Notes under the pieces: generated by a model
The model's input: only the letters and a program-made list of their open reading frames with translations
What the model was told of the DNA's origin: nothing
Databases searched by the model: none
Translations under genes and position numbers: made by a program
Shown here: piece after piece, positions 1 to 64,000 of the stretch
Layout: every line of letters starts with the position of its first letter
How positions within the stretch are numbered: the stretch's first letter is position 1
Assembly: GCF_900102635.1 (NCBI RefSeq)
Contig: NZ_FMZQ01000001.1
Span: forward strand, 806,001-870,000
Length of the DNA: 64,000 nt
From: Ectopseudomonas chengduensis
Lineage (GTDB): Bacteria > Pseudomonadota > Gammaproteobacteria > Pseudomonadales > Pseudomonadaceae
Reading direction: 5' to 3'

Positions 1-357
1 GAGTTGAGAACGCGTCGCCAGCAATTGTTGGAACGCATGAAGATCATTCAAGACTTGCAGGGTAACCGGCCAATTATCGGTCGTGTGTTCGACCAGTTGG
101 TGAGAACGCTGCCGGACGGTGTGTATTTCACCAATGTGAAAATGGCGGGTAAGAGCATTGCCATTATTGGTGCGGCTGAATCGAATAATCGCGTCTCGAA
201 TCTGATGCGTAACTTGGATGGTTCTGAGTGGTTAACCGCTCCCAATCTGACTGAAGTCAAAGCCGTTACTGCGGGGGCTTTGGATCAGGCGAATGTGTTT
301 CAGTTGACGGTGCAGCAGACACAGCCTGATCAAGAAAAAGCGGAGGCGGTGCAATGA
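1..357 (+). CDS. pilN: Type IV pilus assembly protein PilN (5' truncated)
   Basis: PilN is an inner-membrane bitopic protein of the PilMNOP alignment complex that links the cytoplasmic PilM ring to the PilQ secretin. The window opens inside the gene: frame 1 is open from base 1 with no proper start, and the 118 codons seen are the periplasmic C-terminal half of a protein usually near 200 residues. The stretch RMKIIQDLQGNRPIIG is characteristic of pseudomonad PilN. The stop overlaps the pilO start as ATGA, so the genes are translationally coupled. The family call rests on this motif plus the pilO-pilP-pilQ order that follows. The N-terminal membrane segment lies outside the window. Confidence 0.93.
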   Translation, partial: ELRTRRQQLLERMKIIQDLQGNRPIIGRVFDQLVRTLPDGVYFTNVKMAGKSIAIIGAAESNNRVSNLMRNLDGSEWLTAPNLTEVKAVTAGALDQANVFQLTVQQTQPDQEKAEAVQ

Positions 358-977
358 GTATTAAAGATTCCTTGGACAGCCTGCGCAGCATTGATATCAA
401 TGATCTTGATTTGAACAATGTTGGGTCTTGGCCTAGTGCGGTCAAATTCATTGCGGCCCTGCTACTGCTTATTATCGTTCTGGCGTTGGGCTACAACTTT
501 CACCTCAAGGATCTGCAAAGCATGCTCGAGCAGCGTCAGCGAGAAGAGGTGACGCTGAAGGAGCAGTTCTCCAGCAAAGCTTTTCAGGCGGCGAACCTTG
601 AGGCCTACAAGGAGCAGATGCAGGAGATGGAAGTATCCTTTGGCGCTCTTTTGCGTCAGTTGCCAAGCGATACCGAAGTTCCGGGTTTGCTGGAAGATAT
701 TACCCGTACCGGTTTGGGTAGTGGCTTGGAGTTTGAAGAGATCAAGCTGTTGCCGGAAGTGGCTCAGCAGTTCTATATCGAATTGCCGATCCAGATCAAA
801 GTTACCGGCGGTTATCACGACCTTGCGACCTTCGTCAGTGGTGTTGCCAGCCTGCCGCGTATCGTCACCTTGCATGACTTCCAGTTGGCACCCGTCAGTG
901 CTGAAAGCTCCAGTCGCCTGAACATGCAGATCATGGCCAAGACCTATCGCTACAATGATAAGGGGGCTCAACAATGA
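354..977 (+). CDS. pilO: Type IV pilus assembly protein PilO
   Basis: PilO forms a heterodimer with PilN in the inner membrane and periplasm and is needed for pilus extension and retraction. The 207-residue product has a short cytoplasmic N-terminus, one membrane segment at about residues 27-47 (VKFIAALLLLIIVLALGYNF), a coiled-coil stretch rich in Q, E and K at about 50-90, and a ferredoxin-like periplasmic domain. Length fits the family. It starts in the pilN stop (ATGA) and ends in the pilP start (ATGA), so the whole set is one tightly coupled operon. Nothing looks unusual. Confidence 0.95.
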   Translation: MSIKDSLDSLRSIDINDLDLNNVGSWPSAVKFIAALLLLIIVLALGYNFHLKDLQSMLEQRQREEVTLKEQFSSKAFQAANLEAYKEQMQEMEVSFGALLRQLPSDTEVPGLLEDITRTGLGSGLEFEEIKLLPEVAQQFYIELPIQIKVTGGYHDLATFVSGVASLPRIVTLHDFQLAPVSAESSSRLNMQIMAKTYRYNDKGAQQ

Positions 978-1498
978 GTTTCTCTCGTTTGGTTCTGGTG
1001 GCGGGGTTTTCTCTTCTGGCCGGGTGCGGCGTCGGTGGTGATTTTTCCGATTTGCGTATCTATATGGATGAAGTGCGCGCAAAGCCTAAAGGCGCTATTG
1101 AGCCGCTGCCGACTTTTCAGCCATATGAAAGCTTCACCTATCGTGCTGCGTCTTTACGTAGCCCGTTTCAGCCCCCGGTTAAAATCGATGTCGTCACCCG
1201 ACAAAAAGGGGCGCCAGAGATCAAGCCTGATGAAAGTCGTGTCAAGCAATTCCTCGAAGGGTTCAACATCGAAACATTCGAGATGGTTGGCACGTTGAGA
1301 AACGATCACCAGTTATTCGCTCTGGTTAACGGTGCGGGTGGTGTTCATCGTGTAAAAGTAGGCGACTTTCTTGGGCGTAACCACGGCAAGATTCTCGTGA
1401 TCGATGACTCCAAGATAGATGTTATGGAAATTGTCCCAGATGGCGAAGGTGGCTGGCTTGAGCGACCACGCAGCCTTTCCTTGAAGGAGCGCTCCTGA
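974..1498 (+). CDS. pilP: Type IV pilus lipoprotein PilP
   Basis: PilP is the periplasmic lipoprotein of the PilNOP subcomplex and contacts the N0 region of the PilQ secretin. The 174-residue product begins with a lipoprotein signal peptide whose lipobox is LLAGC, with the lipidated Cys at residue 18. The C-terminal two thirds form the small beta-sandwich HR domain that binds PilQ. The start codon overlaps the pilO stop by four bases. A 55-bp gap separates it from the signal-peptide start chosen for pilQ. Confidence 0.95.
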   Translation: MSFSRLVLVAGFSLLAGCGVGGDFSDLRIYMDEVRAKPKGAIEPLPTFQPYESFTYRAASLRSPFQPPVKIDVVTRQKGAPEIKPDESRVKQFLEGFNIETFEMVGTLRNDHQLFALVNGAGGVHRVKVGDFLGRNHGKILVIDDSKIDVMEIVPDGEGGWLERPRSLSLKERS

Positions 1499-1553
1499 CG
1501 GGGCGGGGTGAGAAATGAATATAAATAATCTGTCTGCCACACGGGATACGAAA

Positions 1554-3671
1554 ATGAACAGCTCTCTTTCGCGTCTTAGCGTCGCTCTGCTGGCGGCGCT
1601 GCTGTCGCCCGCGGTATTGGCGGCCAATCTTCAGGATTTGAATGTCGCCAGTTTGCCTGGTGATCGAGTTGAGCTGAAGCTTTCCTTCGATGAGCCGGTG
1701 ACGGCTCCTCGCGGCTATACCATCGAGCAGCCTGCGCGTATCGCTCTGGATCTGCCGGGAGTGTCGAACAAGCTCGGCTCCAAGAATCGTGAACTGGGCG
1801 TCGGCAATGCGCGTAGCGTTACCATTGTCGAGGCCAAGGACCGTACCCGCCTGATCGTCAATCTCACCAGTCTGGCGCCATACAGCACCCGAGTTGAGGG
1901 TAATGATCTGTATGTTCTGGTTGGTGATTCTTCTGCCGTCGCGTCGCGGCCCTCTGCCTCGGCGCCTGTTTCGGTAGCGGCTGTTCCGCCCAAGAAAACC
2001 TATGGGCCGCAGGCGAAAGCAATCAGCAATATCGACTTCCAACGTGGCGAGCAGGGCGAGGGTAATATTGTCATTACCCTTTCCGATGCATCGGTGAGCC
2101 CTGATATCCAAGAGCAGGGCGGGAAGATTCGTCTGGACTTTGCCAAAACTGAGCTGCCTGAATCCCTGCGTGTGCGCCTGGATGTGAAGGATTTTGCGAC
2201 GCCGGTACAGTTCGTTAGTGCCACGGGTAGCGCAGAAAAAACCAGTATCGTGATCGAACCAGTTGGTTTATACGATTACCTGGCTTACCAGACCGAGAAC
2301 AAGCTGACTCTGAGTGTAAAGCCGCTTAGCCAGGACGATGTCGAGCGTCGTAATGCTGAGCGATTCGCCTATACCGGTGAGAAACTATCGCTCAATTTTC
2401 AGGACATCGATGTGCGTTCTGTCCTGCAGTTGATCGCCGATTTTACCGATCTGAATCTGGTGGCGAGTGACACTGTCGCTGGCAACATCACCCTGCGTCT
2501 GCAGAATGTGCCTTGGGATCAGGCGCTGGACCTTGTGTTGAAGACCAAAGGCCTGGATAAGCGCCAGATTGGTAACGTCTTGCTGGTGGCTCCGGCAGAC
2601 GAGATAGCTGCTCGTGAGCGGCAGGAGCTCGAGTCGCAGAAGCAGATTGCCGAGCTGGCTCCTCTTCGTCGCGAGCTGATCCAAGTGAACTACGCCAAGG
2701 CCACCGATATGGCCAAGCTCTTTCAGTCGGTCACCAGTGCCGACGGTACACCTGATAGCCGTGGCTCCATCACCGTCGATGATCGTACCAACAGCATTAT
2801 CGCGTACCAGACTCAGGAGCGACTGGACGAGTTGCGTCGCATCGTTGCTCAACTCGATATCCCGGTCAGGCAGGTCATGATCGAGGCGCGTATCGTTGAG
2901 GCCAACGTCGATTATGACAAGGCTCTTGGCGTGCGCTGGGGGGGATCGGTGCGTAATGGCCGATGGGATGTCAGTGGCAAAGATGGCGCGCAGATTTTCG
3001 ATGAAGACACTGGGCAGCGTAAGTTTTTGGGTACCGACACGATTGGTAATACCACGGTGGACGATGGCCTTGCCAACTTGCCCTTCGTTGACATGGGCGT
3101 GCAGAACAGCACATCTGGTATCGCTATAGGTTATTTGGGCAGCAATATCGTTCTTGATCTTCAGCTGTCTGCCATGGAGAAAACCGGCAACGGCGAGATC
3201 GTATCGCAGCCGAAAGTGGTTACCTCTGACAAGGAAACGGCAAAGATCTTGAAAGGGCAGGAGGTTCCTTATCAGGAGGCCAGTTCGAGTGGCGCGACCA
3301 CTACGTCATTCAAAGAGGCTGCGTTGGCTCTGGAAGTCACTCCGCAGATCACTCCGGATAATCGCATCATCATGGAGGTCAAGGTCACGAAAGATGCTCC
3401 TGATTTCGCAAATCTGGTCAACGGTGTCCCTCCGCTCAACAAGAACGAGGTCAACGCCAAGGTGTTGGTCAATGATGGTGAAACCATCGTCATCGGGGGC
3501 GTGTTCTCCAATACCCAGACGAGTGCCGTCGAGAAAGTACCATTTTTGGGTGATCTGCCGTTCTTGGGGCGTGTGTTCCGTCGAGATATCATTCGGGACA
3601 ACAAAGCCGAGTTGCTGGTTTTCATCACTCCGCGCATCATGAACAACCAAGCCATTGCTGTGAACCGATGA
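1554..3671 (+). CDS. pilQ: Type IV pilus secretin PilQ
   Basis: PilQ forms the outer-membrane ring through which the type IV pilus passes. I chose the ATG at 1554 because it opens a classic signal peptide (MNSSLSRLSVALLAALL, cleavage after VLA) and matches the usual pseudomonad N-terminus. An in-frame ATG at 1515 would add 13 polar residues before it. The 705-residue product has two AMIN domains at the N-terminus, a secretin/TonB short N-terminal domain at about 285-345, an N1 domain, and the C-terminal secretin beta-barrel with the conserved VPFLGDLPFLGRVF motif near residue 662. The stop lies 5 bp before aroK, so the secretin and shikimate kinase are probably cotranscribed. Confidence 0.95.
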   Translation: MNSSLSRLSVALLAALLSPAVLAANLQDLNVASLPGDRVELKLSFDEPVTAPRGYTIEQPARIALDLPGVSNKLGSKNRELGVGNARSVTIVEAKDRTRLIVNLTSLAPYSTRVEGNDLYVLVGDSSAVASRPSASAPVSVAAVPPKKTYGPQAKAISNIDFQRGEQGEGNIVITLSDASVSPDIQEQGGKIRLDFAKTELPESLRVRLDVKDFATPVQFVSATGSAEKTSIVIEPVGLYDYLAYQTENKLTLSVKPLSQDDVERRNAERFAYTGEKLSLNFQDIDVRSVLQLIADFTDLNLVASDTVAGNITLRLQNVPWDQALDLVLKTKGLDKRQIGNVLLVAPADEIAARERQELESQKQIAELAPLRRELIQVNYAKATDMAKLFQSVTSADGTPDSRGSITVDDRTNSIIAYQTQERLDELRRIVAQLDIPVRQVMIEARIVEANVDYDKALGVRWGGSVRNGRWDVSGKDGAQIFDEDTGQRKFLGTDTIGNTTVDDGLANLPFVDMGVQNSTSGIAIGYLGSNIVLDLQLSAMEKTGNGEIVSQPKVVTSDKETAKILKGQEVPYQEASSSGATTTSFKEAALALEVTPQITPDNRIIMEVKVTKDAPDFANLVNGVPPLNKNEVNAKVLVNDGETIVIGGVFSNTQTSAVEKVPFLGDLPFLGRVFRRDIIRDNKAELLVFITPRIMNNQAIAVNR

Positions 3672-3676
3672 CCTAA

Positions 3677-4195
3677 GTGCGGAATGTAATCCTCGTGGGC
3701 CCGATGGGAGCTGGAAAGAGCACCATCGGGCGTTTGCTTGCCAAAGAACTGCGTTTGTCTTTCAAGGACTCCGACAAGGAGATCGAGCAGCGCACCGGTG
3801 CCGATATACCCTGGATTTTCGATGTCGAGGGTGAGCAGGGCTTTCGTGAGCGCGAGCGGGCGGTGATCGCCGAGCTCTCGATGCAGGACGGCCTTGTGCT
3901 GGCCACTGGTGGCGGTGCGGTTATGCGTCCGGAGAATCGCCAGGCGCTGCATGCTGGTGGCCGAGTCGTCTACTTGCACACTTCGGTGGAGCAGCAGATC
4001 GACCGCACGTCGCGTGACCGTAATCGTCCGTTGTTGCGCACGGCCAATCCGGCTCAGGTGCTCAGGGATCTGATGGCCATGCGTGATCCTTTGTATCGAG
4101 AGGTCGCCGATATCATCATCGAGACGGACGAGCGTCCGCCGCGTATGGTGGTTCAGGAAATTCTGTCGCGTCTGGAAGCCTTGTCGCCCCGTTAA
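3677..4195 (+). CDS. aroK: Shikimate kinase AroK
   Basis: Shikimate kinase phosphorylates shikimate with ATP in the cytoplasmic route to chorismate and the aromatic amino acids. The 172-residue protein starts at a GTG 5 bp after the pilQ stop and opens with the P-loop GPMGAGKST (Walker A). The [11 protein letters not shown] segment near residue 80 is the shikimate-binding loop, and RNRPLL in the lid region carries the conserved Arg. The length is normal. The pilQ-aroK-aroB order is standard in pseudomonads. The GTG start and tight spacing suggest translation coupled to pilQ. Confidence 0.95.
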
Positions 4196-4246
4196 AGCGC
4201 GGGGCGAACTGCGCTATCCTAGTGGCCTTTTTATCCTGGGGGCCTC

Positions 4247-5350
4247 ATGCAGACTCTTTACGTCGATCTCGCTGAACGCAGCTATCCCATTTATATCGGT
4301 CAGGGGCTGCTGTCCCGCCCTGAGCTGCTCGCGCAGCACATAGCTGGTCGGCAGGTGGCGATCGTGACCAATGACACCGTCGCGCCGCTGTATCTGCAAA
4401 CACTGCTGCAGGTGCTCGAGGGCTACAGCGTCACCACCGTGGTGCTGCCCGATGGTGAGGCGTTCAAGAACTGGGAAACCTTGCAACTGATCTTCGATGG
4501 TCTGCTGAGCGCTCGACATGATCGCCGCACCACTGTCGTGGCACTTGGTGGCGGTGTGATCGGTGATATGGCGGGTTTTGCTGCGGCCTGTTATCAGCGA
4601 GGTGTCGATTTCATCCAGGTCCCGACGACCCTGCTTTCGCAAGTCGATTCGTCGGTGGGCGGCAAGACTGGCATCAATCATCCACTGGGCAAGAACATGG
4701 TGGGTGCCTTCTATCAGCCCAAGGCCGTTCTGATCGATACAAGCAGTCTGAACACTTTGCCCGTTCGCGAATTGTCGGCTGGCCTTGCCGAGGTCATCAA
4801 GTATGGCCTGATCTGCGATGAGCCCTTCCTGGTATGGCTGGAGCAGAATATGCCGGCCTTGCGTGCGCTTGATCAGCAGGCGCTTACCGAAGCTATCGAG
4901 CGATCCTGTGCGGCCAAGGCGCGTGTCGTCGCTGCGGACGAGCGTGAGTCGGGAGTGCGTGCCACTCTCAATCTCGGCCACACCTTTGGGCATGCCATCG
5001 AGACCGAGCAGGGGTATGGCGTGTGGCTGCACGGCGAGGCCGTTGCCGCTGGAACGGTGATGGCGCTGGAAATGTCCTATCGCCTGGGCTGGCTGTCGGC
5101 GGCGGATCGAGACCGAGGTGTACGTCTGTTGCAGGCTGCCGGGCTGCCGGTGGTGCCGCCGCAGGACATGACGCCTGCGCAGTTCCTCGAGCATATGGCA
5201 GTGGACAAGAAGGTGCTCGATGGTCAGCTGCGTCTCGTGTTGCTCAAACGATTGGGTGAGGCTGTAGTGACTGCCGACTACCCGCGTGAAATTCTCGACG
5301 CCACGCTGCGTAGCGATTACGTAGCGCTGGCTCTGTCGTCCAACTCTTGA
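4247..5350 (+). CDS. aroB: 3-dehydroquinate synthase AroB
   Basis: AroB converts DAHP to 3-dehydroquinate, using NAD+ and a divalent metal, in the second step of the shikimate pathway. The 367-residue product shows the glycine-rich NAD site ([11 protein letters not shown] at about 103-113), the [17 protein letters not shown] segment at about 134-150, and the metal-ligand region [11 protein letters not shown]. The start is an ATG preceded by a G-rich ribosome site. It follows aroK by 51 bp and precedes the SPOR-domain gene by 10 bp. Confidence 0.96.
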
Positions 5351-5360
5351 AGAGTGATCC

Positions 5361-6932
5361 ATGACCAGTTTGCATGCTGACGAAGCTTTCCTGGCGCATT
5401 ACCAGTTCAGTCACGACCCCTTTGCGCCACGCGTACCTGGCTTCAAGTTCTTCCCGGCGCAGCGCAAGCCAGTGCTGGGGCAATTGCATCACCTTGCACG
5501 TTACAGCCAGCTGTTGCTCGCAGTGGTTGGTCCCGAAGGTAGTGGTAAGACGCTGCTACGTCAGGCATTGGTGGCCAGTACCAACAAGCAGGCGGTGCAG
5601 AGCATTGTCGTCGCGCAGGGTGTCACCGGTAGCGAGGCGCTTCTGCGCCAGGTCGCTCAGGGGTTGTCCATTGCTCAGGCCGATGTGCGTTCGATTCTGG
5701 CGCAGGTAGGGCAGTTGGCGTTGACCGGGCAGGAGGTCTATCTGTTGGTCGACGACGCTGATCAACTGGATGACGCGGCATTGAAAGGCGTTTTGGCGCT
5801 TGCTGCAGGTAATGCCGAGGGGCGCCCGCACATCTTTCTGTTTGCCGAGCAGGATCTGTTGGCGCGCTTGGAGGCGCTGGCAGGTGGCGAGGAGTGTTAT
5901 CACGCGATTGAGCTTCAGCCGTACGCCGAAGAAGAGACGCGAGACTATTTGGCGCAGCGGCTCGATGGGGCCGGTCAGAGTATCGATCTGTTGACCGAAG
6001 AGCAGATCGAGGACATTCATCTCCGTTCTCAGGGTTGGCCTGGGGCAATCAATCAGGAGGCGCGTGAACTGCTGGTTGAGCAGATGCTCGCGCAGCGCTC
6101 GGCCGGGCGTGGTGCGGGCGGTGGTTTTGCTCTGCCGAAGAAGCATCTGTTGGCGCTGGCCGTGGTGTTGGTGGGTGTTGCCGCTGCCTGGTTCATGCAG
6201 GGGCGCGAGTCCGCCCCGCCGGCGCCGGTGGCTAGCAACACGTCGCTACCTTTGCAGTCCTCCGCGCCGCCTGTAGAAGCTGAAGAGCCGGCGCAAGCGC
6301 CTGCTGCGGAAAGTCGCGCGCCAGCCATTGAATTCGCAGGCGCCAGTCAGCCGCTGCCATTGCCGCTTGTGGGAGAATCGCAAGCCGTTATTCGCCAGCC
6401 TCTGGCTGAGGCGGCGGGTGAAGAACTGGATAACTTTGAGCCGCCAGCGTCGCCTGAGCCCTCGACAGTCACTCCGCCTTCGGCTCCAATCACTGCTGCA
6501 CCTGCACCTGCACCTGCACCTGCACCTGCACCTGCACCTGCACCTGCACCTGCACCTGCACCTGCACCTGCCAAGCAGCCTGAGCCTGTTACGCCGAAGC
6601 CAGCGACTCCTGCTCCCGCGCCGGCTCCGGCTGTGGCCTCAGGTGGGGCGGCGACCAACTGGTACGCGCAGCAGCCCGCGTCCCGCTATGCCTTGCAGGT
6701 GGTCGGGTCGCGTTCGGAGGCTAATATTCAGGCGTTGGTGCGTGAGGGTGGCAGCGAATACCGTTACTTCAAGAAGGTCCACCAGGGGCAGCCGCTGTAC
6801 GTGCTGACCTATGGTAGCTTCTCCAGTCGCGATGCCGCTCAGGCGGCCGTGAAAACGCTGCCGGCCAAGCTGCAGGCCGGTAAGCCCTGGCCTCGTACGC
6901 TGGGCAGTATCCAGCAGGAAATGAGCCGTTAG
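5361..6932 (+). CDS. AAA-type ATPase / SPOR-domain membrane protein (DamX-like)
   Basis: This 523-residue protein has an N-terminal AAA ATPase domain with Walker A GPEGSGKT near residue 57 and Walker B LLVDDADQL near 130. One membrane segment follows at about 259-277 (LLALAVVLVGVAAAWF), then a long Pro/Ala-rich periplasmic linker, and a C-terminal SPOR domain at about 433-520 that should bind denuded septal peptidoglycan. It corresponds to the DamX-like gene that follows aroB in enterics and pseudomonads, with a likely cell-division role. The linker contains twelve perfect GCACCT repeats encoding alternating Ala-Pro (residues about 380-403), so length variation would keep the reading frame. 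Function is inferred from family and synteny. Confidence 0.85.
   Translation: MTSLHADEAFLAHYQFSHDPFAPRVPGFKFFPAQRKPVLGQLHHLARYSQLLLAVVGPEGSGKTLLRQALVASTNKQAVQSIVVAQGVTGSEALLRQVAQGLSIAQADVRSILAQVGQLALTGQEVYLLVDDADQLDDAALKGVLALAAGNAEGRPHIFLFAEQDLLARLEALAGGEECYHAIELQPYAEEETRDYLAQRLDGAGQSIDLLTEEQIEDIHLRSQGWPGAINQEARELLVEQMLAQRSAGRGAGGGFALPKKHLLALAVVLVGVAAAWFMQGRESAPPAPVASNTSLPLQSSAPPVEAEEPAQAPAAESRAPAIEFAGASQPLPLPLVGESQAVIRQPLAEAAGEELDNFEPPASPEPSTVTPPSAPITAAPAPAPAPAPAPAPAPAPAPAPAPAKQPEPVTPKPATPAPAPAPAVASGGAATNWYAQQPASRYALQVVGSRSEANIQALVREGGSEYRYFKKVHQGQPLYVLTYGSFSSRDAAQAAVKTLPAKLQAGKPWPRTLGSIQQEMSR
6498..6569 (+). repeat. Perfect hexanucleotide tandem repeat (GCACCT)x12
   Basis: Twelve uninterrupted copies of GCACCT lie inside the SPOR-protein gene and encode an Ala-Pro ladder in the periplasmic linker. 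The copies are identical at the DNA level, unlike the degenerate Pro/Ala codons on either side, which points to recent slippage expansion. A change of one unit keeps the frame and alters linker length by two residues. Confidence 0.97.
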
Positions 6933-7018
6933 ACGCTCTGTCCCAAGATGACCGCTTAGTCGTTAGCACGACCTTGCGGTCTTATCCTTCGTTTTTGCGA
7001 CATAAACTTTCACCCCCT

Positions 7019-7038
7019 CGTCACGAAAATTTGTGACG
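7019..7038. promoter_or_regulatory. Palindrome CGTCAC-N8-GTGACG overlapping the gltB -35 box
   Basis: A 20-bp inverted repeat with CGTCAC and GTGACG arms around an AT-rich centre overlaps the probable -35 hexamer of gltB. Its position is that of an operator for a dimeric regulator. Which regulator binds it is not evident from the sequence. Confidence 0.45.
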
Positions 7039-7059
7039 CCATGGGTGGATATGTACAAT
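7031..7059 (+). promoter_or_regulatory. Probable sigma-70 promoter of gltBD
   Basis: The -35 hexamer TTGTGA (7031-7036) and -10 hexamer TACAAT (7054-7059) are separated by exactly 17 bp. They lie about 110 bp upstream of the gltB start. The 238-bp gap between the SPOR gene and gltB holds this promoter, the palindrome and a long leader, and no gene that I can see. Confidence 0.6.
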
Positions 7060-7170
7060 GACCTCCCTTTTGCCTATGCAAAGCTGGCCCGTGCCCGCTT
7101 TTCGGGTTTAAGTAATTGAATTAGAAAGTAATTTGCCTGAGGTCTAGGCAGCCTGGTGAGAGTTTCCCCT

Positions 7171-11619
<4,449 letters not shown>

Positions 11620-11644
11620 GAATGCGCCTGAAGTGGTTTGATGA

Positions 11645-14988
<3,344 letters not shown>

Positions 14989-15043
14989 CGCGGCGCTCTC
15001 GGGATTGGCCTTTCAGGTCGTTATCCAAAGGGCGTGCCAGTTG

Positions 15044-15095
15044 ACGAGATATCGTTTTTTAATCTGACGAATTCTCGCGAATAACGATATTTCGT
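15044..15095. promoter_or_regulatory. Three ACGA-N4-TCGT-type boxes, probable activator sites
   Basis: Two perfect half-site palindromes, ACGAGATATCGT (15044-15055) and ACGATATTTCGT (15084-15095), flank a third with one deviation, ACGAATTCTCGC (15067-15078). The set lies about 60-110 bp upstream of the sigma-54 promoter, the usual place for an enhancer-binding protein such as CynF. The sites also sit next to the cynF start at 14988, so they could mediate autoregulation. Confidence 0.6.
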
Positions 15096-15151
15096 ATTTA
15101 TTGATTTTATTAAAAATCTATATTTTTCAATTGCTTATATATGTTTTTGAA

Positions 15152-15170
15152 CTGGTATAGCTCCTGCAAT
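15152..15170 (+). promoter_or_regulatory. Sigma-54 (-24/-12) promoter of the cyanate operon
   Basis: The sequence CTGGTATAGCTCCTGCAAT has the invariant GG (15154-15155) and GC (15166-15167) separated by exactly 10 bp, as in the consensus TGGCAC-N5-TTGC. It lies about 90 bp upstream of cynA and downstream of the ACGA-N4-TCGT boxes. With a GAFTGA activator encoded divergently, this is strong support for sigma-54 control. Confidence 0.75.
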
Positions 15171-15256
15171 AGCTGACATGAACCGGCCAGCAATGGCCCA
15201 GCCCAGTCAGCGCCCGCCTCACCAATCTGGGGCAGGCCATCGCAGGAGTGATCACG

Positions 15257-16624
15257 ATGAGCGTCAACAGCCTGGACGATCCATTCAGCCCCGACAGCGA
15301 GCTTTCCCATGCCGCCGGGTGTGCTTGCCAGCGTTGCACGCCGAGTGCCGCTGCGCTGCCCGATGACAGCGAGGCCATGCTCGATCGCGCGGTGGAGAAC
15401 GCCATCGTGCGTGGTGTGTTCGGCCATAACGATTTCTCCCGGCGCAGTTTCATGGGAATGATCGGTGGCGGTGTCGCGGCGGCGATTCTGGGCAGCATGA
15501 TCCCGCTGGATGCGGTCAAGGCGGCGGTCAAGGACAGCCTTGGTCCGTTGGAAAAGGCCAAGCTGAAGATCGGCTTCGTGCCCATCACCTGCGCCACGCC
15601 GATCATCATGGCCGAGCCGATGGGCTTCTACGCCAAGTACGGGCTGGAGGTCGAAACGGTGAAGACCGCTGGCTGGGCGGTGGCGCGTGACAAGTCGCTG
15701 GCCGGCGAATACGACGCCTCGCACATGCTTTCGCCGATGCCGCTGGCCATCAGCCTGGGGCTGGGTTCGACGCAGACGCCCTTCGTCATGCCGGCGCTGG
15801 AAAACGTCAACGGCCAGGCCATCGTGCTCGGCATGCAGCACCAGGACAAGCGCGATCCGAAACTGTGGAAGGGCATGCGCTTCGGTGTGCCGTTCGAATA
15901 CTCGATGCACAACTTCCTGCTGCGCTACTACGTCGCCGAGCATGGCCTGGACCCGGATCGCGACATCCAGATTCGCGTGGTGCCGCCACCGGAGATGGTC
16001 GCCAACCTGCGTGCCGGCAACCTCGATGGCTTCCTCTCGCCGGACCCGTTCAACCAGCGCGCGGTGTGGGAGAAGGTCGGTTTCATCCACCTGCTGACCA
16101 AGGAGCTGTGGCCGGGCCATCCGTGCTGCGCCTTCGCCTGCAGCCAGCGCTTCGCCAGCGAGAATCCCAACACCTATGGCGCGCTGCTGCATGCGCTGAT
16201 CGATGCCACGCAGTATTCCTCCAAGGCCGAGAACCGCAAGGCGGTGGCCGAGGCGATCTCCACTCGCAACTACCTCAACCAGCCGGTGCCGGTGGTGCAG
16301 CAGGTGCTCAGCGGGCGTTATGCCGATGGCCTGGGCAACATTCATGACGAGCCGCAGCGCATCGACTTCGATCCGTTCCCCTGGCAGTCGATGGCGGTGT
16401 GGATCCTCACCCAGATGAAGCGCTGGGGCTATCTGCAGGGGGATGTCGACTACCGCAATATTGCCGAGCGGGTGTTCCTCGCGGCTGACGCCGGCAAGGT
16501 GATGAAAGAGCTCGGTCTGCCGGTACCGGCGGATGCCTACAAGTCGTTCAGCGTGATGGGCAAACCCTTCGATCCGGCCGATCCGGACGGTTACCTGGCC
16601 AGCTTCGCCATGCGGAGGTCGTGA
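15257..16624 (+). CDS. cynA: Cyanate ABC transporter substrate-binding protein (NrtA/CmpA family)
   Basis: This is the solute-binding component of an NrtA/CmpA-type importer, here probably for cyanate. The ATG at 15257 has AGGAG 8 bp upstream; a GTG at 15248 would overlap that ribosome site. The 455-residue product carries a twin-arginine signal with SRRSFMG at residues 61-67, preceded by an unusually long n-region holding a C-A-C-Q-R-C cluster (Cys22, Cys24, Cys27). The mature part starts with KAKLKIGFVPITCATP, typical of NMT1/THI5-like nitrate, bicarbonate and cyanate binding proteins. It overlaps the permease start by one base. Substrate is inferred from cyanase in the same operon; nitrate is the main alternative by family. 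Confidence 0.85.
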   Translation: MSVNSLDDPFSPDSELSHAAGCACQRCTPSAAALPDDSEAMLDRAVENAIVRGVFGHNDFSRRSFMGMIGGGVAAAILGSMIPLDAVKAAVKDSLGPLEKAKLKIGFVPITCATPIIMAEPMGFYAKYGLEVETVKTAGWAVARDKSLAGEYDASHMLSPMPLAISLGLGSTQTPFVMPALENVNGQAIVLGMQHQDKRDPKLWKGMRFGVPFEYSMHNFLLRYYVAEHGLDPDRDIQIRVVPPPEMVANLRAGNLDGFLSPDPFNQRAVWEKVGFIHLLTKELWPGHPCCAFACSQRFASENPNTYGALLHALIDATQYSSKAENRKAVAEAISTRNYLNQPVPVVQQVLSGRYADGLGNIHDEPQRIDFDPFPWQSMAVWILTQMKRWGYLQGDVDYRNIAERVFLAADAGKVMKELGLPVPADAYKSFSVMGKPFDPADPDGYLASFAMRRS

Positions 16625-17460
16625 TGAAAGCGTCCATTTCCCTGCGCGCGGCGATCCTCTCCGCGCTGCTGTTGGTGCTGCTACTCGCCATCTGGGAGGT
16701 GCTCTGCCGAGTGCCCGCCAGCGCGGCAGTCAGTGCCGATGACGAATACGCCCTGCTCATGGGCGAGGCCGAGCAGGAGGCCCGCGTGCCGCCGCCTTCG
16801 GTGGTGTTGGCGCATGCCTATGCCGAGCTTAGCCAGCCGTTCTATGACAACGGGCCCAACGACAAGGGCATCGGCATCCAGCTCGCACATTCGTTGTACC
16901 GGGTACTGACCGGTTATCTGCTGGCGGCGCTGGTGGCGATCCCGGTCGGTTTCGTCATCGGCATGTCGCCGCTGATGTACCGCGCGCTCAATCCCTTCAT
17001 CCAGATCCTGCGACCGATCTCGCCGCTGGCCTGGATGCCGCTGGCGCTGTTCGTGATCAAGGATTCGCAGACCTCGGCGATCTTCGTGATCTTCATCTGC
17101 TCGGTGTGGCCGATGCTGCTCAACACCGCCTTCGGGGTGGCGGGCGTGCGTCGCGACTGGATCAATGTCGCCCGCACCCATGAGCTGAGCCCGCTGCGCA
17201 CGGCGTTCAGCGTGATCCTGCCCGCCGCCATGCCGACCATCCTTACCGGTATGCGTATTTCGGTGGGCATCGCCTGGCTGGTGATCGTCGCCGCCGAGAT
17301 GCTCGTCGGTGGCACCGGTATTGGCTACTACGTGTGGAACGAGTGGAACAACCTCAATCTGGCCAGCGTGATCTTCTCGATTCTGATGATCGGCGTGGTC
17401 GGCATGCTGCTCGACCTTCTGCTGGGCAGCGTCGCCCGTCTCGTCAGCTACCAGGAGTGA
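16624..17460 (+). CDS. cynB: Cyanate ABC transporter permease
   Basis: This is the inner-membrane permease of the NrtB/SsuC/TauC family. I took the ATG at 16624, which overlaps the cynA stop, with GGAGG upstream. The 278-residue protein has an N-terminal membrane anchor, a periplasmic stretch, then five further membrane segments. The EAA loop that contacts the ATPase is visible near residue 180 as INVARTHELSPLRTAFSVIL. It ends 4 bp before the ATPase gene, within the cynABDS operon. Confidence 0.85.
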   Translation: MKASISLRAAILSALLLVLLLAIWEVLCRVPASAAVSADDEYALLMGEAEQEARVPPPSVVLAHAYAELSQPFYDNGPNDKGIGIQLAHSLYRVLTGYLLAALVAIPVGFVIGMSPLMYRALNPFIQILRPISPLAWMPLALFVIKDSQTSAIFVIFICSVWPMLLNTAFGVAGVRRDWINVARTHELSPLRTAFSVILPAAMPTILTGMRISVGIAWLVIVAAEMLVGGTGIGYYVWNEWNNLNLASVIFSILMIGVVGMLLDLLLGSVARLVSYQE

Positions 17461-17464
17461 TGTC

Positions 17465-18373
17465 ATGTCCCGTTATTTTCTCGATGCCCGACGCCTGGCC
17501 AAACGCTTCCCGCAACCCGGCAGCGAGCCGCTGACGGTCTTCGAAGACGTCAGCTTCGGTCTTGATCAGGGCGAGTTCGTCTGCATCATCGGTCACTCCG
17601 GCTGCGGCAAGTCGACCATTCTCAATGCCCTGGCCGGACTCGACAGTTTCAGCGAAGGCACGCTGGAAATGGCCGGCAAGGAAGTCGCCGGGCCCAGCCT
17701 CGAACGCGGCGTGGTGTTCCAGAACTACAGCCTGCTGCCCTGGCTCAGCGCGCTGGAGAACGTGGAGTTCGGCGTGCGTGCGCGTTTCCCGCAGTGGTCG
17801 AAGGAGCAGCGCCGTGCGCACAGCCGCAAGTACCTGGAAATGGTCGGCCTGGGCGGCTCCGAGGCGCGCAAGCCGGCGCAGCTGTCCGGAGGCATGCGCC
17901 AGCGCGTGAGCATCGCCCGCGCCTTCGCCACCCAGCCGCAGTTGCTGCTGCTCGATGAACCCTTCGGTGCGCTGGATGCCCTGACCCGCGGGGTGATCCA
18001 GGACGAACTGATCAAGATCTGGAGCGCCACCAAGCAGACGGTGTTCATGATCACCCATGACATCGACGAGGCGATCCTGCTCTCCGACCGCATCCTGCTG
18101 ATGACCAACGGCCCGCAGGCACGTATCGCCGAGTCGGTGCGCATCGACCTGCCACGGCCACGGCAGCGCGACCAAGTGATTCATCACCCGGCGTACTACC
18201 GCATCCGTAACCACCTCGTGGACTTTCTGGTGAACCGCTCGCACGAGCTGCGCGGCCGCACCGTGGCCGACGAGCAAGGCTTCCCGCCCGAAATCAACCC
18301 CGCCCTGGACGAGCCGGCAGCGGCCGCCAGGGTCGTACCTCTGACCACTGTGAAGGAGTTTCACCATGGATAA
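17465..18373 (+). CDS. cynD: Cyanate ABC transporter ATP-binding protein
   Basis: This is the ATPase of the NrtD/SsuB/TauB family that powers the cyanate importer. The 302-residue product has Walker A GHSGCGKST near residue 43, Q-loop VVFQNYSLLPWL, signature LSGGMRQR near 142 and Walker B LLLLDEPFGALD, followed by the H-loop THDIDEA. The C-terminal extension after residue 250 is common in this family. It lies between the permease and cyanase and overlaps cynS by 8 bp. Confidence 0.88.
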   Translation: MSRYFLDARRLAKRFPQPGSEPLTVFEDVSFGLDQGEFVCIIGHSGCGKSTILNALAGLDSFSEGTLEMAGKEVAGPSLERGVVFQNYSLLPWLSALENVEFGVRARFPQWSKEQRRAHSRKYLEMVGLGGSEARKPAQLSGGMRQRVSIARAFATQPQLLLLDEPFGALDALTRGVIQDELIKIWSATKQTVFMITHDIDEAILLSDRILLMTNGPQARIAESVRIDLPRPRQRDQVIHHPAYYRIRNHLVDFLVNRSHELRGRTVADEQGFPPEINPALDEPAAAARVVPLTTVKEFHHG

Positions 18374-18806
18374 GCAACAGATGCGCATCACCATCACCGC
18401 CGCCAAAGAGCGCCTTGGCCTGGACTGGGCCGCACTTGGCCAGGGCATCGGCATGTCGCCGGTGTGGACGACCTCCGCCTGCCTGGGCATGAACAGCATG
18501 CCCAAGGCGCAGGCAGATGCCCTGTGCGAGATGCTCGAATTGCCGGTGGAGGTCTCCACCGCACTGCAGGCCTTCCCGCACAAGCACTGGGACAAGGCCG
18601 TGCCCACCGACCCGTTGATCTACCGCTTCTACGAGATGATCAACGTCTACGGTGAGACCATCAAGGAGCTGATCCACGAAGAATTCGGCGACGGCATCAT
18701 GAGCGCCATCGACTTCAGCATGGACATTTCCCGCGTCGCCGACCCCAAGGGTGACCGTGTACAGATCGTGCTCAACGGCAAGTTTCTGCCCTATCGCAGC
18801 TGGTGA
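18366..18806 (+). CDS. cynS: Cyanate hydratase (cyanase) CynS
   Basis: Cyanase converts cyanate and bicarbonate to ammonia and CO2, detoxifying cyanate and supplying nitrogen. The 146-residue protein keeps the catalytic triad of E. coli CynS (Arg96, Glu99, Ser122) as Arg87, Glu90 and Ser113 in YRFYEMINVYG and IMSAIDFS. The N-terminal helical domain mediates decamer assembly. The start has a strong AAGGAG site inside the end of cynD. It is the last gene of the operon, closed by the hairpin at 18835-18862. This gene is what identifies the transporter as a cyanate system. Confidence 0.96.
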   Translation: MDKQQMRITITAAKERLGLDWAALGQGIGMSPVWTTSACLGMNSMPKAQADALCEMLELPVEVSTALQAFPHKHWDKAVPTDPLIYRFYEMINVYGETIKELIHEEFGDGIMSAIDFSMDISRVADPKGDRVQIVLNGKFLPYRSW

Positions 18807-18834
18807 ATCGTCGCGGCATATCGTCGCGATGGAC

Positions 18835-18865
18835 AAAAGGCACGGCACCCGCCGTGCCTTTTGTT
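18835..18865 (+). terminator. Rho-independent terminator after cynS
   Basis: A perfect 12-bp inverted repeat, AAAAGGCACGGC / GCCGTGCCTTTT, with a 4-base loop ends in a T-rich tail. It lies 28 bp after the cynS stop and insulates the cyanate operon from hemE. Confidence 0.9.
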
Positions 18866-18909
18866 TTGGGGTCTGCGAAAATGCCCGCACTTTTTTCTAG
18901 GACTCTGCC

Positions 18910-19977
18910 ATGACCGCCCTGAAGAACGACCGTTTCCTGCGTGCCCTGCTCAAGCAACCTGTGGATGTCACGCCGATCTGGATGATGCGCCAGGCCGGCC
19001 GCTATCTGCCGGAGTACCGCGCGACCCGGGCCAAGGCCGGCGACTTCGTGAGCCTGATGAAGAACCCGGAGCTGGCTTGCGAGGTCACCATCCAGCCGCT
19101 GGATCGCTACCCGCAACTGGATGCGGCGATCCTGTTCTCCGACATCCTCACCATTCCCGATGCCATGGGCCAGGGCCTGTTCTTCGAGACTGGCGAAGGC
19201 CCGCGTTTCAAGAAAGTGGTCAGCAACCTGGCCGATATCGAGGCGCTGTCGGTGCCCGACCCGGAGAAGGATCTGGGCTATGTGATGGACGCCGTGCGCA
19301 CCATTCGCCGTGAACTCAATGGCCGCGTGCCGCTGATCGGCTTCTCCGGCAGCCCGTGGACGCTGGCCACCTACATGGTCGAAGGCGGTTCGTCGAAGGA
19401 CTTCCGCAAGACCAAGGCCATGCTCTACGACAACCCGCAAGCCTTGCACGCGCTGCTCGACAAGCTGGCGCAGTCGGTCACCGCTTATCTGAACGGGCAG
19501 ATCCTGGCCGGTGCGCAGGCGGTACAGATCTTCGATTCCTGGGGTGGCTCGTTGTCGGCGGCGGCCTACCAGGAGTTCTCCCTGGCCTACATGAAGAAGA
19601 TCGTCGATGGCCTGATCCGCGAGCACGACGGGCGTCGTGTGCCGGTGATCCTGTTCACCAAGGGCGGTGGTCTGTGGCTGGAATCCCTGGCCGACACCGG
19701 CGCCGAAGCGCTGGGTCTGGACTGGACGTGCGACATCGGCAGCGCCCGCGCCCGTGTCGGAGACAAGGTTGCCCTGCAGGGCAACATGGATCCGGCGGTG
19801 CTGTACGCCAAGCCGGCGGCGATTCGTGCCGAGGTGGCGCGCATCCTGGCCGCCTACGGCGCTGGTAGCGGCCATGTGTTCAACCTTGGCCATGGCATCA
19901 CCCCGGAAGTCGACCCGGCTCATGCAGGCGCCTTCTTCGAGGCTGTACATGAGTTGTCGGCGCAGTATCACCAATAA
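18910..19977 (+). CDS. hemE: Uroporphyrinogen decarboxylase HemE
   Basis: HemE removes four carboxyl groups from uroporphyrinogen III to give coproporphyrinogen III in cytoplasmic haem synthesis. The 355-residue protein begins with the signature [16 protein letters not shown] near residue 22, which holds substrate-binding arginines, and contains [16 protein letters not shown] near 143. Length is standard. AGGA lies before the ATG. In other pseudomonads hemE lies near gltBD; here the cyanate cluster separates them. Confidence 0.97.
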
Positions 19978-19993
19978 GCCAAGCCGCGGCCGG

Positions 19994-20019
19994 GCGGCCA
20001 GGCCAGTTTGCCTGGCCGC
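19994..20019. terminator. Hairpin between convergent hemE and DUF2141-type gene
   Basis: A perfect GCGGCCAGGC / GCCTGGCCGC stem with a 6-base loop sits 16 bp after the hemE stop and touches the stop of the opposing gene. It has no clear T tract, so it may serve both directions weakly. Confidence 0.55.
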
Positions 20020-20501
20020 TAGCGATCCCCAGCGCGTGGTGCCACGGGTGCCACGCGCTCCTTCTTTTTGCGCGGTGGAATCAGTCGCACACTGATCACG
20101 CTGTCCGTATCACTGTGCTCGAACAGGCTTTCACTGGGTTTTGGTTTGCCGCCGAATAGCGATGGATTGCCGGAGAAACCCACTGGCTCCAACGGGATGC
20201 CACGCGGGCTGAGATCCAGCTGGCCGTTACCGTTGCTGTCCTGAAACACCTGCACGGCGTAGCGACCGGGCGGCAGGTCGGTAATAAGCAGTGGCGTTTC
20301 CGTTCCCTGCAGTTCGCGCAGGCTGGGTTGCCAGTCCTGTTGGTCGGCTGGCACCAGCGCCAGATAGAGATTTGCCTGATCCTGCTTGCCGTCCACCTCG
20401 ATCAGCAGATCGCCTGCCCGGAGCGATTGGCAAACGAGTAGCGGAACCAATAGGCAAAGTTGGCACAGGCGGGTTACGGTTTGAAGAATTCTCTGTGGCA
20501 T
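20019..20501 (-). CDS. Exported DUF2141-type protein
   Basis: This is a small secreted protein of about 160 residues. I took the internal ATG at 20501 because the next residues (LQTVTRLCQLCLLVPLLVCQ, cleaved after about LRAG) look like a signal peptide, while the longer frame adds polar residues and would overlap the divergent gene. The body has the DUF2141 pattern of a beta-sandwich, with LPPGRYAVQVFQDSNGNG and a Phe/Gly-rich GFSGNPSLFGGKP segment, and ends in a basic tail. Function is unknown. Only 32 bp separate its start from the divergent DarA-like gene. DUF2141 is assigned by eye. Confidence 0.7.
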   Translation of the reverse strand: MPQRILQTVTRLCQLCLLVPLLVCQSLRAGDLLIEVDGKQDQANLYLALVPADQQDWQPSLRELQGTETPLLITDLPPGRYAVQVFQDSNGNGQLDLSPRGIPLEPVGFSGNPSLFGGKPKPSESLFEHSDTDSVISVRLIPPRKKKERVAPVAPRAGDR

Positions 20502-20533
20502 AATTTGCGCATTTTGCAGGGAATGCGCCGCGA

Positions 20534-21451
20534 ATGCGTCATGTTTTAGTCGTCCATTTTTCTCAGACTGGCCAATTAGACCGCTTGGCACAATCGGTCT
20601 GTGCGCCGCTGCGCGAGTGCGACGACATCCAGGTGGATTTCCTGACGCTGCAGCCGGCCGAACCTTTCCCCTTTCCCTGGCCCTTTCTCGGGTTCTTTCG
20701 CATCTTCCCGGAAACCGTGCTGATGAAGCCGCAGCCGTTGCTGCCGCTCGCCGTGGATGCCGACAAGCGCTATGACCTGGTGATCCTGGCCTATCAGGTC
20801 TGGTTCCTCTCGCCCTCGCTGCCGTGCACCAGCTTTCTCGCCTCGCCTGAGGCGGCTCGCCTGCTGAAGGATACGCCGGTGGTCACGTTGATCGGTTGCC
20901 GCAACATGTGGCTAATGGCGCAGGAGAAGGTCAAGGCGCGCCTACAGGCGCTTGGCGCGAAGCTGGTAGACAACGTGGTGCTGACCGATGCCTGCGGTAC
21001 GGCTGCCAGCTTCCTGGCTACGCCGCTGTGGATGTTCACCGGCCGGCAGAAGCCCTATAGCTGGGTGCCGCGTGCCGGTATCGACGAACGGGAATTGGCG
21101 GCGGCCAGCCGCTTCGGCGACGCTATGGCGCGTCGGCTGCTCGCTGACGAGCTGCCTATCGAAGCACCGATGCTCGCCGGCTTGGGGGCTGTGAAAGTAG
21201 ATGAGAAATTGATCGCCAGCGAAAAAGTCGGCAACCGTAGTTTCACCCTGTGGAGCCGCCTGCTGTCGGCGCTCGGCCCGCAGCAGAGTCGCCGACGCGG
21301 CGCTGGGCTGGTGTTGTATATCGTATTTCTGATTTGCCTGATTCTGACCGTGGTGCCGATCACCGCGCTGTTGAAAAAATTGCTGGCGCCGCTGTTCAAG
21401 GCGCGTATCCAGCGAGAGAAGGCCTACTTTGCCGGCCCGTCCGGCGAGTGA
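20534..21451 (+). CDS. Dialkylresorcinol condensing enzyme-like protein (DarA family)
   Basis: The 305-residue product resembles the family labelled dialkylresorcinol condensing enzyme (DarA), seen with DarB in dialkylresorcinol and flexirubin clusters. The N-terminus has a flavodoxin-like strand-loop (VLVVHFSQTGQLDRLAQSV) and the family-typical PAEPFPFPWPFLGFFRIFPE. The C-terminus is hydrophobic (VLYIVFLICLILTVVPITALL), suggesting membrane attachment. In known systems DarA condenses a beta-ketoacyl thioester with an enoyl one to make a cyclohexanedione. It is followed by the DarB-like ketosynthase after 19 bp. The family assignment comes from remembered sequence pattern and context; the product is not known here. 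Confidence 0.72.
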   Translation: MRHVLVVHFSQTGQLDRLAQSVCAPLRECDDIQVDFLTLQPAEPFPFPWPFLGFFRIFPETVLMKPQPLLPLAVDADKRYDLVILAYQVWFLSPSLPCTSFLASPEAARLLKDTPVVTLIGCRNMWLMAQEKVKARLQALGAKLVDNVVLTDACGTAASFLATPLWMFTGRQKPYSWVPRAGIDERELAAASRFGDAMARRLLADELPIEAPMLAGLGAVKVDEKLIASEKVGNRSFTLWSRLLSALGPQQSRRRGAGLVLYIVFLICLILTVVPITALLKKLLAPLFKARIQREKAYFAGPSGE

Positions 21452-21470
21452 TGTGACCTGAGGTAAGACC

Positions 21471-22628
21471 GTGGTAACCCCTGTATTCATCAACCGCATC
21501 AGCGCCTGCCTGCCGCACGAGCCCGTGGACAACGAGCAGATGGAAGCGCGCCTGGGCATGGTCGGCGGCAAGCCGTCACGCGCGCGCAAGCTGGTGCTGC
21601 GTCGCAACGGCATTGTGCAGCGTCACTACGTCATCGACCCGGCGACCGGCGAGCCAAGCATGAGCAATGCGCAGCTCAGTGCCGAAGCGATACGCGGCTT
21701 GCAGGGCGAGGGTTTCGAGCTGAACCAGCTCGACTGCCTGGTAGCCAGCACCTCTTCGCCGGATCAGGTGATGCCGGGCCACGCGGTGATGGTGCACGGT
21801 GAACTGGGTAACCCCTCCTGCGAAGTGGCGACCACTGCCGGCATCTGCCTGTGCGGGATGACGGCGCTGAAATACGCCTGGATGAGCGTGGCCAGTGGCG
21901 AGAGCCGTACTGCCGTGGCCTGTGGTTCTGAGGTCGCCTCGACGCTGATGCAGGCGCGCAACTTCAACGCCGAGTACGAGAGCCGCGTCGACGAGCTGGA
22001 GAGCCACCCGGAGATCGCCTTCGAGAAGGACTTCCTGCGCTGGATGCTGTCCGATGGCGCTGGCGCCGTGCTGTTGCAGGATCATCCTAATCAGAGCGGT
22101 CTTAGCCTGCGCATCGACTGGCTGGACATCCTCTCGTTCGCCGACCAGATGCCACCCTGCATGTATGCCGGTGCCGACATGCAGGACGACACCCTGCGCG
22201 GCTGGAGCCGCTACGACGCCGATCAGCGTGCGAAGCAGTCGGTGATGGCGATCAAGCAGAACGTCAAGCTGCTCAACGAGAACATCGTCAAGTACACCGT
22301 GGAAGAGGCGCTGCGGCGCATCATGCCGCGCCGCGAGCTGCGCGTGGCTGACATCGACTGGTTCCTCCCGCACTACTCCTCGGAGTTCTTCCGCGAGCCG
22401 CTGGCCGTGGGTCTGGCCAATGTCGACCTGCCGATCCCGATGGAGCGCTGGTTCACCAACCTGACCAGCAAGGGCAACACCGGTGCGGCGTCGATTTTCA
22501 TCATCCTTGAAGAGCTGTTCAATGGCGGGCACCTGCGCAGCGGCCAGAGGTTGCTCTGCTACGTGCCCGAAAGCGGGCGCTTTTCCAGTGCGTTCATGCA
22601 CCTGACGGTGGTCGGCGATGAAGCTTGA
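21471..22628 (+). CDS. Beta-ketoacyl-ACP synthase III, StlD/DarB-like
   Basis: This 385-residue KAS III-type ketosynthase probably works with the DarA-like protein to join two acyl chains. The catalytic Cys lies in TTAGICLCGMTALKYA at about residues 120-135. The second and third catalytic residues are His in LPHYSSEFF near 305 and Asn in SKGNTGAASIF near 338. Translation starts at GTG with GAGG upstream. The longer N-terminal region and absence of the FabH AGGT-type loop favour StlD/DarB over housekeeping FabH. The stop overlaps the next gene by 11 bp, indicating coupling. Confidence 0.82.
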   Translation: MVTPVFINRISACLPHEPVDNEQMEARLGMVGGKPSRARKLVLRRNGIVQRHYVIDPATGEPSMSNAQLSAEAIRGLQGEGFELNQLDCLVASTSSPDQVMPGHAVMVHGELGNPSCEVATTAGICLCGMTALKYAWMSVASGESRTAVACGSEVASTLMQARNFNAEYESRVDELESHPEIAFEKDFLRWMLSDGAGAVLLQDHPNQSGLSLRIDWLDILSFADQMPPCMYAGADMQDDTLRGWSRYDADQRAKQSVMAIKQNVKLLNENIVKYTVEEALRRIMPRRELRVADIDWFLPHYSSEFFREPLAVGLANVDLPIPMERWFTNLTSKGNTGAASIFIILEELFNGGHLRSGQRLLCYVPESGRFSSAFMHLTVVGDEA

Positions 22629-23025
22629 CGAAGTTCCGCAGGATCCCGGCTCCGCCTATGGCGGGCACAGCAAATTGCTTTATGCCGTCGATGAGGGCGG
22701 TCATTACCAGGGCGCACAGAGCGTTGGCTGGGAGCCTGAATCCTATGCCACGCAACTGGCCGTCGCCGAGCTGGAGGCGCAGGAGGCCGAGGCCCTGGCG
22801 CTCTGGCAGCGCGGCGAGCTATCACCTCTGAAATGCCTGATGTACCGCTACCGTATGGATGAGCCGGCGCTGGCGCAGATCACTGGTCTGTGGCAATGGC
22901 GCGTGCGTCGGCATTTCCGTCCAGATATCTATCGCCGCCTGAGTACCTCCGTGCTGGCGCGCTACGCCGAGGCCTTTGGCCTGACCATCGACGAGTTGCG
23001 TCGCTACCAGAGAGAGTTGCCATGA
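22618..23025 (+). CDS. Unrecognised 135-residue protein with HTH-like C-terminus
   Basis: I do not recognise this family. The N-terminal 45 residues look flexible. The middle is a Glu/Ala-rich helix (QLAVAELEAQEAEALALW). The C-terminal 55 residues read like an XRE-type helix-turn-helix: LAQITGLWQWRVRRHFRP followed by a second helix and FGLTIDELRRY. It overlaps the DarB-like gene by 11 bp and the BtrH-like gene by the ATGA junction, so it is made with them. It could be a local regulator, but coupling inside a biosynthetic operon also allows a protein-protein role. No signal peptide or membrane segment is present. Confidence 0.7.
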   Translation: MKLDEVPQDPGSAYGGHSKLLYAVDEGGHYQGAQSVGWEPESYATQLAVAELEAQEAEALALWQRGELSPLKCLMYRYRMDEPALAQITGLWQWRVRRHFRPDIYRRLSTSVLARYAEAFGLTIDELRRYQRELP

Positions 23026-24023
23026 CTGCGTTCCAGCACCGTCAGAGCGCCCACTGCGAAAGTGGCGTCATGGCCAGCCTGTTGACCCACGCCGGTTTGC
23101 CGATGAGCGAGCCGATGGCTTTCGGCCTGGCGTCGGGTCTGGCCTTCGCCTACCTGCCGATCGTCAAGATCGGTGGCATGCCGCTGATTGCCTACCGCAT
23201 GCCGCCACGGCACTTGATCAAGACCCTGAGCAAGCGCCTCGGCGTGCGTTTGACCAGTCGCACCTTCTCCAATCCCGAGCAGGGCCGCGTGGCGCTGGAT
23301 GCGGCGCTCGACAGCGGTCGTCTGGCCGGTCTGCAAAGTTCGGTATTCTGGCTGCCGTATTTCCCGCCGGAGATGCGTTTTCACTTCAATGCGCACAACC
23401 TGCTGGCGTATGGGCGCGACGGCGACGAGTACCTGCTCAGCGACCCGGTGTTCGAGGCGCCGGTGCGTTGCGCCAGCGCCGACCTGCAGAAAGCACGCTT
23501 CGCCAAGGGCGCGCTGGCGGCCAAGGGCCTGATGTACTACCTCGACGATGTGTCGTCGGAGCAGGATTGGGAGCGCCTGATCCGCCAGAGCGTGCTGTCC
23601 ACCTCGCGCATCCTCGACGGTATGCCGCTGCCATGGATCGGTATTCGTGGCATCCAGCACCTGGCCAAATGCGTTGAGGCGCTCGACCCTGCTCAGGCCA
23701 AGTACAACCGCCTGTACCTGACCCATATCGTGCGCATGCAGGAAGAGATCGGCACCGGCGGTGCGGGCTTTCGCTTCATGTACGCCAGCTTTTTGCAGGA
23801 GGCCGGCGAGAAGATCGGTGACGCCAGCCTGCAGGAGGCTTCGGTGCGGCTCACCTCGGTGGGCGACGACTGGCGCCAGTTCGCCTCGGCCTGCGTGCGT
23901 GCCAGCCGCAGCAAGGGCGAGGCACCGGACTTCAGGCCGATTGCCGACAGCCTGCGCACGATTGCCGATCAGGAGCGGGCATTGATGAGAGAGTTGGGCG
24001 CTTGGGCCAAGCGCAAGGGTTGA
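23022..24023 (+). CDS. BtrH N-terminal domain protein, putative acyltransferase
   Basis: The 333-residue product has an N-terminal BtrH-like domain: HRQSAHCESGVMASLL holds a candidate nucleophilic Cys at residue 12, and the later SDPVF motif supplies a conserved Asp. BtrH moves an acyl group from an ACP to butirosin; relatives occur in lipid and peptide clusters. The C-terminal helical half resembles the DUF4872 partner domain. The start overlaps the preceding stop (ATGA). Context with an ACP and ketosynthases suggests transfer of an ACP-bound chain to an unknown acceptor. The acceptor cannot be read from sequence. Confidence 0.75.
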   Translation: MTAFQHRQSAHCESGVMASLLTHAGLPMSEPMAFGLASGLAFAYLPIVKIGGMPLIAYRMPPRHLIKTLSKRLGVRLTSRTFSNPEQGRVALDAALDSGRLAGLQSSVFWLPYFPPEMRFHFNAHNLLAYGRDGDEYLLSDPVFEAPVRCASADLQKARFAKGALAAKGLMYYLDDVSSEQDWERLIRQSVLSTSRILDGMPLPWIGIRGIQHLAKCVEALDPAQAKYNRLYLTHIVRMQEEIGTGGAGFRFMYASFLQEAGEKIGDASLQEASVRLTSVGDDWRQFASACVRASRSKGEAPDFRPIADSLRTIADQERALMRELGAWAKRKG

Positions 24024-24033
24024 GGCTGGCCGC

Positions 24034-24104
24034 GGTGGGCTGAAGCCCACCCTACAGTTACCGAACCGCATCTGCAGCCCCCGTAGGGTGGGCTTCAGCC
24101 CACC
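24034..24104. repeat. REP-like palindromic element between convergent genes
   Basis: Two perfect 22-bp inverted arms (24034-24055 and 24083-24104), each containing the internal palindrome GTGGGCTGAAGCCCAC or its reverse, flank a 27-bp spacer. This is the form of pseudomonad REP pairs. It lies between the ends of the BtrH-like gene and the opposing ketosynthase-like gene and could act as a bidirectional terminator. Confidence 0.9.
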
Positions 24105-24124
24105 AATGCCATCGATAAGTCAGG

Positions 24125-24676
24125 CTAGAGCTGCAGATGCAGGACTTCGATGCCTGCCGTCAGCCCGGCAAAGTCCTGTGCTTTCGTGGGCGCTTCGACC
24201 AACACCGCCTGTGCCTGAAAGTCCCCGTTCTCCTCGATCACCACCAGCAGCGCCTGATCGACCAGGCCGTCGCCGAGATCCAGGGCGGCCAGCGCCTGGA
24301 GTTGCTTCCAGACGTTTGGACCTGCGCCGATGAAAAGATTTGGACCTTCCAACCCGAGTTGTGAGGCGACGTGGAAGCCGGCAGCGTTACTCACGCTGTT
24401 GACGAACTCGAAGGGCTTGGGTTGGCGCTGATGCACACAAACAGCATCGAGCAAGGCGCCCATGGTGGCGCGGGCCGGATGCTGCGACGCCAGGTACAGG
24501 CCGCAGCGGCTATGTACCTGGGCTTTCAATGGCGCCGTGCAGAGCAGGGCCTGCAGGATCAGGCGGTCGATGCGCCGTGGCGGGGCAGCCAGCCACTGGC
24601 CCAGAGCGGTCTTGAGATCCTTGTCGGAGCAGCTTGCATCTCCGCGAACGCTGCAAGCGGCGATGACCGGTTTCAT
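24125..24676 (-). CDS. Degenerate ketosynthase-like protein, possible chain-length-factor partner
   Basis: The 183-residue protein resembles the N-terminal half of a beta-ketoacyl synthase (GLYLASQHPARATMGALLDA, then FEFVNSVSNAAGFHVASQLG) but lacks the catalytic Cys and the two His motifs. At the nucleophile position it has IGAGPNVWKQ. It overlaps the stop of the preceding full ketosynthase by ATGA, so the pair is probably made one-to-one, as for KS and chain-length factor. The start at 24676 is preferred over upstream in-frame codons because of this coupling. It is shorter than usual CLFs, so a scaffold role or decay are also possible. Confidence 0.65.
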   Translation of the reverse strand: MKPVIAACSVRGDASCSDKDLKTALGQWLAAPPRRIDRLILQALLCTAPLKAQVHSRCGLYLASQHPARATMGALLDAVCVHQRQPKPFEFVNSVSNAAGFHVASQLGLEGPNLFIGAGPNVWKQLQALAALDLGDGLVDQALLVVIEENGDFQAQAVLVEAPTKAQDFAGLTAGIEVLHLQL

Positions 24677-25782
24677 ACCTGTTCTCCCGTGCAGCGCTGC
24701 AGTACCAGGCTGGCATTGTTGCCGCCGAAGCCGAAAAAGTTGGCCAGCAGCAGGCTGTCTGGCTCGATGGTCAGTGGTGCGCCATTCAGTGGCAGCAGGG
24801 CTTCGGCGGCGTAGTCCACACCTGGCAGGCTGGCGAGGTTTTCCACGAGCAGCAAAGTTTCGCTGAGGCCGCAGGCGCCCAGGGTATGGCCGAGCCAGGG
24901 TTTGAGTACGCACAGCGGCGGCAGCGCGTCGCCGAACAGCAGGCGCACGCCATTACTCTCTGCACGGTCATTGGCACCTGTGGCCGTGCCGTGCAGCTTC
25001 ACCAGGCCGATCTGCCCGGAGTCGACACCGGCACTGCGCAGGGCCTCACGCATCACCCAGTCGATATGGCTGCCGTCCTCGCAGGTGGTGGTCAGGTTGC
25101 TGGTGTCGCAGGCGCTGAAGCCGCCGAGCAGCTTCGCCAGCGGCGCCTCGCCGGGCTCCCGTGCCAGCAGCGTGGCGGCATAGGCTTCGCCAAGAATCAG
25201 ACCGTCGCGCTCAGGGTGGAAGGGCCGGTAGGCGCCGCTCGGGCTGGTCAGGTCGAGTGCGCCGAATCCTTGCTGGGCGATGGCACTGGGTGTCTCGAAG
25301 GCCAGTACCAGTACACGTTCGTAGAGGCCGGCGGCGAGCATCCGTGCGCCATACAGCAGGCCGTTGGCGGCGCTGGTGCAGGCAGTGTTGAGGGTGAAGG
25401 CGTCAGCGAAGCCCCAGCGTTGCTGTAGCGTGCGGGCCAGCAGGTCGAGTGTCGTCGAATGCTCCGAACGAAAGCCGCCTTCGCTTGCCACCAGCGTTTC
25501 CAGGTCATTGATGTCGAGGCTGGTGCTGGCGACGATCAGTAGGCAGTCGCTCAGGTCTTGCGGCTGTTCACCCAGTGTCTCGCCGATCAGGCGATCAAAA
25601 CGCTGGTCGCGGCTTTCGCCGCTGTCGGCGACGCTCAGATAGGCGCGCGGTTGCTGCAATTCGTGCAACAGGAACGAGCTGGGAAGCGCACGTGAGCCTT
25701 GCCGCAGCGCATTGCCAGCACTGCGCAGCTCGACACCCAGCGCACTGTGCAGGGCGCCGCGCTGGAGGTAGATGGGTGTCAC
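24673..25782 (-). CDS. Beta-ketoacyl-ACP synthase (KAS I/II type)
   Basis: This is a 369-residue decarboxylating ketosynthase. The catalytic Cys lies in LNTACTSAANGLLYG near residue 134, and the two His motifs are KLHGTATGAND and PWLGHTLGACG near 265 and 297. The last glycine-rich loop reads FFGFGGNNASL. Translation begins at GTG inside the stop of the upstream ACP gene (GTGA). It is clearly not housekeeping FabF, being shorter and embedded with a dedicated ACP and ABC exporter. It probably extends a special acyl chain with the small partner encoded just downstream. Confidence 0.85.
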   Translation of the reverse strand: MTPIYLQRGALHSALGVELRSAGNALRQGSRALPSSFLLHELQQPRAYLSVADSGESRDQRFDRLIGETLGEQPQDLSDCLLIVASTSLDINDLETLVASEGGFRSEHSTTLDLLARTLQQRWGFADAFTLNTACTSAANGLLYGARMLAAGLYERVLVLAFETPSAIAQQGFGALDLTSPSGAYRPFHPERDGLILGEAYAATLLAREPGEAPLAKLLGGFSACDTSNLTTTCEDGSHIDWVMREALRSAGVDSGQIGLVKLHGTATGANDRAESNGVRLLFGDALPPLCVLKPWLGHTLGACGLSETLLLVENLASLPGVDYAAEALLPLNGAPLTIEPDSLLLANFFGFGGNNASLVLQRCTGEQV

Positions 25783-26045
25783 GGCTGCTGCCTGATAAAG
25801 GCCGCAATGCTGGCGATGCTGTTGAGAATACGCCGTCCATCCTTGGCGCCCTCGATGCGAACGCCATAGTGCTGCTGCAGGGCCAGGGACACCTGCAGAG
25901 CATCGAGGCTGTCCATGGCGATGCGGCTCTGCTGACCGAACAGCGGCTCGTCATCGGCGATGCTCTGCCAGTCGATGTCGTCTTCCTTGTCGCACTCACG
26001 GATCAGCAATTGCTTGAGTTCTTGTTCTAGTAGTGTGTGGTCCAT
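25779..26045 (-). CDS. Acyl carrier protein of the second arm
   Basis: This 88-residue carrier protein has the phosphopantetheine motif AMDSLDALQ with Ser near residue 45, in an acidic helical context. It differs strongly from the two carriers of the main aryl-polyene operon. It overlaps the permease gene upstream by 19 bp and the ketosynthase downstream by 4 bp, so it is probably the dedicated carrier of that ketosynthase. Confidence 0.85.
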   Translation of the reverse strand: MDHTLLEQELKQLLIRECDKEDDIDWQSIADDEPLFGQQSRIAMDSLDALQVSLALQQHYGVRIEGAKDGRRILNSIASIAAFIRQQP

Positions 26046-27217
26046 TGCGTTTGCTGCACTCGTTTGCGGAACAGGTAAAGCCCGGCGCCGCCCAGCAGGA
26101 TGGCGAACAGCAGAAGACGGGCACAGTCAGGGGCGATGTCGGCGAGCGTTCCCTGGCCCACCAGCAGGGTCAGGAAGGCGTCCAGCGCCCAGCTCATCGG
26201 CGAGATTTCTGCCAGTTGGCTCATGGCCTCGGGCATCACGCTCTTGGGCACCATGATGCCGCCGATTGCGGCGAGGATGATATTGAGGCCACCACCAAGC
26301 AGCAACGCCTGTTCGCTGCTACGCGCCAGGGCGGCCAGCAACAGGCCCAGGCTGCAGGCGGCCAGACTCAGGCTCAGGGCCAGTAGCACGTATGGCAGTG
26401 GCGAACCGGGAAGGCTCAGGCCGCTCAGCCCGAGCAGCGGTAGCACGTATACGCCGATGGCCAGCAGCAGGGCGAACTGCAACAGGTTGATCACCAGGTA
26501 GGGCAGCAGTTTGCTCAGCACCAGGGTGGCAGGGCTCAGGCCCAGCGCGCGGAAGCGCAGCAGCGCGCCGCTCTGCTGTTCGCGCTGGAAGCCGCCGGCC
26601 ATCGGCAGGGCGACGAAGAACATGCCGAAGATCAGCCAGGCTGGCACGCTCAACTGGCTGGCGTTGGCCTTGCCGCTGAGCTCGCCGCTGGCCAGCACCT
26701 GCAGCTCGCTGAGCTGGCTTTGGGTACGCTGGCGGATGAGTTGCAGGCGCTGCTCTGCGTCCATGTCCTGCGGCAGTGCGTCGCTGTCTTCCAGGTAGGC
26801 GAGCAGGCGGGTCTGGGCCAGGGCGATGTTGACCGCGGCGCGCAGGCGCTGACGGGTCTGACTGTCGACGCGCGCGGGATAGGTCAGTGCGGGGCCTGTG
26901 TGCGGCGTGTCCAGCAGCGTCTCGCTAAAGTCATCGGCAAGGATGATGTGCGGTAGAGCTTCGTCGCTGCTGACGAGCACCCGGCTGCCTGGCAGTTGCT
27001 CCTGCAAGGCCTGTTGGAAGAACGCACTGGCCTCGCTGTGCTGCGGAGCCGCGAGCACAAGGTCGAGGGGCGGCGGCTGGTCGCTCAGGTAGTTGGACAG
27101 CGCGGCGGCCATCAGCACGAGAAACAGGATCGGCATGATGAACAGCACCGCCAGCGCATGCGGGTCGCGTAGCAGCAGCAGGCATTCCTTGCGCACCAGC
27201 GCCAGCAACGGGGTCAC
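26027..27217 (-). CDS. ABC-2 type transporter permease
   Basis: The 396-residue product has one N-terminal membrane segment (LAVLFIMPILFLVLMAAAL), a long extracytoplasmic domain of about 150 residues, then five to six further membrane segments, which is the ABC-2 export layout. The start is a GTG inside the ATPase stop (GTGA), giving VTPLLALVRKECLLLLRD, a typical amphipathic lead. The longer frame to 27436 is antisense-like read-through of the ATPase region. With the ATPase it should export or flip a lipid product of this arm. Confidence 0.85.
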   Translation of the reverse strand: MTPLLALVRKECLLLLRDPHALAVLFIMPILFLVLMAAALSNYLSDQPPPLDLVLAAPQHSEASAFFQQALQEQLPGSRVLVSSDEALPHIILADDFSETLLDTPHTGPALTYPARVDSQTRQRLRAAVNIALAQTRLLAYLEDSDALPQDMDAEQRLQLIRQRTQSQLSELQVLASGELSGKANASQLSVPAWLIFGMFFVALPMAGGFQREQQSGALLRFRALGLSPATLVLSKLLPYLVINLLQFALLLAIGVYVLPLLGLSGLSLPGSPLPYVLLALSLSLAACSLGLLLAALARSSEQALLLGGGLNIILAAIGGIMVPKSVMPEAMSQLAEISPMSWALDAFLTLLVGQGTLADIAPDCARLLLFAILLGGAGLYLFRKRVQQTQWTTHY

Positions 27218-28098
27218 AGGCGGCCTCCGTTGAGGCTCAGATAGAGCTGCTCCAACGAGGGCCGGCCAAAGCGCAGCAGGCTCGGTGGGCTCGGCTGTGT
27301 GGCAAGGAACTGGGTGATCGCCAGCAATTGCTGGCTGTCCAGATTGCCGATGCGCAGGCCGTCGGGCAGCGTCTCGGCGCTCAGTTGCAGCTGGTCGAGC
27401 AGTTGCTGAAAACCGGCGGGAACCTGCTCCGGCCATTCCAGCAACAGGCCGTGGCCGCCATCGAGCAACTGCTGCTTGTCGACATCGAGACGTACCTTGC
27501 CTTCATGCAGCAGCAGGATGCGCCCAGCCACGCGCTCGACCTCGTCCAGATAGTGGCTGGTGTAGATCACCCCATGGCCTTGCGCAGCGAGTCGCTCTAC
27601 GGCATCGAGCAGCAGTTGCCGGCTGCCGGCATCGACGCCGACTGTGGCTTCATCGAACAGATACAGGCGCGCCGGCTGCAAAAGGCCGATGGCGAAATTC
27701 AGACGACGTTGCTCGCCACCGGACAGGCGTGCGGCGCGGCGCGACAGCTTGTCTTCGAGGGCGCAGCTGGCGATGCACAGCTCCAGGCGTTGGCGGCGCT
27801 GGGCGCCGTGCAGGCGGTACAGATCGGCGAACAGCGCGAGGTTTTCGGCGACCGTGAGCTCGGCGTAGAACGCCAGTTGCTGCGGCACCAGGCCCAGACT
27901 ACGCGGGCCATCCCAACGAATAGCGCCCTGCTGCAGGGTGAGGGTATCGCTAAGCAGCGCGAGCAGTGTGGTCTTGCCTGCGCCATTGCTGCCGAGCAGG
28001 CCCAGGCACTGGCCTTCTTCTAGCTGCAGATCGATGCCTTGCAGAGCCGAAGCGTCTGCACCTGGGTAGCGAAAACTGACGTCACGTAACTCAAGCAC
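27214..28098 (-). CDS. ABC exporter ATP-binding protein
   Basis: The 294-residue ATPase has Walker A GSNGAGKTT near residue 38, signature LSGGEQRRLNFA, Walker B LYLFDEATVGVD and the H-loop TSHYLDEVE. It is of the CcmA/NatA drug-export type. The GTG start at 28098 gives VLELRDVSFRYPG, a standard opening, and overlaps the hotdog gene upstream by 8 bp. It pairs with the ABC-2 permease. Confidence 0.88.
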   Translation of the reverse strand: MLELRDVSFRYPGADASALQGIDLQLEEGQCLGLLGSNGAGKTTLLALLSDTLTLQQGAIRWDGPRSLGLVPQQLAFYAELTVAENLALFADLYRLHGAQRRQRLELCIASCALEDKLSRRAARLSGGEQRRLNFAIGLLQPARLYLFDEATVGVDAGSRQLLLDAVERLAAQGHGVIYTSHYLDEVERVAGRILLLHEGKVRLDVDKQQLLDGGHGLLLEWPEQVPAGFQQLLDQLQLSAETLPDGLRIGNLDSQQLLAITQFLATQPSPPSLLRFGRPSLEQLYLSLNGGRL

Positions 28099-28495
28099 GG
28101 ACGAGTACCAGCAGCAGTTTGCCGTCCAGCAGCATTTGGCTGCCAGCCTGTATGGCAAAGGCGTAGAGTGCGCCGGCGGGGCTCAACGCCTCCTGTTGGG
28201 CGCTGACCAGCAGCGGCTCTGCACAGCGTGTGACCGGGTGCAGATTGAGCTGGGAAAGTTTGCCGACCAGGGCCATTTCAATGGCATCCGCTTCGCCGTA
28301 TAGGGCACCATGTGCGGCGCAAAGTTGGGCTGCGGCCTCGAACAGCAGGCAAGGCGAGGCATTTTCGCCAAGCTTGTCGAGATGATGCCAGGCGCTGAGT
28401 CCGCGGATATTGAGGCTGTCATGATCGACCAATGCATCCAGCCAGAGAGCGTCGCCCTGGTGCGGCAGCAGTGTGTGCAGTTGGGTACGATCCAT
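28091..28495 (-). CDS. Hotdog-fold 3-hydroxyacyl-ACP dehydratase-like protein
   Basis: This protein of about 134 residues resembles ApeP/FabZ-type hotdog proteins, with LLPHQGDALWLDALVDHD near the N-terminus and the helix LLFEAAAQLCAAHGALYG. The starts at 28495 and 28513 are both possible; I chose the inner one because it begins near the conserved block. It is the first gene of the minus-strand half of the second arm. It may dehydrate the chain built by the neighbouring ketosynthase. No matching ketoreductase is encoded in this arm, so it may share the one at 31976-32719. Confidence 0.72.
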   Translation of the reverse strand: MDRTQLHTLLPHQGDALWLDALVDHDSLNIRGLSAWHHLDKLGENASPCLLFEAAAQLCAAHGALYGEADAIEMALVGKLSQLNLHPVTRCAEPLLVSAQQEALSPAGALYAFAIQAGSQMLLDGKLLLVLVRA

Positions 28496-28557
28496 GGCGG
28501 TCGGTCGGTGCATACGGGCGACGCAGTGTATCAGAGCAGGGATAGAGGGAGGATGCA

Positions 28558-29112
28558 GTGACGATCTGGCAGTTGGTGGCTTTTGTGGCGCTCAGCGCAT
28601 TGCTGGTGGGAATTTCATGGCGCACCCTGGGCAATCCACGCAGTCACGGGTTCTATCGTTTTCTTGCGTGGGAGGTGATGGCGCTGATGCTGGTACTCAA
28701 TGCGCCGTTCTGGTTCGGCGACCGGGGTGAACTGCATCAGCGCATATCCTGGGTGCTGCTGAGTCTTTCGCTGGCAGTGCTGTTCGCTGGCGTGTACCAG
28801 ATGCGCCGTTTTGGTCAGGCCGGTGAGCAGCGCCAGGATGATGAGCTATTTGCTTTCGAACGCACGTCGCAGCTGGTGACGGGCGGCATCTTCCGCTACA
28901 TCCGGCACCCCATGTACTGCTCGTTGCTGCTGCTGGCCTGGGGCATCGCTTTCAAGCGTATCGATATGCTGATCGTGTTGCTGGCAGTGCTCTCCAGCGT
29001 GCTGCTGTGGTGTGCCGCGCGTTGTGAGGAGCGCGAGTGCCTGGCCTATTTCGGCGAGGCCTACCGCGAGTATATGGGGCGTAGCTGGATGTTCTTGCCA
29101 CTCGTGCTCTGA
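28558..29112 (+). CDS. Isoprenylcysteine carboxyl methyltransferase-like membrane protein
   Basis: This 184-residue integral membrane protein has about five membrane segments and the ICMT/PEMT C-terminal signature GIFRYIRHPMYCSLLLLAWG, then EERECLAYFGEAYREYM. It begins at GTG after a good GGGAGGA site and reads away from the hotdog gene. The family methylates lipid or prenylated substrates with S-adenosylmethionine; NnrU-like relatives have other roles. Its position between the two arms makes it a candidate tailoring enzyme, but nothing in the sequence proves that. Confidence 0.75.
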   Translation: MTIWQLVAFVALSALLVGISWRTLGNPRSHGFYRFLAWEVMALMLVLNAPFWFGDRGELHQRISWVLLSLSLAVLFAGVYQMRRFGQAGEQRQDDELFAFERTSQLVTGGIFRYIRHPMYCSLLLLAWGIAFKRIDMLIVLLAVLSSVLLWCAARCEERECLAYFGEAYREYMGRSWMFLPLVL

Positions 29113-29132
29113 GATCTCAGCGCTCAGCTGCT

Positions 29133-29726
29133 CTATTGTCCGCTCTGGTGCTCCAGCAGAAGCTGCCGATAGGCGCGTTGATAATCCTCATAGCCGAGCT
29201 TTTGCTGCTGCAGCTCACGCACGCGTTCATCCAGGCTCTTGCGTGGCTCGGCTGTCGAGTGGGTCTGTGCGGGAGGTGGGGCTGCGCTGCTCAACTGTGC
29301 GCTGGCCAGCAGCTCGTCGATGACCGGGTCTATCTTGCTTTTGGTGCCTTGCCATTTCATCAGCGACAGGCCGCCCTTGCCGCGCAGGTGATAGTTGGCT
29401 TTGGCCAGTGTCTGGCGCCGCGGGCCGAGGATGGTGATTTCGGCGGTGGATAGGTACGGCGCCATGTCCCAGGAGCGGCGGGCGGTGTAAGTCACCACGT
29501 AAGGGCAGTCTGCTCTGGGAATCTGCGAGTAGATCTGCGTCTGGATTCCATGCCGTGCGAAGCCTTCCTGCAGTACGGGCACGAAGTCGTTGACCTGAAC
29601 TTTTGGGTTCTCTTCGATACACATCTGGTCGGCCGCCGCCTTTAGTGGCGTGACCCGGGTAGCAGTGCAACCGCCTAGTAGGGTTACCGTTGCGAGCAAG
29701 AGCAGTGCAATGCGTAGTTTCGACAT
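29133..29726 (-). CDS. Sbal_3080-family lipoprotein
   Basis: The 197-residue product starts at the internal ATG 29726 with a lipoprotein signal peptide and lipobox LLGGC. The body (MCIEENPKVQVNDFVPVLQEG, then DCPYVVTYTARRSWDMAPYL) matches the Sbal_3080 lipoprotein family as I remember it. A C-terminal coiled tail (LDERVRELQQQKLGYEDYQ) follows. Function is unknown. It is the last of three small exported proteins read leftwards between the two biosynthetic arms. Confidence 0.75.
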   Translation of the reverse strand: MSKLRIALLLLATVTLLGGCTATRVTPLKAAADQMCIEENPKVQVNDFVPVLQEGFARHGIQTQIYSQIPRADCPYVVTYTARRSWDMAPYLSTAEITILGPRRQTLAKANYHLRGKGGLSLMKWQGTKSKIDPVIDELLASAQLSSAAPPPAQTHSTAEPRKSLDERVRELQQQKLGYEDYQRAYRQLLLEHQSGQ

Positions 29727-29791
29727 GGGAGAGGGCTTCCTTGCGTGAGAAGGCCACCTCGACGGTGGCCTTTGCGTGAGTGCCGCTGGTG

Positions 29792-30232
29792 TCACTTCAC
29801 CTTGGCGTATTTGGCCTTCAGCGCGACACCGGCCATGATGGCGCCGGCATGGCATTCGTATTTGCTGTCGTCACGGTATTCCTTGTTCTTGTAGTTGCTG
29901 GCCAGGTCGACCACTGCGTTGGCTCCGGCGGCCTTGGCAGCGTTCTGCAACTTGATCAGGGCCGATTGCAGAACCCAGCTGCAGGCTTCCTCATCGCTCT
30001 TGTTGAAGGCGTTGGTCTTCTGGCTGGTGGTGACGTTGGCGTTGATGATCTGAGCACCAGCCGGGGTCTTGTTCAGGTAGAACTTCACTGAACCGTCGAG
30101 ACGACCAGCCTGGGTGGCTTCGTTGACCACCGACTGGAAGTCGAGGAAGTGAGCGGTGTCGCGCGCCTGGCTGAGGCCGGGCATCAGGGCGACGGAGAGA
30201 AGTGCGGCAGTGCTCCAGATTTTTGCTTGCAT
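29792..30232 (-). CDS. Small periplasmic protein of a family often mislabelled 'excinuclease ATPase subunit'
   Basis: The 146-residue protein has a clean signal peptide (MQAKIWSTAALLSVALMPGL, cleaved near SQA-RD) and an AGGAGAT ribosome site before the ATG at 30232. The mature part, with GSVKFYLNKTPAG, KTNAFNKSDEEACSWVLQSA and YECHAGAIMAGVALK, belongs to a family that databases often call excinuclease ATPase subunit. It has no Walker motif, so that label is wrong. Two conserved cysteines could form a disulfide. Function is unknown. Confidence 0.75.
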   Translation of the reverse strand: MQAKIWSTAALLSVALMPGLSQARDTAHFLDFQSVVNEATQAGRLDGSVKFYLNKTPAGAQIINANVTTSQKTNAFNKSDEEACSWVLQSALIKLQNAAKAAGANAVVDLASNYKNKEYRDDSKYECHAGAIMAGVALKAKYAKVK

Positions 30233-30333
30233 GGTTATCTCCTTGAATATCACTGTATGTAAAAGCTCGTTCAACGTCTGCTGCGCTTGGGCCTGTAGCA
30301 CTGATGAACAGGCCGTTACCAACCAGGCACCTG

Positions 30334-30726
30334 CTAGAAGGACGCCCTGTTCAGTTCCTGCTGGATGCTGCGATCCAGATTATGGATCCACTTGTTGTAG
30401 TTGCGATGGATCTTGCCGTCTTTGTAGCCAAGGTTCTGGCTGTCGCGGTAGCGGATCGAATAGCTCGACGCGCTGTAGGGAATGGTGATCTCGGCCTGGT
30501 GACTGCGTCGCTGAATCAACGCCATGATGTTGCCCCGGTCGGCACGCTCGACCGTCCACTGGCGGCTTTGCAGCGCGGCGAGAATAGCCCTACGCATATC
30601 ATCCTCATTCCTGGCCGCCGAAGTGGGTGTGCGGTTCTCAATGTTCATCACCGGCTTTGACGTACAGGCTGCGACGCCCAGCAGCAACGCAACGATCAGA
30701 GCAAATCGAGTGAAACGAGACATCAT
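30334..30726 (-). CDS. Small lipoprotein of unknown function
   Basis: The 130-residue product has a lipoprotein signal peptide with lipobox GVAAC near residue 21. A conserved-looking DDMRRAILAALQSRQWTVE helix and YSIRYRDSQNLGYKDGKIHRNYNKWI segment follow. AAGGA precedes the start. I do not recognise the function. It lies just after the last ketosynthase of the aryl-polyene operon, separated by 23 bp, and might be read from the same transcript or be a resident core gene. Confidence 0.72.
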   Translation of the reverse strand: MMSRFTRFALIVALLLGVAACTSKPVMNIENRTPTSAARNEDDMRRAILAALQSRQWTVERADRGNIMALIQRRSHQAEITIPYSASSYSIRYRDSQNLGYKDGKIHRNYNKWIHNLDRSIQQELNRASF

Positions 30727-30749
30727 CCATGTTCCTTGTCAGTTGAAGG

Positions 30750-31976
30750 TCATTGCCAGCGCTTGAAGATCAGCGAGGTGTTCACGCCACCAAAGGCGAA
30801 GTTGTTGTTCATCACGTATTCATGGCTCATCTGGCGGAACTCGCCGCGCAGATAGTCCAGCTCACCGCAGGCCGGGTCGATTTCGTCCAGGTTCAGGGTG
30901 TAGACATAACTGTCCGAATTCATCATCTCGATGCTGAACCAGGACTCCAGCGCCCCGCAGGCGCCCAGGGTATGGCCGAGGTAGCTCTTCTGCGAGCTGA
31001 TCGGCATCTGTGCGCCGAACAGGCTGCTGGTGGCCAGGGTCTCGGCGACGTCGCCCTGTTCGGTAGCGGTGCCATGGCCGTTGACGTAACCGATTGCCGA
31101 GGGTTCCAGGCCGGCGTCATCGAGTGCCAGCTGCATGGCGCCGCGCATGGTTTCCTGCACCGGCTTGGTGGCGTGCTGACCGTCGGAGTTGCAGCCGAAA
31201 CCGACGATCTCGGCATGGATGGTGGCACCGCGGGCGAGGGCGTGCTCCAGCTCTTCGAGCACCAGGATGCCGGCGCCTTCGCCGATTACCAGGCCGTCAC
31301 GGCCGCTGTCGTAGGGGCGCGGGCTGGTGTGTGGCGCGTCGTTCTTCAGGCTGGTGGCGTACAGCGCGTCGAAGACCATGGCTTCGGTCGGGCACAGCTC
31401 CTCGGCACCACCGGCGAGCATCATCTTCAGGCGACCGAACTTGATCGCCTCGTAGGCGTAGCCGATGCCCTGGCTGCCACTGGTGCAGGCGCTGGAGGTC
31501 GGGATCAGGCGGCCCTTGAGGCCGAAGAAGATGCTGATATTGGCCGCCGTGGTGTGCGGCATCATGCGGATATAGGAGTTGGCATTGAGGCCGTCCGCCA
31601 CCGAGTTCAGCAGCATGTTACCGAAGGCCTTGACCTCCTCGGTGCTGCCGGTGGACGAGCCGCAGGCTACACCCATGCGCCCGTCAGCGATGCACGGATC
31701 GCCGAGCAGGCCGGCGTGCTCCATGGCGCGTTCGGCGGCATACACGGCCAGCTTGGACACCCGGCCCATGCTACGGGTCTGCTTGCGGTTCCAGTGCTTG
31801 GGCTGGACGAAATCGTCCACCGGCCCACCCAGACGGGTGTTCAGCTCGGTGAAGCGGTCCCATTCGTCCATGCGCCGGATACCACTCTTGCCGGCCTTGA
31901 ACGCGGCCGAGATGGTTGGCCAGTCGCTGCCCAGCGAGGTGATACCGGCCATGCCGGTGACGACTACACGTTTCAT
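30750..31976 (-). CDS. apeR: Beta-ketoacyl-ACP synthase, ApeR-like
   Basis: This 408-residue FabF-type ketosynthase is the last gene of the main aryl-polyene operon, where ApeR sits in E. coli. The catalytic Cys lies in TSSACTSGSQGIGYA near residue 160. The His motifs are NGHGTATEQGD near 300 and SYLGHTLGACG near 335, with NNFAFGGVN at the C-terminus. I chose the ATG at 31976 because it overlaps the reductase stop by one base. In the E. coli system ApeR acts as a homodimeric ketosynthase that starts or supports chain formation. Confidence 0.85.
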   Translation of the reverse strand: MKRVVVTGMAGITSLGSDWPTISAAFKAGKSGIRRMDEWDRFTELNTRLGGPVDDFVQPKHWNRKQTRSMGRVSKLAVYAAERAMEHAGLLGDPCIADGRMGVACGSSTGSTEEVKAFGNMLLNSVADGLNANSYIRMMPHTTAANISIFFGLKGRLIPTSSACTSGSQGIGYAYEAIKFGRLKMMLAGGAEELCPTEAMVFDALYATSLKNDAPHTSPRPYDSGRDGLVIGEGAGILVLEELEHALARGATIHAEIVGFGCNSDGQHATKPVQETMRGAMQLALDDAGLEPSAIGYVNGHGTATEQGDVAETLATSSLFGAQMPISSQKSYLGHTLGACGALESWFSIEMMNSDSYVYTLNLDEIDPACGELDYLRGEFRQMSHEYVMNNNFAFGGVNTSLIFKRWQ

Positions 31977-32719
31977 CAACACAAACCACCATTCACCGCG
32001 AGAACCTGGCGCGTAATGTACGCCGCCTCGTCGGACATCAGAAAGTTCACCGCACCGGCTACCTCTTCGGGGGTGCCCGTGCGGGCGGCCGGGATCATCT
32101 TGAGAATCTCGTCCACCGGGACCAGCTCGTCGAGGATCTCGGTATCGATCAGGCCAGGTGCTACGCAGTTGACGGTGATCTTGCGCTTGGCCAGTTCGAT
32201 TGCCAGGGCTTTGGCAGCGCCGATCACGCCGGCCTTGGACGCACTGTAGTTGACCTGACCGCGGTTGCCGACCAGACCCGACACCGAGGTGATGCAGACG
32301 ATACGACCTGGTGCGCGGCGACGAATCATCGGCATGGTCAGCGGGTGCAGCACATTGTAGAAACCGTCCAGGTTGGTGCGCAGCACCTGATCCCAGTCCT
32401 CCTCGGACAGCGCCGGGAAGGCGCCGTCACGGGTCAGGCCGGCGTTGCACACCACGCCGTAGTAGGCGCTGTGTTGCTCGACATCGGCCTCCAGCGCCTC
32501 GCGGCAAGCGGCGCGATCGGATACGTCGAACTGCAGGATGCGCGCCTGGCGACCCAGCTCGGCGATCTGCGCCTGCACGGTTTCGGCCTCATCGCGGCGC
32601 GAACGGCAGTGCAGGACGATGTCATGGCCCGAGCGCGCCAGGCGCAGGGCGATGGCGCGGCCGATGCCGCGGCTGGAGCCGGTGACCAGAACGGTGGGGG
32701 CGGAAGTGCTTTCAGTCAT
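31976..32719 (-). CDS. apeQ: 3-oxoacyl-ACP reductase, ApeQ-like
   Basis: This 247-residue short-chain reductase would reduce the beta-keto intermediate in each polyene extension cycle. The NADPH motif GSSRGIGRAIA lies near residue 15, NAG near 90, and the Ser-Tyr-Lys triad in SVSGLVGNRGQVNYSASKAG. The ATG at 32719 gives MTESTSAPTVLVTG and overlaps the upstream dehydratase by 8 bp; the longer frame adds residues from the dehydratase region. It lies between the dehydratase and the last ketosynthase, the ApeP-ApeQ-ApeR order. Confidence 0.88.
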   Translation of the reverse strand: MTESTSAPTVLVTGSSRGIGRAIALRLARSGHDIVLHCRSRRDEAETVQAQIAELGRQARILQFDVSDRAACREALEADVEQHSAYYGVVCNAGLTRDGAFPALSEEDWDQVLRTNLDGFYNVLHPLTMPMIRRRAPGRIVCITSVSGLVGNRGQVNYSASKAGVIGAAKALAIELAKRKITVNCVAPGLIDTEILDELVPVDEILKMIPAARTGTPEEVAGAVNFLMSDEAAYITRQVLAVNGGLC

Positions 32720-33176
32720 GGGATTGTTCTTGCTGCTCTTGTAGATAGACCGCCGGCTGCGGCGGGCGGAACACATTGAGACGGGCTTCGGCATGGATGT
32801 CAGGGCCTTGCAGATGGCATTCGAACACGCCCATGCCGTTGTCGTCCTGCAGCGAGCACAGGGCGCGGATGCGCAGCTCGCTGCCAGCGGGGAAACACTC
32901 GACGTTGCAGGCGTACTTGCGCGTGCCTAGCAGAAAACCCAGTTCCACCGGCAAACCGGCGCGCTTGGCCTGGACGCCGGCGAAAGCGGCGATGGCCTGC
33001 GCCATCAGCTCGATGCCGGTCCAGGCTGGCAGGTTGCCGTCGGCATCGCTGAGCAGGCCGTCCGGGCGTACGACGAGGCGTACCTCGATCGCTTCGCTAT
33101 CGCAGCTCAATACTTCATCGAGCAGCACCATGTTGCCCGCGTGGGGCACCAGTTCGGCGACGGGCCACAGGCTCAT
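32712..33176 (-). CDS. apeP: Hotdog 3-hydroxyacyl-ACP dehydratase, ApeP-like
   Basis: This 154-residue hotdog protein has the ApeP pattern: LVPHAGNMVLLDEVLS near residue 9 and the helix WTGIELMAQAIAAFAG near 52. In E. coli, ApeP forms a heterodimer with ApeI to dehydrate the polyene chain. Here the ApeI equivalent seems to be the C-terminal domain of the AMP-ligase at 44588-46297. The start overlaps the ketosynthase stop (ATGA). Confidence 0.85.
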   Translation of the reverse strand: MSLWPVAELVPHAGNMVLLDEVLSCDSEAIEVRLVVRPDGLLSDADGNLPAWTGIELMAQAIAAFAGVQAKRAGLPVELGFLLGTRKYACNVECFPAGSELRIRALCSLQDDNGMGVFECHLQGPDIHAEARLNVFRPPQPAVYLQEQQEQSHD

Positions 33177-34375
33177 GGGGCATCTCCCAGGATCAGTGCG
33201 ACGTTGTTGCCGCCGAAGGCGAAGGAGTTGCTCATCAGGTAGCGGCCCTGGTCACGTGCCAGGCGGTCGCCAGGCCGGACGAGTTGGAGGGGCGCCAGTT
33301 CGGGGTCGTGCTGGCCATCCCAGAGGTGCGGTGGCAGCAGGCCGTCGCGGTTGTATTGGCTCAGGGTCAGCCAGCAGAAGGCAGCTTCCAGCGCGCCGGC
33401 GGCGCCCAGGGTGTGGCCGGTCATAGGTTTGCTCGAGGAGCAAGGCAGACCCGTGGGGAACAGGGCGTGCACGGCCTTGCTCTCCATCACGTCGTTATGC
33501 CGCGTAGCGGTGCCATGCAGGTTGAGATAGTCGATTTCACTGGCGGCGATGCCGGCGTTGGCCAGCGCCTTCTCCATGGCTGCACGGGCACCGAGGCCTT
33601 CCGGGTGCGGTGCGGAGATATGGTGGGCGTCGGAGGTGGCGCCACCGCCGAAGAAGGCGATGGGGCCGTGCTCGCGGGTCATCAGAAACAACGCCGCCGC
33701 CTCACCGATATTGATGCCGTGGCGGTTCACCGAGAACGGATTGCAGGGTTCGGCCGAAACCGCCTCCAGCGACGAGAAGCCATTCAGGGTGAGGCGACAC
33801 AGGCTGTCGACGCCACCGCAGATCACTGCATCGCAGAGACCCTGACTGAGCAGGCGATGAGCGCTGAGCATGGCACGGGCGCTGGAGGTGCAGGCTGTGG
33901 ACTGGCAGTACACCGGGCCAGTCAGGCCCAGCCAGTCGGCGAGGAAGTTAGCCGGTGCGGCCATTTCCTGTTGGGCGTAGTTGTATTCGGCGGGCAGCGT
34001 GCCTTCGTTGAGATGGTGCGCGATATGCTCGCCCGCTTCGCGGATGCCTGAGGTGCTGGTGCCCAGCACCAGGCCGACGCGCTGCGCGCCGAAACGGGTG
34101 ATGGCTGCGCGCAGCTCGGGCTCGATCTGTTGCGCAGCGGCCAGCAGCAACTGGTTGTTGCGGCTGTGGGAGGCCTCGAAATCTGCAGGCATGGCGGGAA
34201 GATCGACGTGCACGGCGCCTACCGTCAGGCTGCGATCGTTGACCCAGCCCTCTTCGGCGCGCATGCCCGAGGTGTCACCGGCGAACAGCGCATCGGCCAC
34301 GGCTTGCTTGCCTTCGCCGAGTGCACAGAGCAGGCCGAGTGCATTGAGGTAGCCGGGGGTTGGGGAGCGGGGCAT
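33173..34375 (-). CDS. apeO: Beta-ketoacyl-ACP synthase, ApeO-like
   Basis: This 400-residue ketosynthase has catalytic Cys in CQSTACTSSARAM near residue 165, His motifs LHGTATRHND near 285 and PMTGHTLGAAG near 322, and SNSFAFGGNN near the end. By position before the ApeP-like dehydratase it corresponds to ApeO, which pairs with the ApeC chain-length factor in E. coli to extend the polyene. The partner here would be the gene at 48145-48861. It overlaps both neighbours by one to four bases. Confidence 0.86.
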   Translation of the reverse strand: MPRSPTPGYLNALGLLCALGEGKQAVADALFAGDTSGMRAEEGWVNDRSLTVGAVHVDLPAMPADFEASHSRNNQLLLAAAQQIEPELRAAITRFGAQRVGLVLGTSTSGIREAGEHIAHHLNEGTLPAEYNYAQQEMAAPANFLADWLGLTGPVYCQSTACTSSARAMLSAHRLLSQGLCDAVICGGVDSLCRLTLNGFSSLEAVSAEPCNPFSVNRHGINIGEAAALFLMTREHGPIAFFGGGATSDAHHISAPHPEGLGARAAMEKALANAGIAASEIDYLNLHGTATRHNDVMESKAVHALFPTGLPCSSSKPMTGHTLGAAGALEAAFCWLTLSQYNRDGLLPPHLWDGQHDPELAPLQLVRPGDRLARDQGRYLMSNSFAFGGNNVALILGDAP

Positions 34376-34869
34376 CAGTCGCTTTCTTCCAGGTTCAGTG
34401 CGCGTATCCGGTAGTTCAGGCCGGTTTTGCCAAGGGTGAAATCCACAGGGCCGTGGTAATCGATGGTCCAGTCTGGCGCGAGTCGGCGCCGCTCATCGTT
34501 CTCCTGTTGCCAACTGCCAGCCGGGTAAGCCGGCAGCGCGTCGGCGCGGGTCAGGGCGAACAGCAGTGCGGCGAACAGCTCGCGGGCCTCGGTGTTGGGT
34601 GGCAACAGGCCGTCGTTGCGCCATTGTCCGGCATCCAGTAGCTGGCGCGCCTGCGGGATACCGAGCGGGTCCATCAGCGACCAGCGCAGGGCAGGACCCT
34701 CCTGCTGGATCACCAGTAGCCAGTCCTGACGCACGTCTGCCTGTTCACGCTGGATCTGCAGGGTGAGCGGCAGCGTTGCGACCAATGCCGGGGCCACTGA
34801 CGGCACAGGGGTGCGTGCAGCGCAGGCGCCCAGCAGCAGGCTGGCGACGAGCAGGAGTATGCGTGGCAT
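34375..34869 (-). CDS. DUF3261 lipoprotein, ApeN-position
   Basis: The 164-residue product has a lipoprotein signal (MPRILLLVASLLLGACAA, Cys near 16) and a LolA/LolB-like beta-rich body with the DUF3261 look (SLMDPLGIPQARQLLDAGQW). In aryl-polyene loci this family sits beside the ketosynthase ApeO and is thought to help insert the lipid into the outer membrane. The ATG at 34869 overlaps the methyltransferase stop by one base; the longer frame is read-through into that gene. Confidence 0.82.
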   Translation of the reverse strand: MPRILLLVASLLLGACAARTPVPSVAPALVATLPLTLQIQREQADVRQDWLLVIQQEGPALRWSLMDPLGIPQARQLLDAGQWRNDGLLPPNTEARELFAALLFALTRADALPAYPAGSWQQENDERRRLAPDWTIDYHGPVDFTLGKTGLNYRIRALNLEESD

Positions 34870-35588
34870 CACGGTTTGCACGCCACTACGTTGAGCAGCG
34901 TTTCGTCGCGTTGGCCGACGGGTTTTGGCCGCATCAGCCCCCAGCGCTCCAGCAGGCCGAAGTCCTTGGCCCGGCTCCACCACAGATAGGGGTAGGAAAC
35001 GCTGGCATCGTCGAACTGGAAGCCCTGGTCGCGCAGCATGTCCAGGTACTGTTCGGCACTGCGTTGTACGTGCATCGGATGGCGGAACAGCCAGCGGATC
35101 ACCCAGGTGTCGATGTAGAACTTGGTCGATTCGGCCAGTAGCAGACGGCCACCGGGTTTGAGCACGCGCCAGAACTCGGCCAGGGCTTTCTCCTGCTCCA
35201 CCAGATGATGCAGCGTCTGATGGCAGAACAGCAGGTCGACGCTGGCGTCGGGCAGGTCGATGGAGGCGCAGTCACTGGCGATCAGTTCGACCTTCAGGCC
35301 CAGGCGCTCGGCCTCGCGGTGCGAGCACTCGAGGCTGTGCGGATCGGCGTCGAGACCGATCATCCGCGCCGGTGCGAAGGCGGCGTTGAGCAGACCGAAG
35401 GAGCGGCCCTGACCGCAGCCGGCATCGAGCAGTACCGGCGCTTGCGGCAGCGGGCCGCCGGTCAGGCGCACCAGATCGTTGATCGCAACCCGCAGCACAT
35501 GGTGTTGCCACACATGGCTCTGCAGGAACCAGAAGCCGAAGCGGGTTTCTTCGACGTAGGTGGGCGAGACGGGGCGCAGGGCGTTCAT
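34869..35588 (-). CDS. Class I SAM-dependent methyltransferase
   Basis: This 239-residue methyltransferase has motif I LLDAGCGQGRSFGLL near residue 53, an acidic loop GLDADPHSLE, and the post-motif LKPGGRLLLAES. In aryl-polyene clusters a methyltransferase modifies the aryl head, as in the 3-methyl-4-hydroxyphenyl group of the E. coli pigment, so ring or O-methylation is likely here. It overlaps the DUF3261 gene by one base and follows the flavoenzyme gene by 12 bp. Confidence 0.82.
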   Translation of the reverse strand: MNALRPVSPTYVEETRFGFWFLQSHVWQHHVLRVAINDLVRLTGGPLPQAPVLLDAGCGQGRSFGLLNAAFAPARMIGLDADPHSLECSHREAERLGLKVELIASDCASIDLPDASVDLLFCHQTLHHLVEQEKALAEFWRVLKPGGRLLLAESTKFYIDTWVIRWLFRHPMHVQRSAEQYLDMLRDQGFQFDDASVSYPYLWWSRAKDFGLLERWGLMRPKPVGQRDETLLNVVACKP

Positions 35589-35600
35589 CGACGGTCCTTG

Positions 35601-36848
35601 TCAGGGTTGGGAACACAGCTCGGCCAGCACGCGCAGGCGTCGGCGTGGTTCGGAAACATAGGGATTCTTGCTGTCCCAGGCGTAGCCGGCAAGGATCGAG
35701 CTGATCATGCGGCGAATCTCCGGGGAAGCTTTTTCGTAGTAGATCACGTCCTGGAAGGAACCCTCGTACCAGCCTTCGACGTAGACACGGAAGGTATCCA
35801 CGCCGCGTTTGAGGGGGATGGCGAACTCGTTTTCCCAGTCCACCGTTTCGCCACCCAGCTGACGATGCAACAGCCCGGCGGCCATGCTTGCCGAACGCAT
35901 GGCGATGGTCACGCCAGAGCTGAACACCGGGTCGAGGAACTCGGCGGCATTGCCCAGCAGGGCGAAACCTGGTCCATGCAGGCTCTTGACGTTGGCCGAG
36001 TAGCCATTGATCTCGCGTGCCGGGGTGTCCCACACGGCGTTGCCCAGCACCTTGCTCAGCGAAGGGGTTTCGGCGACGAACTGCTTGAGGCAGGCGTCGA
36101 GATCCTTCGGGTAGTTCTCATAGTGTTCAGCCGCGCAGACCACGCCCAGCGAGCAGCGGCCGTTGCTGAACGGAATGGTCCAGAACCACACGTCGCGCAG
36201 GGTCGGATGGGTGGTGATGAGGATCATCTCGCGGTTGAAGCCCGAGGCCGGGTCGATGTTGTCCTCTATATGGGTGAACACCGCGCGGCGTACCGGGAAG
36301 GCCGATGGCGTGTCGAGGTCGAGCAGGCGTGGCAGCACGCGACCATAGCCGCTGCCGTCGAGAACGAAAGCGCACTCGACCTGGTACTCGTGGCCGTCGG
36401 TCAGGCGGCGAACCGACAGGCGCGGGCAGTCGCCGGAGAAATCAGCGGCGAAGATTTCCTCCTCGTAGCGAATCTCCACGCCCTGGCGCTCGGCCTCGTC
36501 GGCCAGCAGCTTGTCGAAGTCGGCGCGGATCACCTGATAGGTCGAGCCCTTGCCCTCGGTGAACTTGTCCCGGAAGTCGAAGCTGGTGTAACGATCGCCC
36601 CAGGCGAACGCGGCGCCATGTTTGGTCTGAAAGCCTGCGGCCTGGACGGCTTCGAGCATGCCGGCTTCTTCGACGAAGTCCAGGCAATGCGACAGCAGGC
36701 TTTCGCCAATGGAAAAGCGCGGGAAGCGCTGGCGCTCCAGCAGCAGTACGTCGTGGCCCTGGCGCTTGAGGATGGCGGCGGCGATGGCGCCGGACGGGCC
36801 GGCACCGATGACGACGATCTGACGTTGTTCGAGTTCAGGAGATTTCAT
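35601..36848 (-). CDS. FAD-dependent halogenase-like oxidoreductase
   Basis: The 415-residue flavoprotein opens with a GxGxxG dinucleotide fold (IVVIGAGPSGAIAAAIL) and the FSIGES segment of the tryptophan-halogenase superfamily. It carries the halogenase hallmark WxWxIP as WFWTIP (about 221-226) and a lysine in QTKHGAAFAWG (Lys76) at the place of the catalytic lysine of flavin-dependent halogenases. Such enzymes use FADH2 and oxygen to make hypohalous acid; xanthomonadin-type aryl polyenes carry halogens. A non-halogenating monooxygenase remains possible. Starts at 36848 and 36866 are both open; neither has a clear ribosome site. It overlaps the antiporter gene by 14 bp. Confidence 0.75.
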   Translation of the reverse strand: MKSPELEQRQIVVIGAGPSGAIAAAILKRQGHDVLLLERQRFPRFSIGESLLSHCLDFVEEAGMLEAVQAAGFQTKHGAAFAWGDRYTSFDFRDKFTEGKGSTYQVIRADFDKLLADEAERQGVEIRYEEEIFAADFSGDCPRLSVRRLTDGHEYQVECAFVLDGSGYGRVLPRLLDLDTPSAFPVRRAVFTHIEDNIDPASGFNREMILITTHPTLRDVWFWTIPFSNGRCSLGVVCAAEHYENYPKDLDACLKQFVAETPSLSKVLGNAVWDTPAREINGYSANVKSLHGPGFALLGNAAEFLDPVFSSGVTIAMRSASMAAGLLHRQLGGETVDWENEFAIPLKRGVDTFRVYVEGWYEGSFQDVIYYEKASPEIRRMISSILAGYAWDSKNPYVSEPRRRLRVLAELCSQP

Positions 36849-37983
36849 AGCGGGCTTTCGCTTCATGATTGACGGTGTGCCGGCCCAGCAGGGCGGGAAA
36901 CAGAGTAGAGAACAGACTCATCAGCAGCAGGCCGAAGTACACCGTTGAATCAATCAGCTGGAGCTGCAAGAGCAGGTTGAGGAACACGATTTCGGTCAGG
37001 CCACGGATGTTCAGCAGCAGGCTTTCACGCCATTTGATCCGCGCCGACGCGGCCGGGTCTGCCCAATGCAGGCCCAGCCAACTGCCAAGCACCTTGCTGA
37101 TGACCGGCAGCGCCAGCAGGGTACCCAAGACCAGCCAGGAGAGATGTTGATCCAGGCCATGGAAATCTACCCGCAGGACGCCGTAAGTGAGAATCAGCGG
37201 CACCGCGATGCCATTCATCAACAGCTTCCAGTGACGCTGTGCCAACGGCAGGACGAAAGGCTGCTTCAGGTAGCTCAGACACAGCATGTAGGCGATGCCG
37301 AACACCAGCGCGTTCAGCCCCAGTTGCTGGAACAACACCATCAGGACGAAGAACGGCAGGCTATAGAACGACGGGTGATTCAGTCTGACTGCGCGCAGCA
37401 ATAGGGGCAGCTGTGCTGCCAGCAGCGGCCACAGCAGTGTCGCGGGCTGGCTGCTGCCCTGGGCCAGGCCGAACAGGCTCCAGCACATGAAATCCATCAG
37501 AATCGCCGCATGCAGCAGGCGTTTGGTAGCGGCGGCTGGGTAGCCGATGCTCTGCAGGAACAGATAGAGCACCGGGATGGCGGTGATGGAGAACAGCAGG
37601 CCAATGCCCACCGCGCTCAGCCAGCCGCGCTCGCCGGGCAGTAGCCACAGCGAGCATGCCAGGCCAGCCAGCATCGGCACGAGAAAACTCGGCAGGGCGA
37701 TCTTCACGCAGGCCGGGCTGAGATCGAGGTCGATCACGTCGCTGAGGATATAGCCGAGCAGCAGCGCGAAGCACAGGCCGTAGGCCAGGTTCAGCCAGTC
37801 GGGCGCGAGCAGGTCGTTGGCGTTCAGTTGCCAGTGCGGCTCGGCCCACAGCAACAGCAGTGCAGGGATGGCGAGTGCCGCCACCAGCAACTGGCCGACG
37901 ATGGGAATCAGGCGGCGCCCACCGACGACCGCGACCAGTGCGTAGATGGCCAGGGCCAGCAACCAGAATAGGGCGACCGTCAT
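36835..37983 (-). CDS. CPA2-like cation/proton antiporter family membrane protein
   Basis: The 382-residue protein has about 11-12 membrane segments and the CPA2/KefB-type late motif SLLLNIRGLTEIVFLNLLLQ. It is embedded in the aryl-polyene operon with ATGA coupling to the MMPL gene and overlap to the flavoenzyme. It lacks the C-terminal nucleotide-binding domain of Kef proteins. It may support export by exchanging cations or protons, or may have been recruited to move a small molecule. No direct evidence for substrate is visible. Confidence 0.75.
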   Translation of the reverse strand: MTVALFWLLALAIYALVAVVGGRRLIPIVGQLLVAALAIPALLLLWAEPHWQLNANDLLAPDWLNLAYGLCFALLLGYILSDVIDLDLSPACVKIALPSFLVPMLAGLACSLWLLPGERGWLSAVGIGLLFSITAIPVLYLFLQSIGYPAAATKRLLHAAILMDFMCWSLFGLAQGSSQPATLLWPLLAAQLPLLLRAVRLNHPSFYSLPFFVLMVLFQQLGLNALVFGIAYMLCLSYLKQPFVLPLAQRHWKLLMNGIAVPLILTYGVLRVDFHGLDQHLSWLVLGTLLALPVISKVLGSWLGLHWADPAASARIKWRESLLLNIRGLTEIVFLNLLLQLQLIDSTVYFGLLLMSLFSTLFPALLGRHTVNHEAKARYEIS

Positions 37984-40307
37984 GGATGCTTATCCTTTGC
38001 TTGCGCGTCGCCCGCCCAGGGGGCGAGGAGGAAGCTGAAGGCCAGGCCGATGCTGATGGCCAGGCCGAAGTTGCTCACCGCAGGCGTACTGGAAACGGCC
38101 AGCAGGCCGAACGACAACCAGGTGGTCAGCGCCGACAGCAGTGTGCCGAGCAGGCTGGTGGCCGCACCGCCGACCCGCTCGCGGATCAGGATGGCGTAGT
38201 CCACGCCGATGGCGGTGACCAGTAGCAGGCCGAACAGGCTGAACAGGGTCAAGGGCTGGCCAAGCCAGCCGAGGCTGGCCAGGCTGGCCAGTGCGGCCAA
38301 TAGAGAGACCGCCAGTACGCGAGCGGCACCGCGTGCGCCGAAGAAGATGCACAGCACGGCGAAGATCAACAGGCAGGAGGCCAGCTTGAGCTCGGCGGCG
38401 CTGACTTGCGTGGCGGCGAACAGGCGATTGAGTTCGCCGAGGTGGTCGACAAGCTTCACCCCGTCGAGCCCTTCGGCCTGGGCGGCAAGTAGATTGCTGT
38501 CGGTCAAGCCTTGCAGGCTGATCAGACCGGCGACCTGGCCATCATCGGCGTTGCCTAGCCAGAGTGGTCGCCAGGGCTCACTGAGCGGCGCGGCGAGCAC
38601 CTGGTCGATGTTCAGCGTCGGCAGGGTTTGCAGCTGTTGCGCCTCCCGCGCGATGGCATCGGCGGGGATGCCCTGTTCGCTGAGCGCGGCGCTGTGGCTC
38701 GGCAGTCGTGCCACGGCTTGACGCAGTGCCTCCTGCTGGGTGGCTGGCGCCATCAGTTGGCTCAGTGCCAGGTAGCTCTTCAACTGGCCTTGTTCCACCA
38801 GCTTGTCCAGGCGCTGGCTCAAAGACTGCTGGCGTTGCAGCAGTTGCTCCTCATCGTCGGCACGCAACAGAAAGAACTGACTGGTCGGTTGCATGCCGAC
38901 GATCTGGCTGATGGTTTTCGATTGCTCCAGCAATTGCGGTGGCACGCTGGCCCACTGACGCAGGTCGTCCTTGTGCGAGAGCTGCAACAGGCCACCGGCG
39001 CAGAATAGGACGAAGATCAACAGTAGCCAGGGTGTGGGCAGTTTACGCAGCAAGGCTTCGCGCTGGTCGAGCAGGCGCTGTGCCAGAGCATGCGGCGCTT
39101 GCCAGGGACGGAGCGCGGCCTTGCCGAGCAGCGTAGGCAGCAGAAACAGCGTGCTCAGGTAGGCGCCGAGCAGGCCGGCGGCGGAAAAGATCGCCACCTG
39201 CTTGAGTGCCGGGAACGGCGTGAAGGCCAGGGCCAGATAACCGATGACATTGGTCAGCAGACCGAGGGTCAGGCCAAGAAACGTGGCGCGCAGGGCACGC
39301 CAGCTATCCCAGGGTTGCAGCGTCCAGCTTTTCGACAGCAGGTGCAGAGGGTAGTCGATGGCCACGCCGATCAGGCTGGCGCCCAGCACCAGAGTCATCA
39401 CATGAACATGGCCGAACACCGCGACGCAGGCCGTGAGCCCAGCGAGCACGCCAATGGCTGCGGGAATGAAGGCGAGCAGTACGCGTACCCGGCGAAACAC
39501 CAGCAGCATCATCAGCAGGGCGCCGGCACTGGCGATGCTGCCCATCAGGCTGATTTCGCGAGTAGCTTCGCGCTGGCCGTGGGCGGAATACAGCAGTCCG
39601 CTGCTGGCGAGCAATTGGCCGCCGCCTGCCTGCACCTCGTTGCGAGCCTGGGTGACCAGATCGTTCACGGCCAGCGCCAGGTTGCCGTCGAAGGCGTCGG
39701 CATTGGTGCGGGCGCGCAGCAGGGCCCAGGTGGTTCCCTCGCTTTCGGCGATCAGCGCGCCGCTGAGATCGACCTGGACATTGTGCTGGTGGGGAAGCCC
39801 TTTCTCCACCAGGGTGCTGAGGCCGAGCAGGTCATCGTTGGTGGCGACTACACCCTGGCTGCGAAAGGGGTCGAACAGATCCTGCACACGCCGCTCGACG
39901 AAGGCGGCCGGGTTGTCGATCAGCAATTGACGGTCGGCAGCCGGCAACAGCGCCAGGCGTTGATCCTGCAATTGCTGGCGTATGCCGGACAGGTCGGCTT
40001 GCGGATCCCACTGCACCCTCTCGAACAGCTCCTGCTGCTGCCAGCGTGTGCCCAGTTCGGCAGCCAGCGCCAGTGCCTGTTCGCGCTGCGGGTGGCTGAT
40101 CAGCACCAGCAGCTCGCGGTTGAGCGGCTCCTGCATGCGTTGCACGGCCTGCTGCTCGAGTACGTCCGGCGTGCCGTTGGGTACCAGCTCCAGCAGGTTG
40201 GCGGAGATGGGCGCGCCGCCGCGCCACTGCCAGGCAGCAACGACAACGAGCAGCAGCAGGGCGAGCGGGAACAGCCGTGAGCCCCAGTATTCAACTCTGG
40301 AAGTCAT
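37980..40307 (-). CDS. MMPL/RND-family exporter, ApeM-position
   Basis: This large inner-membrane exporter (about 775 residues) has two repeats, each with one membrane segment, a periplasmic domain of about 200 residues and five more membrane segments. The MMPL signature lies near SLIGVAIDYPLHLLSKSW in the first half and VTAIGVDYAILIRERVG in the second. In aryl-polyene loci such proteins are thought to move the lipid from the inner membrane to periplasmic carriers. I used the ATG at 40307 (MTSRVEYWGSRLF); an in-frame ATG at 40319 also exists. It overlaps the LolA-like gene. Confidence 0.85.
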   Translation of the reverse strand: MTSRVEYWGSRLFPLALLLLVVVAAWQWRGGAPISANLLELVPNGTPDVLEQQAVQRMQEPLNRELLVLISHPQREQALALAAELGTRWQQQELFERVQWDPQADLSGIRQQLQDQRLALLPAADRQLLIDNPAAFVERRVQDLFDPFRSQGVVATNDDLLGLSTLVEKGLPHQHNVQVDLSGALIAESEGTTWALLRARTNADAFDGNLALAVNDLVTQARNEVQAGGGQLLASSGLLYSAHGQREATREISLMGSIASAGALLMMLLVFRRVRVLLAFIPAAIGVLAGLTACVAVFGHVHVMTLVLGASLIGVAIDYPLHLLSKSWTLQPWDSWRALRATFLGLTLGLLTNVIGYLALAFTPFPALKQVAIFSAAGLLGAYLSTLFLLPTLLGKAALRPWQAPHALAQRLLDQREALLRKLPTPWLLLIFVLFCAGGLLQLSHKDDLRQWASVPPQLLEQSKTISQIVGMQPTSQFFLLRADDEEQLLQRQQSLSQRLDKLVEQGQLKSYLALSQLMAPATQQEALRQAVARLPSHSAALSEQGIPADAIAREAQQLQTLPTLNIDQVLAAPLSEPWRPLWLGNADDGQVAGLISLQGLTDSNLLAAQAEGLDGVKLVDHLGELNRLFAATQVSAAELKLASCLLIFAVLCIFFGARGAARVLAVSLLAALASLASLGWLGQPLTLFSLFGLLLVTAIGVDYAILIRERVGGAATSLLGTLLSALTTWLSFGLLAVSSTPAVSNFGLAISIGLAFSFLLAPWAGDAQAKDKHP

Positions 40308-40968
40308 GTCGCTCCGCATCGCTCAGGGACTGGTCGGCCTGATTGTCCTCAAGGCGCAGCACGGTGCTGTCGCCCTGGGTTTCCTGAAGTTCGATGCGCT
40401 GCACCAGCTCACCACCATTGATGACGATGGCCTTGAATACCTGCTTGAGCAGGACGCTGCGAGGTGTCAGATCGAGCTGCCAGTCCTCGGCTGTGCCGCT
40501 CAAACTAAGCTCGAAATCCTGACGCAGACCGCTGCTGTCGCCCTTGAGCACCGCGAGGAACAGGCGGTTCTGCTGTGCGGTGGCGCTTTGCTGGGCGACG
40601 AACTGCCAACCCTGCTCGCTGCGCCGGGCGATGCCTTGCGCGTCGATGCGGTAGTCCTGCTGCAGCGGGCGTTGCAGCAGCCAGAGCAGGCCATGATCCT
40701 TGGCCAGGACGAAGGTGCCGCGGCTGGTCAACGGTTGCGGCAGGGCGCGCAGGTGCTTTTCCTGGATGAAACTGCCGCGCACCACCTCGGGCTCACCAAG
40801 CTGCTCGCTGAGCTGGTCGAGGTCGAAGGCCAGCGCCAGCTGGGCTGTGCTCGCCAGCAGTAGCCCGGATGCAATCCGGAAAATGTAGCGGGCAATGAGG
40901 TTTCTCCCGGATTGCATCCGGGCTACGCAGCCGATGCCAGCCAGTGCGGCGCTGAGCAGGCGTTTCAC
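40291..40968 (-). CDS. LolA-like outer-membrane lipid carrier with a palindromic element inside its signal peptide
   Basis: The protein resembles LolA (LSEQLGEPEVVRGSFIQEKHL, then a beta-rich body) and would carry the lipid across the periplasm, as expected beside an MMPL exporter. The GTG at 40968 overlaps the thioesterase stop (GTGA) and looks ancestral. From there the product has 225 residues, but 22 of them (about 15-36) come from a 66-bp stretch holding the palindrome at 40861-40925. They interrupt the signal peptide with four arginines. Deleting the 22 codons restores a normal signal, VKRLLSAALAGIGC joined to LLASTAQLALA. Translation could instead start at the ATG inside the repeat (40917), giving a plausible new signal and a 208-residue protein. 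Confidence 0.8.
   Translation of the reverse strand: MKRLLSAALAGIGCVARMQSGRNLIARYIFRIASGLLLASTAQLALAFDLDQLSEQLGEPEVVRGSFIQEKHLRALPQPLTSRGTFVLAKDHGLLWLLQRPLQQDYRIDAQGIARRSEQGWQFVAQQSATAQQNRLFLAVLKGDSSGLRQDFELSLSGTAEDWQLDLTPRSVLLKQVFKAIVINGGELVQRIELQETQGDSTVLRLEDNQADQSLSDAERHDFQS
40861..40925. repeat. Palindromic element inside the LolA-like gene
   Basis: Inverted 19-bp arms with the core CCCGGATGCAATCCGG (40861-40879 and 40907-40925) flank a 27-bp spacer. The same arms form an intergenic copy at 52324-52382. Here the element lies in frame within a coding sequence. Confidence 0.92.
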
Positions 40969-41390
40969 GCGATGGCCCTCTGCACGGCATCGATGAACAC
41001 CTGTGGCGAGGCGAACTGCATTTCCCGCGTGGCGATTTCCACGGCCACCTGCACGGTGCTGCCGCGGGTCATGCGTTCGCCCGTTTCGGCATCGCTGATC
41101 AGGTAGTTGATCTTCAGGCGGTTTTCCCACTCCACCAGGTCGGCGCGCACGATGATGCGCTGGCCGAACTGCGCGCCGCGCACGTAGCGCACCTGCAGGT
41201 CGATCACCGGCCAGGCGTAGCCGGAATCGCGCATCTGCCGGTAGTTGTGGTCGAGCTTGTCGAGCAACGCGCAGCGCGCCTGCTCGAAGTATTTGACGTA
41301 GTGCCCGTGCCAGACGATTTCCATCATGTCGACGTCATAGAACTGCACCTGCAGTTCGATTTCCGCCTGCAATACGCCCTTGCTACGCAT
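40965..41390 (-). CDS. Acyl-CoA/ACP thioesterase (4HBT), ApeK-position
   Basis: The 141-residue hotdog protein has the 4-hydroxybenzoyl-CoA thioesterase signature VQFYDVDMMEIVWHGHYVKYFEQAR near residue 14, with Asp20 the likely catalytic residue. In aryl-polyene loci such a thioesterase may edit stalled chains or release an intermediate. The ATG at 41390 overlaps the ammonia-lyase stop by 8 bp. Its stop overlaps the LolA-like GTG. Confidence 0.82.
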   Translation of the reverse strand: MRSKGVLQAEIELQVQFYDVDMMEIVWHGHYVKYFEQARCALLDKLDHNYRQMRDSGYAWPVIDLQVRYVRGAQFGQRIIVRADLVEWENRLKINYLISDAETGERMTRGSTVQVAVEIATREMQFASPQVFIDAVQRAIA

Positions 41391-42924
41391 ACAGCCTCCA
41401 GTGCTGGGTGCGGATGCGTTCCAGGCACAGGCGCAGCTCACCTTCCAGCGCGCGGTCTTCGATCACCGGTGGGAAGTCGCTGGCCAGTTGCTCGCGCATG
41501 GCAGCCAGTGGCGCGGGGATGTCCTGCTTGCCGGCCTGCTCGCGCAGCCACACGCCCTGGTTGGCGGCCAGCAGCGTGGCAGCGGCGACCTGCTCGGTCA
41601 GCTCCAGGCTGCGCAGGGCATCGCGTGCGGCGATGGTGCCCATGCTCACCTTGTCCTGGTTGTGGCACTCGGTGGAGCGCGAGAACACGCTGGCCGGCAT
41701 GGTGTTCTTCAGCGCTTCGGCAGTCCAGGCGCTGGCGCCGATCTGCACGGCCTTGAAGCCGTGGTTGATCATCGCCGTTGCGGCCGGCGCGCCGGACAGG
41801 TTGCTCGGCAGGCCATGGTTGTAGCGAGTATCCACCAGCAGGGCGAGCTGACGGTCGAGCAGGTCGGCGACGTTGCCCACCAGGTTCTTCAGACTGTCCA
41901 TGGCGAAGGCGATATGCCCGCCATAGAAATGCCCGCCGTGCAGGGTGCGCTCGGTCTCGGCGTCGAACAATGGGTTGTCGTTGGCGCTGTTGAGTTCGAT
42001 CTCGATGAACTGGCGCAGCAGGCCCAGGCTGTCGGCCAGCACGCCAAGCACGTGCGGCGCGCAACGGATCGAATAACGATCCTGCAGGCGATGCAGTGGC
42101 GGCAGCGGTGCTTCGACAGCCAGATCCTGACGAATCCAGGCGGCGACCTGGGTCTGGCCCGGGTGCGGTTTGGCGGCGAACAGGCGCTCGTCGAAGTGCT
42201 CCGGGTTGCCTTCCAGGGCGATCACGTTGAGCGCGGTGATGCGCGTCGCCAGCTTCAGCAGGTAGTCGGCGCGGGCATAGGCCAGACAGGCCAGGGCGGT
42301 CATCACGGCGGTGCCGTTCATCAGCGCCAGGGCTTCTTTCGGGCGCAGGGTCAGCGGCGTCCAGCCCAGTTCGCGGTGCACGTCGGCAGCGCTGCGCCGC
42401 TCGCCCTTGTACAGCACGTCGCGTTCACCGCTGAGGGTGGCGGCGACGTAGGACAGCGGGGTGAGATCGCCGCTGGCGCCGACCGAGCCTTCTTCAGGAA
42501 TCAGGGGCAGCACGTCGTGCTCGATGAACGCTTGGAGGCGTTCCAGCAGTTCCACGCGCACGCCGGAAACACCGTGGCACAGCGACTGCAAGCGGGCAGC
42601 GAGCACGGCGCGGCTGCTCGGCGCGTCGAGCAGTTTGCCCAGGCCGCAGCCGTGGAAGGTGAACAGGTGCTTGGGCAGCGCCTCGACCTGATGCAGCGGC
42701 ACCGCGACCACGCAGGAGTCGCCGTAGCCGGTGGTCACGCCGTAGATCACGCCTTCCTTGTCCAGCAGGGTGTCGAGGAAGCGCGCGCCCTTGGCGATCT
42801 TTTCCCGGTAGGCGGCATCGTCCTGCAACTGGGCGCGGGCCTGGCGCTGCGACAGGGCTACGATGTTCTCGATGGTCAGGGCGCGCTCGCCGAAGATCAC
42901 CGGCTCAGGCTGGTATGTCGTCAT
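41383..42924 (-). CDS. Aromatic amino acid ammonia-lyase (HAL/PAL/TAL family)
   Basis: The 513-residue lyase has the MIO prosthetic-group triad Ala-Ser-Gly at residues 150-152 (SVGASGDLTPLSYV) and the catalytic Tyr61 in IYGVTTGYGD. It would deaminate an aromatic amino acid to a cinnamate-type acid, a fitting aryl starter for the polyene. The selectivity pair, which is Ser-His in histidine lyase and His-Leu in a bacterial tyrosine lyase, reads Phe90-His91 here, so the substrate is not obvious. It is not part of a hut operon. It overlaps the acyltransferase gene by 20 bp and the thioesterase by 8 bp. Confidence 0.86.
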   Translation of the reverse strand: MTTYQPEPVIFGERALTIENIVALSQRQARAQLQDDAAYREKIAKGARFLDTLLDKEGVIYGVTTGYGDSCVVAVPLHQVEALPKHLFTFHGCGLGKLLDAPSSRAVLAARLQSLCHGVSGVRVELLERLQAFIEHDVLPLIPEEGSVGASGDLTPLSYVAATLSGERDVLYKGERRSAADVHRELGWTPLTLRPKEALALMNGTAVMTALACLAYARADYLLKLATRITALNVIALEGNPEHFDERLFAAKPHPGQTQVAAWIRQDLAVEAPLPPLHRLQDRYSIRCAPHVLGVLADSLGLLRQFIEIELNSANDNPLFDAETERTLHGGHFYGGHIAFAMDSLKNLVGNVADLLDRQLALLVDTRYNHGLPSNLSGAPAATAMINHGFKAVQIGASAWTAEALKNTMPASVFSRSTECHNQDKVSMGTIAARDALRSLELTEQVAAATLLAANQGVWLREQAGKQDIPAPLAAMREQLASDFPPVIEDRALEGELRLCLERIRTQHWRLYA

Positions 42925-43852
42925 CTCGCTTCCAGAAAGGGTAGAAGTTGAACCATTGCTGCGGTGCGTCCAGGCAGTGTTCGCCCAGGCGCTGCGCGTA
43001 ACGTTGTGCCCAGCCGTGAACCACCTGGTCGCGCTCGCTGCGCTTCCAGCTCACCGCATCGGCGAAATGTTCCAGGCGCACCTGGTAGCGCCCGTCGATC
43101 TTCAGGCAGTGCATCAGCCCGACCGGGCATTGCAGCAGGCCGGCCAGCAACCACGGACCTTGAGGGAAGGCGGCGGGCTGGCCAAGAAAGTCGACCGTGA
43201 CATTGCGTCCGCCATGCAGCGGCACGCGGTCGCCGGCGATCGCCAGCCACTCGCCGCGCTCCAGGCGCTCAGCCAACTGCAGCATGATTGCCGGGTCCAG
43301 TTCGCTGACCTGAATCAGGCGCAGGTGGCTAGCGCCAGATTCGCCCAGCAGACGGTTGAAGCGCTCGGCGTGCTTGGTGTGTACCAGTACATTCATGCGC
43401 ACCCGCTCGCCAAGCTCGGCCAGTGCCCGACAGACCTCCAGGTTGCCCAGGTGAGCACCTACCAGCAGCCTTCCGCGGCTACCGTCATGCAAGGTATCGC
43501 GTAGGTTGCCGGGGTCGACCAGTTGCAGTTCCTGCAAGGGCAGACGGCCGTTCCACACGTCGAGCTTGTCCAGTAGGCTGTCGGCGAACGCCAGGAACTG
43601 ACGCAGCACCGAACGGCGGCTGGGTCGCAGATCGGGGCGTGCGCCCCAGTTCGCCAGGTTGTGCTGGTATTGATGGATGCTGGTCCGCGCGCTGCGGCCG
43701 AAGATGTAGAAATACAGGACGATCAGATACAGCAGCGGCACCAGGGGGCGGCGTCCGAGCAGACGCGCGGCAGCGACGGTGAAGCGCATCAGCAGAAAGC
43801 TGCCGCGCTCCTTCTGCCGAGCCCAGTGATCGGTGTGCTCGGCAGCGCTCAT
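42905..43852 (-). CDS. LpxL/HtrB-family lipid acyltransferase
   Basis: This is a 315-residue inner-membrane acyltransferase with an N-terminal membrane anchor (LVPLLYLIVLYFYIFG) and the catalytic H-x4-E as GAHLGNLEV near residue 130. The ATG at 43852 overlaps the glycosyltransferase stop (ATGA); the longer frame is antisense-like extension. In E. coli a glycosyltransferase/acyltransferase fusion occupies this position (ApeJ), so the pair here may be the split form. It may attach an acyl chain to the lipid that carries the polyene. Confidence 0.83.
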   Translation of the reverse strand: MSAAEHTDHWARQKERGSFLLMRFTVAAARLLGRRPLVPLLYLIVLYFYIFGRSARTSIHQYQHNLANWGARPDLRPSRRSVLRQFLAFADSLLDKLDVWNGRLPLQELQLVDPGNLRDTLHDGSRGRLLVGAHLGNLEVCRALAELGERVRMNVLVHTKHAERFNRLLGESGASHLRLIQVSELDPAIMLQLAERLERGEWLAIAGDRVPLHGGRNVTVDFLGQPAAFPQGPWLLAGLLQCPVGLMHCLKIDGRYQVRLEHFADAVSWKRSERDQVVHGWAQRYAQRLGEHCLDAPQQWFNFYPFWKRDDDIPA

Positions 43853-44595
43853 GCGACCAGCCTGCGCCATAGAATCCTCGGGGCGCGCAGCAGCATGCCG
43901 AAGAACAACCGGGCGTGCATGCCGGAGATCAGCAGGTTGTCGTGCCACAGGCGAAAGTGCGAGAGGCCATCGGCCGGGTAATGCACACGGGTCGGCAGCC
44001 AGTGCATGGGCTGCTCGCGCCAGGCCATGCGCACCAGTATCTCGGTGTCGAAGTCCATGCGCCGGCCGAGTTTCACCGTATCGAGCAGGTCCAGGGTAGC
44101 CGGCAGCGGGTAGATGCGAAAACCACACATGGAGTCGCGGATCTGCAGCGAGAGGCAGTTGATCCAGACCCAGACGTGGGTCAGGTAGCGCGCGTAGAGG
44201 CGCGACTTGGGCACGCTCGCATCGTATTGCGGATAACCACAGACCAGGGTTTGCGGATGAGCGCGAGCGGCGGCGATGAACTGATCCAGAGTGCTCAGAT
44301 CGTGCTGACCATCAGCGTCTACCTGCAGGGCATGGCTGTAACCGAGGCGCGCCGCTTCGCGCAGACCGGCCATTACCGCGCCGCCCTTGCCCTGGTTGCT
44401 GGGCAGGCGTAGCAGGTGAATATTCGGCTGCTGCGCCAGTTCGTCGATTACCGCCGCGCAGGTCGCGTTGGAACCGTCATCCACCAGCAGGCATGGCAAG
44501 CTGGCGCGGCGCAGTTGCCCGACCACACCGGGCAATGGCCGCTCGTGGTCGTACACCGGGATCACCGCGCAGGGATTGAAGCCTGGCTCAGCCAT
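43849..44595 (-). CDS. Family 2 glycosyltransferase
   Basis: The 248-residue GT-A enzyme shows the nucleotide-sugar site CAVIPVYDHERPLPGVV, LLVDDGSNATC, NQGKGGAVMAGL and the metal-binding LQVDADGQHD near residue 90. It is of the dolichyl-phosphate mannosyltransferase-like type. The ATG at 44595 overlaps the AMP-ligase stop by 8 bp. It would add a sugar to the lipid anchor of the aryl polyene. The sugar donor cannot be told. Confidence 0.83.
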   Translation of the reverse strand: MAEPGFNPCAVIPVYDHERPLPGVVGQLRRASLPCLLVDDGSNATCAAVIDELAQQPNIHLLRLPSNQGKGGAVMAGLREAARLGYSHALQVDADGQHDLSTLDQFIAAARAHPQTLVCGYPQYDASVPKSRLYARYLTHVWVWINCLSLQIRDSMCGFRIYPLPATLDLLDTVKLGRRMDFDTEILVRMAWREQPMHWLPTRVHYPADGLSHFRLWHDNLLISGMHARLFFGMLLRAPRILWRRLVA

Positions 44596-46297
44596 GGGCC
44601 GGCTCCAGCAGAATGCGCCCGGAAGAACAGGCTGCCTCGCCATTGCGATAGGCGAAATACAGCTTGCCGCGTTCGGCATCGAAACGCAGGGACAACTGCA
44701 GGGTGTCGCCGGGGCGCACCAGTTGCTGGAATTTCAGCACTTCCATGCCGGCGAAGCGCGGTGGCAGGTCGATGATCAATTGGCGCGCCAGCTGCTGGGC
44801 CCAGTCCACCTGCACCACGCCTGGCAGCACCGGCGTCTGCGGGAAGTGGCCGGTGAAATGGGCGAGATCCAGTGGCACCTGCAGTTGCAGCAGCCATTCG
44901 CCGTCGCGCTGTTCGGCGCTGACAGGCTCCACCCGCGTCGGGCGTGGCGCGGCCAGCAGGGCGTCGATCTGGCTCTGCGCCAGCTTGCCCTGGCTGCTGT
45001 AGGGCAACTCCAGCAGCAGACGCCAGCGGCGCGGCAGGGCGATGGTTTCGCAGTGTTCGGCCAGGTGCCGGCGCAGGGTTTCGGTCACGCTACGACGGCC
45101 CTGATTGCGCAGGACATGCACGCCGTTCGGGCTCAGCGCCAGCACGGCGCCGAGGAAGGCTCGGCCTTCCTGAATCACGCCAAGGCGGGCATCGGTTACC
45201 CAGTCATGACTGATCAGCGCCTGCTCGAGCATGGGCAGGGAGATGCGTTTCTCCTCGAGCTTGATGATGCGGTCGAGGCGCCCGCGCAGAACGAAACGGC
45301 CGTCAGCACCGATCTCGGCGGCATCCGCGCTCTGTTCGATATGCCCGGCTGGCAAGTACGGCGAAGCGATGCGCAGGGCGCCGGTTTCATCGAGACTCAG
45401 CTCGACGCCTGGGAACGGCTGCCAGGCTGTGTCGCCCTGGCGCCAGCCGATACCGCCGGTTTCCGAGCTGCCGTAGATTTCCGTCGGCCACTGGCCCAGG
45501 CGTTCGTGCAGGGATTCGGCCGCTTCGCTGGGCAGCGCGCCACCGGAGGAAAATACCTGTTTCACGCAGCTCAGTGCCGACCAGTCGAGGTTGTCGCCCA
45601 TGCGTTTGAGCAAGGCCGGGCTGGCGACCCAGGCGAAGCCAGGGGCGGTGCAAGCTACTGCGCTCGCTACGCTTGCACTGCCCCTGGCGATAGCCAGGCT
45701 CGCCTGCTGCAGATCTTCAGGGAATGGCAGGGCGCGGCGATACACAGGGCGACCGGCGCATAGCGGCCAGAGCAGGCGGAACAGCAGGCCGTAGATATGC
45801 TGGCAGGCGACACTGCCGAGGATGGTGGCCTGGCCGAGGTTCTGACCCCACAACCGCTCCAATGCCTCGACCTCGTTGGCCAGCTGCGCAAGGCTCTTGT
45901 CGATCAGCTTGGGTTCGCCACTGGAGCCGGAGGTGCACAGGGTCACTCGGCAATGCTCAGGCAGCAGGCGTGCGCCTGGCAGCGGCTCGGCATCCAACTC
46001 GGTCAGATCGTCCAGCCACAGGTCGACCTGGGCTGATAGGCGCTGACGTGTCTGCACTTGGGCATCGGCGGGCAGCAGAACCTGTACGCCGGCACGCCAG
46101 GCACCGAGCAGGGCGATGGCCAGCTCGGCAGCATCTTCCAGATACAGCGCTACGCGTTGTACACCGCGCGCCTGCAGGGCGGCGGCCAGGCGCAGGGCGT
46201 GCTCACGCAACGCCGCATGATTCAGGGCTGGATACAGGGCAACCTGACGCTCGGGCTGAGCCGCCAGCAGCAGATCGGTGAGGGGCAGCCAGGTCAT
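44588..46297 (-). CDS. apeH: Acyl-ACP ligase fused to a hotdog dehydratase (ApeH-ApeI type)
   Basis: This 569-residue protein has an N-terminal adenylating domain with P-loop TLCTSGSSGEPK near residue 119, IYGSSETGGIG, and the hinge GRLDRIIKLEEKRIS. A C-terminal ApeI-like hotdog domain follows from about residue 465, with its catalytic His near 484 (TGHFPQTPVLPGV). It should activate the aryl acid, load it on an ACP, and dehydrate chain intermediates with ApeP. A run of 18 residues at about 203-220 (IARGSASVASAVACTAPG) is encoded by a hairpin element. Without it the protein reads LQQASLA-FAWVASPALLKRM, the spacing I would expect for the family. I chose the ATG at 46297 over the longer frame. 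Confidence 0.85.
   Translation of the reverse strand: MTWLPLTDLLLAAQPERQVALYPALNHAALREHALRLAAALQARGVQRVALYLEDAAELAIALLGAWRAGVQVLLPADAQVQTRQRLSAQVDLWLDDLTELDAEPLPGARLLPEHCRVTLCTSGSSGEPKLIDKSLAQLANEVEALERLWGQNLGQATILGSVACQHIYGLLFRLLWPLCAGRPVYRRALPFPEDLQQASLAIARGSASVASAVACTAPGFAWVASPALLKRMGDNLDWSALSCVKQVFSSGGALPSEAAESLHERLGQWPTEIYGSSETGGIGWRQGDTAWQPFPGVELSLDETGALRIASPYLPAGHIEQSADAAEIGADGRFVLRGRLDRIIKLEEKRISLPMLEQALISHDWVTDARLGVIQEGRAFLGAVLALSPNGVHVLRNQGRRSVTETLRRHLAEHCETIALPRRWRLLLELPYSSQGKLAQSQIDALLAAPRPTRVEPVSAEQRDGEWLLQLQVPLDLAHFTGHFPQTPVLPGVVQVDWAQQLARQLIIDLPPRFAGMEVLKFQQLVRPGDTLQLSLRFDAERGKLYFAYRNGEAACSSGRILLEPAHG
45639..45687. repeat. Hairpin element inside the AMP-ligase gene
   Basis: Arms CCAGGGGCGGTGCAAGC (45639-45655) and GCTTGCACTGCCCCTGG (45671-45687) pair with one mismatch around a 15-base loop. 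The element lies in frame within the adenylation domain and is bordered by near-identical CCTGGCT(A)TCGCC stretches on the coding strand, which suggests insertion. Confidence 0.85.
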
Positions 46298-46839
46298 TCG
46301 TGTTTCCTTACTTGCTGGCGGATCAACCATTCGCCAGCGAACAACAGGCCGATCAGGCCGTAAGAGATCAATCCGGTGTAGAGCGTCCACCAGGACAGCG
46401 GTGCCCACATTGCCAGTGCCATCAGCAGGACGGTATTGCCGAGGAAGAACAGGGCCCAGACCTTGGTGACGGTGCGTGTGTAGCGCACGGCGACGTCCGG
46501 CAGCTCCGGCTCACGCAAGCGCGCCATGCGTTCCACCAGCGGCGGGCCAAACTTCAGGCTAAGGCCGAATAGCGCCAGCAGCATCAGGTTGAGCAGCACC
46601 GGGTACCAGCGCAGCAGCACCGGTTCGTTGGCGACACCGAGCAGCAGGCAGAACACCAACGCCGCCACGGCCAGCCACAGGCCGCCCGGTCGGCGACGCG
46701 CCGTCAGGGCGCGGGCCAGCCAGAGGCCGCCCAGCAACGCGGCGAACACACGCGGCGACCAATGCTCCAGGCCGTAATAGACGGCGAACGGGTAGAGCAC
46801 GCCGGCTATCAGCAACAGCAGGCCAAACAGGCGAGCCAT
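46294..46839 (-). CDS. COG4648-type membrane protein, ApeG-position
   Basis: This 181-residue integral membrane protein has about five membrane segments (LFGLLLLIAGVLYPFAVYYG first; LISYGLIGLLFAGEWL last) and the central cytoplasmic LVERMARLREPELPDVAVRYTR segment. Homologues are found between the ACP pair and the AMP-ligase in aryl-polyene loci. Its role is unknown. I chose ATG 46839, which follows the ACP stop by 4 bases; an upstream in-frame ATG at 46869 lies inside the ACP gene. Confidence 0.78.
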   Translation of the reverse strand: MARLFGLLLLIAGVLYPFAVYYGLEHWSPRVFAALLGGLWLARALTARRRPGGLWLAVAALVFCLLLGVANEPVLLRWYPVLLNLMLLALFGLSLKFGPPLVERMARLREPELPDVAVRYTRTVTKVWALFFLGNTVLLMALAMWAPLSWWTLYTGLISYGLIGLLFAGEWLIRQQVRKHE

Positions 46840-46843
46840 GGGG

Positions 46844-47110
46844 TCAGTCTTGGGTCTGAGGCGTGTCATTGATCAGGCGATACACGGCCTCGACCACATC
46901 GCCCACGCTGCGCACGCTCTTGAACTCCTCGGCGGCGAGCTTGCGTCCGGTCTGGCGCTTGATATGGTCGATCAGGTCGACTGCATCGATGCTGTCGATC
47001 TCCAGGTCTTCATACAGGCTGGCGTCCAGGGTCACACGCTCGGCCTCCAGCTCGAACAGCTCCACCAGGGCGCTACGCAGGGTGGCGAAGATTTCTTCAC
47101 GGCTTTGCAT
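46844..47110 (-). CDS. apeF: Acyl carrier protein, ApeF-position
   Basis: This 88-residue carrier protein has the phosphopantetheine site EIDSIDAVDLIDH (Ser near residue 40) in an acidic helix. It is the second of two adjacent carriers, the arrangement of ApeE and ApeF in E. coli, where one carrier handles the starter and the other the growing polyene. Which is which cannot be read from sequence alone. Confidence 0.85.
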   Translation of the reverse strand: MQSREEIFATLRSALVELFELEAERVTLDASLYEDLEIDSIDAVDLIDHIKRQTGRKLAAEEFKSVRSVGDVVEAVYRLINDTPQTQD

Positions 47111-47121
47111 CGGTGAAATCC

Positions 47122-47382
47122 TCAGGCAGCTTTCTGGGCGGAAACGAACGCAGCCAGGCTCGCGACGTTGGCGAAGTGCTTGCGCGTGTCCTTGGCTTCA
47201 GCGTCTATCTTGATGCCGAAACGCTTCTGGATCGCCAGCCCCAGCTCGAGCGCGTCCACCGAGTCCAGGCCGAGCCCTTCGCCAAACAGAGTCTGCTCCG
47301 CGCCAATGTCATCGGCACTCATGTCCTCGAGGCCGAGGGCATCGATGATCAGGTTCTTGATTTCAAGTTGCAGATCGCTCAT
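47122..47382 (-). CDS. apeE: Acyl carrier protein, ApeE-position
   Basis: This 86-residue carrier protein has the phosphopantetheine site GLDSVDALELG with Ser near residue 41. Its N-terminus (LQLEIKNLIIDALGLEDM) resembles the polyene-chain carriers of aryl-polyene loci. It overlaps the acyltransferase gene upstream by 20 bp and is followed by the second carrier after 11 bp. Confidence 0.85.
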   Translation of the reverse strand: MSDLQLEIKNLIIDALGLEDMSADDIGAEQTLFGEGLGLDSVDALELGLAIQKRFGIKIDAEAKDTRKHFANVASLAAFVSAQKAA

Positions 47383-48172
47383 CTGAGGCGAGCTCCTTCA
47401 TAAAGTGTTGGTGCAGATGGTCGTTGAGCTTGCGCGAAGCTATCGGCAATGGCGCCTGCTCGGTGAATTGGCGTGGTTCGATATCCTCCCCGACCCGCAG
47501 CCGAAAGTGAAAACGGCGCGACGGAATGCTGTACCAGGGCTCGGCCTTGGTCAGCGTCGTGGGCGTCACGCTGATGACCACCGGGGTCACCAGGCTGGCG
47601 CCGCGCACGGCAATCGCGGCGGCGCCACGATGAAATTCCGGGCTGCTGCCAGGTACGGTACGAGTGCCCTCGGGGAAAATGATCAGGGTTTCGCCGTTTT
47701 GCAGGGCGCCGGCAGCTTCGTCAAGCATGTCCATGCTGCCGCTGTTGCTGATGTACTGGGCGGCGCGAATCGGCCCGCGCATGCAGGGGTTTTCCCATAG
47801 GCTTTGCTTGACCACGCAGTTGGCATCGCGGATGAAAGCGATCAGCACGACCACATCGATCAGCGAGGGATGATTGGCGATCACCATCTGCCCCGGGCGG
47901 CCCAGGCGTTCTGCACCCTCGACCTCATAGGTGAGTACGCCGGTGCGGAACATGAACTCGACGAATAGGCGAAAGGTGCGGCTGACCACCGCGCGCGCTC
48001 GGGTACGCCGACGCTGAGTGTCGCCTGGCAGCAGGCTGAGCAGCGGGAATACCAGCACGCGCAGCAGCACACCGCCGACGCCGAACAGGGCGAAGCTCAT
48101 TGCGGTGGCGACAAGCCTCCATGCATAAGGCGGGCTGTAAGGGCTCAGGCCTCGTTGCGTGACCAGGTCCAT
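47363..48172 (-). CDS. PlsC-like 1-acylglycerol-3-phosphate acyltransferase, ApeD-position
   Basis: The 269-residue protein has a hydrophobic N-terminal anchor (ATAMSFALFGVGGVLLRVLV) and the PlsC catalytic block I NHPSLIDVVVL (H-x4-D) and block III FPEGTRTVPG. It probably acylates the glycerolipid or lipid head to which the polyene is attached. The ATG at 48172 overlaps the chain-length-factor gene by 28 bp; the operon order C-D-E-F matches E. coli. Confidence 0.85.
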   Translation of the reverse strand: MDLVTQRGLSPYSPPYAWRLVATAMSFALFGVGGVLLRVLVFPLLSLLPGDTQRRRTRARAVVSRTFRLFVEFMFRTGVLTYEVEGAERLGRPGQMVIANHPSLIDVVVLIAFIRDANCVVKQSLWENPCMRGPIRAAQYISNSGSMDMLDEAAGALQNGETLIIFPEGTRTVPGSSPEFHRGAAAIAVRGASLVTPVVISVTPTTLTKAEPWYSIPSRRFHFRLRVGEDIEPRQFTEQAPLPIASRKLNDHLHQHFMKELASDERSAT

Positions 48173-48861
48173 TGGCGGTCTTTCCAGTAATGAGTCAGCG
48201 TTCGCTGCCCGCCATGCAAGGCGCGCAGCAGGTTCAGGGGGTGTGGCCAGGCGGCGGGTAAGCCGGATTCGGCAGGTGCGAGGCTCAAGGTCCAGGTTTT
48301 GCCCGGTTTCAACAGTAGAGCCAGCGCGTAGGAGAAGGGTACGTCATCTATATAGGGTCTGTAGAGCTCGGGCGGCAACTCTTCGGCAATGACCAGCAGA
48401 ACCGCGGGGGCGCCTTCGGCGAGTAGCCCGCTGGCTTCGAGCATGGCCTGTTCCAGACCATCCCCGGTTGCAGCCATGGCAGTCATTTCGCTGTTGTCTT
48501 CGCGCAGGATCGACCACAAGCCAATGATGGCGTTATGCACCGAAAGGCTGAATTGGGTGGGCGACAGTGGTTCGCCCTTCGCCAGTTCGTTGAGAATCGC
48601 CAGTGTGCGTGGGGTTTCGCCATGCCGAGAGGCGAACACCAGTGGCAGAGGGCCTTGCCCTTCGGCCAGTGGCCAGGCGACATGGAACAGCATCCGCGCC
48701 AGCCGGCTGAGGCGGCGCCGTTGCATGGCGGGTAGGAAACTCACGTCCGGCTGCTGCTGGTCGTCAGGCACGACCGTGGGGGCGTTGCACCAGGCACGCC
48801 AATCATCCTCTGACTCCAGGCCGGGGGCCCAGGCGCGCAATCCTTCGATCTGGAAATTCAT
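48145..48861 (-). CDS. apeC: Ketosynthase chain-length factor, ApeC-like
   Basis: This 238-residue ketosynthase-like protein lacks the active-site Cys (the region reads SVHNAIIGLWSILREDNSEM, with no C-T/S motif) and is shorter than a full ketosynthase. It is the aryl-polyene chain-length factor type that pairs with ApeO. It starts the 18-kb minus-strand operon, behind a sigma-70-like promoter at 48972-49000. The FLPAMQRRRLSRLARM motif near residue 43 is shared with family members. Confidence 0.85.
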   Translation of the reverse strand: MNFQIEGLRAWAPGLESEDDWRAWCNAPTVVPDDQQQPDVSFLPAMQRRRLSRLARMLFHVAWPLAEGQGPLPLVFASRHGETPRTLAILNELAKGEPLSPTQFSLSVHNAIIGLWSILREDNSEMTAMAATGDGLEQAMLEASGLLAEGAPAVLLVIAEELPPELYRPYIDDVPFSYALALLLKPGKTWTLSLAPAESGLPAAWPHPLNLLRALHGGQRTLTHYWKDRQWTWSRNEA

Positions 48862-48971
48862 AGCACGAGGCTTTTCGCCACTCCGGGCATACTGGTCGGC
48901 ACGACAGGGCGCCTGAAAGAGGCGGCGTCAGTCAGTGCCATGGCATAGTGCCGGTATCTGTTCGGGCGGGC

Positions 48972-49000
48972 ATTATCTAGATGCACGCGGCGCTGTGCAA
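48972..49000 (-). promoter_or_regulatory. Probable sigma-70 promoter of the aryl-polyene operon
   Basis: Read on the minus strand, TTGCAC (49000-48995) and GATAAT (48977-48972) are separated by 17 bp. They lie about 110 bp upstream of the first gene, in the 249-bp divergent gap shared with the ParA-like gene. I see no other gene there. Confidence 0.5.
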
Positions 49001-49110
49001 ATGTTGCGCAGCTTCTTCTGATGGGCGGATGATGGCGATGTGGCCTACGTCTCGTGCTTGTCATGGGCTTTGCATAAAATTCGGACCATTCCAGATCAGG
49101 GAGAGCGGCG

Positions 49111-49884
49111 ATGCGACGTGTGGTGTTCAACCAGAAGGGGGGCGTGGGCAAGTCCAGCATCGCCTGTAATCTCGCCGCGGTCAGTGCGGCGCAGGGCTAC
49201 CGTACGCTACTGATCGACCTGGATGCCCAGGCCAACTCGACCCACTACCTCACCGGGCTCACCGGCGAGGAAATTCCCATGGGCATTGCCGACTTCTTCA
49301 AGCAGACCCTGGCTTCCGGGCCTTTTGCCAAGAAGGGCAAGGTGGATATCTACGAGACGCCGTTCGACAACCTGCATGTGGTCACCGCCACGGCCGAGCT
49401 GGCCGAGCTGCAGCCGAAGCTGGAGCAGAAACACAAGATCAACAAGCTGCGCAAACTGCTCGACGAACTGGCCGAAGATTACGACCACATCTACCTGGAC
49501 ACACCGCCGGCACTGAATTTCTATACGGTTTCCGCACTGATTGCGGCCGACCGTGTGCTGATTCCCTTCGACTGCGACAGCTTCTCGCGCAACGCCCTGT
49601 ATGGCCTGCTGGCCGAGATCGACGAGTTGAAGGAGGACCATAACGATGGTCTGGAGGTGGAAGGCATCGTGGTCAACCAGTTCCAGCCGCGCGCGACCTT
49701 GCCGCAGCAGTTGCTGGACGAGCTGGTCGCCGAGGGCCTGCCGGTGCTGCCGGTGAACCTGATGAGCTCGGTGAAGATGCGCGAATCGCACCAGGTATGC
49801 ACGCCGCTGATCCATCTGGATGCACGGCACAAGCTGACGCAGCAGTTCGTCGAGCTGCACGACCTGCTGAACGCGGCTGATTGA
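49111..49884 (+). CDS. ParA-family ATPase
   Basis: The 257-residue protein begins at once with the deviant Walker A motif FNQKGGVGKSSIA, followed by LIDLDAQANST and the Walker B-like YLDTPPAL. It belongs to the ParA/Soj group used to position DNA or protein cargo. No ParB-like partner or parS cluster is visible nearby, so it is probably an orphan ParA of the core genome. It is read divergently from the aryl-polyene operon and ends in a strong hairpin. Confidence 0.85.
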   Translation: MRRVVFNQKGGVGKSSIACNLAAVSAAQGYRTLLIDLDAQANSTHYLTGLTGEEIPMGIADFFKQTLASGPFAKKGKVDIYETPFDNLHVVTATAELAELQPKLEQKHKINKLRKLLDELAEDYDHIYLDTPPALNFYTVSALIAADRVLIPFDCDSFSRNALYGLLAEIDELKEDHNDGLEVEGIVVNQFQPRATLPQQLLDELVAEGLPVLPVNLMSSVKMRESHQVCTPLIHLDARHKLTQQFVELHDLLNAAD

Positions 49885-49926
49885 CGCCCTCCTGGGCGGC
49901 TTGAGTAATAGCTTTCAACGCCTGCC

Positions 49927-49965
49927 AAACAAGAACGCCCCGATGTTATCGGGGCGTTCTTGTTT
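49927..49965. terminator. Bidirectional terminator between parA-like and lipoprotein genes
   Basis: A perfect 18-bp stem with core AAGAACGCCCCGAT and a 3-base loop, bounded by A and T tracts, lies between two convergent genes and can terminate both. Confidence 0.9.
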
Positions 49966-49977
49966 CAGCTTGATGCA

Positions 49978-50619
49978 TCAGAGTTTGTTGGCGGTTTCTT
50001 GAGCGATTTCCCGGAGGCCAGCTTCGGTGATGGCTCTCCAGTCGCTGTCGGTAACGGCTTGCATGCCATCGCTTTTCAGCGTGACGATCTCCATGTTCGG
50101 TTGGCCTGCGGCTTCGATGTTCAGGCGCGACTTGTTGTTCACCGTCACGTAGAAGAAGCCCGGCGAAAACCATGACCAGAACTCCTTGACGCGAACCTTC
50201 ACCTCGGTAGCGCCAGCGGCGTTGGGCTCTGTCACCACGTCATAGCCGGCTTGCCGATAGGCAGAGGCCACGGACTCTTCGACCAGGGCGGAAACGGTGC
50301 GTCCAGATGGCAGCAGAACGTCGCCAAGCGCTTTGCCGTAGCCATTTCTCTTGCGACCAACGGCCCGCTCGGTGATCGAGCGGTCAGTCGTTTCCGCATT
50401 CTTCAGCGACGGGATGTCGGCCTGGTCAGGCTTGATTTCGAAAACACGTTCATCGACTGTGCTGATGTACACCTTCTTGCCTTTGCCGGCTTCGGGGTTA
50501 GCGGCCAGCTCCAGTGAAGGAACTTTCACATCGATCTCGGAACGGCTCGTTGCGCAGCCAACGCAAAGCGCCAGCAGGAAGGTAACGGCGACCAGTCTGA
50601 AGGTCTTTTCCATACTCAT
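49978..50619 (-). CDS. YajG-like lipoprotein
   Basis: The 213-residue product starts at ATG 50619, which has AAGGAG upstream. A lipoprotein signal peptide with lipobox ALCVGC follows. The body (ERAVGRKRNGYGKALGDVLLPSGRTVSALVEESVASAYRQAGYDV) resembles YajG and related outer-membrane lipoproteins. The long upstream open frame is not coding. Function is unknown. Confidence 0.75.
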   Translation of the reverse strand: MSMEKTFRLVAVTFLLALCVGCATSRSEIDVKVPSLELAANPEAGKGKKVYISTVDERVFEIKPDQADIPSLKNAETTDRSITERAVGRKRNGYGKALGDVLLPSGRTVSALVEESVASAYRQAGYDVVTEPNAAGATEVKVRVKEFWSWFSPGFFYVTVNNKSRLNIEAAGQPNMEIVTLKSDGMQAVTDSDWRAITEAGLREIAQETANKL

Positions 50620-50789
50620 GAAACTACTCCTTGTATGCATCGGTTTGGCCATTAGGCGGGGCGATTCTACAAGGATGATGGCTAATTGGCATCTATGATG
50701 CTGTGCCCTGGCATCGAGGGGGAATCTGGATGCCGGCTGCTGGCCGTCTATGCCTCTGGTCGGATGGCGGGTGTGTTGCCGCAGTGCCA

Positions 50790-50811
50790 AGGGCGGCCGA
50801 ACGGCCGCCCT
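50790..50811 (-). terminator. Hairpin downstream of the universal stress gene
   Basis: A perfect AGGGCGGCC / GGCCGCCCT stem with a GAAC loop lies 38 bp beyond the stop of the universal stress protein gene. The T tract is weak. The rest of the 230-bp gap up to 50619 shows nothing I can name. Confidence 0.6.
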
Positions 50812-50849
50812 GAATGAGTAATGGGTTATCGGCTCTTTGACCGCACGGA

Positions 50850-51647
50850 CTAGCGCACCACGAACACGTCGCAAGGCGCCTTGTGCAGGAAATGCTGCGC
50901 CAGGCTACCCAGCAGTGCCTGGGAGAAGGCGCTGCGGCCGTGGCTGCCGAGCACCAGCAGTTCTGCTCGACGCGTTTTGATCTGCTCTTGCAGGCTGCGC
51001 AGGATGCCGCCCTGCAGTACTTCGTGGCTCAGCTTCGGACCGCCAGGCGGCAGGCTTTGCGCTTCGTCCTGCAACAGCTGATCGATCAGGCCGCGCTGGG
51101 TCTGCAGTTGCAGTTCCACCTGCTGCGGGGTGCCCTTGTCCGGTTCGAATACATGTAGAGCGTGCAACTCGGCATCGCCGGGCAGCAGGCGATAGGCCTG
51201 GCCGAGGGCACTGCAGGCGCACAGGGAGAAGTCGATGGCGGCCAGCGCCCGCTGATAAGGATGGGAGTCGTTGCGCGCTACCAGCAGCAGCGGCACGGTG
51301 CAGCGGCGGGCGATGCGATCGAGGCTGGTGCCGGAGAAAAAGTCATGACGCTGGTGGTGCCCGCCCAGCACCAGCAGGTCGCAGCCGCTGTCCTGAACCT
51401 GTTGCAGCACCACTTCCGAAGGTTTGCCGCTGAGCATGCGCAGTTCGGTGCCAGGAGGGGCGTATCGGGTCAGGCTGCGGTCCAGCGCTTGGCGCGCCTT
51501 TTCGTGCTGTTCGCTGCTCTGGCTGGGGTCGAGCACATGCAGGATGCTCAGGCGGGCGTTGTGCTGCTGCGCCAACTGGGTGGCGCGGCACAACGCCATG
51601 TCAGCGGTGTCGCGCAGGTCATGGGCGATAAGAATGTGCTTGAACAT
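50850..51647 (-). CDS. Tandem-domain universal stress protein
   Basis: The 265-residue protein has two UspA domains. The second carries the ATP-binding pattern G-x2-G-x9-G-S (GSHGRSAFSQALLGSLAQ near residue 235); the first has the variant GGHHQRHDFFSGTSLDRIA. The ATG at 51647 gives MFKHILIAHDLRD. Tandem Usp proteins in Pseudomonas are often induced by oxygen limitation through Anr, and an Anr-like box lies upstream at 51712-51725. Confidence 0.87.
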   Translation of the reverse strand: MFKHILIAHDLRDTADMALCRATQLAQQHNARLSILHVLDPSQSSEQHEKARQALDRSLTRYAPPGTELRMLSGKPSEVVLQQVQDSGCDLLVLGGHHQRHDFFSGTSLDRIARRCTVPLLLVARNDSHPYQRALAAIDFSLCACSALGQAYRLLPGDAELHALHVFEPDKGTPQQVELQLQTQRGLIDQLLQDEAQSLPPGGPKLSHEVLQGGILRSLQEQIKTRRAELLVLGSHGRSAFSQALLGSLAQHFLHKAPCDVFVVR

Positions 51648-51711
51648 GGTGACGGCTCTCCTGCCGATACCCCTCGGCAATTTTATTGTGCCTGTTCAGA
51701 TAGCCGCTCTT

Positions 51712-51725
51712 TTGACCTATGGCAA
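51712..51725 (-). promoter_or_regulatory. Anr/FNR-like box upstream of the universal stress gene
   Basis: TTGAC-CTAT-GGCAA matches the TTGAT-N4-ATCAA consensus at eight of ten positions. A minus-strand TAAAAT hexamer at 51680-51685 would place the box about 42-44 bp before the start site, the class II activator position. Confidence 0.4.
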
Positions 51726-51769
51726 GGTCGGAGACTGTTACCGATTGCGAATGCAGGCAGCGGCGTCAT

Positions 51770-52213
51770 TCAGCGTAAACGCAATTGGTAGTACCCGCGA
51801 CTTTCTGCGACCACTTCGCCGCTGCCGTCGGTCAGTTGCAGCGCCAGCAGATATTCGGCCTTGCCCTGCTGGTTGGCCTGTTCTTCCAGCTGGGCGATTT
51901 GCTCGGCTGAGAGGCGCGCCTCGACCTGAATGTCGCCCGTGGCCGGGCGACGAAAGCGCAGGTTCATTTCCTTGATGATGGGATAGAAGCGCTGGGCGTC
52001 GAAGCTGGTCAGAAACAGCGCGCCGCCGGGTATTTCCGCGAGGGTGAACAAGGCGCCGGCGTACATGCTGCCGATATGGTTCTGGTTGCCTTGCAGGGGC
52101 ATGCGCAGGCGTATGAACCCAGGCTCGAGGACCTCGGCCTTGAGGCCGCTGCGTTTGACGAAGGCGATCTGTTCTTCGGTGAGCTGACGAGCGATTTCCA
52201 CGGGCAGCGGCAT
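51770..52213 (-). CDS. Hotdog thioesterase-like protein (YiiD C-terminal / DUF4442 type)
   Basis: The 147-residue protein has the hotdog pattern GNQNHIGSMYAGALFTLAEIPGGAL near residue 43, as in PaaI-like and DUF4442 thioesterases. The start at 52213 has AAGGAG upstream. No operon partner is evident. Acyl-CoA thioesterase activity is likely but the substrate is unknown. Confidence 0.78.
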   Translation of the reverse strand: MPLPVEIARQLTEEQIAFVKRSGLKAEVLEPGFIRLRMPLQGNQNHIGSMYAGALFTLAEIPGGALFLTSFDAQRFYPIIKEMNLRFRRPATGDIQVEARLSAEQIAQLEEQANQQGKAEYLLALQLTDGSGEVVAESRGYYQLRLR

Positions 52214-52323
52214 GGCGAAACTCCTTGAGCGGACGTTTTGCCAGACTAAGGGGCGGATAGCGCGCTGCAATTGACCGCAGCGCCCGTGGCGACTGACCGA
52301 AGCGCTCAAGAGCACCAGGCACT

Positions 52324-52382
52324 TAGCCCGGATGCAATCCGGGAAATCGCGGACCGGCTATCCCCGGATTGCATCCGGGCTA
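52324..52382. repeat. REP-like palindrome, second copy of the CCCGGATGCAATCCGG family
   Basis: Perfect 20-bp inverted arms (52324-52343 and 52363-52382) flank a 19-bp spacer. It lies 10 bp after the trxC stop and shares its arm sequence with the copy inside the LolA-like gene at 40861-40925. Confidence 0.93.
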
Positions 52383-52392
52383 TAGGTGCATC

Positions 52393-52827
52393 CTAAATGC
52401 CCTGCTGGCGCAGCCAGGCCTGCAGTTGCGGCAGCGGCATGGCGCCGCTCTGGCGGGCGACTTCGACGCCGCCCTTGAACAGTATCAGGCTGGGAATGGA
52501 GCGGATGCCCAGTTGCCCGGCCAGGTTCGGGTTGGCCTCGCTATCGAGCTTGCCCAGACGGCAGCGTCCCTGCAGTTGTGCGGCTGCCTGCTGGAAGGTC
52601 GGTACGAAGGCTTGGCAGGGGCCGCACCAACTGGCCCAGACATCCACCAGTAATGGCAGGTCGCCTTTCAACTGGCTGGCGAAGTTGGCTTGGGTGAGCG
52701 TGATGGGCGCAGCGGGCAGCACTTCACTCTTGCAACGGCCGCAGCGTGGGGCGTCATGCAGACGCTCGGCGGGAATGCGGTTGAGCCCGTTGCAGTGTGG
52801 GCAGGGAATCAGCAGCGGATCGGACAT
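52393..52827 (-). CDS. trxC: Thioredoxin 2 (TrxC)
   Basis: The 144-residue protein has the TrxC-type N-terminal zinc motif CPHC (9-12) and CGRC (29-32), then the thioredoxin fold with active site WASWCGPC near residue 68 and the cis-Pro segment SIPSLILF. It reduces disulfides in the cytoplasm, often under oxidative stress. Length and domain order are normal. Confidence 0.93.
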   Translation of the reverse strand: MSDPLLIPCPHCNGLNRIPAERLHDAPRCGRCKSEVLPAAPITLTQANFASQLKGDLPLLVDVWASWCGPCQAFVPTFQQAAAQLQGRCRLGKLDSEANPNLAGQLGIRSIPSLILFKGGVEVARQSGAMPLPQLQAWLRQQGI

Positions 52828-52885
52828 GAGGCGATGCTCCGTGGGTCATGTGCCTTAAATGGAGCCAGCGCCTGCGGATATCAAG

Positions 52886-54676
52886 TCAGAGCGGGGTCAG
52901 CGGGAAGAACCAGGGGATGACCAGGGTGGCCACGCCCCATAGCAGCAGATTCAGGGGAATACCGATCTTCATGAAGTCGGTGAAGCGGTAACCGCCGGCG
53001 TTGTAGACGAAGGTGTTGGTCTGGTAGCCGATGGGCGTGGCGAAGCTGGCACTGGCGGCGAACATCACTGCGACCACGAAGGCGCGTGGGTCGACGCCCA
53101 GGTGTTGCGCCATACCGATGGCGATGGGGGTCACCAGTACGGCCACTGCGTTGTTCGACAGCACCTCGGTGAAGATCGAGGTGAACAGATAGATGAAGCT
53201 CAACATCAACAGCGGTCCGGCCCAGGGCAGCCAGCCCATGACGTTCTCCACCATCAGCTTGACCAGGCCGACCTTGTCCATGGCGATGCTGATCGCCAGC
53301 ATGCCGAAGATCAGGCTGAGAATCTTCCAGTCGACAGCCTTGTAGGCGTCCTCCACGTCCAGGCAGCGGGTCGCCAGCACCGTCACTGCGCCGATGATCG
53401 CCAGGCCTTCGATGGGCATCACGCCGAAGGCGGCCAGCAACATCACGGCGAGGGTAGCGATGATGGCGATGGGTGCCTTGTCGCGGCGGAAGGCGCGCTC
53501 CTGTACGGCGTTGAGGCTGATCAGTTCGCCGTTATCGGCGAAGCGTTTGATCTGCGCTGGCGTGCCTTCGACCAGCATCACGTCGCCGAATTGCAGCTCG
53601 AAATCATCGAGGTTGCCCTGCACGTTCTCGTCCTGGCGATGCACGGCGAGCACAGCGATACCGTAGCGCGCGGTGAGGTCCAGGTCGCGCATCGGCCGGT
53701 GGCTATAGCGTGAGTTACGCCCGACGATGGCCTCGGCGAGAATCACGTCGTGGCTGCTGATGGTCTCGAAGGCGTCACCGCGGTTGAAGCTCAGGTGGCC
53801 GCTCTCACGCAGCTCCACCACATCCTTGACCTGGCCGTGCAGCACCAGGCGGTCGCCGCTGGCCAGCAGGGTGTCGGCGCCGGGTTCGGTCAGCTCCTGC
53901 TCTTCACGGAACAGCTTGAGCACCTGCAGGCCGCTGCCGCCGTTGAGGTTGGCGTCGTGCAGGGTCTTGCCGATCATCGGTGAGTCGTGCGGTACCAGCA
54001 GTTCGGTCATGAAGGTGCGCGACAGATCCGGGCGCAGCTGGCGCGACAGGGTCTCGCGTTCCGGCAGCAGGTGGCGGCCTATGGTCAGCAGGTACAGCAT
54101 GCCAAAGGCGGCCATGATCAGGCCGACGCCGGTGATCTCGAAGATGCCAAAGGGCGCCATGCCCGCCTTGCGTGCGACGCCGTCGACCAGGATGTTGGTC
54201 GAGGTGCCGATCATGGTCAGGGTGCCGCCGAGAATGGTGGCGTAGGACAGGGGAATCAGCAGTTTCGACGGCAGAGTGCCGGCGCGGCGCGCCAAGGCGA
54301 TGGCCACCGGGGTGAGGATGGCCACCACCGGCGTGTTGTTCAGGCAGGCCGATACCACCAGCGCGGTGACGGTGAGGCCGGTGAGCACGCGAATCGGGCT
54401 GGTGCCGACCAGATTGCCCAGCCAATTGCCGAGGGCGTCGATGCAGCCGGTGCGCTCCAGCGCGGCGGAGAGCACGAACATGCAGGCGATGGTCACGGGG
54501 GCTGAGTTGGACAGCACGCTGAGCACTTCGCCCGGCGTCAGCAGTTGGCTGACCAGCAAGGCGGCCACGGCGATGGCTGCGACGATGTCCGGGCTCCACT
54601 TTTCGCGGACGAAGGCATAGAGCACCCAGATCAGCAGGGCGCCGACGAATAGCAAGGGTAGGGAGTCCCAGGGCAT
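52886..54676 (-). CDS. SLC13/ArsB-family permease with two TrkA-C domains
   Basis: This 596-residue membrane protein has an N-terminal set of membrane segments (LPLLFVGALLIWVLYAF first), two cytoplasmic TrkA-C (RCK-C) domains at about 205-380, and a second membrane set. The CitT/SLC13 motif SACLNNTPVVAILTPV lies near residue 108 and GTSTNILVDG near 155. It may import an anion such as sulfate or a dicarboxylate; the substrate is not evident. I used ATG 54676, which has AAGG at proper distance, rather than ATG 54682. Confidence 0.85.
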   Translation of the reverse strand: MPWDSLPLLFVGALLIWVLYAFVREKWSPDIVAAIAVAALLVSQLLTPGEVLSVLSNSAPVTIACMFVLSAALERTGCIDALGNWLGNLVGTSPIRVLTGLTVTALVVSACLNNTPVVAILTPVAIALARRAGTLPSKLLIPLSYATILGGTLTMIGTSTNILVDGVARKAGMAPFGIFEITGVGLIMAAFGMLYLLTIGRHLLPERETLSRQLRPDLSRTFMTELLVPHDSPMIGKTLHDANLNGGSGLQVLKLFREEQELTEPGADTLLASGDRLVLHGQVKDVVELRESGHLSFNRGDAFETISSHDVILAEAIVGRNSRYSHRPMRDLDLTARYGIAVLAVHRQDENVQGNLDDFELQFGDVMLVEGTPAQIKRFADNGELISLNAVQERAFRRDKAPIAIIATLAVMLLAAFGVMPIEGLAIIGAVTVLATRCLDVEDAYKAVDWKILSLIFGMLAISIAMDKVGLVKLMVENVMGWLPWAGPLLMLSFIYLFTSIFTEVLSNNAVAVLVTPIAIGMAQHLGVDPRAFVVAVMFAASASFATPIGYQTNTFVYNAGGYRFTDFMKIGIPLNLLLWGVATLVIPWFFPLTPL

Positions 54677-54974
54677 GAGCATCCTTAGCGTCGAATCTCG
54701 TGTGAGGTATCGGGCGCGCACCGGGGCGGCCTGGCAGGGCGCCAAGATAGTGGGCTTGTATTAGATAGTCTAAGAATGTTTGGAAAGGTTTATATGCCTT
54801 TTCGATTTAATGAATAAGGCATCCGGCTCCGCTGGCTGGCGCGTTATCACTCACCTGCGCCGGCCAGTTGGGTCGTGTGAGTGCAACCGCCGTCAGCGGT
54901 GGTGGATTTATCCTGCGCGGTCAGCGGGCGCTTGGTGCACGCGGTGCACCCAAGGTTCAGGCGTCCACCCTCGT
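54677..54974. other. 298-bp gap between selO and the SLC13 gene
   Basis: I see no gene here. It contains an AT-rich stretch near 54760-54815 and the hairpin at 54930-54954. The short open frames have no ribosome site or family resemblance. Confidence 0.6.
54930..54954 (-). terminator. Hairpin downstream of selO
   Basis: CTTGGTGCAC and GTGCACCCAAGG pair with one bulge around a 3-base loop, 21 bp beyond the selO stop on the minus strand. It has no T tract, so its terminator role is tentative. Confidence 0.4.
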
Positions 54975-59805
<4,831 letters not shown>

Positions 59806-59933
59806 GGTCGATTGATCTACTGAGTGAGCGATGGCGATTGAAAATACCTGCGGCACAACGCACGCGCGGGCCCTGTGGCCCGCGCGTGAAGCTGATGCTA
59901 GCAGAGTATCAGCCGGTAGTTTTCTACCGTTTG

Positions 59934-61679
59934 CTAGAAGTGCAGCCCAGGGCTTGGGCGCGTGCCTTCGGGGAATCTGACGCCGACTTTGCGCACCTTG
60001 TTCCCTTCCATGGCTGCGACCGTCCAGGTCAGGCCCTGCCACTCCACCTGGTCGCCGACGACGGGTTCGCCACCGATTTCGTGGGCGATGAAGCGGCCCA
60101 GCGGCTGATTGCCTTCCAGTTCGTCGAGCTTCAAACCATAGAGCGCCGCGACTGCGCTCAGCTCGGCGTCGCCTTCCAGCACGAAATCACCGAAGAAGCG
60201 TAGGTCCTGGCCGCGCTTGGGCGCCTGGCTGAACAGCTTGCCGAGTGCCGGCAGATCGTGTTCGTGACCGATCACGCAGAGCAGGTCGCCAGCTTGCAGA
60301 CGCGTACTACCCGACGGGTGGAGCAGCTCGCGGCCACGGAACAGCGCCGCGATGCGGGTACCTTCCGGCATGTTCAACTCACGCAGGGCCGCGCCGATGC
60401 ACCATTTTTCTGCGCCCAAACGATAGACGAACAGCTCCCACTGGCTGGTCGGGTGCACTTCCAGGCCGGCGCGTGACACGGGGGCCGGCTCCGGCGGTAC
60501 GGTCACGCGCATCAGCTTGGCGGCCAGCGGCAGGCTGGTGCCCTGCAGCAGCAGGGAGATGATCACGATGAAGAACGCCACGTTGAAGAACAGCTGCGCG
60601 TTGGGCAGGCCGGCCATCAGCGGGAATACCGCGAGGATGATAGGCACGGCGCCGCGTAGGCCAACCCAGGCGATGAAGATTCGCTCACGGTCATGGAAGG
60701 CGCGAAACGGCAGCAGGCCGAGGAAGATCGACAGCGGCCGCGCGAAGAGAATCATCCACAGCGCCAAGGCCAACGCCGGCAGGGCGATGGGCAGCAACTC
60801 GTGCGGCGTTACCAACAGGCCGAGGACCAGGAACATGCCGATCTGCGCCAGCCAGGTCAGGCCGTCGAGCATGTGCAGGATGCTGTGGCGCGAGCGAATG
60901 GGGCTATTGCCCAGCAGCAGGCCGCACAGGTAGATGGCCAGGATGCCGCTGCCGCCCACTGCAGTGGTGATGGCGAAGATGATCAGGCCGCCGCTGACCA
61001 CCAGCAGGGGGTACAGGCCGGTGGCCAGCTCCATGCGGTTTATCAGCTTCAGCAGCAACCAGCCTCCACCCAGGCCGAGCAACGTTCCAAGGCCGAACTG
61101 CTGCAGCAGCTGGATCGGCAGATCCCAGCTGAAGCCGGTCTGGCCGCTGGACAGCATGGCAATCAGGGTGACGGTGAGGAATACCGCCATCGGGTCGTTG
61201 CTACCGGACTCGATTTCCAGTGTGGAGCTGACCCGCTCGTTGAGGCCGCGTCCGCCAAGCAGGGAAAAGACCGCCGCCGCGTCGGTGGAGCCGACGATGG
61301 CGCCGATCAGCAAACCTTCCAGCAGCGTCAGATTGAACAACCATGCGGCCGCCAGGCCCGTCAGGCCGGCCGTAATCACCACACCGAGCGTCGCCAGCGA
61401 CAACGATGGCCACAAGGCCACGCGGAAGGTCGAAACGCGCGTACGCATGCCGCCGTCGAGCAGGATCACTGCCAGCGCCAGGTTGCCGACCAGATAGGCG
61501 AGGGGATAGTTGTTGAAGATGATGCCGCCAGGGCCGTCAGTGCCGGCCAGCATGCCGACACCAAGGAAAATCACCAGGATGGGGATGCCGAAACGTGTTC
61601 CGAACGCGCTGACCAGAATGCTGGCTGCTACCAGCATTGCGCCGATCAAGAACAGATTATTGATGGCGCTGGCATCCAA
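59934..61679 (-). CDS. K+/H+ or Na+/H+ antiporter, NhaP2/CvrA type
   Basis: The 581-residue CPA1 antiporter has 12-13 membrane segments with the motif [18 protein letters not shown] near residue 127 and [10 protein letters not shown] near 157. A TrkA-C domain (about 400-480) and a CorC/HlyC-type domain follow. The start is TTG, supported by AGGAG 9 bp upstream and by the usual MDA N-terminus; the nearby ATG is out of frame. It probably protects against high K+ or Na+ by proton exchange. Confidence 0.88.
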
Positions 61680-61796
61680 TGGCGCGTACTCCTGGCTGGG
61701 TCATCGGGGGCGCCGCTATGCATGGCGCGTGCCAGGGATTCTAACCGTAGCCTTCGTACCGCTGTCAAAAAGGTTATTACATTTTTCTAAATCGCC

Positions 61797-61825
61797 CCGA
61801 GGCGCCCTGTCGCAAGACGCCTCGG
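61797..61825. terminator. Hairpin after the acyl-CoA dehydrogenase gene
   Basis: CCGAGGCG and CGCCTCGG pair around a 13-base loop, 17 bp beyond the dehydrogenase stop on the minus strand, followed by an A/T-rich stretch. It probably separates this gene from the antiporter. Confidence 0.5.
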
Positions 61826-61841
61826 AGCGCACTCGCCGACC

Positions 61842-63647
61842 TCAGAACCAGGCATCCTGCATACCCAGGCAGGTGTCGTCGCGAGCCTCGAGAATGGCAA
61901 GCTCGTGGTGGCAGCTCGGCACCTCCCAGGTCAGGAAGTAGCGCGCCGCCTGCAGCTTGCCGCGATAGAAGGCCTGCTCCTCGGCATTGTCGCTGCGGGC
62001 CAGGCCTTGCTCGGCGCGAATCGCCTGTTCCAGCCAGCGCCAGCCGATCACCGTGTGGCCGAATACCTTCAGGTACAGCGCCGAGTTGGCCAGGCCCTGA
62101 TTGACCTTGCCGCTCATCAGATCGCCGAGCAGCGCCAGGGTCACTGCCTGCAGGCGTGCCAACAGCTGCTCCAGCGGCTGGCGCAGGGCGGTGAGCGATT
62201 CATGAGCGCTGGCGCGCTGGCAGCAGTCGTTGATCAGCTTGAGCAGTTGCTTGAGTGCTGCGCCGCCGTTCTGCGAAACCTTGCGCCCAAGCAGGTCGAG
62301 CGACTGGATGCCGTGGGTGCCTTCGTGGATCGGGTTGAGGCGGTTGTCGCGGTAGTACTGCTCCACCGGGTATTCGCGGGTGTAGCCGTGGCCGCCGAGG
62401 ATCTGGATGGCCAACTCGTTAGCCTTGAGGCAGAACTCCGAGGGCCAGGATTTGACGATGGGCGTGAGCAGGTCGAGCAGTTCCAGGGCACGGGTGCGCT
62501 CTTCGGCGGTTTCCAGGGTGTGGGTGTCGTCGAACAGGCGTGCGGCGTACAGACCGAGGTCGAAGGCGCCTTCGACGTAGGCCTTCTGGGTCAGCAGCAT
62601 GCGCCGCACATCGGCGTGCTCGACGATGGAAATCTGCGGGCTGCTCGGGTCCTTGCCATCGGGCTGACGGCCCTGCGGACGGTTGCGCGCATAGTCCAGC
62701 GAATACAGGTAGCCGGCGTAGCCGAGCATGATCGCGCCCATACCGACGCCGATGCGCGCCTCGTTCATCATCTGGAACATGTAGGAGAGGCCGGCGTGCG
62801 GCTTGCCCACCAGGTAGCCGACGCATTCGCCGTTGTCGCCGAAATTCAGCGCGGTGGACGTAGTACCGCGCCAGCCCATCTTGTGGAACAGGCCGGCCAG
62901 AGTCACGTCGTTGCGCGCGCCCAGCGAGCCGTCGTCGCCCACGTGGAACTTGGGCACCAGGAACAGGCTGATGCCCTTAACGCCGGGCGGTGCATCCGGC
63001 AGCTTGGCCAGCACCATGTGCACGATGTTCTCGGAGATCGGCTGGTCGCCGCCGGAGATGAAGATCTTGTTGCCCTTGATGCGGTAGCTGCCGTCGGCGT
63101 GCGGTTCGGCCTTGGTGCGAATGTCCGACAGCGACGAGCCGGCGTGCGGTTCGGTCAGCGCCATGGTGCCGAAGAAGCGGCCATCGATGATCGGCTGCAG
63201 GTAGCGGGACTTCTGCTCCTCGCTGCCGAAGGCCTCGATGAGGTTGGCCACGCCCATGGTCAGCATCGAGTAGGAGCTGGTGGCGATATTGGCTGACTGG
63301 AAATGCGCGAAGCAGGCCTGTGACAGCAGGTTGGGCAGCTGCATGCCGCCGTGCTCGAAATCGCGGGTGGCATTGAGGAAACCGGCTTCATGGAAGGCAC
63401 GCAGGGCGGGCTCGACTTCGGGGATCAGCACCGCGCCGCCGTCGACGTACTGCGGTTCGTGTTCGTCGTTCTTGCGATTGTGCGGGGCGAACAGCTCTTC
63501 GGCGATACCGCGCGCGGTGCTGATCGCCGCATCGAAGGTCTCGCGGTTGTGATCGGCGAAGCGCGGACGCTGGGTCAGTGCTTCGGCGTCGAGCACTTCA
63601 TAAAGTTCGAACGCCAGGTTGCGGGAGCTGAGCAGGGTCTCGGACAT
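61842..63647 (-). CDS. Acyl-CoA dehydrogenase (large, C-terminal extended type)
   Basis: The 601-residue flavoenzyme belongs to the long acyl-CoA dehydrogenase group (DmdC/FadE5-like). It has the FAD-binding MALTEPHAGSSLSDIRT near residue 160, the nucleotide segment ILGGHGYTREYPVEQYYRD with a catalytic-region Glu/Arg pattern, and a C-terminal extra helical domain. It oxidises an acyl-CoA in beta-oxidation; chain length is not evident. I chose ATG 63647 (MSETLLSSRNL) over two longer frames. Confidence 0.9.
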   Translation of the reverse strand: MSETLLSSRNLAFELYEVLDAEALTQRPRFADHNRETFDAAISTARGIAEELFAPHNRKNDEHEPQYVDGGAVLIPEVEPALRAFHEAGFLNATRDFEHGGMQLPNLLSQACFAHFQSANIATSSYSMLTMGVANLIEAFGSEEQKSRYLQPIIDGRFFGTMALTEPHAGSSLSDIRTKAEPHADGSYRIKGNKIFISGGDQPISENIVHMVLAKLPDAPPGVKGISLFLVPKFHVGDDGSLGARNDVTLAGLFHKMGWRGTTSTALNFGDNGECVGYLVGKPHAGLSYMFQMMNEARIGVGMGAIMLGYAGYLYSLDYARNRPQGRQPDGKDPSSPQISIVEHADVRRMLLTQKAYVEGAFDLGLYAARLFDDTHTLETAEERTRALELLDLLTPIVKSWPSEFCLKANELAIQILGGHGYTREYPVEQYYRDNRLNPIHEGTHGIQSLDLLGRKVSQNGGAALKQLLKLINDCCQRASAHESLTALRQPLEQLLARLQAVTLALLGDLMSGKVNQGLANSALYLKVFGHTVIGWRWLEQAIRAEQGLARSDNAEEQAFYRGKLQAARYFLTWEVPSCHHELAILEARDDTCLGMQDAWF

Positions 63648-63745
63648 GGAACGGGCCTCCAGATGATCGACCGAGTCTAGGCAGTCTGCCGCCTGACTGC
63701 CCAGCATCATCATCGGCGGTGATAGTCACTGGTTGGCCGATATGA

Positions 63746-63798
63746 GTAGGGCGGGTGCAACCCGCCACTCCGGTAATGGCGGGTTGCACCCGCCCTAC
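63746..63798. repeat. REP-like palindrome, GCGGGTGCAACCCGC family
   Basis: Perfect 22-bp inverted arms (63746-63767 and 63777-63798) flank a 9-base loop CTCCGGTAA. It lies upstream of the acyl-CoA dehydrogenase and downstream of the partial gene at the window end. The arms share the GTAGGG edge with the element at 24034-24104. Confidence 0.92.
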
Positions 63799-63818
63799 GG
63801 CATCAGTTGACCGTCATA

Positions 63819-63862
63819 CCCGCGAACGCGGGAACCCAGGAAATTGGCGGAGCCTAGGCTCC
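63819..63862. repeat. Short palindromes CCCGCGAACGCGGG and GGAGCCTAGGCTCC
   Basis: The first palindrome (63819-63832) with its ATAC and AACCCAGG flanks resembles a common pseudomonad extragenic repeat half-element. A second perfect palindrome follows at 63849-63862, just after the stop of the partial gene, and could help terminate it. Confidence 0.7.
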
Positions 63863-63885
63863 AGCCTGCGCGAGAGTGCCAGTTG

Positions 63886-64000
63886 TCATGTCGAACGACC
63901 GAGGCTCTGTGCCAGCTCACGGGTCAGCTCGGCGGCAGGCATGGGCCGACAACTTGCGACGTTCTGCCCGGCCCACAGCGGTGAAAAGTCGCCGCTGCCC
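63886..64000 (-). CDS. Nitronate monooxygenase-like protein (5' part beyond window)
   Basis: Only 37 C-terminal residues are present. DFSPLWAGQN followed by PAAELTRELAQSLG is the typical C-terminus of NMO/2-nitropropane dioxygenase family flavoproteins. The gene is cut by the window edge. Family call rests on this tail alone. Confidence 0.6.
   Translation of the reverse strand, partial: GSGDFSPLWAGQNVASCRPMPAAELTRELAQSLGRST

Follow-up and report, generated by a model that had tools for sequence, protein, structure and literature searches.

Three palindromic boxes of the type ACGA-N4-TCGT lie between the divergent cynF and cynABDS genes of Ectopseudomonas chengduensis and, judged from the sequence, are very probably docking sites for the enhancer-binding protein (EBP) CynF. 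We find that the operator array they form is real and widely conserved; it is new in detail and known in kind. The array sits in a 64,000-nucleotide stretch of DNA, the window of this report, in which a sequence-only reading had noticed boxes at 15044, 15067 and 15084, two perfect and one with a single change. We re-read the sequence and found them exactly so. The features of the locus are given below in window coordinates; L and G numbers used later are our labels for loci and genomes.

13057..14988, minus strand: cynF, PAS-AAA+ enhancer-binding protein with a predicted C-terminal HTH, 643 aa, with GAFTGA in the translation
13060..13290, minus strand: CynF residues 567-643, predicted Fis-type DNA-binding domain (AlphaFold model, mean pLDDT 88)
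15044..15055, no strand: box 1, ACGAGATATCGT, exact ACGA-N4-TCGT, promoter-distal, candidate CynF box; triad conserved
15067..15078, no strand: box 2, ACGAATTCTCGC, middle, one mismatch at the last base
15084..15095, no strand: box 3, ACGATATTTCGT, exact, promoter-proximal, 17 bp from box 2
15096..15152, no strand: AT-rich spacer from box 3 to the promoter; among 13 close relatives, 35 of its 57 columns are variable, and its length shifts in helical steps across species
15153..15168, plus strand: -24/-12 (sigma-54) promoter element of cynABDS, TGGTATAGCTCCTGCA
15257..16624, plus strand: cynA, cyanate ABC transporter substrate-binding protein, ATG at 15257 (the ORF list start, GTG 15248, is mechanical)
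16621..17460, plus strand: cynB, ABC permease
17465..18373, plus strand: cynD, ABC ATPase
18366..18806, plus strand: cynS, cyanase (PF02560, TIGR00673)

The box array in the window

The locus is a cynFABDS cluster, in which cynF diverges from cynABD and the cyanase gene cynS across a gap of 268 bp (cynF start 14988, cynA ATG 15257). The cluster of P. pseudoalcaligenes CECT5344 has the same genes, the same order and the same 268 bp between cynF and cynA; a sigma-54 promoter is reported for its cynA side, and both cyanase activity and cynABDS induction require CynF (PMC6627978). In the main text of that study "palindrom" occurs 0 times, and no mention of the boxes was found.

Start to start, the boxes of the window are 23 bp (boxes 1-2) and 17 bp (boxes 2-3) apart, and box 3 starts 69 bp upstream of the TGG of the promoter at 15153. 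The sequence-only reading had placed them where an EBP should sit and just upstream of cynF itself. Both placements stand: the array is upstream of the -24/-12 element, in helical register with the promoter, and 55-107 bp upstream of the cynF start codon.

Exact ACGANNNNTCGT occurs three times in the 64-kb window against 0.54 expected, a count reached in 0 of 100 shuffles. Two of the copies are boxes 1 and 3, 40 bp apart start to start. The third, ACGATGTGTCGT at 23545-23556, has no partner among the one-mismatch matches and is probably due to chance. Since one-mismatch boxes are at chance level in the window (19 seen, 17.9 expected), box 2 is meaningful only through its place in the array; a comparison of 13 closely related loci, the window locus among them, has it exact in 9.

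Across the whole genome, the pattern box-N26-30-box has a single occurrence, the cyn site. The 17-bp dyad, allowing up to three mismatches, matches 8 places in the genome, among which only the cyn one has fewer than three (one); its backward control pattern matches 49. These box and dyad scans gave no second array at the strict level, and the array therefore leaves unexplained the altered nitrate reductase of a cynF mutant, which is constitutive in CECT5344 (PMC6627978). Seven other EBP loci of the same genome have no array, with 7-10 mismatches at best.

Conservation across alpha- and gammaproteobacteria

With the window protein as query, relatives of CynF came from 20 genomes out of 199 in the genus, 23 out of 298 in the family and 20 out of 398 in the phylum, and from named genomes as the best 80 of 576 confirmed stretches. 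Two variant CynF proteins as queries gave 21 genomes out of 369 in the class and 33 out of 293 in the order. All searches but the one of named genomes used a threshold of E 1e-150, and each search contributed loci for no more than 30 matches. There were 201 loci with a strong CynF match; one with 12 upstream bases was dropped, and 179 were left after removing copies that share a 100-bp stretch. A triad was called at three or fewer total mismatches over the three boxes, a weak triad at 4-5.

Conservation upstream of orthologous cynA genes had been set as a test beforehand, and the array passes it. Among the loci kept, from alpha- and gammaproteobacteria, the ACGA triad is present in 111 of 126 distinct loci with cynA or cynS, many of them close relatives, Bradyrhizobium above all. 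The remaining loci comprise 7 with a GC-type variant triad of the same spacing, 5 with a weak triad (L040, L041, L043, L083, L160) and 3 without a recognizable array (L127, L164, L205). None of 358 shuffled controls came within six mismatches of the triad. In the first collection, 104 of the 113 cynA/cynS loci had shown a triad with up to three mismatches, and none of 432 shuffles reached one even at up to five. The spacing of the 111 triads is 22/17 in 47, 21/17 in 42, 23/17 in 20 and 22/18 in 2; that is, boxes 2 and 3 are 17 bp apart in 109 and boxes 1 and 2 are 21-23 bp apart. In matrices from 64 non-redundant triads of the first collection, the ACGA/TCGT arms carry 1.15-2.0 bits per position and the N4 is AT-rich, near AATW, for a box consensus of about ACGA-AATW-TCGT. 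CynF identity across the array-bearing species is mostly 54-60%.

The three cyn loci without an array encode proteins with unusual recognition helices, PTTLYSQ, NPTTLNSK and APTLYSK for L127, L164 and L205, and may use other words. In another 22 distinct loci the stretch contains no cyn or nit neighbour; a triad is present in 3 of them, a weak one in 3, and 16 have none. At L165 and L168, and more weakly at L167, L169 and L170, 22/17 arrays stand beside CynF-like regulators with no cyn or nit genes found adjoining. Judged from their translations, the divergent genes would encode an exported protein at L165 and L168, a protein resembling MlaC at L167 and an alpha/beta hydrolase at L169 and L170. 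Related EBPs with a PSTLxYR helix instead of PTTLxSR (L172, L174-L176, L178, L206, L207) have no array and are natural negatives.

The arms are held while the DNA around them drifts. Among 13 near relatives (CynF 95-100% identical), variable columns number 3 of 24 in the arms, 7 of 12 in the N4, 10 of 16 between boxes, 35 of 57 from box 3 to the promoter and 1 of 16 in the promoter; arms against N4 plus spacers (52 of 85) gives a Fisher p of 2e-5. The -24/-12 promoter has a consensus score of at least 15 at 170 of 171 array loci, copies included, and thinning of the 171 rows left 126 non-redundant arrays with promoter for a register test. Distances from box 3 to TGG fall into clusters of 67-73, 78-86 and 91-95 bp at cyn loci, and of 103-104 and 112-115 bp, with one at 135, at nit loci. 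Their phase vector is 0.72 near 10.7 bp, a value as high being reached in 0 of 2000 random sets, with the proviso that the array sequences are related and the loci thus not independent trials. The palindromic repeats therefore lie as expected of a sigma-54 enhancer, upstream of the -24/-12 promoter and in helical register with it.

The array follows the regulator gene

Of 298 family genomes, 15 contain an exact dyad (gap 4-12), which in 13 adjoins cynF or nitA and in 2 falls in a repetitive coding region. A backward control pattern is commoner (21 of 298), so it is the placement beside cynF or nitA, and not the number of genomes, that is evidence. The mismatch in box 2 keeps the E. chengduensis genome itself out of the 15.

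We also looked from the side of cyanase. A PF02560 search found cyanases in 74 of 137 genus genomes (78 matches), and 30 loci were fetched. The 24 loci without cynF within about 1.5 kb (L236-L259) all lack the array, their best triad having 7-9 mismatches; the control reached 1.5 kb per side, and as L230-L232 and L234 have cynF operons with the array outside the stretch, the 24 too could have a distant upstream array that escaped the control. At none of these 24 are cynA, cynB or cynD in the stretch, and 3 (L241, L242, L246) have a lone exact box. Locus L235 has both cynF and the array. At L233 (G118) the genes run gltD-cynS-hemE, 95%, 79% and 92% identical to the window proteins, and cynF, cynABD and the boxes are all absent, as though they had been lost jointly.

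CynF-like proteins of pseudomonads without cyn neighbours were NitA in the cases read, with a divergent NitB (TIGR04044) and then a Nit6803-family nitrilase, NitC (TIGR04048). NitA, of the Nit1C (cyanide/nitrile) clusters, is a paralogue of CynF, 51-57% identical over nearly the full length, and shares its box and three-box array, which is divergent from nitB and accompanied by a -24/-12 promoter. The 31 distinct nitB/nitC loci divide into 27 with an ACGA triad, 3 variant and 1 weak, with a spacing of 22-23/18. Boxes 2 and 3 are thus 18 bp apart at nit loci versus 17 bp at cyn loci, and the promoter is further off (box 3 to TGG 103-135 versus 67-95 bp). The third box has a left arm other than ACGA, most often ACGG, in 21 of 30 ACGA-type nit loci. 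A literature search, covering mostly non-subscription journals, found no published NitA site.

Eight genomes have cynF and nitA together (G063, G085, G133, G159, G167, G776, G786, G839). Both arrays are of the ACGA type in seven of them; the exception is G776, whose cynF array (L139) is RYGC-N4-GCRY and whose nitA array (L152) is of the ACGA type. An additional CynF-like gene of G063 (L033) lies on a short contig and shows neither an array nor an identifiable neighbour. It is possible, if somewhat doubtful, that CynF and NitA share one operator word and that their promoters are told apart only by array geometry (a box 2-3 spacing of 17 versus 18 bp, and the distance to the promoter), with cross-activation in genomes that have both. 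G776 would then have resolved the conflict by a specificity switch, its CynF boxes changing to RYGC-N4-GCRY together with R618-W619 and its NitA boxes keeping ACGA-N4-TCGT.

Variant boxes and the recognition helix

Variant arrays, built from ACGC-N4-GCGT, ATGC-N4-GCAT or mixtures, are found at L042, L070, L103, L139, L181, L183 and L204 and at the nit loci L201-L203, with the geometry unchanged (22-23/17 and 22-23/18). L204 is mixed, and so is L183, at three mismatches. The variant model is permissive. Up to two mismatches are matched in 4 of 358 shuffles, or 1 of 358 with spacing limited to 22-23/17-18, and up to three in 21 of 358, or 4 of 358 when limited; the single three-mismatch call, L183, is therefore uncertain.

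CynF has PAS domains and an AAA+ sigma-54 interaction domain in Pfam (PF00158, E 5e-74), GAFTGA included. Pfam lists no HTH family in it at E 0.001, and the HTH has no match by sequence to solved structures at E 1. The NCBIfam FhlA and PrdR models match CynF up to residues 623 and 619, FhlA being the best NCBIfam relative by E-value with 380.7 bits, which does not reach the cut-off of 830. The C-terminal model folds as a helix-turn-helix, with the NtrC4 and Fis DNA-binding domains at the top of the structure list at middling Z (6.9-7.4), too low to be sufficient by itself. Residues 609-618 are the recognition helix in this predicted model, so residues 618-619 would lie at its end; we do not claim direct base contact.

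At these two positions, R618-[W/M]619 is found in 10 of 10 variant proteins with a C-terminus, versus 1 of 158 of the ACGA type (L161), copies included; the 10 count L182, a near copy of L042. A tree of 78 proteins, from which the HTH was left out, calls for at least four changes of box type, three of them forced by well supported branches, gain not being distinguishable from loss. The helix follows the box in 2.9 of three supported independent pairs on average and never goes the opposite way (sign test p 0.25). The best contrast is L180 (KF, ACGA) next to L181 and L042 (RW, GC-type). The Arg-Trp/Met pair goes with the variant box at three or more places in the tree, a number that does not reach significance.

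Discussion

The array is conserved in sequence and geometry, in register with the promoter and linked to the CynF and NitA genes. We consider it very likely that the boxes are upstream activating sites of the divergent CynF, on which three dimers would seed a hexamer that activates the sigma-54 promoter of cynABDS. Each 12-bp palindrome would bind one CynF dimer through the predicted Fis-type HTH, and the 21-23/17 bp array would gather three of them. Once the PAS-containing N-terminal part is activated under cyanate/low-ammonium conditions, an AAA+ hexamer would form, contact by looping the sigma-54 polymerase at the -24/-12 promoter, which is helically phased with the array, and open the promoter for cynABDS. 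Seeding by three dimers is suggested by analogy with E. coli norVW, where three NorR sites are essential and scaffold a higher-order oligomer (PMC2941729). E. coli NorR, like CynF, has a divergent EBP gene, three palindromic sites and a -24/-12 promoter. Its sites are GT-N7-AC instead of ACGA-N4-TCGT and are spaced 21 and 24 bp start to start versus 21-23 and 17 bp, which makes one side of the CynF array the more compact. The sensor of NorR is a GAF domain that detects NO, whereas CynF has PAS domains. Counting against the proposal, the 17-bp spacing is 1.6 turns, which would turn adjacent dimers to different sides of the DNA, in contrast to the E. coli NorR sites. CynF may share the mode of action of NorR, but it is not NorR.

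The boxes might instead be mainly autoregulatory, with CynF repressing its own promoter and the cynA promoter activated from other sites. They do lie where a cynF promoter is expected, and a sigma-70 promoter is reported for cynF in CECT5344 (PMC6627978). Yet no sigma-70-like promoter for cynF passed our scan at the window locus, the array keeps register with the -24/-12 element while box 1 begins at anything between 15 and 285 bp from the aligned start of cynF, and a non-systematic look upstream of the promoter noticed no other conserved array; we judge autoregulation as the main role unlikely. A dimer could also bind across the gap between boxes (TCGT-N5/N10-ACGA), an everted site like that of FhlA (consensus CATTTCGTACGAAATG). 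FhlA, the relative of CynF far under its cut-off, has a related HTH (E. coli ...LGLKRTTLLSRMKRLGI), and its upstream activating sites hold the same half-site letters, TTTCGT/ACGAAA, in the opposite order (PMC4987338). What makes this very improbable is that all six half-sites are conserved, the outermost included, and that the in-box gap of 4 holds while box spacing varies (21-23, 17/18), a consistency argument since our search imposed N4. Three E. coli stretches (hycA-hypA, hydN upstream, hycB-hycA) gave no good match to either the CynF box or the FhlA motif.

The NtrC consensus is unlike the ACGA-N4-TCGT box. Ownership of the boxes by NtrC or by another regulator, such as a repressor or a nucleoid protein, is extremely improbable in our estimation, and we rejected it on the linkage to CynF/NitA genes: array presence follows these genes and not cyanase genes, and variant boxes go with the CynF/NitA recognition helix. 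Cyn expression is ammonium-repressed too (PMC6627978), so an NtrC-type input is possible. That the palindromes are due to chance, or simply to common descent of the intergenic region, is scarcely credible. One-mismatch boxes are indeed no commoner than chance in the window, but chance was rejected by the window shuffles (0/100) and the triad shuffles (0/432, 0/358), and the conservation data speak against both: the arms stay the same as N4 and spacers change, and the array is retained in alpha- and gammaproteobacteria whose CynF proteins have diverged as far as noted above.

The activating-site reading gives a specific, widely conserved candidate operator to a regulator without a site in the searchable literature. 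The sequence-only reading knew of no published binding motif for CynF, and our literature search, covering mostly non-subscription journals, is consistent with that, having recognized no earlier description of the box. The control code is directly testable, and the array would be useful for building cyanate or cyanide biosensors. Both the three-dimer hexamer model and the helical phasing of enhancers gain a comparative case from it. The word shared by CynF and NitA and the paired change of box and helix are points of specialist interest, the paired protein and DNA changes at several tree points offering a test of site choice by Fis-type EBP domains. The same operator is predicted for NitA, the regulator of cyanide-assimilation (Nit1C) clusters.
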